Shown here: positions 1 to 36,025 of the stretch, in pieces
How the letters are laid out: every line of letters starts with the position of its first letter
Numbering within the stretch: position 1 is the first letter of the stretch
From: Candidatus Poribacteria bacterium
GTDB lineage: Bacteria > Poribacteria > DTPJ01 > WJIO01
Assembly (NCBI GenBank): GCA_014730235.1
Contig: WJIO01000080.1
Span: forward strand, 1 to 36,025
Length of the DNA: 36,025 bases
Reading direction: 5' to 3'
Program-made: the position numbers and the translations under genes
The notes under the pieces: generated by a model
Databases searched by the model: none
What the model was told of the DNA's origin: nothing
Seen by the model: only the letters and a program-made list of their open reading frames with translations

Positions 1-748
1 CCCAGTGTTTGTGCATAAGCAGACCGAAATCCGTAAGATTATCCGATTCTACCGCCTCCAGAATCTGGTAACCCAATTCTTTTATGTAATTTAAACTGTC
101 AACGACTTTTTGATCTTTTTTCTCTGTGGCCTTACTTTGTTGGGACAATATCTCTGAGCTTTTTCTTGAGAAACCTGTGAAGAAGAGCATCATGTTTCTC
201 TGCAACTCATCTACAGTACTACCGGATATGTTTGCGGGACGCACATCCACCTTTCCTTCTTTGTCTATTTCCAATACAGTAAGTCCGCCGTATGCTGCCA
301 TGTATTGATCCTGTTTGCCAATGGGCTTTTTTAGTGTATCTATTTCCACCGAACAGGCTTCTTCCGCCAGATTATGGAGGGAAACATAATCCCGTTTCAG
401 GGTATGCAGGGCGTTGAGCAATCCTACCGCGTAACAGCTTGATGATCCCAGGCCTGTACCTGCGGGTATGTAGGCCATGGATATGACCTCGATGGCCTGT
501 TCTATCCCCATCATTCTCAGGGATTCCCTGGCGATGTCGTGGTTTAGCTGTTCTATATGTTCGACTGTCTCGGACTGGGAATATTTTACCCTGATCAGGT
601 CATCCACGATTGACCTGTTGACATTAAGAAACATGTATTTGTTTATGCCAGCGGAAAAAATAAACCCGCCGTTTTGCGAATAATAAGATGGAAGGTCAGT
701 TCCGCCGCCGCCCAGAGTGACCCTGAAAGGTGTCCTTGTGATAATCAC
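1..748 (-). CDS. GHMP-family sugar kinase (HddA-like), 3' end outside the window
   Basis: This gene begins inside the window and runs off the left edge, so about 249 N-terminal residues are visible. The N-terminus reads RTPFRVTLGGGGTDLP (residues 5-20), the usual opening of the heptose-7-phosphate/galactose branch of GHMP kinases. The ATP-binding motif PAGTGLGSSS is at residues 95-104. Such enzymes phosphorylate a sugar at the anomeric carbon (HddA acts on D-glycero-D-manno-heptose 7-phosphate) before nucleotide activation for polysaccharide synthesis. The start is a GTG at 746-748 with GGGAGGAG just upstream. It overlaps the stop of the upstream epimerase as GTGA, which implies coupled translation. 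The family is clear; the exact substrate is inferred from the polysaccharide context. Confidence 0.85.
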   Translation of the reverse strand, partial: MIITRTPFRVTLGGGGTDLPSYYSQNGGFIFSAGINKYMFLNVNRSIVDDLIRVKYSQSETVEHIEQLNHDIARESLRMMGIEQAIEVISMAYIPAGTGLGSSSCYAVGLLNALHTLKRDYVSLHNLAEEACSVEIDTLKKPIGKQDQYMAAYGGLTVLEIDKEGKVDVRPANISGSTVDELQRNMMLFFTGFSRKSSEILSQQSKATEKKDQKVVDSLNYIKELGYQILEAVESDNLTDFGLLMHKHW

Positions 749-1887
749 GACGCTCCTCCCGTTTTTATGATAATATTGCTTTGTTTCATTATTTTTTCAG
801 CTTCTTTGAAATATTCTTCTGTTTCAGTCTGGTCTTTGATCCATTCCAGATACTGCTCTACGTTTTTTTCCACCGGAATTTCCGGTTCCCAACCCAGCTT
901 TTTCATCCTGGAGATGTCTGAGAAGGTGTGCCGGGTGTCACCCAAGCGGAACTCACCGGGAACCAGAATTCCCTTTGATTCATCAATATTTGTGTTGTTT
1001 TGTTGGTTGAATTTTTCCAGCATGATTTTTGCGAAATCCAAAACAGTTATGGCCCTTCCTCCGCCTACATTAAGGGCCTGGAAGTTGGCTTCATCCTTTT
1101 CCAATGCCATAACATTGGCCCTGGCCACGTCTTTTACATTGACGTAATCCCTTAACTGCATACCGTCCTCAAAGGCCACCAGAGGTAGGCCATTCATCAG
1201 GCGAAGGGCGAAGATTCGGCAGATGCCGGAATAGGCATTGTAAAAGGAATTGCGGGGGCCCTGTACGTAGGTGTATCTCATGGCTGCCGTCGGGATGCCG
1301 TATCGCTTCCCAAGATTGAAGGCCAGGAGTTCTATGGCATATTTGGATATGCCATAAGCTGTATGTGGATTGCTGGTCTCTTCGTCTATGAGCAGGGGTT
1401 TTAAATCCTGTCCACATTCCGGGCATTTTATCTCCCACTGGGCTTTTTTTAGCTGTTCCAGGGGTCTGGGGCCGGGATATATAAACCCGTGTTCCTTACA
1501 TTCATATTTACCTTCACCAGAGACAGATTGGGATGATGCGAAAACTATCTTTTTGATGGGATATTTATTTTTCAGTATAAGCTCGAACATTAAAGCCGTG
1601 CTCTGGGTATTTACATTAATGAACTTGCTGAAATCGGGCATATAGTCCTGATAGGCTGCCAGATGGAACACCGCGTCAACGCCTTTTAAAGCTTTATCCA
1701 GATGGTCTTTAATGGAAACATCACCCATCATAAACTCGGCCTCTTTGGGGATATATGATGGCTTTCCCCTGGGATGGACGCGCTTTTGCAGATTGTCCAT
1801 TATCCTTACTTCATAACCTTTTTCAAGAAGCAGGTCAACTGTATGAGAGCCTATGAATCCTGCACCACCTGTAACCAGTACCTTCAA
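745..1887 (-). CDS. NAD(P)-dependent extended SDR sugar epimerase with an inserted zinc-ribbon-like loop
   Basis: The 380-residue protein opens with the Rossmann motif VTGGAGFIGS (residues 5-14). The SDR catalytic pair is YGISK (Tyr178, Lys182), with the substrate-side Ser in ASSQSVSGEG near 118-126. Between the Ser and Tyr elements is an insertion with Cys130, His133, Cys155 and Cys158 that looks like a metal-binding knuckle. I recall a similar insertion in a branch of sugar-nucleotide epimerases that includes dTDP-L-rhamnose 4-epimerases, so a nucleotide-sugar 4-epimerase role is plausible but not proven. The start is TTG at 1887, chosen because GGAGG lies 8 bases upstream. The gene sits 30 bp after the acyltransferase and overlaps the GHMP kinase, so it is part of the polysaccharide operon. 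Confidence 0.88.
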   Translation of the reverse strand: MKVLVTGGAGFIGSHTVDLLLEKGYEVRIMDNLQKRVHPRGKPSYIPKEAEFMMGDVSIKDHLDKALKGVDAVFHLAAYQDYMPDFSKFINVNTQSTALMFELILKNKYPIKKIVFASSQSVSGEGKYECKEHGFIYPGPRPLEQLKKAQWEIKCPECGQDLKPLLIDEETSNPHTAYGISKYAIELLAFNLGKRYGIPTAAMRYTYVQGPRNSFYNAYSGICRIFALRLMNGLPLVAFEDGMQLRDYVNVKDVARANVMALEKDEANFQALNVGGGRAITVLDFAKIMLEKFNQQNNTNIDESKGILVPGEFRLGDTRHTFSDISRMKKLGWEPEIPVEKNVEQYLEWIKDQTETEEYFKEAEKIMKQSNIIIKTGGAS

Positions 1888-1917
1888 GACTTTTTCCTCC
1901 GTTATTTGTGATTATCC

Positions 1918-2493
1918 TTATTTTATAAGTGATGGTCTTTTTTCGTATCTACGTCCACATTTACATACCACGCTGTCACCTTCCGGGAGCTTCAGACCGC
2001 ATACACAGACCCAACCTTTTCTGCTGGCCGGGTTGCCGTATACCAGGGCGTGATCGGCTACGTCTCTTGTTACTACCGCGCCTGCGCCTACTGTTGCGTA
2101 TTGACCTATAGTTATTCCGCAGAGGATGATAGCACCTGCGCCGATGGATGCGCCCTTTTTAATTATCGTTTTTTCAAGGTCCTTTGGGAAACCATGTCGG
2201 GGGTATGATTCGTTTGTGAAAATCATGTTTGGCCCCAGGAACGCGTCATTCTCTACTGTTACACCTTCCCATACGGATGTTCCGTTTTTTATTACTACCC
2301 GATCTCCGATTACTGCACCTTTTTCTATAAAGCAGTGTTCGCCTATGTTGCAGTCTTTTCCTACTTTTGCGCCCTTCATGACATGGGCCCAGGCCCATAT
2401 CCTTGAGCCTGATCCCACTTCGCCTTCAACTAAGGCCTGGGAATGGGAAAAGAAATCCTGTTTTTGTTTCATTTTTCTAATTTCTAAACTCAC
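1918..2493 (-). CDS. Left-handed beta-helix sugar N-acyltransferase (WbpD/WlbB-like)
   Basis: This 191-residue protein is built of hexapeptide repeats (for example VGKDCNIGEHCFIEKGAVIG) that form a trimeric left-handed beta-helix. Such enzymes transfer acetyl from acetyl-CoA to an amino group of a UDP- or dTDP-sugar. It carries the usual NP(A/S) turn (GNPASRKGWVC) after the helix. The tail has CVCG and CKCG pairs, a small cysteine knuckle like that seen in WlbB/WbpD-type enzymes. The start is a GTG at 2491-2493 overlapping the aminotransferase stop as GTGA; an in-frame ATG seven codons later is an alternative. Coupling to a DegT aminotransferase suggests that the pair aminates and then acylates a nucleotide sugar. 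The acyl group and sugar are unknown. Confidence 0.88.
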   Translation of the reverse strand: MSLEIRKMKQKQDFFSHSQALVEGEVGSGSRIWAWAHVMKGAKVGKDCNIGEHCFIEKGAVIGDRVVIKNGTSVWEGVTVENDAFLGPNMIFTNESYPRHGFPKDLEKTIIKKGASIGAGAIILCGITIGQYATVGAGAVVTRDVADHALVYGNPASRKGWVCVCGLKLPEGDSVVCKCGRRYEKRPSLIK

Positions 2494-3596
2494 TTCTGGT
2501 AAAACTCCCTTATAATATCTGAAACATAAGCTATCTGCTCTACTGTAAGCTCCGGGAACATGGGCAGAGATAATATTTCTTCTGCGTAAGATTCAGCTAT
2601 TGGGAAATCCCCTTGTTTGTAGCCTAACTGTGAGTAGGCTTCCTGCAAGTGAAGGGGAACGGGATAATGTAATCCGCTGCTTACTTCCCGCTCTTCCAGA
2701 TATTCTCTTAGATCATCGCGATTTCTGGCCCTTATTACGAACAGATGATATACATGTTTTGCCCCTGGTATTTCCTCGGGCAGGTTAATCTCTGGTATAT
2801 TGGCTAGGAATTTCCGATAGAAATCGGCGTTGCGGTGTCTTAGCTTAGTCCATTTTTCGATGTATTTCATCTTTACATTAAGGACGGCGGCTTGTATGCC
2901 TTCGAGCCTGTAGTTGTGACCTGCCAAACCGTGAATATAACGCTGGAGTGTTCCGTGATTATGTCTCTGGCGCATCTGGTTATACAGGTCTTCATCATTG
3001 GTGACAACTGCGCCGCCTTCACCGAAAGCGCCGAGGTTTTTGGCGCAGAAGAAGCTAAACGCTCCCGCTCTGCCGAAAGTTCCCACTTTTTGATGGTTGT
3101 ATTCAGCCAGATGGGCCTGACAGCAGTCTTCAACAACCATGAGATCGTGTTTCTTCGCTATATCCATAATTGAATCCATGTCCGCGGGCTGACCGTAAAG
3201 ATGTACTGGTATGATTGCTTTTGTGTTTTCGTTTATTGCATCTTGGATTTTGGATATGTCAATATTAAAGCTTTGGGGATCATGGTCAACGAATATCGGC
3301 TTTGCACCTGTTAGGGATACGGCTTCGGCGGTTGCTATGAAAGTATTCACCGGAACTATGACTTCGTGGCCCGGTCTCAGACCCAGACTCCACAATATTA
3401 GATGAATGCTGTCTGTTCCAGAGGATGTTCCTATGCAGAACTTAGCTTTGTGCATATGGGCAAAGGAATCCTCAAAGGCCTTTACCCCTGGCCCGCCGAT
3501 GAAGGCTGCGTTTTCCAGGACATCCTGTATTGCCTGATCTATCTCTGATTTTATGTTGTGATATTGTTTTATTAAGTCTACAAAAGGAACTCGCAT
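2490..3596 (-). CDS. DegT/DnrJ/EryC1/StrS-family PLP-dependent sugar aminotransferase
   Basis: The full-length 368-residue protein belongs to the DegT/DnrJ/EryC1 aminotransferases, which convert a keto nucleotide-sugar into an amino sugar with glutamate as the donor. The PLP lysine is Lys186 in FFCAKNLGAFGEGGA. The pyridine-contact Asp is Asp157 in VVEDCCQAH, and the phosphate-binding stretch is GTSSGTDS (residues 56-63). It starts with ATG at 3596, preceded by AGGAT. It is the first gene of a tightly overlapping set (aminotransferase, acyltransferase, epimerase, kinase). The family is sure; a WlbC/WbpE-like 3-amino-sugar role is inferred from the partner acyltransferase. Confidence 0.93.
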   Translation of the reverse strand: MRVPFVDLIKQYHNIKSEIDQAIQDVLENAAFIGGPGVKAFEDSFAHMHKAKFCIGTSSGTDSIHLILWSLGLRPGHEVIVPVNTFIATAEAVSLTGAKPIFVDHDPQSFNIDISKIQDAINENTKAIIPVHLYGQPADMDSIMDIAKKHDLMVVEDCCQAHLAEYNHQKVGTFGRAGAFSFFCAKNLGAFGEGGAVVTNDEDLYNQMRQRHNHGTLQRYIHGLAGHNYRLEGIQAAVLNVKMKYIEKWTKLRHRNADFYRKFLANIPEINLPEEIPGAKHVYHLFVIRARNRDDLREYLEEREVSSGLHYPVPLHLQEAYSQLGYKQGDFPIAESYAEEILSLPMFPELTVEQIAYVSDIIREFYQK

Positions 3597-3625
3597 GATT
3601 GTTTATCCTGTTGAGTAAATTTAAT

Positions 3626-3789
3626 GGTTCTTCCGGGTTTAGTGTGGTAAAGATAACAAACTTCTTTATTCTGTAATTCTTGCGAAAGCAGGAATCTAGT
3701 CTTTATGGGGATCTACTGGATTCCTGCTTTTGCAGGAATGACATGCTTAGAAAGTTTTAAATTATTTCCACACGCAATTCGGAAGAGCC
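3626..3789. repeat. Family A MITE-like element with 8-bp target-site duplication
   Basis: This 164-bp non-coding element starts with GGTTCTTCCGGGTTTAGTG and ends with a decayed inverse copy (3765-3789). The bases just outside are AATTTAAT on both sides (3618-3625 and 3790-3797), a perfect 8-bp direct repeat as expected of a target-site duplication. Its core contains an inverted repeat built on GGATTCCTGCTTTTGCAGGA. It fills most of the gap between the sugar transferase and the aminotransferase and could form a strong hairpin in the transcript. No transposase is present. Confidence 0.75.
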
Positions 3790-3810
3790 AATTTAATTAA
3801 TGGTCTTGGA

Positions 3811-3880
3811 TTTTTTGGACGTGCTAGAAAATCCCCTTAACCCCCTTATTTAAGGGTAAAAATGAGTTTCGCCCATTAAG
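3811..3880. repeat. Family B pyrimidine-rich hairpin repeat
   Basis: The block consists of GGACGTGCT, an A-run, CCCCTTAACCCCCTTAT with a complementary AAGGG, and ATGAGTTTCGCCCATTAAG, which is a degenerate form of the ATGGGC-TTT-GCCCAT hairpin seen in other copies. Similar copies lie at 9111-9179, 26111-26177 and 31837-31905. Together with the adjacent family A element it accounts for the gene-free stretch 3597-3911. I see no promoter or gene there. Confidence 0.6.
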
Positions 3881-3911
3881 GGAAAAGTTGAAGGTGCTTT
3901 CTGAAAATTGC

Positions 3912-4991
3912 TTAGTGGGCTCCTTTGCCGAAGAGCATTACGGGTATAGTTTCCAGAGCTATTTTCATATCCAGCAGAAAAGACCTGTTGTGAATATAAT
4001 AAATATCCATCATAACCATTTCGTCGTATTTAATCTTGTTTCGGGCTCTTACCTGCCACAGACCTGTTATGCCAGGTTTTACCTGGGTGCGGCGTTTGTG
4101 CCATTCTTTGTAGTGTTCGTATTCATCGGTATTGCATGGTCTGGGGCCTATTACGCTCATGTCGCCTTTCAGCACGTTCAGGAACTGGGGGAGTTCGTCC
4201 AGGCTGAACCTTCGTAGAACTTCACCTATTGAAGTGATCCGGGGATCTTTTTCGATCTTGTATGTTTCCTGATCATCCATTTCACCTTTTATCAGCTTTT
4301 TAACGTATTCCTGATGGGCTGAATCGTTGTTGTTGTGGTACATGGTTCGGAATTTGTAGAAATCAAAAGTCTTATTGTCTTTCCCCACCACTTCTCTTTT
4401 GTAAAATACGGGTCCAGGGCTGGAAAGCTTTATTGCTATGGAGCTGACCAGCCATATGGGTGATGTTATTAAAATTGCTATAGATGATGCAAAAATATCA
4501 AATATACGTCTTCCAAAATTCCAAACCGGACTGCGATGGTTTTGTGGAAGTATGATTATGGGTTCGCTGTTTTTATCTTTTGTTACAAGTCGGGCAACCA
4601 GACTTAAGCTGCTGGATGCGATGTATACTTTTAAGCCTATTTTGCTGCATATATCAGTCATTTTCAGCAACTCGTGGTAATCTTCGCCATCGGTGGTGAT
4701 TATTACCTGAGTTATATTGTGTTTATTTGCTATATGCTGCATATCTTCCAATGTACCAAGCAGGGGATAAACGCATGAACCAGTATTTTCAATTTCTTCT
4801 TTGTATTGAAGAACTCCACCTTTCATGTGGGGATAGAGGTCGGTATCCTGATAGATAACTTGCTGTAAATCCCTGCTGGTTTTTCCATTGCCCAGTATAC
4901 AAAATGGGCTTTTATTCAGGGGTAGATTTTTAATTTCTGTTTTGTATATTGTTTCTGTTTTTGAAAGAAGTCTTTCCTGTATATAAGACAT
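3912..4991 (-). CDS. Polyprenyl-phosphate sugar-1-phosphate transferase (bacterial sugar transferase family)
   Basis: The C-terminal half (about 160-359) is the bacterial sugar transferase domain that starts polysaccharide repeat units by moving a sugar-1-phosphate onto undecaprenyl phosphate. It has the membrane helix (about 163-188) followed by SSPGPVFYKREVVGK, YKFRTM (213-218), DELPQ with catalytic-type Asp265-Glu266, SVIGPRP and KPGITGLWQV. The N-terminal 150 residues look like a soluble nucleotide-binding-like domain (CILGNGKTSRD at 31-41). The four N-terminal membrane helices of WbaP/WcaJ enzymes are absent. The start ATG at 4991 lies about 120 nt downstream of a predicted sigma-54 start site. 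It is the likely initiating enzyme for the polysaccharide made by the downstream operon. Confidence 0.92.
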   Translation of the reverse strand: MSYIQERLLSKTETIYKTEIKNLPLNKSPFCILGNGKTSRDLQQVIYQDTDLYPHMKGGVLQYKEEIENTGSCVYPLLGTLEDMQHIANKHNITQVIITTDGEDYHELLKMTDICSKIGLKVYIASSSLSLVARLVTKDKNSEPIIILPQNHRSPVWNFGRRIFDIFASSIAILITSPIWLVSSIAIKLSSPGPVFYKREVVGKDNKTFDFYKFRTMYHNNNDSAHQEYVKKLIKGEMDDQETYKIEKDPRITSIGEVLRRFSLDELPQFLNVLKGDMSVIGPRPCNTDEYEHYKEWHKRRTQVKPGITGLWQVRARNKIKYDEMVMMDIYYIHNRSFLLDMKIALETIPVMLFGKGAH

Positions 4992-5001
4992 TTATTTAAT
5001 C

Positions 5002-5059
5002 CGTGATCAGTAATCAGTGATCAGTGATTTGGTTTTCCGATTATCGTTCACTGATCACG
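5002..5059 (-). other. Potential leader hairpin made of GATCAGT repeats
   Basis: CGTGATCAGTAA (5002-5013) and TCACTGATCACG (5048-5059) can pair in 11 of 12 positions. They lie in the predicted leader of the sugar-transferase transcript, 10-70 nt before the start codon. The arms are members of a short interspersed repeat also found at 5288-5313 and, decayed, near 14727-14750. A regulatory role is only a possibility. Confidence 0.4.
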
Positions 5060-5122
5060 AATTACTGTTTACTATATAAATAGATAATTATTAATATGCC
5101 AGTGTTTCTGGTATATTACTGA

Positions 5123-5137
5123 GCAGAAAGCGTGCCA
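5123..5137 (-). promoter_or_regulatory. Sigma-54 (RpoN) promoter for the sugar transferase unit
   Basis: Read on the minus strand, the site is TGGCACGCTTTCTGC. It has the invariant GG and GC of the -24/-12 elements separated by the exact 10 bases and differs from TGGCAC-N5-TTGC at one position. Transcription would start near 5111, about 120 nt before the start codon at 4991. A near-twin is at 10702-10716. Confidence 0.7.
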
Positions 5138-5194
5138 AGATTTATGATTATCTTATAAAGTCTTGATATTACTAGCTTTATGGGTTTTGATATG

Positions 5195-5267
5195 ATGCAA
5201 TGCGGGAATAAATGGTGTTTTTGTTTTGTCTAAATTTGCGACTCAGGGGTGATTATGGGCGTTGCAT
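5195..5267. promoter_or_regulatory. TGCAA(C)-type motifs upstream of the sigma-54 promoter
   Basis: GATGCAA ends at 5200, and GTTGCAT (ATGCAAC on the other strand) is at 5261-5267. They lie about 60-140 bp upstream of the sigma-54 promoter, where activator sites normally lie. The same ATGCAAC word is repeated upstream of the second sigma-54 promoter. These are candidate activator-binding sites by inference. Confidence 0.3.
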
Positions 5268-5500
5268 TTTAAGACATGGTGTAAAGGGTGATCAGTGATC
5301 AGTAATCAGTAATGGTATTTTTAAGTGTGAATGGTTTTTGGTGTTTTGGGAAGATTGATTTAAAGATTTGAGATTAACTTGCTATAGTCGGTATGAGAGC
5401 CGATCCAGAACCAAATCATCATAATGACTGGATTTCTACCTTCGCAGGAATTACAACAAGAGGATATTTTTTTCAGGACTTAATTCATGGGACGACGTTT

Positions 5501-7870
5501 TTATTTTCTTTTTCTGGCTTTTTTCTTCTTTTCAGGCTCTTCTGCGTAGTAATAATAATATGTGTAATCGTATGAACCGTAGCCTTTTGTAACATCAATT
5601 TTGTTGAGTATAACGCCAAGAACTCTTGCATCTACGGTTGTGAGAAGCTCTTTTGCCCTTATTACCAGGTCTCGGTTGGTTCGCTCTGCCTCTACTACCA
5701 GGCATACCGCATCCAGCTTTGAGCCTAATATGGCCGGGTCTGTTACCACAGTAGCTGGAGGGGTGTCGAATATTACCATGTCGTAGTAGTTCTGGACATG
5801 CTGGATGAAGGCTTCCATCTTCTGTGAATTCAGCAACTGGGGCGCGTTGGGTGGGGATGTTCCTGCGGATATTAAAAATAGATTTTCCACATGAGAAGAG
5901 TGGGTGATCTCATCAAGACTGGCTTTATCCAGCAGTAAGTCGCTTAATCCCGGTATGCGGTTTAGCTGAAAGAGCTTATGCACCATAGGTTTTCTCATAT
6001 CTGCATCTATAAGGAGAGTTTTTTTACCGCTTCGGGCCATCATTATGGCCAGATTTATCGCCGTAATAGTCTTGCCCTCTCCTGGGGTTGAACTGGTAAG
6101 CATCATGGTTTTTATTGGATTGTCAACTTCGGAGAACTGTATGTTTGTTATTAGTATCCTGTAGGTTTCAGCTTCCGGGGCTTTGGGTGATACGTTGGTC
6201 AGCATTTTTGATTCATGCTTTGACAATTTTACAGATCCGGAGACGGCTACAGCTTTTGATTCATCTCTGGTTAAAGATATGTCTGCGTTGCGTCGGACAG
6301 GCCTGTATATAGGCTTTGACCTTATAAGGGGTAAAGCCCCCAGTAAGGGAAGCTCGATGTATTTTCTGACCTCATCTTCGTTTTTGAGGCTTGTGTCCAT
6401 GTATTCCAGAAGGAAAGCCAATCCTAATCCCAGCATCATGCCCAGGGCCACGCCCATCATAAGATAAAGCTTTCGCTTGGGGCTATATGGACGCAGGGGA
6501 ACCATGGCCGGATCGGCTATGGATATGTTACCCACCTGTATGGCCTGGGCCAACTGGGCTTCTTCGCTGCGCTGCATTAACATCATGTAGATTTGGTCGC
6601 TGACGTTTTTGTCTCTCATAAGCCGGGCTAATTGTAGTTCCTTGGATGGCAGCTTGTCGAGTTCTGTCCTGTATTGATCCACAAAAGTTTTCTGGGCGTC
6701 GGCCATTATCTCATAGGCTATGACATCGGCCTGAAGCTCGATAAGCCTTCCTACCAGGGTTTGATGCACCGGGTTGACGGCTGATATTTCGCTGGATACG
6801 GTTTTTTGTACTTCCTGGGCCAGCTTTTCTTTTGATTCGTTTATCTTTGTCATGACCTGCTGTACTTCAGGACTGTTTTCGGAATATACTTTTTGTAATC
6901 CTGCAAGCTCGATTTCCAGATTGTATAACTGACCTTTTAGCTGTTGAAGGAGAGGATTTTCTGATACAGTGGTTGAAGTCTTTATTGTTTCTGACTGGGA
7001 AGCCAACTCCTTCTTTATGCTTTCAAGTCTGGCTTTTGCCTCCTGAATTTTTGCCAGGGTTGTGCTGTAGTTGGTTTCGACTACAGAGAGTTTTTCCAGA
7101 GTTATTTTAGCCTCTTCAGTAAGCTCTACAACTTCCTCTTCCTCTTTAAATGCTTTGAGTTGTTCTTCGGTTTTGCGGAGTTTTTCCTCCACGACTTTTA
7201 GCTGGTCTTTGATGAAATCATGAGCGCTTTTAGCCTCCCATATCATATTTTCCAGATCGTATTCTATAAATACTCTGGCCAATTCGTTGGCGATGCTGGC
7301 GGCAAGTTCCGGATCTGTATTTGCTACTGTGACCTGGATTACCCTTGTGTTATTTATGGGTGCTACGTCTATTATTTCCTGCAAGTATTCGGTTGATTTT
7401 CTTATTAAAACTTCTTTTTCTATTTCTTCGGTTTCATCCCCGGCTTTTTGCTCATCTTCATTGTTTCCTATAAATGGTATGGAATTTTTTATTCTGGATA
7501 TAATAGGATCGGATTCTGGTTCGGTTTCAATGGGTTTATGTAGACCGAGGTTTACCACTACGTTTCGGGCTAGCTGATGGGTTTTAAGTAGTTCGCAGTG
7601 GGTTTCCAGTTCTTCCGCCATTCGAGCCTGACTTAAAAAGTCAAGTTCCTTGAAAAGGGATAATTCACCTCGTTCATCGCCAATGAGTATTTTTACACTG
7701 GTTTTATACATGGGTGTAGCCTGCTTTAGATATACCAGAGTTCCGGCTATGGTGCATAATAGGGAAAGCAGGATTATCCATTTATGACGCAGGATTACCA
7801 TCAGGTAATGCTTAATATCCAGTTCTCTATCGTCTGAGTTGTTTGTTTTGTTATTTTCAGGTGGAAGCAT
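5501..7870 (-). CDS. Wzz/Wzc-like polysaccharide co-polymerase with tyrosine autokinase (BY-kinase)
   Basis: This 789-residue protein fuses a chain-length/co-polymerase module to a cytoplasmic BY-kinase. Helix 1 is at about 31-48, then come a long periplasmic coiled-coil region (about 215-400), the PLRPYSPKRK motif, and helix 2 at about 468-489. The kinase has Walker A STPGEGKT (594-601), Walker A' LLIDADMRKP (619-628) and Walker B VIFDTPP (699-705). The C-terminus has a tyrosine cluster (eight Tyr between 764 and 775), the autophosphorylation site of this family, then a Lys/Arg-rich tail. It controls polymerisation and export together with the Wza-like protein encoded 12 bp upstream. The start ATG at 7870 follows a clear TGGAG. 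Confidence 0.95.
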   Translation of the reverse strand: MLPPENNKTNNSDDRELDIKHYLMVILRHKWIILLSLLCTIAGTLVYLKQATPMYKTSVKILIGDERGELSLFKELDFLSQARMAEELETHCELLKTHQLARNVVVNLGLHKPIETEPESDPIISRIKNSIPFIGNNEDEQKAGDETEEIEKEVLIRKSTEYLQEIIDVAPINNTRVIQVTVANTDPELAASIANELARVFIEYDLENMIWEAKSAHDFIKDQLKVVEEKLRKTEEQLKAFKEEEEVVELTEEAKITLEKLSVVETNYSTTLAKIQEAKARLESIKKELASQSETIKTSTTVSENPLLQQLKGQLYNLEIELAGLQKVYSENSPEVQQVMTKINESKEKLAQEVQKTVSSEISAVNPVHQTLVGRLIELQADVIAYEIMADAQKTFVDQYRTELDKLPSKELQLARLMRDKNVSDQIYMMLMQRSEEAQLAQAIQVGNISIADPAMVPLRPYSPKRKLYLMMGVALGMMLGLGLAFLLEYMDTSLKNEDEVRKYIELPLLGALPLIRSKPIYRPVRRNADISLTRDESKAVAVSGSVKLSKHESKMLTNVSPKAPEAETYRILITNIQFSEVDNPIKTMMLTSSTPGEGKTITAINLAIMMARSGKKTLLIDADMRKPMVHKLFQLNRIPGLSDLLLDKASLDEITHSSHVENLFLISAGTSPPNAPQLLNSQKMEAFIQHVQNYYDMVIFDTPPATVVTDPAILGSKLDAVCLVVEAERTNRDLVIRAKELLTTVDARVLGVILNKIDVTKGYGSYDYTYYYYYAEEPEKKKKARKRK

Positions 7871-7882
7871 TTATTTTCTCCA

Positions 7883-9043
7883 TTAATTCTGAGTATTGTA
7901 TACCATGTTATATATGATTGAAACGACTGAGACTACCGTTAGAGCCAAAGACCAGTTGATCAGTTTTTTCTTCTGTGGAACTTCTAATGTATCACCGGGA
8001 TAAAGCTTTATTTTTGTCAGAGACTGCATTTCTTCGGTTTTCGAATTTTTAAGCACAGAAAGATCGAGTTTTTGGAGTATTCCGTCTTTTCTTATGATCC
8101 GGGCTTTTTTCAGGTTGGCTTCGTTTGTGTTTACAATTCCGCCAGCCAGGGCCAGGGCTTCCAATGGGTTGATAGTGCCTTTGACTTTGTATTTGCCAGG
8201 TCTTTTGACATATCCCAGCAGGATCAACTCTCTGTCCTCATAAGCGTTGGGTATATACAGGGTGTCGCCGGGATACATGATATATTTCTCTGATGTTTCT
8301 TTTTCTATGTCAATGTTTAACACCTGGCCTTTTTGCCTTATGATCATGGCCCTGGATAAATTGGCTTCATCCTGCATGGGCCCGCCTGCCATAGTGAGGG
8401 CCTTGATGACGTTTACATGACCGTTGGTTCTGTATTTGCCCGGGTTTAGGACATAACCGGTTACGCCTATAAACTCCATCCGAGGAACGTATACCACATC
8501 GCCGGGGAATACAAAAACCTGCTGAGGATCATCTGATAGCACCATTTTTTCAACATCCACGCTTTCATGAGTTCCGTTGTCCCGGGTTATTCTAACATTG
8601 CGAATATCCGCCGTTTCTTCCAGGATTCCACCGGCCATGGATAGGGCCTTAAGAAGGTTAAGCTTTTCCTGATCGAATCGGAACTGGTTTGGCATTCCTA
8701 CCTGCCCCAATACGAAGACCTGGTTCATCCGGGGTTGGGTTATTAAAACCGTTACCTGGGGGTCTACAAGATGATCCATCATCTTTTCCCTGATCTTCTC
8801 TGAAAGCTCTGTGGTGGTAAGACCGTCAACCTTTGCTTCTCCAAGAAACGGGTATGAAATTCTCCCGTCAGGTCTGACGGGTATTGTCTGGGTGTAGTCT
8901 TTGTGACCCCATACCAGTATTGATATTATATCTCCAGGAGATATGACGTATTCCTGGGAATAGGCAGGGGTGATGGAAATTATTAGTATTAAGATGATGG
9001 TTGATATGTTGATTTTAGTCTTTATTTTCAATGAAAATCTCAC
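7883..9043 (-). CDS. Wza-like polysaccharide export protein with SLBB repeats
   Basis: The 386-residue exported protein starts with a signal peptide (hydrophobic about 12-26, likely cleavage after PAYS). A polysaccharide-export domain follows (YVISPGDIISILVWGH, about 32-47, through QPRMNQVFVLGQV). There are three SLBB domains, each ending in a PGD turn (FVFPGDVVYVP, YIMYPGDTLYIP, KLYPGDTLEVP). The end carries a hydrophobic helix (about 360-378, WSLALTVVSVVSIIYNMVY). Such proteins form the outer-membrane or periplasmic channel for capsule or exopolysaccharide. No lipobox cysteine is seen, unlike E. coli Wza, so membrane attachment would depend on the C-terminal helix. It is coupled to the BY-kinase gene. 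Confidence 0.93.
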   Translation of the reverse strand: MRFSLKIKTKINISTIILILIISITPAYSQEYVISPGDIISILVWGHKDYTQTIPVRPDGRISYPFLGEAKVDGLTTTELSEKIREKMMDHLVDPQVTVLITQPRMNQVFVLGQVGMPNQFRFDQEKLNLLKALSMAGGILEETADIRNVRITRDNGTHESVDVEKMVLSDDPQQVFVFPGDVVYVPRMEFIGVTGYVLNPGKYRTNGHVNVIKALTMAGGPMQDEANLSRAMIIRQKGQVLNIDIEKETSEKYIMYPGDTLYIPNAYEDRELILLGYVKRPGKYKVKGTINPLEALALAGGIVNTNEANLKKARIIRKDGILQKLDLSVLKNSKTEEMQSLTKIKLYPGDTLEVPQKKKLINWSLALTVVSVVSIIYNMVYNTQN

Positions 9044-9110
9044 TTTAAAAGGGTGAGGTTTGATTGTTTAAGAAAAATATTTGTTAGTGATTTTCAATAA
9101 TGATTTTGAA

Positions 9111-9179
9111 ATTTTGGGACGTGCTGAAAATTCCCCTTGTCCCCTTATTAAGGAGGGGATAATGGGCTTTGCCCATTAA
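9111..9179. repeat. Family B hairpin repeat
   Basis: A well-kept copy: GGGACGTGCT, CCCCTTGTCCCCTTATTAAG with a complementary GGAGGGG, then ATGGGC-TTT-GCCCAT (9162-9176), a perfect 6-bp stem with a 3-base loop. It lies in the 191-bp gap between the receiver/SPOR gene and the Wza-like gene. Confidence 0.6.
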
Positions 9180-9202
9180 AAAGATGAGAGGATTTTCAAT
9201 TA

Positions 9203-9227
9203 TTACCATACTAAACCTGGAAGAAAC
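9203..9227. repeat. Right-end remnant of a family A element
   Basis: The run TTACCATACTAAACCTGG followed by AAGAAAC matches the right terminal inverted repeat of family A (see 23999-24023) with a few changes. The left end is missing or replaced by the neighbouring family B copy. Confidence 0.5.
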
Positions 9228-9234
9228 AAATCAT

Positions 9235-10668
9235 TTAACTTTTCGGATTAATTTCATATTTATTTATACCTTCAATACCTAATAGACTTTCACCGATATT
9301 TCGGGCTTCTGATTCTGTGGGATAACCCCCTACCAGAACTTTATGCCATCGGGCTTTTGGGTTGTCCGGCGGATCCAGTTTTGCTGGATAGCCAATGTTT
9401 TTAAGCCTGAGCTGCAATTTTTTTGCGTTGGAATATTTGGAGAAAGTGCCTACCTTAACAAAAATTGGTTCAGTAATTACTTCCTTTTTTTGTTCTGTTT
9501 TTTTGTCTACAATATTTAAAATTTCCAGAGACTGCTTTTGATCGTATAGTTTATTAAGATTTCTGGCTTTAATTTCCCATCGTATATCGTATTTGCCCGG
9601 TTTCAATGTTGGGGATAAAGTGAAATTTCTTGTATGTTGAGATATACCTGCTGGTATATTCACTATTTTGGGATTTTCCGGATTTCCTATCCATGGATTT
9701 GTTTCTGATTTCCTTATGGATGATATGAGTACCAGACTTGATTCTATGGAACTTTTAATAGTATATTTTACAGTTATTGTGCCACCCGGTTCTGTCGTTT
9801 GTGGTTCTATGCTATAATCCTGAATGATTGGATTTTTTTCGTTATGAGAATAATTATTTCCAGAGGTGAAAGGTTGAGCCCACATCATCAGCACTGTTAC
9901 AACGGCTGCTGAAATTACTATGACGGAGGTGATGGCTGTTGTTTTACGCCATGTTAGCCAGTGGCCTTTTTCTATCAGGGCTTCGCGATCTATGTATGCG
10001 TCTATCATTCCCAGTATCCAGACAACGGCAAGTATTCCAAAAGAAATGAGGTGCTGAATCTGGGGTGCTGGATAGAAAAAAGTTGATACTATGAGCAGTG
10101 TATATATGAATACCAGGTTTACACCTTTAAGGATTTCACCTTTATATATTTGACCAAGACCGCAATATATTAAAGAAAGTGTCAAGGCTATGTATTTGCT
10201 TGAATGACCGTTTTCGACCAAGACCTCTATTTCATCTTCAGTGTTTGTGTTGTTATTATTTTCTGTTTTTCTTTTGTTATGAAACTGAATTGTCCGGGCT
10301 ATTACAGCTCTTAGATTTTCCGGCTCCCAGGGCTTTGTTATATAGCTGTTGACCGTCCCTACGGATATTTCTTCCTTCAGGATTTCCCGCTCTTCGCATG
10401 TGGTAAGTATGATTAAAGCTACCTCTGGTTTTAATTTTAGCTTGCTGGCCAGGAATTCAGCATCTTTCGTGCTGAGCATTGGGTAATCTGTGATCAGGAG
10501 TTTTATGTCATTTTTGACTAATATTTCAGCCGCTTCGCGTCCGTTTTGTGCCGGAAAAATATTATAATCCGACTTCAATACGCGGGCCAGGGCGTTTATA
10601 TTGCTTATTTCGCTGTCTAATACAAGTATATTTATTTTTTCCATATTTTTATTAATTTTGATTGCCAT
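9235..10668 (-). CDS. Receiver domain - membrane segments - SPOR domain fusion protein
   Basis: This 477-residue protein has an unusual domain order. Residues 11-130 form a CheY-like receiver, with likely phosphoacceptor Asp61 (LLITDYPM), Thr89/Thr90 and Lys112 in YITKPWEPENL. An Asn-rich linker follows, then a hydrophobic region (about 155-225) opening with LTLSLIYCGLGQIYKGEILK, which resembles TM2-type segments. Another helix lies near 245-265, then an Ig-like extracytoplasmic region. The C-terminus (about 400-475) is a SPOR-like repeat (FVKVGTFSKYSNAKKLQLRL, WHKVLVGGYPTESEA). It could pass a phosphorylation signal to the envelope, but this is inference. The first ATG (10668) is used; an ATG at codon 9 is possible. 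A sigma-54 promoter lies directly upstream, and the export genes follow. Confidence 0.82.
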   Translation of the reverse strand: MAIKINKNMEKINILVLDSEISNINALARVLKSDYNIFPAQNGREAAEILVKNDIKLLITDYPMLSTKDAEFLASKLKLKPEVALIILTTCEEREILKEEISVGTVNSYITKPWEPENLRAVIARTIQFHNKRKTENNNNTNTEDEIEVLVENGHSSKYIALTLSLIYCGLGQIYKGEILKGVNLVFIYTLLIVSTFFYPAPQIQHLISFGILAVVWILGMIDAYIDREALIEKGHWLTWRKTTAITSVIVISAAVVTVLMMWAQPFTSGNNYSHNEKNPIIQDYSIEPQTTEPGGTITVKYTIKSSIESSLVLISSIRKSETNPWIGNPENPKIVNIPAGISQHTRNFTLSPTLKPGKYDIRWEIKARNLNKLYDQKQSLEILNIVDKKTEQKKEVITEPIFVKVGTFSKYSNAKKLQLRLKNIGYPAKLDPPDNPKARWHKVLVGGYPTESEARNIGESLLGIEGINKYEINPKS

Positions 10669-10701
10669 GCTATAAATTTACAGACTCCCTGCTTTGAATG
10701 A

Positions 10702-10716
10702 GCAGAAAACATGCCA
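10702..10716 (-). promoter_or_regulatory. Sigma-54 (RpoN) promoter for the receiver/SPOR and export genes
   Basis: The minus strand reads TGGCATGTTTTCTGC, with GG and GC in the correct 10-base spacing. Around it, GAGCAGAAA...TGCCA (plus strand) is shared with the promoter at 5123-5137. The start site would be near 10690, leaving a leader of about 22 nt that begins with AGGGAG, which could serve as the ribosome-binding site. Confidence 0.68.
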
Positions 10717-10882
10717 GACTGAAAAAGTTAGCTTTTAATTTTTTGTTTATTAAGCTTATAAAGTTTTCTAAAGCCTTATTTTTGTTATTATTCATGGCTT
10801 ACTGGATTATTTATATTTAACTGGTGTTTTTATTTTGATGGGCTAAGTATTATATGTATTTGATGTAATTATATGTTTCAGA

Positions 10883-10964
10883 ATGCAACTGTGCTGGATA
10901 ATGCAACTATTGGAATGATCGGTTTTTTTAGTGTTGCAATTTTAACCATGAGTTACCTTGCAAC
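10883..10964. promoter_or_regulatory. Cluster of four TGCAAC motifs
   Basis: ATGCAAC occurs at 10883-10889 and 10901-10907, GTTGCAA (opposite strand) at 10933-10939, and TTGCAAC at 10958-10964. The cluster lies 165-265 bp upstream of the minus-strand sigma-54 promoter and just upstream of the plus-strand promoter at 10977-11004. It could be an enhancer for the former or an operator for the latter. The rest of the 388-bp gap 10669-11056 shows nothing else I can name. Confidence 0.35.
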
Positions 10965-10976
10965 AAGAAAATTTCC

Positions 10977-11004
10977 TTGCTTTGTTTTGTTGTATGTGTA
11001 TAAT
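10977..11004 (+). promoter_or_regulatory. Probable sigma-70 promoter for the 11057 gene cluster
   Basis: TTGCTT (10977-10982) and TATAAT (10999-11004) are separated by 16 bases. Transcription would begin near 11011, about 45 nt before the start codon at 11057. Confidence 0.5.
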
Positions 11005-11056
11005 AACAGTCTATTAACCTTTTTATATTTAATTATTTAAGCGGGGGATACACAGT

Positions 11057-11860
11057 ATGATGACATCGCTTTTCAGTCAAAGCCTTTTTGCATTGTCTTT
11101 AATGGAAGCAATAGATGCTACAGCCAGGGCCGGTTATAATGCAATAGAGCTTGCTTGTGCCGGACCGCATTTAAATTACCAGGTGGCAAAGGAATCTTCG
11201 GAGGAAGTTGCCCAAAGTATATTTGATGCTGGTCTGAAGGTGTCTGCTTTGTCGTTATTTAACAATTTTACTGATCCGGAGGGTTTGGAGGGACATATTG
11301 ATCGAGCAAAATATTATATTAACCTGGCCCATATATTCCAGACGGATATTCTGAAGCTTACGCCAGGGCCTCCGGCGTTTGCCAATGCAAATGAAAAGCA
11401 TTGGGCAGCTATTAAGCGTGCTCTGGATCAATTAATACCTGAGGCTGAAAAATCAGGGGTAAAACTGGCTTTTGAGACCCATATGAGGCAGTTGACGGAT
11501 ACGGTTGAAGGGTCTTTAAGGCTTTTGGAAATTGCTGATTCTCCAGTGGTGGGTTTAACTGTGGATTTTTCAAACCTCAGATTTTCCGGTGAAGATATGA
11601 ATGAAGCATTTAATGCTTTGGGTGATAAGATGTATAATACCCATCTGAAAAACGGAACTTTAGGTGAAGATGGAAGCTGGCATTTTAAGGCTCTGGACGA
11701 TGGTTTGACGGACTATGATGAAGTTTTTGGATTGCTGAGAGGAATTGGTTACAAGGGTTATCTTACTATCGAATGTCTTAGTTCTGATACAAAGGTTGAA
11801 CCTTTTGAGACGGTGAAGAGGGATCTGGAGATATTGAAGGGGTATATTAAAGGACGGTAA
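11057..11860 (+). CDS. Sugar phosphate isomerase/epimerase (xylose isomerase-like TIM barrel)
   Basis: The 267-residue single-domain TIM barrel belongs to the xylose-isomerase-like/AP-endonuclease-2 superfamily. A typical metal-ligand set is visible at the ends of the strands: Glu140 (LAFETH), Asp170 (LTVDFSN), His196 (NTHLKNG) and Glu239 (LTIECLS). Members isomerise, epimerise or dehydrate sugars and inositols using a divalent metal. GGGGGA lies 9-14 bases before the ATG; a second ATG follows immediately. An aldo/keto reductase gene follows after 5 bp, so the two probably act on the same substrate. The substrate is not predictable. Confidence 0.9.
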   Translation: MMTSLFSQSLFALSLMEAIDATARAGYNAIELACAGPHLNYQVAKESSEEVAQSIFDAGLKVSALSLFNNFTDPEGLEGHIDRAKYYINLAHIFQTDILKLTPGPPAFANANEKHWAAIKRALDQLIPEAEKSGVKLAFETHMRQLTDTVEGSLRLLEIADSPVVGLTVDFSNLRFSGEDMNEAFNALGDKMYNTHLKNGTLGEDGSWHFKALDDGLTDYDEVFGLLRGIGYKGYLTIECLSSDTKVEPFETVKRDLEILKGYIKGR

Positions 11861-11865
11861 TTGAT

Positions 11866-12843
11866 ATGACAAAACTGAAAGTAAGAGAAGCTATTAAGGA
11901 CGTGAATAAGCCTGTTTCTCAGATTACCCTGGGAACGGCTTTTTATAATATTAATGACAAGGAAAAATGGTTTGAAATACTGGATACCTTTGTTGAAGTC
12001 GGGGGAACTATAATAGACAGCGCCAGAGGCTATGGTTCCAGCGAGGATGTTATCGGTGCATGGTTAGGTGAACGTTCTATGAGGGAAAAACTGGTGCTTA
12101 TAACCAAATGTGGGTTGAACGGGCCCGGGGTTCTGGTTGCTGATGGTTATCCGAAGATGGTTTCTGAGGAATTGAGTAAGAGCCTGGAAACCCTTGGAAC
12201 TGATTATATTGATGTTTACATGCTTCATAGAGATAACCGTAGTATGCCGGTGGCTGATATTCTGGGGCCTCTAAACGAATATATGGTCAAGGGTAAGATT
12301 AAGGCTTTAGGTGCTTCTAACTGGGAGTATCGAAGGGTGGATCAGGCCAATGAATATGCTGATAAGCATGGCATGACCGGATTTAACGTGGTCAGTAATA
12401 ACATAAGTCTGGCTGTTCCTACTGCTGCTTTTTATACAGGGCTGGTTTCGACGGACAGGATGGGTGAATGGTGGCATGGAGAAACTGGAATTCCTCTTAT
12501 TCCCTGGTCATCCCAGGCCAGAGGTTTTTTTACGGGACGATATAATCCAGAAATGGCCCGGAAGATCGCCAATGGGGAAATGGATGCCGATGGCTTTACA
12601 AAGCGTATGGTTACAGTATACTGCACCGATGACAACTTCCAGAGACTTGAAAGGGCTGAAAAAATTGGTCAGAAAAAGGGAGGATATACGGCTGTGGAGG
12701 TAGCCCTGGCCTGGTTGCTGCATAAACCATATAATATCGTACCTATTGTTGGTCCACATACCCGGGATGAGCTTTTATCGTGTGTTAAAGCTGCCTCGCT
12801 TTATCTTAGTGATGATGAAATTAAGTGGTTGGATTTGAAGTAA
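11866..12843 (+). CDS. Aldo/keto reductase
   Basis: This 325-residue NADPH-dependent oxidoreductase of the aldo/keto reductase superfamily has the full catalytic tetrad: Asp51 and Tyr56 (DSARGYGSSE), Lys81 (LITKCG) and His121 (DVYMLHRD). The C-terminal part has the cofactor-binding elements (GASNWEYRR, YNIVPIVGPHTRDEL). It would interconvert a sugar carbonyl and alcohol in the catabolic set with the TIM-barrel protein just upstream (5-bp gap). The start ATG is at 11866. It is full length with nothing missing. Confidence 0.93.
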   Translation: MTKLKVREAIKDVNKPVSQITLGTAFYNINDKEKWFEILDTFVEVGGTIIDSARGYGSSEDVIGAWLGERSMREKLVLITKCGLNGPGVLVADGYPKMVSEELSKSLETLGTDYIDVYMLHRDNRSMPVADILGPLNEYMVKGKIKALGASNWEYRRVDQANEYADKHGMTGFNVVSNNISLAVPTAAFYTGLVSTDRMGEWWHGETGIPLIPWSSQARGFFTGRYNPEMARKIANGEMDADGFTKRMVTVYCTDDNFQRLERAEKIGQKKGGYTAVEVALAWLLHKPYNIVPIVGPHTRDELLSCVKAASLYLSDDEIKWLDLK

Positions 12844-12862
12844 ATTTCAATAATTATTTTTA

Positions 12863-12977
12863 CTGAATTCCTGCTTCCAGCTTTTTGAAAAAGCTTGAGC
12901 AAAAAGGGATAAGAGTTTCGCAGGAATGACAAGCTGAGAAAACTTTCAATTATAACAACACTTAACCCGGAAGAACC
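12863..12977. repeat. Disrupted family A element
   Basis: The right end (AACACTTAACCCGGAAGAACC, 12957-12977) and half of the core (TTTCGCAGGAATGAC) are recognisable. The core hairpin is interrupted after CTGCTTCC by about 40 bases containing the palindrome AGCTTTTTGAAAAAGCT. The left terminal repeat is lost. It occupies most of the 168-bp gap before the next gene. Confidence 0.5.
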
Positions 12978-13011
12978 ACATTTATTAAACTTGCTCGAAT
13001 TGGAGGGAACG

Positions 13012-13821
13012 ATGAAAGTTCTTGGTATTTCGACCCAGTTATATGTATGGTCGCAGGTGAAGGGAGCAAATAAAAGTCTTGGAGATCAATTGAATGATGT
13101 GGCTGAGGCTGGTTATGATGGCGCGGAATTTGGTCTTAACCTTGTCTCGGATTCCCCTAAGGTTTCTGAGATCAAGACAGTTCTTGATAGACTTTCATTA
13201 AAAGTGTCCTCCCTTTATTCCGGAGGGGTTTTTCATGATCCGAAAACCGCCGGTGGAACTATTGAGGAAATAACCGGGTCTGCTGGTTACGCTATGGAAT
13301 TGGGTGTTCCGTCTATAACCGTTAATCCGGCTTCTGTAAAAGGCGGCGGGGAAAAGACGGATGATGAGCTAAAGATACAGGCTGAAAACCTTGATAAATT
13401 AGGAGAAGAACTGAAAAAGCTTGGTATGGCTTTGTATTTACATAACCATACACCGGAAATAGTTAATAATGCTCGGGAATTCAGGTCTTACCTGGATTTG
13501 ACTGACCCTGAGCTTGTGAACGCGTGTATTGATGTCCACTGGGTACTGAGAGGTGGGGCTGATCCTTTTGAGCTTACGAAACAATATGCAAGCAGAATAA
13601 AGGCCATGCACGTCAGGAATTCAAAAGACGGCGTATGGTCGGAAGATTTCAGCGATGGGGATATAGACTACAGGGCTTATAAGAAACTTATGGGTGAAAT
13701 TGATTATACTGGCTGGGTTACTGTGGAATTAGCATACGAAAGCTCTACGGAAATGACCAGGTCGTTTCTGGAGAACCTGAAATTTAGCTGTGAATATGCA
13801 CGCAGGATATTTGGAGGTTAA
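13012..13821 (+). CDS. Sugar phosphate isomerase/epimerase (TIM barrel)
   Basis: This is a second xylose-isomerase-like TIM barrel of 269 residues, distinct in sequence from the one at 11057. It has a HNHTPE element (144-149) like inosose dehydratase/hydroxypyruvate isomerase relatives, Asp174-Val-His176 (CIDVHW), His200 (AMHVRNS) and Glu239 (VTVELAY), which together suggest a metal site. The ATG at 13012 is preferred over an in-frame TTG at 12991 because TGGAGGG lies immediately upstream. It is followed after 3 bp by the RraA-like gene, so the two are cotranscribed. The role is probably sugar or inositol-like catabolism; the substrate is unknown. Confidence 0.9.
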   Translation: MKVLGISTQLYVWSQVKGANKSLGDQLNDVAEAGYDGAEFGLNLVSDSPKVSEIKTVLDRLSLKVSSLYSGGVFHDPKTAGGTIEEITGSAGYAMELGVPSITVNPASVKGGGEKTDDELKIQAENLDKLGEELKKLGMALYLHNHTPEIVNNAREFRSYLDLTDPELVNACIDVHWVLRGGADPFELTKQYASRIKAMHVRNSKDGVWSEDFSDGDIDYRAYKKLMGEIDYTGWVTVELAYESSTEMTRSFLENLKFSCEYARRIFGG

Positions 13822-13824
13822 AGC

Positions 13825-14727
13825 ATGAAATTTGATAATCGAGAGGATATTATTCAACTTACGCCTTTATGGGAAGGGGAGCGTTTTCCCAACGGTCGCC
13901 CTAAAGTTCCTGGGGAAGTTCTGCGCCGGATGGAGAAGATTACCCTGGAAGAGGCCTGGGGGCCTTTGTGGGGCAGGGGTTATAAATACCAGTTCCAGGG
14001 TGATTTTAAGATGATCCATCCCAATAAAATTCTGGTGGGTCGTGCTGTTACGGCCGTTATGGTTCCTATGCGTCCTGATCTTAACGACTATCTGTTGAAA
14101 TATGGACAGGAAAAGGAAGGACGAAAAGGTTATTTTAACGCATGGGTGGTGGATTCTCTGCAGGAAGATGACGTGCTGGTGGTGGATTTATTTGATAAAA
14201 TATTCCAGGGAACTTACGTTGGCGGCAACCTCTCGACGGCTGTGGCTGCCCATACAAAGCGAGGCGGCTCGGTGATATGGGGTGGTATTCGGGACGTGCA
14301 GCAGGTTATGGAAATTGATTCAATACAAACCCTCTATCGGGGTAACGACCCTACAGGTATCGGCGATGTGACCATGGTGGGAATGAATGTACCGTGCCGT
14401 ATAGGAAACGCAACCTGCATGCCGGGGGATGTAGTATTGGGAACGCCGGCGGGAGTTTTATTTATACCCCCGCATCTGGCTGAGATATGTGCTACTTCTG
14501 CTGAAAAAGCTAAAATTCGCGATATGTTTGGCTTTATGCGCCTTAAGGAAAAGAAATATACTACCGCTCAGATTGACACAAGCTGGACTCTGGCTATCTG
14601 GGAGGATTTTATTAATTGGTTTGATAGGGAAGCTCCAGAAGATTTCAAGCATTTGAAATGGGATAATGAAGTTGAAGGGGCGAGGAAGAGAAAAGGGGAA
14701 GGGCCTTCTAATGAAGTTAGATTGTGA
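13825..14727 (+). CDS. RraA/HMG-aldolase-like family protein
   Basis: The core of this 300-residue protein matches the RraA / 4-hydroxy-4-methyl-2-oxoglutarate aldolase fold. It has a GGN motif (133-135), GGSVIWGGIRDVQQV (with Arg156-Asp157) and MPGDVVLGTPAGVLFIP near the end of the domain. True RraA proteins are about 160 residues, so this one carries extra N- and C-terminal segments. The family includes aldolases and decarboxylases acting on oxo-acids as well as RNase E regulators. Here, directly behind a sugar isomerase (3-bp gap), an aldolase role on a sugar-acid intermediate is more likely. That is inference. Confidence 0.85.
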   Translation: MKFDNREDIIQLTPLWEGERFPNGRPKVPGEVLRRMEKITLEEAWGPLWGRGYKYQFQGDFKMIHPNKILVGRAVTAVMVPMRPDLNDYLLKYGQEKEGRKGYFNAWVVDSLQEDDVLVVDLFDKIFQGTYVGGNLSTAVAAHTKRGGSVIWGGIRDVQQVMEIDSIQTLYRGNDPTGIGDVTMVGMNVPCRIGNATCMPGDVVLGTPAGVLFIPPHLAEICATSAEKAKIRDMFGFMRLKEKKYTTAQIDTSWTLAIWEDFINWFDREAPEDFKHLKWDNEVEGARKRKGEGPSNEVRL

Positions 14728-14778
14728 TCTGTAAACAGTGATCGGTGAATGGTGGATTTGGATTTTTATAAAATAATT

Positions 14779-14896
14779 GGTTTTTCCGGGTAATAATTTG
14801 ACTGGATTCCTGCTTTCGCAGGAATGACAGGAAAAGTAGGTTTTTCCTTTATAATTTGTTATCTTTCTTCATTACCACACTAAACCCGGAAGAACC
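14779..14896. repeat. Internally deleted family A element
   Basis: The left end, GGTTTTTCCGGG then TAATAATTTG, lacks the TTTAGTGTGG block. The right end TTACCACACTAAACCCGG plus AAGAACC (14872-14896) is intact. Half of the core hairpin, CTGGATTCCTGCTTTCGCAG, is kept. Flanking bases do not give a clear target duplication. Apart from this element and a decayed GATCNGT repeat at 14727-14750, the gap 14728-15029 shows nothing I can identify. Confidence 0.6.
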
Positions 14897-15029
14897 AAAT
14901 TTATGTTTATTTTTGCTACAAAAGATTCATTATTTATAAAAAATCAGTGGGTACTAATTAGACAATGATTTTACATTTCCACAATCTCAAGTCAAAAGAA
15001 CCGAATAATTTAACTTGCAGGAGGTGCTT

Positions 15030-16085
15030 ATGAATTCCAGAGAGCGTGTTCTTCTTGCCATTAACCATAAAGAGCCTGATAGACTTCCTGTATTCAGGCC
15101 CAATATGATTCCCACCTATGAGCCTTTGGACGACAGGGTAAGAGATTTTCTTGACACCTTTGAATTTGACCGCTTTGCCGGTGTTGGTTTTATAAAAAGC
15201 CCGGATGTAAGGCGTGATTTACCAGATGATATGGTTGAGGATGGCTATGGATGTAAATTCAAATATAAAGGTGTGGGAAGCCCATACTGCGTATACAGCC
15301 CTCTTGCTGATGTTAAAACAATTGATGACGTGGATGCCTTTGACTGGCCTGATCCCTGTAAAGATGAAGTTGACAAAGAGCGCGCTCTAAACAAAGCCAA
15401 AGAACTTCGGGAGAAGGGAGAATATGCTACAGTTGTGGGTATCGGGATGCTTTTCCACAGGTATCAGTGGTTAAGAGGTTTTAACCAATGGTTACTCGAT
15501 ATGAAGACAAATCCTGAACTTCATAAGGCAATTGCAGATCATATATATCATATCAACTCAAGTATTGCCCTGAGAACCCTTGATGTGGTTGGAGATTATA
15601 CGGATATAGTTTCGACTGGTGATGATTTTGGCACTTCAACTGCGCCTTTGATGTCACCGGAGGATTTTAAAGAGCATATTAAACCTTATTTCAAAGAGTT
15701 TATCGGTAAGGTAAAAAGCAAATTTCCCCATATAAAGTTTTACCTTCACTCTCACGGCCAGATAATGGACCTTGTTCCTGACCTTATAGACTGCGGCGTT
15801 GATATATTAAATCCTATCCTTCCGCTGGATAATATGAACCCGGCTGTGTTAAAAGAGAAATATGGTCATCAGTTGTGTTTTGAAGGTGGTATTGATATTG
15901 AAAGGGTTTTGCCTTTTGAAACTGTGGATAAAGTGGAAGATCATGTTAAGCGGGTTATTGACATACTGGCTCCGGGTGGTGGATTTATGTTTAAGGCCCA
16001 GGCCATAAGCTATCTTATATCCTATGAAAATTTGAATACCACCTATAATCTGGCTTTAACTTATGGTCGGTATGATAAAAATTGA
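15030..16085 (+). CDS. Uroporphyrinogen-decarboxylase-like (URO-D superfamily) protein
   Basis: The 351-residue protein belongs to the URO-D superfamily, which includes heme-pathway decarboxylases and corrinoid methyltransferases (MtaA/CmuA type). Markers are the N-terminal RERVLLAINHKEPDRLPV, the strand motif GDDFGTSTAPLMSP, and YLHSHGQIMD (His240, His242) at the position where methyltransferases carry His-x-Cys. The ILNPILPLDNMN and FEGGIDIE motifs follow. It is unlikely to be HemE because the arginine-rich substrate motif is absent. The start ATG at 15030 has AGGAGG upstream and is preferred over an in-frame TTG at 15015. The gene is followed after 9 bp by a large membrane protein gene, which suggests a shared pathway. 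The reaction is unknown. Confidence 0.87.
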   Translation: MNSRERVLLAINHKEPDRLPVFRPNMIPTYEPLDDRVRDFLDTFEFDRFAGVGFIKSPDVRRDLPDDMVEDGYGCKFKYKGVGSPYCVYSPLADVKTIDDVDAFDWPDPCKDEVDKERALNKAKELREKGEYATVVGIGMLFHRYQWLRGFNQWLLDMKTNPELHKAIADHIYHINSSIALRTLDVVGDYTDIVSTGDDFGTSTAPLMSPEDFKEHIKPYFKEFIGKVKSKFPHIKFYLHSHGQIMDLVPDLIDCGVDILNPILPLDNMNPAVLKEKYGHQLCFEGGIDIERVLPFETVDKVEDHVKRVIDILAPGGGFMFKAQAISYLISYENLNTTYNLALTYGRYDKN

Positions 16086-16094
16086 GGTTTTTCG

Positions 16095-18032
16095 TTGGAA
16101 AATAATAAAACTTATGCTGGAATATCGTTTCGAGCTTTGACTCTTGGTATTTGTCTGGCTGCTCTGGAATGTCTTATCGCGCCTTATAACGATTACGTGA
16201 TAAGGAACGTGTTTCTTGCGGGAGGGCATTTTCCTGTGGGGCCTTTCTTTGTTCTTACTATCCTGGTTTTGTTTGTGAATGCCGTTTTGAAAAGGATAAA
16301 TCCAAAGATAGCATTATCCCAGCGGGAGCTTGTGGCTATCTGGTGCATAATGGCGGCGGCTTCGGGTATTCCTTCTACTGGGATGATGCGCCATGCCCTT
16401 CGTCCCCTGGTGGCCTACAAGTATTTTGCGACGCCGGAAAATGACTGGCAGGCATTGTTTCATCAGCATATACCGGAATGGCGGGTGGTGCAGGATGATA
16501 AGGCCATTAAGCTTTTTTACGAAGGTATCTCTCCCGGAGAGCCTATCCCCTGGAAACCCTGGCTTATACCTCTGTTTGCCTGGACAATATATGTCTTTAC
16601 ACTTTATTTTGTTGTAAGCTGTCTGGCTTCTCTATTGAGAAAACAGTGGGTGGACATAGAAAAATGCACATTTCCTCTTGTTAAGCTGCCTGTGGAGATG
16701 TCGGAGGATAAACGAAGCGTTATCAGCCCATTTTTCAAAAACAGGGCTTTATGGATAGGTTTTGCCCTGCCGTTTTTTATGCACGCTGTTAACGGTCTGC
16801 ATGCTTTCTTTCCGGCAATACCGCATTTTCCGGTAAGATTCTGGCTTGATCCGCACCTTATAGGCAGACCCTGGGAAGCCCTCAGACCTTTTCAGATCGT
16901 TTTTTTGTGGTCTATGATCGGGTTCAGCTATTTGTTGACTCTGGAGGTTTCCTTCAGCCTCTGGTTTTTCTTTTTGTTCTTTAAATTCCAGTGCCTTATG
17001 GGTTCTTTGATGGGTTTTCGTATTACAAAAGGGCCGGGGGTGCAGTGGAATGCCTATTCTTTCAGCGCATCCCAGGAGATCGGGGCATGTACGGCCTTTG
17101 TTCTTTATACTATCTGGAAGACCAGACATCATATATGGGATATGCTCAGGAGCGTTTTTGGTGGCAAAAAATCCGAAGGTATACCGGAAGCTCTACCGCC
17201 GGGGGTTACCATGCTGGGTTTGATAGGTGGAATACCCCTGCTGGCGTATCTTAATCATCTTATGGGTATGTCATTGGGTTTTGCGTTTATCTTTGTATTT
17301 GTCCTTTTGGTTATTTATATTGCTTTGACATGGCAGGTTATACACGGTGGGATTCCCTTTGTAAATCCCTCCTATTCAGCCCATTATATTTTGTTTACTA
17401 CTATGGGGCAATCCAGCATTGATCCATCTACCATGACATCGCTGTTTATGCACCCGGCGGCGTTGACCAGGGATTTGCGAGAGATTATGATGCCTTATGT
17501 GATGAACGGGCTTAAGGCATCGGATGAGGTCAGGCTTAAAAGACGTCATATGCTGTTTGGTATGATGGCGGCTATGGCCATAGGTTTGATAGTGTCGTAT
17601 ATTTCGACATTGTGGGTGAGCTATCATTATCGAGCGCCGTATACAGGCGGGGCCGGGGATATGTGGTGGCTGACCTCTGTGCTTACGGGATCAGATAGCG
17701 GTATAGACTGGACTAACACAGGTTTTATGATGTTTGGCGGCGTGTTTATGCTGCTGCTGATGTGGGTTAGAAGGCTATTTGTCTGGTGGCCCATTCATCC
17801 CATCGGTTATACGCTTTTCAGCGGTTGGGGAACTTTTAAGCTCTGGTTTTCGATTTTCCTGGGATGGCTTTTGAAATACAGCCTTGTTAAATATGGTGGA
17901 TTAAGGGCTTACAGGTCTGCCCGTCCGGTATTTCTTGGTATGGTTCTAGGGGAAATGACGGCTGCCGGGATATGGGCGATTATTGGCATGGTCACAGGAA
18001 GCAGCACAGGATACAGGATACTTCTGGATTGA
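16095..18032 (+). CDS. Large multi-pass membrane protein, DUF6785-like
   Basis: The 645-residue integral membrane protein has about a dozen hydrophobic segments spread from residue 10 to the C-terminus. A conserved-looking N-terminal block runs SQRELVAIWCIMAAASGIPS, then YFATPENDWQALFHQHIPEW. This resembles proteins annotated DUF6785/DUF6784, common in Planctomycetes-like and Poribacteria-like genomes beside URO-D and sugar genes; that recall is from memory. It starts at a TTG (16095) with GAGG upstream, 9 bp after the URO-D-like gene, so it is cotranscribed. A transporter role is plausible from topology, but no substrate can be named. Confidence 0.8.
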   Translation: MENNKTYAGISFRALTLGICLAALECLIAPYNDYVIRNVFLAGGHFPVGPFFVLTILVLFVNAVLKRINPKIALSQRELVAIWCIMAAASGIPSTGMMRHALRPLVAYKYFATPENDWQALFHQHIPEWRVVQDDKAIKLFYEGISPGEPIPWKPWLIPLFAWTIYVFTLYFVVSCLASLLRKQWVDIEKCTFPLVKLPVEMSEDKRSVISPFFKNRALWIGFALPFFMHAVNGLHAFFPAIPHFPVRFWLDPHLIGRPWEALRPFQIVFLWSMIGFSYLLTLEVSFSLWFFFLFFKFQCLMGSLMGFRITKGPGVQWNAYSFSASQEIGACTAFVLYTIWKTRHHIWDMLRSVFGGKKSEGIPEALPPGVTMLGLIGGIPLLAYLNHLMGMSLGFAFIFVFVLLVIYIALTWQVIHGGIPFVNPSYSAHYILFTTMGQSSIDPSTMTSLFMHPAALTRDLREIMMPYVMNGLKASDEVRLKRRHMLFGMMAAMAIGLIVSYISTLWVSYHYRAPYTGGAGDMWWLTSVLTGSDSGIDWTNTGFMMFGGVFMLLLMWVRRLFVWWPIHPIGYTLFSGWGTFKLWFSIFLGWLLKYSLVKYGGLRAYRSARPVFLGMVLGEMTAAGIWAIIGMVTGSSTGYRILLD

Positions 18033-18062
18033 GGTATATAATTATTACAATTTATAAACTGC

Positions 18063-18092
18063 TTGACAATTAAATGTATCATAGCCTATTAT
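18063..18092 (+). promoter_or_regulatory. Sigma-70 promoter of nadE
   Basis: TTGACA (18063-18068) and TATTAT (18087-18092) are 18 bases apart. They lie 45 nt before the nadE start codon at 18137, which has its own GGAGGT site. Confidence 0.6.
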
Positions 18093-18136
18093 TCTAGACA
18101 GTTTTGATTATTTTATAAGTAATTCCGGAGGTATAA

Positions 18137-18946
18137 ATGGAGCTTTTGAATATTGATACAGAAAAAACGGCGGATATAATGATTGGTTTTATACAGGATC
18201 GATTCAGTCAGGCGGGATTTGAAAATGCCGTGCTTGGTCTTTCCGGTGGGATTGATTCCAGCACTACGGCTTATCTGGCTCAAAAGGCTCTAGGGGCGGG
18301 AAATGTTTATGGCATAAATATGCCCTATCGATCCAGCAGTCCGGAGAGCGCAAATGACGCAAAATTAGTCGCTGATGAGCTTGGTATAAATTATATAACT
18401 GTAGAAATTACCGATATGGTGGACTCATACTTTAAGATGTTTCCTGATGCAAGTCGTTTGCGGCGAGGTAATCGTATGGCTCGGGAGAGAATGTGTATTC
18501 TCTATGATCAGTCGGCTGCTTTGTCCGGTCTGGTTATAGGCTCTGGCAATAAGACGGAACTTTTGCTGGGTTACTGCACTTTGCACGGTGATATGGCCTG
18601 TGCTATTGACCCTATCGGGGATCTGTATAAGACTCAACTGCGGCATGTTGCCAGATACCTGGGTGTTCCAGACCGAATTATTGAAAAAGCTCCAACGGCT
18701 GATCTCTGGCCGGGACAATCCGACGAATCGGAGTTGGGTTTTACTTATGAAAAGGTGGATAAAATTCTTTATTTGATGGTGGAGAAGAAGTGTAATGTCC
18801 AGGAACTTGAAAAAATGGGATTTGAAAAGGAATTTATCCAGGAAGTTACAAAAAAGATGATGAGTTCACACCATAAGCGCTGTCCGACTCCTGTTCCTAA
18901 AGTTAATTTCAGCCTGATGGATGAAATGGAATTGGAGAGAGTTTGA
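18137..18946 (+). CDS. nadE: NH3-dependent NAD+ synthetase
   Basis: The 269-residue protein catalyses the last step of NAD synthesis, deamido-NAD plus ammonia and ATP to NAD. The PP-loop is LGLSGGIDSS (33-42). The family motifs GSGNKTELLLGYCTLHGD, DPIGDLYKTQLR and PTADLWPGQSDESELG, with its substrate-binding loop, are all present. There is no glutaminase domain, so it must use free ammonia or a separate subunit. It is transcribed from its own promoter; the start ATG follows CCGGAGGT. It stands alone between catabolic genes and rsmI. Confidence 0.96.
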   Translation: MELLNIDTEKTADIMIGFIQDRFSQAGFENAVLGLSGGIDSSTTAYLAQKALGAGNVYGINMPYRSSSPESANDAKLVADELGINYITVEITDMVDSYFKMFPDASRLRRGNRMARERMCILYDQSAALSGLVIGSGNKTELLLGYCTLHGDMACAIDPIGDLYKTQLRHVARYLGVPDRIIEKAPTADLWPGQSDESELGFTYEKVDKILYLMVEKKCNVQELEKMGFEKEFIQEVTKKMMSSHHKRCPTPVPKVNFSLMDEMELERV

Positions 18947-18956
18947 TAATGGTGCT

Positions 18957-19007
18957 GACTTAAGGGAGTTTTGAGAAAAAATTTATTAATCAAAATCCCC
19001 TTAAGTC
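18957..19007. terminator. Inverted repeat downstream of nadE
   Basis: GACTTAAGGGAGTTTTGA (18957-18974) and TCAAAATCCCCTTAAGTC (18990-19007) pair in 16 of 18 positions with a 15-base A/T loop. It begins 10 bp after the nadE stop. No T-run follows, so it may be a processing or weak termination hairpin. Family-B-like pyrimidine-rich sequence continues to about 19047. Confidence 0.45.
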
Positions 19008-19103
19008 GTTGATATTTCCCCTAATCCTCCTTTGGAAAGGGGGGATATGAGATTCTTCACTCCGCTTATAATGACAAGTGTAGGATGGAATGAGAGATAG
19101 ATA

Positions 19104-19790
19104 ATGAGGGGAAAGCTTTATATAGTCAGCGCACCTATTGGCAATCTGGAAGATATTACCCTACGAGCTTTGCGGATACTGAAGGAAGTTGACCTTATAG
19201 CTGCTGAGGACACCCGCCATGCGAAAAAACTCCTGAATCATTATGATATTCACACCCCTATGATCAGCTATTTTGAGCATAATGAAATCCGCAGAAGCGA
19301 AATGCTGGTAGAAAAAATAAATAATGGTGAGGATGTTGCCTTAATATCCAACGCCGGCACGCCGGCCATATCCGATCCTGGTTATCGTGTTATAAGAAAA
19401 TGCATAGACGATCAGATAAACTTGGTTCCTATACCCGGTCCTTCGGCTTTGCTGGCGGCTGTTACTGTTTCGGGTTTTCCTATTCATAACTTTACCTTTG
19501 AAGGTTTTCTGTCAACAAAAAGTTCGCGGCGTTTAAGGCGGCTCAGGGAGATAGCCGGTGAGGAGAGAACCCTTATATTTTATGAATCTCCTTACAGGAT
19601 TCTTAAATTTCTTGCCGATGTGCTGGAAGCATTTGGCGACAGGGAACTGGTTATTGCCAGAGAGATAACCAAGATGTATGAGGAAATATACAGGGGAACG
19701 GTGAGTCAGGCCATAGAAAAATTTACCCGGGAAAAACCCAGAGGTGAATTTACCATAGTCATAAGAGGGCATCAGGATGAAGATAGTTAA
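19104..19790 (+). CDS. rsmI: 16S rRNA (cytidine1402-2'-O)-methyltransferase
   Basis: This 228-residue tetrapyrrole-methylase-fold enzyme opens with GKLYIVSAPIGNLEDITLRA, continues with AAEDTRHAKKLLNHY and ALISNAGTPAISDPGYRVI, then PIPGPSALLAAVTVSGFP. All are signatures of RsmI, which methylates the ribose of C1402 in 16S rRNA using SAM. It is shorter than the roughly 280-residue E. coli protein because it stops after the catalytic domain (GEFTIVIRG) and lacks the C-terminal helical domain. The next gene starts inside its last codons. Confidence 0.95.
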   Translation: MRGKLYIVSAPIGNLEDITLRALRILKEVDLIAAEDTRHAKKLLNHYDIHTPMISYFEHNEIRRSEMLVEKINNGEDVALISNAGTPAISDPGYRVIRKCIDDQINLVPIPGPSALLAAVTVSGFPIHNFTFEGFLSTKSSRRLRRLREIAGEERTLIFYESPYRILKFLADVLEAFGDRELVIAREITKMYEEIYRGTVSQAIEKFTREKPRGEFTIVIRGHQDEDS

Positions 19791-21387
19791 AATTGTATTG
19801 ATAATATTACTTATTTTGGTTCTGGCTTTTTTGGTGACCTGGGGTGTAATGCATTACCTGGTATGGCCCAGACATGAAGTCATTAATTTTGTGCCGGGAC
19901 AACCAACGGTATATATAGCGGCAACAGGGCTGGAAGATACTATTTGGCAGGTGCAGAATTCAGAATTTGTCCAGAGAGTTGACAGGTCTTCAATATGGGA
20001 GAATGCAAAAGACACCGGTTTTGGAAAACAGCTAATGGAACAGAAGATATTGTTTGATAATTACTGGAAATCCCAGGTTAGTGATGATCCCCTGAAGCTA
20101 GAGGATGTCATAAAACTTGTGGGCAAGGATGCATTGTTGGCTGTGTATAAGAAAGATTACGGAGATGAGTTCCTTCTGGTCAGCGCGGTGGGATTGCTGG
20201 AACGATTTAATATAACAACAGGAAGTACCAAAAAAGACCTGATGGAATATTATGATTTTAAGCCGGGTGAGTATAGAGGTCTTGATCTGATGACAATACC
20301 TGTTGGCAGGCTGAATTTTACTTATGCTTTTATAGATCGGATTGGTCTGCTGAGTAGCAGTCAATCTCTACTGAAAGAGGCAATAGATTTACATATAGAC
20401 AGGAAAAAGGGATTGACTGAAAACCCGGATTTTAAGAATCTGGCCAAAGAAATGACTGATTCAAGGATTTCCATGTATATGAATGATCCAAACATAAGCC
20501 AGCTTGCCCCTTCTATGGATTATGCAAGATCCTGGTTGTCATGGGCAAATCAAACACCAGAAGGACTAAGGGTAAATATCAGGATGGAAGCGGGTAATGT
20601 ATTGAAGAATATGATAGTTGATGATGCTGAAGCAACGGATATAAAAGCTATATCAACGCCTGATAAGAGCCTTTTGTCTGCAAAGATCGGCATACTGAAA
20701 CCGCATCCTGTATTTGATGTTATAAATTTAGTAGTCGGTTCTGGAACAGAATCCATAAAAGACAGATTAAATCCTGTAATGGAAAACGGTGTAGGGTTTG
20801 CTGTTCTTAGCCCTGATTTTCAGCAGTTTCAGATTTTTCCCCCGGTTCTTATTTACCTCAAGCTCAAAGGTGGATTTGAAAACACTCTGGAAGATATAAG
20901 AAGAAATACCTATATCAGAGGCAAAAAGCTGGAATTTGCAGAGGTAACCCATGAAGATAATAGATATTATTATACAAGAATACCTGTGGTGATGGGTATG
21001 TCAATAGACGTGGGATATACTGTGGTGGAGGATAATATTCTTGTTATGTCTATTGATAGGGCATCTTTGAAAAAGGCTATAGAACTATCAAAAGGTATGG
21101 ATACACCATTGGAAGAAAGCATTTATTATAAAGAGACTTTTGAACCTGTTGCTTTATCGTCAGATGCTGGCAGTGCCTTTGTTGATATTGCATCCTTGGC
21201 TGCTATGACAGAACAGGGAGCCCGATTGTTTGCATGGCAAGCAAGGATTTCCGGGGATGAGTCGTCAGCGCACCTGGCTACCATGATCCAGGAGAATGTA
21301 TTTATACTGGAAGCATGGGAATATCTGGGTGCTACCTTTGGATATGAAGATAATATTCTGGATATTAAGATTATACTGAGTAAGTGA
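19777..21387 (+). CDS. Membrane-anchored exported protein of unknown function (DUF3352-like)
   Basis: The 536-residue protein begins with a single hydrophobic helix (about 5-27, VLIILLILVLAFLVTWGVMH) with no clear cleavage site. It is probably anchored in the inner membrane with the rest outside the cytoplasm. The body has repeated patterns of modest similarity (for example LLSSSQSLLKEAIDL and VMSIDRASLKKAIEL), suggesting two copies of one fold as in DUF3352-type proteins; I hold that assignment loosely. The start overlaps the rsmI end by 14 bases, so the two are cotranscribed. No catalytic motif is recognised. Confidence 0.7.
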   Translation: MKIVKIVLIILLILVLAFLVTWGVMHYLVWPRHEVINFVPGQPTVYIAATGLEDTIWQVQNSEFVQRVDRSSIWENAKDTGFGKQLMEQKILFDNYWKSQVSDDPLKLEDVIKLVGKDALLAVYKKDYGDEFLLVSAVGLLERFNITTGSTKKDLMEYYDFKPGEYRGLDLMTIPVGRLNFTYAFIDRIGLLSSSQSLLKEAIDLHIDRKKGLTENPDFKNLAKEMTDSRISMYMNDPNISQLAPSMDYARSWLSWANQTPEGLRVNIRMEAGNVLKNMIVDDAEATDIKAISTPDKSLLSAKIGILKPHPVFDVINLVVGSGTESIKDRLNPVMENGVGFAVLSPDFQQFQIFPPVLIYLKLKGGFENTLEDIRRNTYIRGKKLEFAEVTHEDNRYYYTRIPVVMGMSIDVGYTVVEDNILVMSIDRASLKKAIELSKGMDTPLEESIYYKETFEPVALSSDAGSAFVDIASLAAMTEQGARLFAWQARISGDESSAHLATMIQENVFILEAWEYLGATFGYEDNILDIKIILSK

Positions 21388-21481
21388 GAACCTTAATGAT
21401 AAGTTAAAATCCTCTTTTATATATCCAAAGGTGATGGGGCTTGAATCATTGTCCTATTGATATTGAATTGGAAATGTAATT

Positions 21482-22246
21482 ATGATTACAACGACAGAAT
21501 TAACAAAGAATTATGGTGATCTGATAGCTGTTGATAAGCTGAACCTGCATGTGGAACCCGGAGAGCTTTTTGTTTTTCTGGGGCCTAATGGAGCTGGAAA
21601 GACTACCACAATAAAGATGCTTACCGGACTTCTGCATCCAACATCGGGTAAGGCGGCGGTGGCCGGAATGGATATAGTTGAAAATCCTCTGGGGGTTAAG
21701 CGGATAATGGGATATTTACCGGAAAATCCATTTTTATACGACAAACTAACTGGAAGGGAATTCCTGGAATTTGTGGCTGATGTTCATGGTGTAGACAAAA
21801 AGAGGGATAAAATCGGCAGGTTCATGGAGCTTTTTGAACTTATTAATTCCAGGGATGAGATGATAGAGGGTTATTCCCTGGGCATGCGCAAGAAGATCGC
21901 TATCGGGGCGGCTTTGATACACGATCCTAAGGTTGTTTTCCTGGACGAACCTACAGGTGGATTAGATCCTAAAAGTGCCCGGATAATGAAAGATCTGCTT
22001 CAAAGCATCCGCAGTCGCGGCACTACGGTTTTTATGACCACGCATATTCTGGAAGTCGCTGAAAAGATGTGTGACCGGGTTGGAATTATAAACAACGGAA
22101 GCCTTATAGCAGTTGGTACTGTCAGCGAACTGCGGGGGGAAGATATCGAAACAAGCAGTCTGGAGGATATATTCCTTAATTTAACCGGTGGAACGCAGCA
22201 GGAGCAAATAAGCCTTTTTTTAGATAATGTCACAGACGATTCTTAA
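21482..22246 (+). CDS. ABC transporter ATP-binding protein (ABC-2 exporter type)
   Basis: This 254-residue nucleotide-binding subunit has Walker A GPNGAGKT (34-41), signature YSLGM (131-135), Walker B VVFLDEP (151-157, catalytic Glu156) and switch His188 (TTHILE). The SLGM signature is usual for exporters of the CcmA/NatA class. The C-terminal extension ends inside the start of the permease gene (20-bp overlap), so the two are translationally coupled. It powers export by the partner at 22227; the cargo is unknown. Confidence 0.95.
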   Translation: MITTTELTKNYGDLIAVDKLNLHVEPGELFVFLGPNGAGKTTTIKMLTGLLHPTSGKAAVAGMDIVENPLGVKRIMGYLPENPFLYDKLTGREFLEFVADVHGVDKKRDKIGRFMELFELINSRDEMIEGYSLGMRKKIAIGAALIHDPKVVFLDEPTGGLDPKSARIMKDLLQSIRSRGTTVFMTTHILEVAEKMCDRVGIINNGSLIAVGTVSELRGEDIETSSLEDIFLNLTGGTQQEQISLFLDNVTDDS

Positions 22247-23795
22247 ATACAGATTAAGACAAATATATAATACCCTTACCCGAAGTCCACGCCGTAAAAA
22301 GTTTGGATGGGTAGTATCTCTGTCTTTTCTTGCCCCTTATTATGTTATGGTGATAAGATCAATGGGGCAGATATATGGCAAGCTGTATGAAAATCGGGGA
22401 TGGGAGGCCTTGAGCAGTTTTGCCAGTGTAAACCTGTCTTTAATTTTCTTCTTTGTTATGGTAAGCACTACGGCTATAACCCTATACAGGATTCTGGAAG
22501 CCAAAGATCTTTCCCTGCTGATGTTCATGCCTTTAGAGGATAAATCCCTGTTTTCTGTCAAATTTTACGAAGCCCTTTCTGATACGCTGAAAGGCATGAT
22601 ACTTCCCTTTCCTGTTTGTATAGCATTTATGTCAATACTGGGTAAAATACAATCTCCATTGGTGGTTTCAGGATTCTTATTGGGCTGGATCGGGATTATT
22701 TTTCAGCTGGCTTCCCTGTCGGTTTTAATAGCATTACTGCTGGGTAAATTGGTAACTTCCAAACATTCTGGTGCAATAATGCGCATGCTGGCTGTGATCT
22801 CTGCCATGGTCTTCCTGGTTGTATTTATGGGCTATTCCCAGCGGTCTGATTCCATAAGCCTATCTATTGAAACGGGAACTTATAATACTGCATCGGGTCT
22901 GGCAAAATATACCATGTTTTTTCCCTCTGGTTGGCTTGTAAAAGCTGTTTCTCCTTCAGGATTATCAGGTTTTGGTCTTTTAAAATTTTCAGGATTCGTT
23001 TTGTTGACTATTTTACTGCCAATTTTGGCTTTCTGGCTTTTTTCCCTGCGCTTTAGAAGTATATGGCTAAGGAGTCTGGAGGTAAAACGGAGTAAGAAAT
23101 CACACCTTCGATCCCAATCAATAAAGCAGAAACTCAATGAAAAAACATCTTCCAGCAAAACCAAAACCATGATGAAGAAAGAGTTGAAGATAATATCCAG
23201 AGAACCTCATATATGGATTGGTTTAACAATACCCCTGGTGCTTTTCTTTTTATTCCTTATGTGGGGATCAGGAGATAGAAGCACCCAGATAACATATATA
23301 ATCCTAATATCCTTTTTGACTACTCTTTCTTATTCACTATCAAGCGTTGGGAGAGAGGGCAAGACTTTTTTGCTCCTTAAATCAATGCCTCTGGATATGT
23401 CGGCTTTAGTGAGGGCGAAGCTGGTTATGGGCTGCGTGTTTAATTTGGTTTTGACTATAACTTTTTCCTTTGTATTATATTTTATGAAGGGATTGACATT
23501 ATTACAACTGGGTTTGAATCTGGCTCTTTCAGTAGCCGCTTCAATATATACTGCGGCTTTTGGGGTTTCTATGGCTGCTTTGTTTCCAAAATTCGACTTT
23601 ACCAATCCCATGAGAGCCGCAGCTTTGCCGGGAATTGTTTTTTTATATCTTTTGATCGTTGCTTTTGGTGGAAGCCTCGTTGCTGCGTTTAACCTGGGTT
23701 GGTGGGCGCTGTCTGTGCCGCTGATTATTTGGGCTGTGGTTGCTGTCATGTTGATGAAAAGAGGGATTAGGAATCTGGAGAAATTGGATTTTTGA
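22227..23795 (+). CDS. ABC exporter permease with about 12 membrane helices
   Basis: The 522-residue integral membrane protein has two halves of about six hydrophobic segments each. A charged cytoplasmic linker near 290-320 (KRSKKSHLRS and KTKTMMKKELK) separates them. It lacks an ATPase domain and is encoded in a 20-bp overlap with the ATP-binding subunit, so it is that subunit's permease. The size and two-half layout match the large ABC-2-like putative exporters rather than the usual single 6-helix subunit. The substrate is not predictable. Confidence 0.85.
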   Translation: MSQTILKYRLRQIYNTLTRSPRRKKFGWVVSLSFLAPYYVMVIRSMGQIYGKLYENRGWEALSSFASVNLSLIFFFVMVSTTAITLYRILEAKDLSLLMFMPLEDKSLFSVKFYEALSDTLKGMILPFPVCIAFMSILGKIQSPLVVSGFLLGWIGIIFQLASLSVLIALLLGKLVTSKHSGAIMRMLAVISAMVFLVVFMGYSQRSDSISLSIETGTYNTASGLAKYTMFFPSGWLVKAVSPSGLSGFGLLKFSGFVLLTILLPILAFWLFSLRFRSIWLRSLEVKRSKKSHLRSQSIKQKLNEKTSSSKTKTMMKKELKIISREPHIWIGLTIPLVLFFLFLMWGSGDRSTQITYIILISFLTTLSYSLSSVGREGKTFLLLKSMPLDMSALVRAKLVMGCVFNLVLTITFSFVLYFMKGLTLLQLGLNLALSVAASIYTAAFGVSMAALFPKFDFTNPMRAAALPGIVFLYLLIVAFGGSLVAAFNLGWWALSVPLIIWAVVAVMLMKRGIRNLEKLDF

Positions 23796-23845
23796 ATTTA
23801 TAATGGTATACTTCATTATGCTCATAGTGAAAAGTAAATTAATTT

Positions 23846-24023
23846 GCTTCTTCCGGGTTTCGTGTGGTAATAATTGAAAATGCTCTCAGCTTGTCATTCC
23901 TGCGAAATCAGGAATCCAGCCTTTATGTGGATCTACTGGATTCCTGATTTCGCAGGAATGACAGCATAAAAATGACAGCGTAAAGAAGTTTCTTATCTTT
24001 ACCACACTAAACCCGGAAGAAGC
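23846..24023. repeat. Complete family A MITE-like element
   Basis: This is the best copy, 178 bp. Terminal inverted repeats at 23846-23870 and 23999-24023 match in 24 of 25 positions (left reads TTCTTCCGGGTTTCGTGTGG). Flanking 8-mers ATTAATTT (23838-23845) and ATTGATTT (24024-24031) match in 7 of 8, consistent with a target-site duplication. Inside is a perfect 27-bp inverted repeat, 23893-23919 against 23936-23962, with a 16-base loop. It has no coding capacity. It ends 33 bp before the FAH-family start codon and so lies in its leader or promoter region. Confidence 0.8.
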
Positions 24024-24056
24024 ATTGATTTCTTCTTATTCAAAAGGATAACGAAT

Positions 24057-25082
24057 ATGCGATTAATACAGTTTTTTATTCCGGGAAATGGAAGACGTAT
24101 CGGTGTTGTTGAAGATGATAGAGTTTTTGATCTTACTGCCATAGATCCGGATTGGCGTTACATATATGACCTTTTTTTCCATGCAAGGGAAAATAAATGC
24201 ACTATTGATGAATATATAGCCCAATTTAACTACAGGGATACTCAAACATTCGTCTACAGTGATCTTTTAAAACATCATCCTGGCGATTATAACGGCTGGA
24301 TTTTACCTACTTTAGATCATCGGGACCCGGCTCATTGTATTATAACCGGCACAGGCTTGACCCACCTGGGAAGCATGGCCCAGAGAAATAGCATGCACAA
24401 AGAAGCGCAAAAGGAAAAGACGGATTCCCAGAAAATGTTTGAAATGGGCTTGGAGGGCGGGAAGCCTGAACCGGGTGCGAGAGGTGTTTCGCCTGAATGG
24501 TTTTATAAGGGTAACGGTCATATACTTAGAGGACATAACGACTACCTGGATATACCGTCGTTTACTGATGACGGCGGGGAGGAACCGGAGATCGTGGGAT
24601 GCTATATTATAGGTAAAGACAGAATGCCTTACAGGTTGGGTTTTGCTGTTGCAAACGAATGGTCGGATCATGCTGTGGAACGGGTAAACTACCTTTGGCT
24701 TGCCCCGTCCAAACTGCGAACATGTTCTGTAGGACCTGAGCTTTTAACTAACCAGTTATTTAAGGACGTAAGAGGGTTTTGCCGTATATACAGGGGTGAA
24801 GAGGTTATATACGACTCCGGGGAATTACTTACCGGTGAAGATAATATGAGTCATTCCCTGACAAATCTGGAAGATCATCACTTCAAGTATCCTCAGTTTC
24901 GCGTTCCCGGGGACGTGCATATACATTTCTTTGGTACTATGAAGCTTTCATACGAAAGCAGGGACAAATTTCAGAACAATGACAGGATAGAAGTAAAGTT
25001 TGACGGCATGGGCGAAGCATTGGTAAACTACATCAGACGTATAGGGCAAAAATCATCGCCTTTTGAAATCAGGAAAGGTTGA
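24057..25082 (+). CDS. Fumarylacetoacetate hydrolase family protein (AraD1-like)
   Basis: The 341-residue FAH-superfamily protein has a family-specific N-terminal domain and a C-terminal catalytic fold with EPEIVGCYIIG, LGFAVANEWSDHAVE (equivalent to the GYxxxNDxSxR element) and acidic residues for a divalent metal. It is closest in appearance to the AraD1 group, often found with sugar-acid dehydratases and dehydrogenases. These enzymes hydrate, cleave or decarboxylate 2-keto sugar acids. The Gfo/Idh gene follows with only a few bases between, which supports a sugar oxidation route. Confidence 0.86.
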   Translation: MRLIQFFIPGNGRRIGVVEDDRVFDLTAIDPDWRYIYDLFFHARENKCTIDEYIAQFNYRDTQTFVYSDLLKHHPGDYNGWILPTLDHRDPAHCIITGTGLTHLGSMAQRNSMHKEAQKEKTDSQKMFEMGLEGGKPEPGARGVSPEWFYKGNGHILRGHNDYLDIPSFTDDGGEEPEIVGCYIIGKDRMPYRLGFAVANEWSDHAVERVNYLWLAPSKLRTCSVGPELLTNQLFKDVRGFCRIYRGEEVIYDSGELLTGEDNMSHSLTNLEDHHFKYPQFRVPGDVHIHFFGTMKLSYESRDKFQNNDRIEVKFDGMGEALVNYIRRIGQKSSPFEIRKG

Positions 25083-25087
25083 TAAAA

Positions 25088-26083
25088 ATGGCAGAAGATA
25101 AAGTAAGATTAGGAATAGTAGGCGCAGGAGGACTTTCAAGTAGTAAGATTTATCCATCGCTAAAATACATACCATCTGCTAAACTGGTGGCTGTTTGTGA
25201 TCTTGATGAGGTCAAAGCCCATCGAAATGCTGAGAAATTTGGCGCGGAGCATGTATTCACTGATCTGGATAAGATGCTTGATACAGAGGATATGCTGGAT
25301 GCTGTTATAGTGTGTATAGGTCCTAGCCAACATGCGGAACTGGCCCCAAAGGTGCTTAAAGCCGGCTTTCCTGTATATACGGAAAAACCTCCGGCTGTTG
25401 ATGCAAATGATGCTCTTGAAGTTGCTAAGGTGGCGCAAGAAACCGGTCTACTCTGTATGACTGCTTTTAAGAAAAGGTATACACCCCTCTATGTAAAAAT
25501 GAAACAGCAGATGAATACAGAGCGTTTTGGCACACCGACAATGCTGGCTATGCAGAGATCGTGCAGTCTTTATGCTAACACTACACCGAGAAATACATTT
25601 ATACTGGATTTTTGCATACACCTGCTTGATCTGGCCCCCTGGCTTATGGGAAATGTGGTAGCTGTGAGAGCTTTGTCGCCTGAAGCCAATACATGGTCTA
25701 TACAGATGGAGTTTGACTCTGGCGCTATAGGCTCTCTGGCTTTTTCAGCACATGGAAGTTTTACATATCCAGATGAACAGGTTACAGTTTACGGCGGAAA
25801 AGACGCTGTATTATTTGCCCGGGATGGTCATTCCCTGACCTTTGCCCATGATGGAGTATATCACATTTTACATCAACTAAATTTCACAACAGCAGGACAG
25901 AACGGTCTGATGGAATCGGGATTTTTACCGGAATTACAGGCTTTCATTAAGGCAGTGGTCACAGGTGACAGAAGCCCTGTTCAGAGCGATATTGCCAGCA
26001 GTTACAGGTCAATGGCTGTTCATGATGCGCTGGTGGAATCGGCAAAGAGTAATAGTCGAGTTGAGCTTGTTTATGAGATTTAG
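25088..26083 (+). CDS. Gfo/Idh/MocA-family oxidoreductase
   Basis: The 331-residue NAD(P)-dependent sugar dehydrogenase has a Rossmann motif LGIVGAGGLSSSK (8-20), the nicotinamide-side EKP (99-101, YTEKPPAVD) and catalytic-type Asp174 and His178 (DFCIHLLDLAPW). The ATG at 25088 is preferred over an in-frame TTG at 25079 because AAAGG lies 9 bases upstream; the alternative would overlap the FAH stop. It probably oxidises a sugar or cyclitol for the neighbouring FAH-family enzyme. The substrate is unknown. Confidence 0.9.
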   Translation: MAEDKVRLGIVGAGGLSSSKIYPSLKYIPSAKLVAVCDLDEVKAHRNAEKFGAEHVFTDLDKMLDTEDMLDAVIVCIGPSQHAELAPKVLKAGFPVYTEKPPAVDANDALEVAKVAQETGLLCMTAFKKRYTPLYVKMKQQMNTERFGTPTMLAMQRSCSLYANTTPRNTFILDFCIHLLDLAPWLMGNVVAVRALSPEANTWSIQMEFDSGAIGSLAFSAHGSFTYPDEQVTVYGGKDAVLFARDGHSLTFAHDGVYHILHQLNFTTAGQNGLMESGFLPELQAFIKAVVTGDRSPVQSDIASSYRSMAVHDALVESAKSNSRVELVYEI

Positions 26084-26110
26084 TTTTTAGTAATTTTCAA
26101 TAGGGATTTT

Positions 26111-26177
26111 GAAGTTTTAAAACGCACTAAAAATACCCCTCGCCCCCTTATTAAGGGGAAAATGGGCTTTGCCCATA
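26111..26177. repeat. Family B hairpin repeat in the leader of the second URO-D-like gene
   Basis: CCCCCTTATTAAGGGG is followed by ATGGGC-TTT-GCCCAT (26162-26176), a perfect 6-bp stem. The preceding TTTTCAATAGGGATTTTGAA (from 26093) matches the block before the 9111 copy. It ends 20 bp before the start codon at 26197 and would be transcribed with the gene if a promoter lies upstream. Confidence 0.6.
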
Positions 26178-26196
26178 TAAAATATGGAGATAAATA

Positions 26197-27267
26197 ATGG
26201 CACAGATGACAAGTCACGAGAGATTTAAACGCATGTTTGAGCATAAAGAAGCCGACCGCGTGCCTATAACCGACGGACCTTGGGGAACTACCCTTCAACG
26301 TTGGCGACGGGAAGGTATGCCGGAGAATGTGGGCTTTGTGGAATATTTTGACCTGGATCATATTGCGGGTATCGGTGTAAATAACTCTCCCCGCTACGAA
26401 ACCAAAACCATTGAGGAGACGGATGAATACAGGATGTATACGACTCAATGGGGTGCTGTAAAGCGAAGCTGGAAACATGCTACTTCTACACCGGAGCATG
26501 TCAGCTACAAAATTGTAGATCGGGATAGCTGGGAGGAGGCCAAAAAGCGTATTCAACCAACCAGGGATAGGGTAAACTGGGAGCACCTGAAGAAAAACTA
26601 CAAGACCTGGAGGGAGAGGGGATACTGGATTCAGGCTGGTCTTACTTTTGGTTATGATATTACCCATGCCAATGTTACGGGTATGGAACGCTTGCTTATG
26701 GCCATGCTGGAAGACCCCGATTGGTGCAGGGATTTGTTTTCATATCTGCTGGAAGTAAATTTGGCTCTCCTGGATATGGTATGGGATGAAGGTTATCATT
26801 TTGACTGCATCCACTGGTGTGATGATATGGGATATAAAGGCACTCAGTTCTTTTCGGTTAAAGTATACAGAGAAGTGCTTAAACCGTATCACAAAAGAGC
26901 CATTGACTGGGCCCATGAGAAAGGTATAAAAGCCCATCTTCATTCCTGCGGAAATATTAACGCCTTTGTGCCGGAACTGGTGGAAATTGGTCTTGACGCT
27001 CTGAATCCCCTGGAGGTAAAAGCTGGTATGAACCCAGTCCAGCTTAAGAAGGAATACGGTGACAAGCTGGTATTCAAGGGTGGTATCAACGCGGTATTAT
27101 GGGATAAGCCCGATGAAATTAAGGCTGAAATAGAAAAAGTTTTGCCGGTAATGAAGGAATGCGGAGGTTATATATTCTCTTCGGACCACTCTATACCTGA
27201 TAGCGTTAGTTTTCAGGATTTTACTCAGATAGTGGAACTGGCCAAGAAATTGGGTAGTTACAATTAA
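26197..27267 (+). CDS. Uroporphyrinogen-decarboxylase-like (URO-D superfamily) protein, second copy
   Basis: This 356-residue URO-D-superfamily protein is distantly related to the one at 15030. It has SHERFKRMFEHKEADRVPIT at the N-terminus, CDDMGYKG in mid-protein, HLHSCGNINAFVPEL (His249, Cys251) and FKGGINA. Here the His-x-Cys of corrinoid methyltransferases is kept, whereas the other copy has His-x-His. The second half of a typical zinc site (a late Cys) is not seen; SSDHSIPDS occupies that region. Decarboxylase or methyltransferase activity cannot be settled. It follows the FAH and Gfo/Idh genes, suggesting a linked catabolic role. Confidence 0.87.
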   Translation: MAQMTSHERFKRMFEHKEADRVPITDGPWGTTLQRWRREGMPENVGFVEYFDLDHIAGIGVNNSPRYETKTIEETDEYRMYTTQWGAVKRSWKHATSTPEHVSYKIVDRDSWEEAKKRIQPTRDRVNWEHLKKNYKTWRERGYWIQAGLTFGYDITHANVTGMERLLMAMLEDPDWCRDLFSYLLEVNLALLDMVWDEGYHFDCIHWCDDMGYKGTQFFSVKVYREVLKPYHKRAIDWAHEKGIKAHLHSCGNINAFVPELVEIGLDALNPLEVKAGMNPVQLKKEYGDKLVFKGGINAVLWDKPDEIKAEIEKVLPVMKECGGYIFSSDHSIPDSVSFQDFTQIVELAKKLGSYN

Positions 27268-27274
27268 ATGTTTT

Positions 27275-27310
27275 ACATTCGCCTTATGTTAAATAACATA
27301 AGGCGAATGT
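27275..27310. terminator. Perfect 16-bp hairpin after the URO-D-like gene
   Basis: ACATTCGCCTTATGTT (27275-27290) and its exact complement AACATAAGGCGAATGT (27295-27310) flank a 4-base loop AAAT. It begins 7 bp after the stop codon. A T-run lies on the 5' side only, so termination on the plus strand would not follow the classical pattern. Confidence 0.5.
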
Positions 27311-27341
27311 GAATACATACAAAACAGTGGAGGTGGATATT

Positions 27342-27473
27342 ATGTTCCCGGCAAGATTTACAGAAAGAGTGCGTATGGTAATTAATTACGCAAATGATGA
27401 AGCCATCAAAATTAAACATAACCGACTAGATACTGAGCATCTGCTCCTGGGTTTGATTCGGGAAGGTGAATAA
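27342..27473 (+). CDS. 43-residue ClpC N-domain-like microprotein or truncated clpC
   Basis: A short open frame starts at ATG 27342 with a strong TGGAGGTGG site. It encodes MFPARFTERVRMVINYANDE and ends TEHLLLGLIREGE before TAA at 27471. This closely follows the first repeat of the Clp N-terminal domain of ClpC/ClpA (consensus MFxRFTERARxV...GTEHILLGLIREGEG). The second N-domain repeat and the AAA modules are absent, and no continuation is visible in any frame downstream. It is either a relic of a truncated clpC or a small protein that could mimic the ClpC adaptor-binding surface. It is 31 bp upstream of the DUF5916 gene start. Confidence 0.65.
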   Translation: MFPARFTERVRMVINYANDEAIKIKHNRLDTEHLLLGLIREGE

Positions 27474-27504
27474 AAGATAAGTGACTTTAGTAAAGGAGTT
27501 GATT

Positions 27505-29949
27505 TTGGTCTGTAAGCATAATATTTTTGTTTTTTGTATATTGACCATTATATTGATGTCAAATAATATTTCAGCTCATAATCCAGATTCTTATTCCAGT
27601 GTGAAAAAAGCAACAGCGGCAAGGGTTAATGCTACACCACCGGTTATTGATGGTGTTCTGGATGATGCAACATGGGAAGAAGCTCAGGTGTTTGATGATT
27701 TCCTTCAACGGGATCCCGTTGAAGGAAATCCGCCTACTGAGAGGACAACTTTCCAGATATTATATGACGATAATGCCATTTACTTCGGTATAAATTGTTT
27801 TGACAGTGAACCAGATAAAATGGTATGCCGACTTACCAGGCGCGATGGATGGGTTGAGGACGATTCAATTTCCATTAACCTGGATCCTCATCACGATCAC
27901 CAGACGGGATACTGGTTTACTATCCATTCTTCCGGATCAATATCCGATGGAACTCTGGGTGGACATGAATGGGGAGAGACCTGGGATGGAGTCTGGGAAG
28001 CTGAAACCCGGCTCCACGACAAAGGATGGACTGCGGAAATTAAAATACCTTATCATGTCCTGCGCTTTAGCCCAAAAGAGGAATATGTCTGGGGAATGTG
28101 TATCGAGCGGAGAATTTGTCGTAAAAACGAGAGGGATCAATGGCCTTTAATACCCAAAGGTGAAAGGGGCTGGGAATCCCATTTCGGTCATCTCGAAGGT
28201 ATTAAAGGTATTCACCCTCCTTCACATTTAGAATTTATCCCCTATGCCATGGGTAAGACAATAAGGGCTGATGAAAATGATTACAGCGGCTCTCTGGGTA
28301 CTGATGTTCGATATGGAATTACTTCGGGAATATCTCTGAATGCTACTATTAACCCGGATTTTGGGCAGGTGGAGGCTGACCCGGCAGAGCTTAACCTTTC
28401 TGCCTTTGAAAGCTTTTTTGAGGAACGACGCCCGTTTTTTGTTGAAGGCGCTTCTATATTCAGCAACGGCGATTATGATTTCTTTTATTCCCGCAGAATT
28501 GGCAAGCGTCCTGATAAGTTTGAAATACCAGAAGGTTCAGAGGAGATAGAACGGCCTGAATCAACTACTATACTGGGGGCAGCAAAGATCACCGGAAAAA
28601 CCAACAGCAAGACCAGCTTTGGTGTAATGGAAGCTGTTACATCGGAGGAGTATGTAACTATAAAACAGGAAATAGATGGCGAAACTGTTGAAAGTGAATA
28701 CCTGGTGGAACCTATGACCAATTACCTTGTAGGGCGGGTAACTCAGGATATTCCGGGCGGCGAATCAAAGGTAGGTCTATTGGCTACGGCTGTTCACCGG
28801 AAAGACGCTGAGTCGGGCTATTTGGGCTCTGGTGATTGGGACTTGAGATTCAAAGATAACAGCTACCAATTTAGCGGAGTTCTGGCCACAAATCGTTCTG
28901 GTGAAGAAAACGATCGCAAGACAGGATATCTAAGTCATTTTGAATTTGATAAACGATCAGGATGGCTGAACGGTGAAATGGGCTTTGCGGTAATCTCACC
29001 GAAATTTGAGGCCGATGATATAGGCTTTATCCGACGAAGCGATATTATACGATGTTGGGGGAATATAAGAACAAGAAAAGAAGAACCCTTTGGGCCTTTT
29101 AGACGTGGATTTATGGGTACTTTTGGATTTTTAAACTGGAATTACAACGGGGATAGAATAGCAAATGGAATGGAAGTCTGGAGTCATGCACAATTTAAGA
29201 ACTACTGGGGAATTGATGCATGGATGGGCAGGGATTTTGCCTCTATGGATGACGGCGAGGTAATCCGGGGAGGTACACTGATAAAACGTCCGGCCAACTA
29301 TTCCTTTGGGTTCTGGTTAGGTACTGATGAAAAAAAGGTAATAAGTTTTGATGTAAATCCATCTTTCTGGCGTATGGACAACGGTCTTGGATATCGCAAC
29401 AGAATACGCGTTGGTATGGAAATTAAACTCACATCCAATATTCAAATTCGTTTAAGACCTTCCTACACTCACAGGGTTTCAAATGCCCAGTGGGTTGAGG
29501 CTATAGAAAAAGTAGTTGATGGTGAGACTGTAACTCACTATGTGTATGGTGAATTGGACAGCAAAACCCTTGATTTTACCACCAGAGCCAGCATCAGCTT
29601 TACCCCCAAATTAAGCCTTGACCTTTACCTGCAGCCCTTTGTTGCTATCGGCGATTACGAAAACTTCAAGGAATTATCGAAGCCAGAAAGCTATGAGTTT
29701 ATTCCTTATGAATTGAATGAAAACAGGGATTTCCACAGCCGCTCCCTGAGAAGCAATGTTGTTTTAAGATGGGAATTCAAACCTGGAAGTACGCTATTTG
29801 TGGTCTGGTCGCAATCCCGGAGCGAATCGTCGGAAAATGTAACTGAAGAGGATCTGGAACTGCGACCTTTTGATAGACTAATAAGCACTTTTACCGATGA
29901 GGGTTCAAATATATTCCTGGTGAAGGTAAATTACTGGCTTGGTATATGA
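27505..29949 (+). CDS. DUF5916 protein with N-terminal carbohydrate-binding (CBM9-like) domain
   Basis: This large exported protein has about 814 residues. After a signal peptide (FVFCILTIILMSNNISA) comes a CBM9-like beta-sandwich (about 35-235; PPVIDGVLDDATWEEA, YDDNAIYFGINCFDSEP, WTAEIKIPYHVLRF). The DUF5916 region then fills the rest, with the hallmark INPDFGQVEADPAELNLSAF, FFEERRPFFVEGASIF and FYSRRIGK. The C-terminal two thirds look like alternating beta-strands ending in VKVNYWLGI, consistent with an outer-membrane barrel. The TTG at 27505 is preferred because AAGGAG lies 6 bases upstream; a GTG at 27481 is in frame. Its function is unknown; carbohydrate contact is likely. Confidence 0.88.
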   Translation: MVCKHNIFVFCILTIILMSNNISAHNPDSYSSVKKATAARVNATPPVIDGVLDDATWEEAQVFDDFLQRDPVEGNPPTERTTFQILYDDNAIYFGINCFDSEPDKMVCRLTRRDGWVEDDSISINLDPHHDHQTGYWFTIHSSGSISDGTLGGHEWGETWDGVWEAETRLHDKGWTAEIKIPYHVLRFSPKEEYVWGMCIERRICRKNERDQWPLIPKGERGWESHFGHLEGIKGIHPPSHLEFIPYAMGKTIRADENDYSGSLGTDVRYGITSGISLNATINPDFGQVEADPAELNLSAFESFFEERRPFFVEGASIFSNGDYDFFYSRRIGKRPDKFEIPEGSEEIERPESTTILGAAKITGKTNSKTSFGVMEAVTSEEYVTIKQEIDGETVESEYLVEPMTNYLVGRVTQDIPGGESKVGLLATAVHRKDAESGYLGSGDWDLRFKDNSYQFSGVLATNRSGEENDRKTGYLSHFEFDKRSGWLNGEMGFAVISPKFEADDIGFIRRSDIIRCWGNIRTRKEEPFGPFRRGFMGTFGFLNWNYNGDRIANGMEVWSHAQFKNYWGIDAWMGRDFASMDDGEVIRGGTLIKRPANYSFGFWLGTDEKKVISFDVNPSFWRMDNGLGYRNRIRVGMEIKLTSNIQIRLRPSYTHRVSNAQWVEAIEKVVDGETVTHYVYGELDSKTLDFTTRASISFTPKLSLDLYLQPFVAIGDYENFKELSKPESYEFIPYELNENRDFHSRSLRSNVVLRWEFKPGSTLFVVWSQSRSESSENVTEEDLELRPFDRLISTFTDEGSNIFLVKVNYWLGI

Positions 29950-30779
29950 CAAATAAAAACCTGCTGAAAACCTATGGAGACATAACTGGCGTAAATATTT
30001 TCCCTATTACTGCTTTGGGTATAAGATATTATGATAAGAACTACGGCAGAATATTGGGCTTAATACCAGAAGATAGCAGGATTCTTGAGGTAGGTCCTGG
30101 CGGGGCTTCCTTTACACAATATTTGCTTTTTAAAGGTTTTAAGAATATAACTGTCTGTGAGATTTCAGACTCCAGCGTTGAGGCTTTGAAAGGCTTCTTT
30201 AAATCCCATGTTCGGGTGGTGCATTGGGATGCTGTGGAATATGTAAAACAGGCTAAAGCAAGATTTGATTTTATATACGCAGGTCAGTTCATAGAGCATT
30301 TATCCAGAGATAGGTTTCTGGAATTTTTAAAGATATGCTGTAACGTTTTATCTCCCGGTGGACACCTGGTATTAGAGACTATAAACTGCGCAAATATAAC
30401 CTATGGTCTTTATTTGATGTATTGCGATTATACTCATATGATGGGATTTACTCCTAGAAGCTTGAGTCAATTTGTTATGGCTGTGGGTGATTTTTCTGAT
30501 ATTTCCCTTTTAAATATTTATCCCCTGAGATTAAAAGATGCTATACAATCTATAAAATACAGAAGGAGAATTTCATCAGAACTTTCAACAAAAATAAATA
30601 CCCAATCGCCTTCACAAATTTCAACCGGCCGGTTTTTTAAGCTGCTGAAAATCCCTGGTAAAAGTATAAAGATAAGGATTTCAACTCTATTATCAAGGGT
30701 TATGCTTGGTAATCATGAATTCGATGGCATTAAGATATTCACTCCTTTTTTCGCATTAGTGGCTAGGAAATCTCTTTAA
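29946..30779 (+). CDS. Class I SAM-dependent methyltransferase
   Basis: The 277-residue Rossmann-type methyltransferase has motif I ILEVGPGGASFTQYL, motif II VCEISDSSVEAL with the acidic ribose-binding Glu, FDFIYAGQFIEHL around the active site, and LSPGGHLVLETIN. This pattern resembles UbiE/Coq5-like and polysaccharide-linked methyltransferases. The start ATG overlaps the DUF5916 stop (ATGA), so the two are translationally coupled. The substrate is unknown. The stop codon overlaps the stop of the convergent sigma-region-2 gene. Confidence 0.88.
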   Translation: MTNKNLLKTYGDITGVNIFPITALGIRYYDKNYGRILGLIPEDSRILEVGPGGASFTQYLLFKGFKNITVCEISDSSVEALKGFFKSHVRVVHWDAVEYVKQAKARFDFIYAGQFIEHLSRDRFLEFLKICCNVLSPGGHLVLETINCANITYGLYLMYCDYTHMMGFTPRSLSQFVMAVGDFSDISLLNIYPLRLKDAIQSIKYRRRISSELSTKINTQSPSQISTGRFFKLLKIPGKSIKIRISTLLSRVMLGNHEFDGIKIFTPFFALVARKSL

Positions 30780-31159
30780 TCATCATTGTCAATCTCACCA
30801 ATATCCAGTGGAGAGTGATTTTTTGGTTCATATATATTACCTTCGGTATCGAGTTGGAATCCTGAGCTTTCCATAGACTCGTAGGAAATGTGTTTTACAA
30901 GATTACAGTATGAATAATTTACCGCTTTTGATTTCAGATAGTCTATAGCTTTATTCTTTGCAGCCCGGTAGTAATATGCGTCTTCCCTTCCTGGTTCCAT
31001 GTTCAATAATGCTATGTGCATTTCATTCCTTAATTCTTCTGCAGTAAATGGATCTCCAAAGCTAAGTTTTCGGGCTATGGCCTGTATACCTTTGTCGAAG
31101 TCCATTGTATTCATTATTTTTTTAATTAATGATTCTTGGCGCGGTGATCCTTTCTTCAT
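30776..31159 (-). CDS. Small sigma-70 region 2-like protein
   Basis: This 127-residue protein has a central part (about 38-85) that matches sigma-70 region 2: FTAEELRNEMHIALLNMEPG followed by DAYYYRAAKNKAIDYLKSK, the usual (L)xxE-x(F/I)-ALL...A(Y)xYRxAxNxAIDxLR pattern that binds core polymerase and the -10 element. There is no region 4 in this protein; the acidic C-terminus (GEIDNDD) is unrelated. The region 4 half appears to be encoded separately at 31409-31654, upstream on the same strand. The start ATG follows AAAGGA. Confidence 0.7.
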   Translation of the reverse strand: MKKGSPRQESLIKKIMNTMDFDKGIQAIARKLSFGDPFTAEELRNEMHIALLNMEPGREDAYYYRAAKNKAIDYLKSKAVNYSYCNLVKHISYESMESSGFQLDTEGNIYEPKNHSPLDIGEIDNDD

Positions 31160-31183
31160 TACGTTTTCCTTTCTTTTCTGATG

Positions 31184-31236
31184 AGATTATTCCCCGGCTC
31201 AGAATGGTAATACCATTCTGAGCCGGGGAATAATCT
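31184..31236. repeat. Perfect 53-bp palindrome
   Basis: Two exact 26-bp arms (31184-31209 and 31211-31236) flank one base at 31210. The outer part reads AGATTATTCCCCGGCTCAG. It lies 25 bp upstream of the region-2-like start codon and 7 bp from the target duplication of the neighbouring MITE. No T-run follows on either strand, so it is not a standard terminator. Confidence 0.85.
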
Positions 31237-31250
31237 AAAATTCTTAAGAC

Positions 31251-31386
31251 CTATACTTTCACACTTTTTAAAATACATAGTATTTATGCAATTGTAGGGA
31301 CACGACGTGCCGTGTTCCTACAAGCCGAAAACCCTTATGAAATCTGTATTTACCGTTTTGATATATAAAAAGGTGTGAAAGTATAG
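31251..31386. mobile_element. 136-bp MITE-like element with 7-bp target duplication
   Basis: Terminal inverted repeats are CTATACTTTCACACTTTTTA (31251-31270) and its complement with one extra base (31366-31386). Immediately outside, TTAAGAC occurs on both sides (31244-31250 and 31387-31393), a perfect 7-bp direct repeat. Inside is a hairpin based on TTGTAGGGACACG / CGTGTTCCTACAA (31292-31323). It is non-coding and inserted between the two sigma-like genes. Confidence 0.75.
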
Positions 31387-31408
31387 TTAAGACATCTGTT
31401 AAATTTGC

Positions 31409-31654
31409 TTAATTTTGATCAAGCCTGTTTCTTAGGATTTTTATAATAGAGTTAATTCTTTTGGATATCATAGACCTGGAAACATCGCAGACTGCTGCTA
31501 TTTCCCTTTGTTTATGACCCATGAGATGTAGGACTAGAATTTTTTTGTCCCTTGGTTTTAGTCCGTCTACGGCCATTTTGAGGTCTAAGTCCTGAAATCG
31601 ATAGGAGTTGATATCGTAATTGGATATTGGTTCAACAAAAGATTGTTCCTGCAT
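31409..31654 (-). CDS. Small sigma-70 region 4-like HTH protein
   Basis: The 81-residue protein is almost entirely a sigma region 4 helix-turn-helix: DLDLKMAVDGLKPRDKKILV, then HLMGHKQREIAAVCDVSRSM and ISKRINSIIKILRNRL. Region 4 contacts the -35 element. There is no region 2. It is transcribed first, and the region-2-like gene follows 249 bp later on the same strand. This order and split recall the Bacillus subtilis SigO/RsoA two-part sigma factor. AAGGAG precedes the ATG. It could alternatively be a stand-alone LuxR/sigma-4-type regulator. Confidence 0.75.
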   Translation of the reverse strand: MQEQSFVEPISNYDINSYRFQDLDLKMAVDGLKPRDKKILVLHLMGHKQREIAAVCDVSRSMISKRINSIIKILRNRLDQN

Positions 31655-31688
31655 TATTTTCTCCTTTTTTTAAATATTCATTACTTTG

Positions 31689-31713
31689 TTCATGAATTAA
31701 TTGTATCATGAAT
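31689..31713. promoter_or_regulatory. Candidate operator: two TCATGAA boxes over the -10
   Basis: TTCATGAA (31689-31696, a perfect palindrome) and ATCATGAAT (31705-31713) flank and overlap the -10 box of the region-4-like gene. Such repeated palindromes at a promoter often bind a repressor or autoregulator. Confidence 0.35.
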
Positions 31714-31727
31714 AAATACTTTGTCAA
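31700..31727 (-). promoter_or_regulatory. Sigma-70 promoter for the split sigma genes
   Basis: On the minus strand, TTGACA (31727-31722) and TACAAT (31705-31700) are separated by 16 bases. This gives a start near 31693, about 40 nt before the start codon. Confidence 0.6.
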
Positions 31728-31794
31728 GGCCTTTTATTAATTGTTTTTGTAATATTTGGGGTTTTATTAATTTTTTTATTCATAAAAGTACTGC

Positions 31795-31822
31795 TTGACA
31801 CAGGATGAGTTGTGCGTATAAT
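31795..31822 (+). promoter_or_regulatory. Strong sigma-70 promoter for the nitrilase gene
   Basis: TTGACA (31795-31800) and TATAAT (31817-31822) are both perfect and 16 bases apart. The start would be near 31829, leaving a leader of about 125 nt that contains a family B hairpin. It diverges from the promoter at 31700-31727. Confidence 0.72.
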
Positions 31823-31836
31823 CAGAAATGATTATC

Positions 31837-31905
31837 AATTTTCAGCCGGATTAAAAATCCCCTTCGGCCCTTTACAAGGGGGGAAATAATGGGCTTTGCT
31901 CATTA
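31837..31905. repeat. Family B hairpin repeat in the nitrilase leader
   Basis: AAAAATCCCCTTCGGCCC with a complementary AAGGGGGG is followed by ATGGGC-TTT-GCTCAT. It lies wholly between the predicted transcription start and the ribosome-binding site AAAGGAG (31941-31947). Confidence 0.55.
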
Positions 31906-31953
31906 GGAGAAAGTTGAAAAGATTTATTGAAAACCACTTGAAAGGAGTAAAAC

Positions 31954-32784
31954 TTGTCAGAGAAAGGCAGAAATATAAAAATAGGTATGTTAAAGGCTAT
32001 GCCTGAAAAATGGGATATCGATTATAATTTTAGGGTTTTTGAGGATCAGTTTAAAAGGCATGGATATGATGTTGATGTTTTTATTACCCCGGAATGTTTC
32101 CTTGATGGCTATGCGGTTACAGAAAAGGACTGGAGTATACAAAAATTTGCAGAAGTTGCTCAGAAAGTTGGTAGAAGTGATTATATAAAACGAATTCAGG
32201 ATATGGCCGGGAAAGCTAAAACAAATATAGTTTTTGGCTTCAGTGAAATTCTGGGTAGATTTTTTTATAACTGTGCTATTTTGATAGGATCAGATGGTGA
32301 GATAAAAGGTAAGTATCACAAAACCCATTTACAAAACCATGACCATTGCTTTGCTCCTGGAGAATCTCTGCCGATATTTCAGTTGGATTTTGGCTGTGTG
32401 GGGATGGTTATTTGTGCTGATAGACGCTGGCCTGAGTCTATCCGAACCCTGAGATTGAAAGGTGCGGAAATATGCCTTATGCCTACATATGGCATGTGGG
32501 GTTATGACAACGAATGGTGGATGCGCACCCGTTCTTATGAAAATCAAATGTATATATGCTTTACCCATCCCAATGTGGCTTTGATAACAAATCCCAAGGG
32601 TGTTATTGATGCTAAACTTCAATCCAATATACCGGATGTATTAGTTCACCAGATAGACCTGTTGGAGGTTACTGATGGAAATCACCTGGCGGATCGGAGG
32701 CCTGAACTTTACAGTGTTATCTCTGATGTTGACCACCCGTCCCGGCAGGCTGAATATAAACCGCCGAATATTGATATGGAATAA
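31954..32784 (+). CDS. Carbon-nitrogen hydrolase (nitrilase superfamily)
   Basis: The 276-residue amidase/carbamoylase-type enzyme has the Glu-Lys-Cys triad visible: Glu47 (ITPECFLDG), Lys123 (KYHKTHL) and Cys154 (VICADRRWPE). It hydrolyses an amide or N-carbamoyl bond; the substrate cannot be told. Family members commonly begin as here with a short strand (IKIGMLKA). The TTG start at 31954 is supported by AAAGGAG seven bases upstream. It is expressed from its own strong promoter and converges with the sigma-54 regulator gene, the stops being 5 bp apart. Confidence 0.92.
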   Translation: MSEKGRNIKIGMLKAMPEKWDIDYNFRVFEDQFKRHGYDVDVFITPECFLDGYAVTEKDWSIQKFAEVAQKVGRSDYIKRIQDMAGKAKTNIVFGFSEILGRFFYNCAILIGSDGEIKGKYHKTHLQNHDHCFAPGESLPIFQLDFGCVGMVICADRRWPESIRTLRLKGAEICLMPTYGMWGYDNEWWMRTRSYENQMYICFTHPNVALITNPKGVIDAKLQSNIPDVLVHQIDLLEVTDGNHLADRRPELYSVISDVDHPSRQAEYKPPNIDME

Positions 32785-32789
32785 TATTA

Positions 32790-34208
32790 TCAGGAATCAG
32801 GTTGTTTTATATCGTATTTTTTAATTTTATCCAGGAGAGTTTTGGGATGCTTAATACCCAGTTGTTCAGCCGTTCTTGTTTTGTTCCAGTCATTGGCGTT
32901 GAGGGTTTTTTCGATAAGTACTTTCTCCATATCTTCCAGGGAACTTCCTACCGGAAGGGATGCCGTCATAGCTGTGCCGGATTCATTATTCTGGGGAATT
33001 GGATCGGAAAAGCATAAGTCTTTCTCCTGGATAATCTTACCTTCTTTAAATATAACTGTTCTTTCTATAACATTTTTAAGCTCCCTGACATTTCTGGGCC
33101 AGTTACGTTCCATAAGGGCTTTTATAGCGTTTTTTGATACTCCCTCAATTCTTTTTGATGTTTCTTTATTAAATTTCTGTATAAAATGCTCCACCAGCAG
33201 GGGTATATCCTCTTTTCTCTCTCTTAAAGGTGGTACAAAAATTGATATAACGTTTAGTCTTTCAAAAAGGTCTCCTCTGAATTTGTTTTTACTTACAGCA
33301 TCCTCCAGGTCTTTATTGGTAGCTGCCAGAACCCGTACATCAACCTTTTCCGCTATATTATCGCCAATACGTTTAACTTCTTTCTGCTCGAGCACCCTTA
33401 AAAGCCTGGGTTGCATTTTTAATGGCATCTCGCCAATTTCGTCCAGAAATATAGTTCCTCCATCGGCTTCCTCAAAAGCGCCTTTACGGTCTCCAGTAGC
33501 ACCGCTGAATGCGCCTTTTCGATGACCAAAAAGTTCATCCTCTATAAGTTCAGACGGAAAAGCTGCGCAGTTAAGGGGAACAAGGACTTTGTCCCTTCTT
33601 GGGCTGTTATAGTGTATAGCTTTAGCTACCAGTTCTTTCCCGGTTCCGCTTTCACCCCTGATTAATACTGTTGACTGGGACTGAGCGGCAACATAAATAT
33701 TTTCCATAAGCTTTTTCATGCTTTCGCTCTGACCAACGATTTTGTCTGACTCCGATGGGTCGTAAATGCTATTTTTTAAATAATTATTTTCTTCCGACAG
33801 ACGGAGATTTTCACTTATTAACTGCTGTTGTTCTAGGGCTTTTTTTGCTTTAACCTTGAGTTCGTTTGCAGAAAATGGTTTTGTCAGGTAATCAAAAGCA
33901 CCTGCACGCATAGCCTGTACGGCGTTTTCTATACTTCCATGAGCTGTCATAACAACTACAACGGCTGACGGATTTAAAGTTTTTGCCATATTTATTATTC
34001 TTAGACCACTTTCCATATCTTCGGGTAATCCATCTTTAGGAGGCATTAACATATCCGTGATCACCAGGTCTAGGGATTCGCTGTTAATGATGGCTGCGGC
34101 TTCGGTTTCATCCTTTGCTTCGATTATATTATGTCCCATTTTACTGAGGGTTAAGGCCGTACCTCTTCTATGGACACCTTCGTCATCAACAATTAATATC
34201 TTGCTCAT
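32790..34208 (-). CDS. NtrC-family sigma-54-dependent response regulator
   Basis: The 472-residue activator has a receiver (1-120; Asp9/10, phosphoacceptor Asp52 in VITDMLMP, Thr88, Lys110). The AAA+ sigma-54 interaction domain (about 157-385) has Walker A GESGTGKE (185-192), GAFSGA loop (232-237, the GAFTGA motif with Ser for Thr) and Walker [12 protein letters not shown] Fis-type HTH is at the C-terminus ([20 protein letters not shown]). Phosphorylated activators of this class remodel sigma-54 polymerase. It is encoded 52 bp downstream of its histidine kinase. The two sigma-54 promoters at 5123 and 10702 are candidate targets, by inference. Confidence 0.96.
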
Positions 34209-34260
34209 AATTTATTATCCTGGTTTAAATCCATTTTGTTTAATCAACGGTATTGGAATT

Positions 34261-35781
34261 TTAAACTGCTATTTCCTGCCGTTCCTGTTCCATACTTGTT
34301 TCCAAAGGTAAATCTATTGTAAAGGTTGTTCCTACATTTACTTCGCTGTTAAATCTTATATTACCACTGTGAGATTTAATGGTTTTGTATGCTATAGACA
34401 GACCGAGTCCTGTACCCAACACCTTTTTAGTTGTGAAAAAGGGGTTAAATATTTTTCCCTGGTTTTCTTCCGGAATTCCAATTCCTGTGTCATTTACCGA
34501 TATTTCCATACTATTACCACGTTGTATGGTTGAAATGTTTAGCTTTCCGCCTTCAGGCATAGCCTGGATTGCATTTATAACAATATTCAGCAGGGCGCAT
34601 TTTATTTGATCCTGGTCAATATTTACTTTTGGCAGATCGTAATCTAGATGCTTGTCAACTTTTATCATGTTTTTTTGTATCTGTTCTCTGGAAATAGAAA
34701 TTACCGTCTCAGCAACTTCGTTTATATCTGTTTTTCTGAGTTCCAGGTTAAGTGGTCGGGAATAGTCTTTAAGGTTAGAGACCAGGGCTTTCAGATGGTC
34801 TACCTCTGAAAGTATTTCCTCTGCATAGCCATAGCGATTATCATTTACAGGTAATTCTTCCAGCAGGTTGTCGGTAAAGAGTTTTATTCCGCCCAGGGAA
34901 TTTCCAATTTCATGTCCTAATTTAGCAGACAGTTCACCAATTGAAGCCAGATGTTCATTAAGTTTGAGTTTTTCCTGAAGATTCCGAATTTCTGTAATGT
35001 CGTTTATAACTTCCACCGCGCCAATGGTGTGCCCTTTTTTATTACTCAAAAGAGATGTAGTTATCTGGAGAGAATATTGATCGCCTCCATTATTTTCTAA
35101 TTCAATGCTATAATTGTTTATTGGGTTACCGGTTCTGAGGGTTTGTATCAGAAATTCCGCCAGTTCCTGATTATTGAAAGCTGTCAGGCAGTCTTTGCTA
35201 ACCAATTCACTGTTCTTTGCTCCTAATATAGATTCAGCCTTTCGATTTACTTTTGTAACTTTACCCATTGCATCTACTACAATAAGGCCGTTTCCAATAT
35301 TTTCAAATATACTTTCATTTTCGATGGAATAACCTGCCAGTTCATCTACCATGCCCACAATTTCCTCTTTATCAGATACGTATTTGTGGAACATAATGGC
35401 ACTGAAGGCAAAAATAACCACCAAAGCAGGTTGAGTAATGTCAACCGGAATATTAATTGTGGTGTATTTAAGCAAAAACGAGATGCTAAAAGACAGTATG
35501 GTTAATATAAATATAATGGCGATTGAATTATTATAAATGGGTATAGAAAGAAAGCTTTTTCGCCATAAGCTAAGGTTGCTATTACTGCTTGTGCGAATTT
35601 TTTCTTCCTTGATAGTTTGAAGCAAACGACGGACTCTATCGTCCTCTGCCAGATCTATCAGCGCATCTATATCTTCAGCAGATAAACGTCTATTTCTGCA
35701 GAGATTTTCTTTGCGCAATTTTTCATCACTTCTTTCTTCCAGACAGATTTCTGATTTTTGAGCAGCCGTATTTTGTTCCAT
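34261..35781 (-). CDS. Membrane histidine kinase with PAS domain
   Basis: The 506-residue sensor is the cognate kinase of the downstream regulator. An N-terminal cytoplasmic stretch (about 80 residues) precedes two membrane helices (about 86-105 and 118-133) with only a very short loop, so it probably does not sense a periplasmic ligand. A PAS domain follows (about 155-265; IGNGLIVVDAMGKVTKVNR), then a HisKA H-box with His290 (SAKLGHEIGNSLGG). The ATPase has N-box NIVINAIQAM, G1 DTGIGIPEEN and G2 GTGLGLSIAY. The short NtrB/AtoS-like layout fits a sigma-54 partner. The ATG at 35781 has no strong ribosome-binding site. Confidence 0.95.
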   Translation of the reverse strand: MEQNTAAQKSEICLEERSDEKLRKENLCRNRRLSAEDIDALIDLAEDDRVRRLLQTIKEEKIRTSSNSNLSLWRKSFLSIPIYNNSIAIIFILTILSFSISFLLKYTTINIPVDITQPALVVIFAFSAIMFHKYVSDKEEIVGMVDELAGYSIENESIFENIGNGLIVVDAMGKVTKVNRKAESILGAKNSELVSKDCLTAFNNQELAEFLIQTLRTGNPINNYSIELENNGGDQYSLQITTSLLSNKKGHTIGAVEVINDITEIRNLQEKLKLNEHLASIGELSAKLGHEIGNSLGGIKLFTDNLLEELPVNDNRYGYAEEILSEVDHLKALVSNLKDYSRPLNLELRKTDINEVAETVISISREQIQKNMIKVDKHLDYDLPKVNIDQDQIKCALLNIVINAIQAMPEGGKLNISTIQRGNSMEISVNDTGIGIPEENQGKIFNPFFTTKKVLGTGLGLSIAYKTIKSHSGNIRFNSEVNVGTTFTIDLPLETSMEQERQEIAV

Positions 35782-35873
35782 ATTCTAGTCGTAGGTAAAA
35801 TATAAGATCGGTCTTTATTATCATCAAAGCCGTTCAGTATATTATCGGCAGTTTACCTATAAAAACTTTAGCT

Positions 35874-35901
35874 TTGTTTTTTATTAACTCTATGATATAA
35901 T
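35874..35901 (+). promoter_or_regulatory. Sigma-70 promoter for the gene at the right edge
   Basis: TTGTTT (35874-35879) and TATAAT (35896-35901) are 16 bases apart; the start would be near 35908. It is divergent from the histidine kinase gene. Confidence 0.5.
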
Positions 35902-35923
35902 CCAAAATATGAAAGATTTTGGA
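35901..35923. promoter_or_regulatory. Inverted repeat over the predicted transcription start
   Basis: TCCAAAAT (35901-35908) and ATTTTGGA (35916-35923) form perfect 8-bp arms around 7 bases. They sit on the predicted start site of the promoter at 35874-35901 and could be an operator or a leader hairpin. Confidence 0.3.
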
Positions 35924-36000
35924 TTAACGGCAAGATTGTTGCAGTATTATTCATCGTTGTTCTAATTAAGTAATTGAAAAGCTGAAATGGAGGAATAAAG

Positions 36001-36025
36001 ATGAATACAGGAGCGATACTTAAAG
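36001..36025 (+). CDS. Start of a gene cut by the right edge
   Basis: An ATG at 36001 follows a GGAGGA site (35989-35994) at ideal spacing and a plausible promoter. Only MNTGAILK is visible. The sequence would suit the N-terminus of a RodZ-like helix-turn-helix protein (which often read ...GxILKxAR), but eight residues are far too few to decide. Confidence 0.5.

Follow-up and report, generated by a model that had tools for sequence, protein, structure and literature searches.

Two adjacent genes in a poribacterial genome probably encode a real and apparently undescribed two-piece phage sigma factor, not a coincidental pairing. They lie on one strand of the window, a 36,025-nt stretch of Candidatus Poribacteria DNA (contig WJIO01000080.1), with the gene for an 81-residue protein first and that for a 127-residue protein second (Table 1). 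The 81-residue protein is almost only the helix-turn-helix (HTH) of sigma region 4, and its partner carries a region 2 pattern. We read the pair as a genuine split sigma because an environmental phage has both genes adjacent and in the order of the window. To our knowledge split sigmas are rare: the clear case is SigO-RsoA, with looser phage versions in SPO1 gp33-gp34 and T4 gp55/gp33. The initial annotation had proposed a composite sigma factor of this bacterial lineage; our analysis supports the split sigma and assigns it to a phage type rather than to an invention of the host lineage.

Table 1. Features of the putative split-sigma locus in the window, with a phage-like cluster found on contig C413 of the window genome.
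Feature	Position	Strand	Basis or detail
Gene for 127-aa sigma region 2 protein	30776..31159	-	Sigma70_r2 E=2.2e-4; region 2 ~ residues 26-81
Perfect palindrome, 26-nt arms, 53 nt, 1 nt between arms	31184..31236	-	just upstream of region-2 gene
MITE-like element between the two genes	31251..31386	.	terminal inverted repeats
Gene for 81-aa sigma region 4 protein	31409..31654	-	Sigma70_r4_2 E=1.9e-7; HTH ~ residues 25-79
Operator-like pseudo-palindrome TTTATTCATGATACAATTAATTCATGAA overlapping -10 box	31689..31716	-	alignment score 23 vs shuffle maximum 17
Promoter TTGACA-16-TACAAT before region-4 gene	31700..31727	-	consensus scan, 11/12 matches
C413 phage structural cluster	L051:10733-20000 + L052:1-5516		

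Sequence profiles assign one sigma region to each protein. The 81-residue protein matches the Pfam family Sigma70_r4_2 at 31.1 bits against a cut-off of 25.7, with no Pfam match to region 2. The sole Pfam match of the 127-residue protein is Sigma70_r2 (21.4 bits, residues 26-78), 2.6 bits short of the cut-off of 24. SPO1 gp34, a phage sigma essential for late genes (PMC9429907), likewise scores below this cut-off, at 23.8 bits, so a score just under it is not unusual for such a protein. Aligned with hhalign to nine full-length ECF-type sigma factors, the region-2 family covers the region 2 part only (score 37.4, against at most 26.0 in 150 column shuffles) and the region-4 family the region 4 part only (48.4, against at most 18.9 in 150 shuffles). 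The two covered parts do not overlap, in keeping with the earlier observation that neither protein carries the other half. A lone region 2 is peculiar to this locus: the other 35 of the 36 Sigma70_r2 matches in the window genome fall in open frames of at least 181 residues. NCBIfam sigma models match the region-2 protein weakly, and a profile search of the PDB returned no match for it. Structure predictions were too poor for a fold search, with a mean pLDDT of 46.5 for region 2 from a two-row alignment and 58.5 for the region-4 protein alone. The same genome holds another small region-4-type protein (contig C343, L080:913-1308; 131 aa), with no region 2 in its open frame and a sequence unlike that of the window protein.

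A phage encodes homologues of both halves side by side, which excludes chance as the origin of the pairing. A degenerate-codon scan of IMG/VR for AEELxxEMxIxxL retrieved two records, L106 (41.9 kb) and L107 (97 kb), that represent one phage (99.95% alike over 7.9 kb). It carries a 72-aa region-4 ORF (L107:6280-6498; 54% identity to the window protein, E=3e-24) followed by a 114-aa region-2 ORF (L107:6482-6826; 58% identity, E=2e-43), the two overlapping by 17 bp. The region-4-first order common to window and phage is most simply ancestral. Synonymous differences are saturated in both halves (pS 0.92-0.95 in the region-2 gene, 0.99 in the region-4 gene) and nonsynonymous ones are fewer (pN 0.25-0.34 and 0.34), the signature of purifying selection and of two proteins long kept by it. 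On the 97-kb record the pair sits at ~22.0-22.6 kb, 6.4 kb upstream of the small terminase gene TerS (~28.9 kb), and TerS, the large terminase gene TerL, portal and head-morphogenesis genes all lie on the strand of the pair. Neither phage member matched a PHROG at E 0.01. Close to the pair, this record (L107/L111) further encodes an RNA ligase, a nicotinamide phosphoribosyltransferase-like protein and a protein with a weak protein-kinase match.

The third member of the region-2 family stands directly before terminase genes. Among 84 genomes of the phylum, the region-2 gene occurs outside the window genome only in G001, the other genome of the order, where it lies directly upstream of a TerS-like gene and TerL. 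Two relatives thus place the module upstream of terminase, G001 with region 2 and the phage with the pair. The G001 protein is 48-50% identical to that of the window, and the C-terminal tail of the 127-aa protein (NYSY...DTEGNxYEP) is conserved. All three members match Sigma70_r2 and no second Pfam family, at scores that do not reach curated cut-offs. G001 has no adjacent or detectable region-4-only orthologue; its assembly, of 900 contigs, is 88% complete, and the contig with the region-2 gene spans 3.4 kb. Both checks set by the initial annotation speak for a split sigma, within limits: region 2 is recognised from sequence profiles, and adjacency is conserved in the distant phage, with no detectable partner for region 2 in G001.

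Wider searches extended the family no further than these three loci. Because the IMG/VR scan relied on a single exact pattern, these relatives count as a minimum. Automatic searches of IMG/VR and of the genome contigs with either protein or a two-row profile returned no true homologue; three genome-contig matches proved to be full-length sigmas. The tail pattern DTEGxxYEP retrieved mostly clamp-loader-like ATPases, and a TerS pattern search retrieved nothing related. Upstream of related terminases, whether in the phylum or in IMG/VR, no such pair was visible. Among 50,697 phage and 72,556 plasmid records the region-2 gene had no homologue and the region-4 gene weak matches only. A limited-term literature search found no account of such a phage pair.

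We consider it likely that the two proteins act jointly, giving RNA polymerase a single specificity, presumably for late genes. Gene pairing, overlap in the phage and complementary domains lead us to infer this joint action. The region-4 protein would bind the beta flap and the -35 box, while the region-2 protein would dock on the beta-prime clamp helices, reading and opening the -10 box; together they would confer one promoter specificity. A single operon lying before the late genes would encode both, and their most likely targets would be the packaging and capsid genes of the phage. A pair of this kind would be a natural AND gate, and it is small enough for co-expression and testing.

The window pair has its own promoter and operator-like boxes, as first annotated. 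The G001 operon is likewise preceded by a promoter, TTGACA-17-TATAAT, which lies inside a pseudo-palindrome common to both genomes. The best ungapped alignment of the two sites scores above all shuffles (mean 11.4, sd 1.5; maximum in Table 1). With three mismatches allowed, the motif occurs in the window genome only before the pair and in G001 only before the region-2/TerS/TerL genes, and the reversed motif, used as a control, occurs in neither; since the motif was derived from the two sites themselves, only its absence elsewhere counts as independent. We infer that the housekeeping polymerase would transcribe the operon, subject to some regulator. In the phage, a terminator-like inverted repeat with eight T, read by eye at L107:6225-6265, stands just before the region-4 gene, and expression there may depend on read-through. 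This repeat was absent from the output of an automatic scan whose loop limit was shorter. On the plus strand of the window, a perfect consensus promoter (TTGACA-16-TATAAT, 31795-31822) faces a nitrilase-like gene, divergent from the promoter of the region-4 gene.

In the window the module sits by itself on a bacterial chromosome, downstream of a promoter of housekeeping type. We saw no phage genes around it; the genes next to it encode, going by their translations, a methyltransferase-like and a nitrilase-like protein. Its G+C content (36%) is below that of the host genes of the window (43%, sd 3) and like that of phage genes on contig C413 of the same genome (36-39%), in keeping with a phage origin. 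The MITE-like element between the two genes is flanked by 7-bp duplications, TTAAGAC (31244-31250 and 31387-31393), and has ~30 further copies in the genome, many partial; without it the genes would lie ~106 bp apart. The palindrome upstream of the region-2 gene is predicted to fold as RNA at -46.6 kcal/mol (z -9.9), has no T tract after it and has no second copy in the genome. It is possibly an attenuator, or an uncoupling hairpin between the two genes. Weak matches there to Rfam families of eukaryotic microRNAs are artefacts of its perfect palindromy. Both open frames, the promoter and the operator are intact, and the copy may be either a leftover or a module kept by the host. A second dispersed repeat family, present at ~30 places in the genome, occupies 31827-31950, just upstream of the nitrilase-like gene, and recurs in the window at 9099-9195 and 26105-26176.

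The likeliest target of the window pair, if it is still in use, would be a phage-like cluster on a separate contig, C413. Over ~15 kb, this compact cluster encodes TerL, portal, scaffold, capsid and endolysin, with TerS on the other strand. Its terminase shares 64% identity with the one in G001; the C413 capsid protein finds no match there. The cluster is flanked by host-like genes and contains no integrase or replication gene that we could recognise. It may be gene-transfer-agent-like or a prophage remnant. That the host has captured a split late sigma from a phage, as a chromosomal two-key switch for a gene-transfer-agent-like system on C413, is an idea to which we give little credence. A 28-bp match between the window (31909-31936) and C413 belongs to a dispersed repeat and does not mark a regulatory site common to both. 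The same assembly includes a 4.3-kb phage-like contig, C94 (L087), possibly a stray, on which a small open frame resembling the DnaA C-terminal domain lies between a DnaD-like and a NinG-like gene (these two named from translations).

Several other readings of the pair can be weighed against a split sigma. The two proteins might be independent: region 2 would be a late factor of the gp55 kind, able to work without region 4, and the region-4 protein would share its operon by chance and either be an ordinary DNA-binding regulator or regulate the activity of host sigmas. T4 sets a precedent, since gp55 supports basal late transcription without sigma region 4 and gp33 is structurally no region 4 (PMC7892883), and the solitary region 2 before TerS-TerL in G001 is the strongest counter-observation to a composite sigma. 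We nonetheless regard independence as unlikely, given that phage and window keep both halves together in the same order, with the genes overlapping in the phage, and that both halves are under purifying selection. It is less plausible still, and in our view very improbable, that the 127-aa protein has no sigma region 2 and is an unrelated phage protein in which an AKNKAIDYL-like motif arose by chance. Its scores below curated cut-offs, the empty PDB profile search and the want of a confident structure model would fit such a protein, but Sigma70_r2 matches across all three members with no competing Pfam family, weak NCBIfam sigma matches, an hhalign score above every shuffle, the similar score of SPO1 gp34 and a neighbouring gene for region 4 all point to a sigma region.

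Two origins for the split itself are set aside by gene order and by the phage. Had a frameshift or stop codon cut one sigma gene in two, region 2 would come first; here region 4 stands first, and we reject that origin. A mobile element is not the cause either, because the phage genes are also separate with nothing between them. The module could instead be real in phages and the window copy an inactive relic of a lost prophage, an explanation we find rather doubtful. The want of phage genes nearby, the MITE and perfect hairpin between the genes, and the low, phage-like G+C would all be expected of a relic; set against them are two intact open frames, an intact promoter and operator common to G001, and a related terminase cluster that persists in the window genome.

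The putative split sigma resembles known systems in logic, with differences from each. SigO-RsoA of Bacillus subtilis, which we compare by description, likewise divides region 4 and region 2 between two proteins, each required for promoter activation (PMC8103513, PMC10028694), and the operon name yvrI-yvrHa puts its region-4 gene first. The size relation is reversed: SigO is 22.5 kDa and RsoA 9.0 kDa (PMC10141391), whereas here the region-4 proteins are small (81 and 72 aa) and the region-2 proteins larger (127 and 114 aa). Unlike SigO-RsoA the pair is phage-linked, and no NCBIfam model named SigO or RsoA matched the window proteins. SPO1 gp33 and gp34, both used in late transcription (PMC3601020), come like the phage pair from two small overlapping phage genes. 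SPO1 gp33 belongs to its own Pfam family, PF25742 (Phage_Gene33; 1.9e-38), with no HTH match, and PF25742 matches neither window protein; gp34 (197 aa) has region 2 plus a weak region-4 match, and the SPO1 proteins show no pairwise sequence similarity to the window pair. T4 late transcription combines region-2-type gp55 with a separate flap protein, gp33 (PMC7892883, PMC2988020), which is unrelated in structure to sigma region 4 and does not bind DNA by itself, whereas the window partner is by sequence a region-4 HTH.

Single-protein sigmas and phage late-gene activators differ in domain composition or in position. ECF (group IV) sigmas hold regions 2 and 4 in one polypeptide, a feature absent from the window pair, as does Xpf, the sigma of prophage PBSX (PMC10141391). 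Xpf and the RinA/Ltr late regulators are small phage regulators that are encoded before terminase genes and activate late genes (RinA: PMC13123087). A RinA- or Xpf-like place just before terminase is found in G001; the phage pair lies further upstream, and the window pair has no such place. The gene-transfer-agent activator GafA/GafYZ is encoded apart from the phage-like structural cluster, has a tentative sigma resemblance and in some lineages is divided between two genes (PMC9638019, PMC11150451). The N-terminal domain of GafA is DnaA-like; neither window protein gave a Pfam or NCBIfam match to such a domain, and what they carry are clean sigma regions.

A phage family with halves barely larger than region 4 and region 2 would show the minimum size of such halves, and an overlapping-gene phage pair upstream of terminase would suggest that split sigmas arose more than once. 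Elsewhere in the window, a 54-aa ORF (27309-27473) lies just before an 822-aa ORF, and its end looks like what we take to be a fragment of a Clp N-terminal domain.
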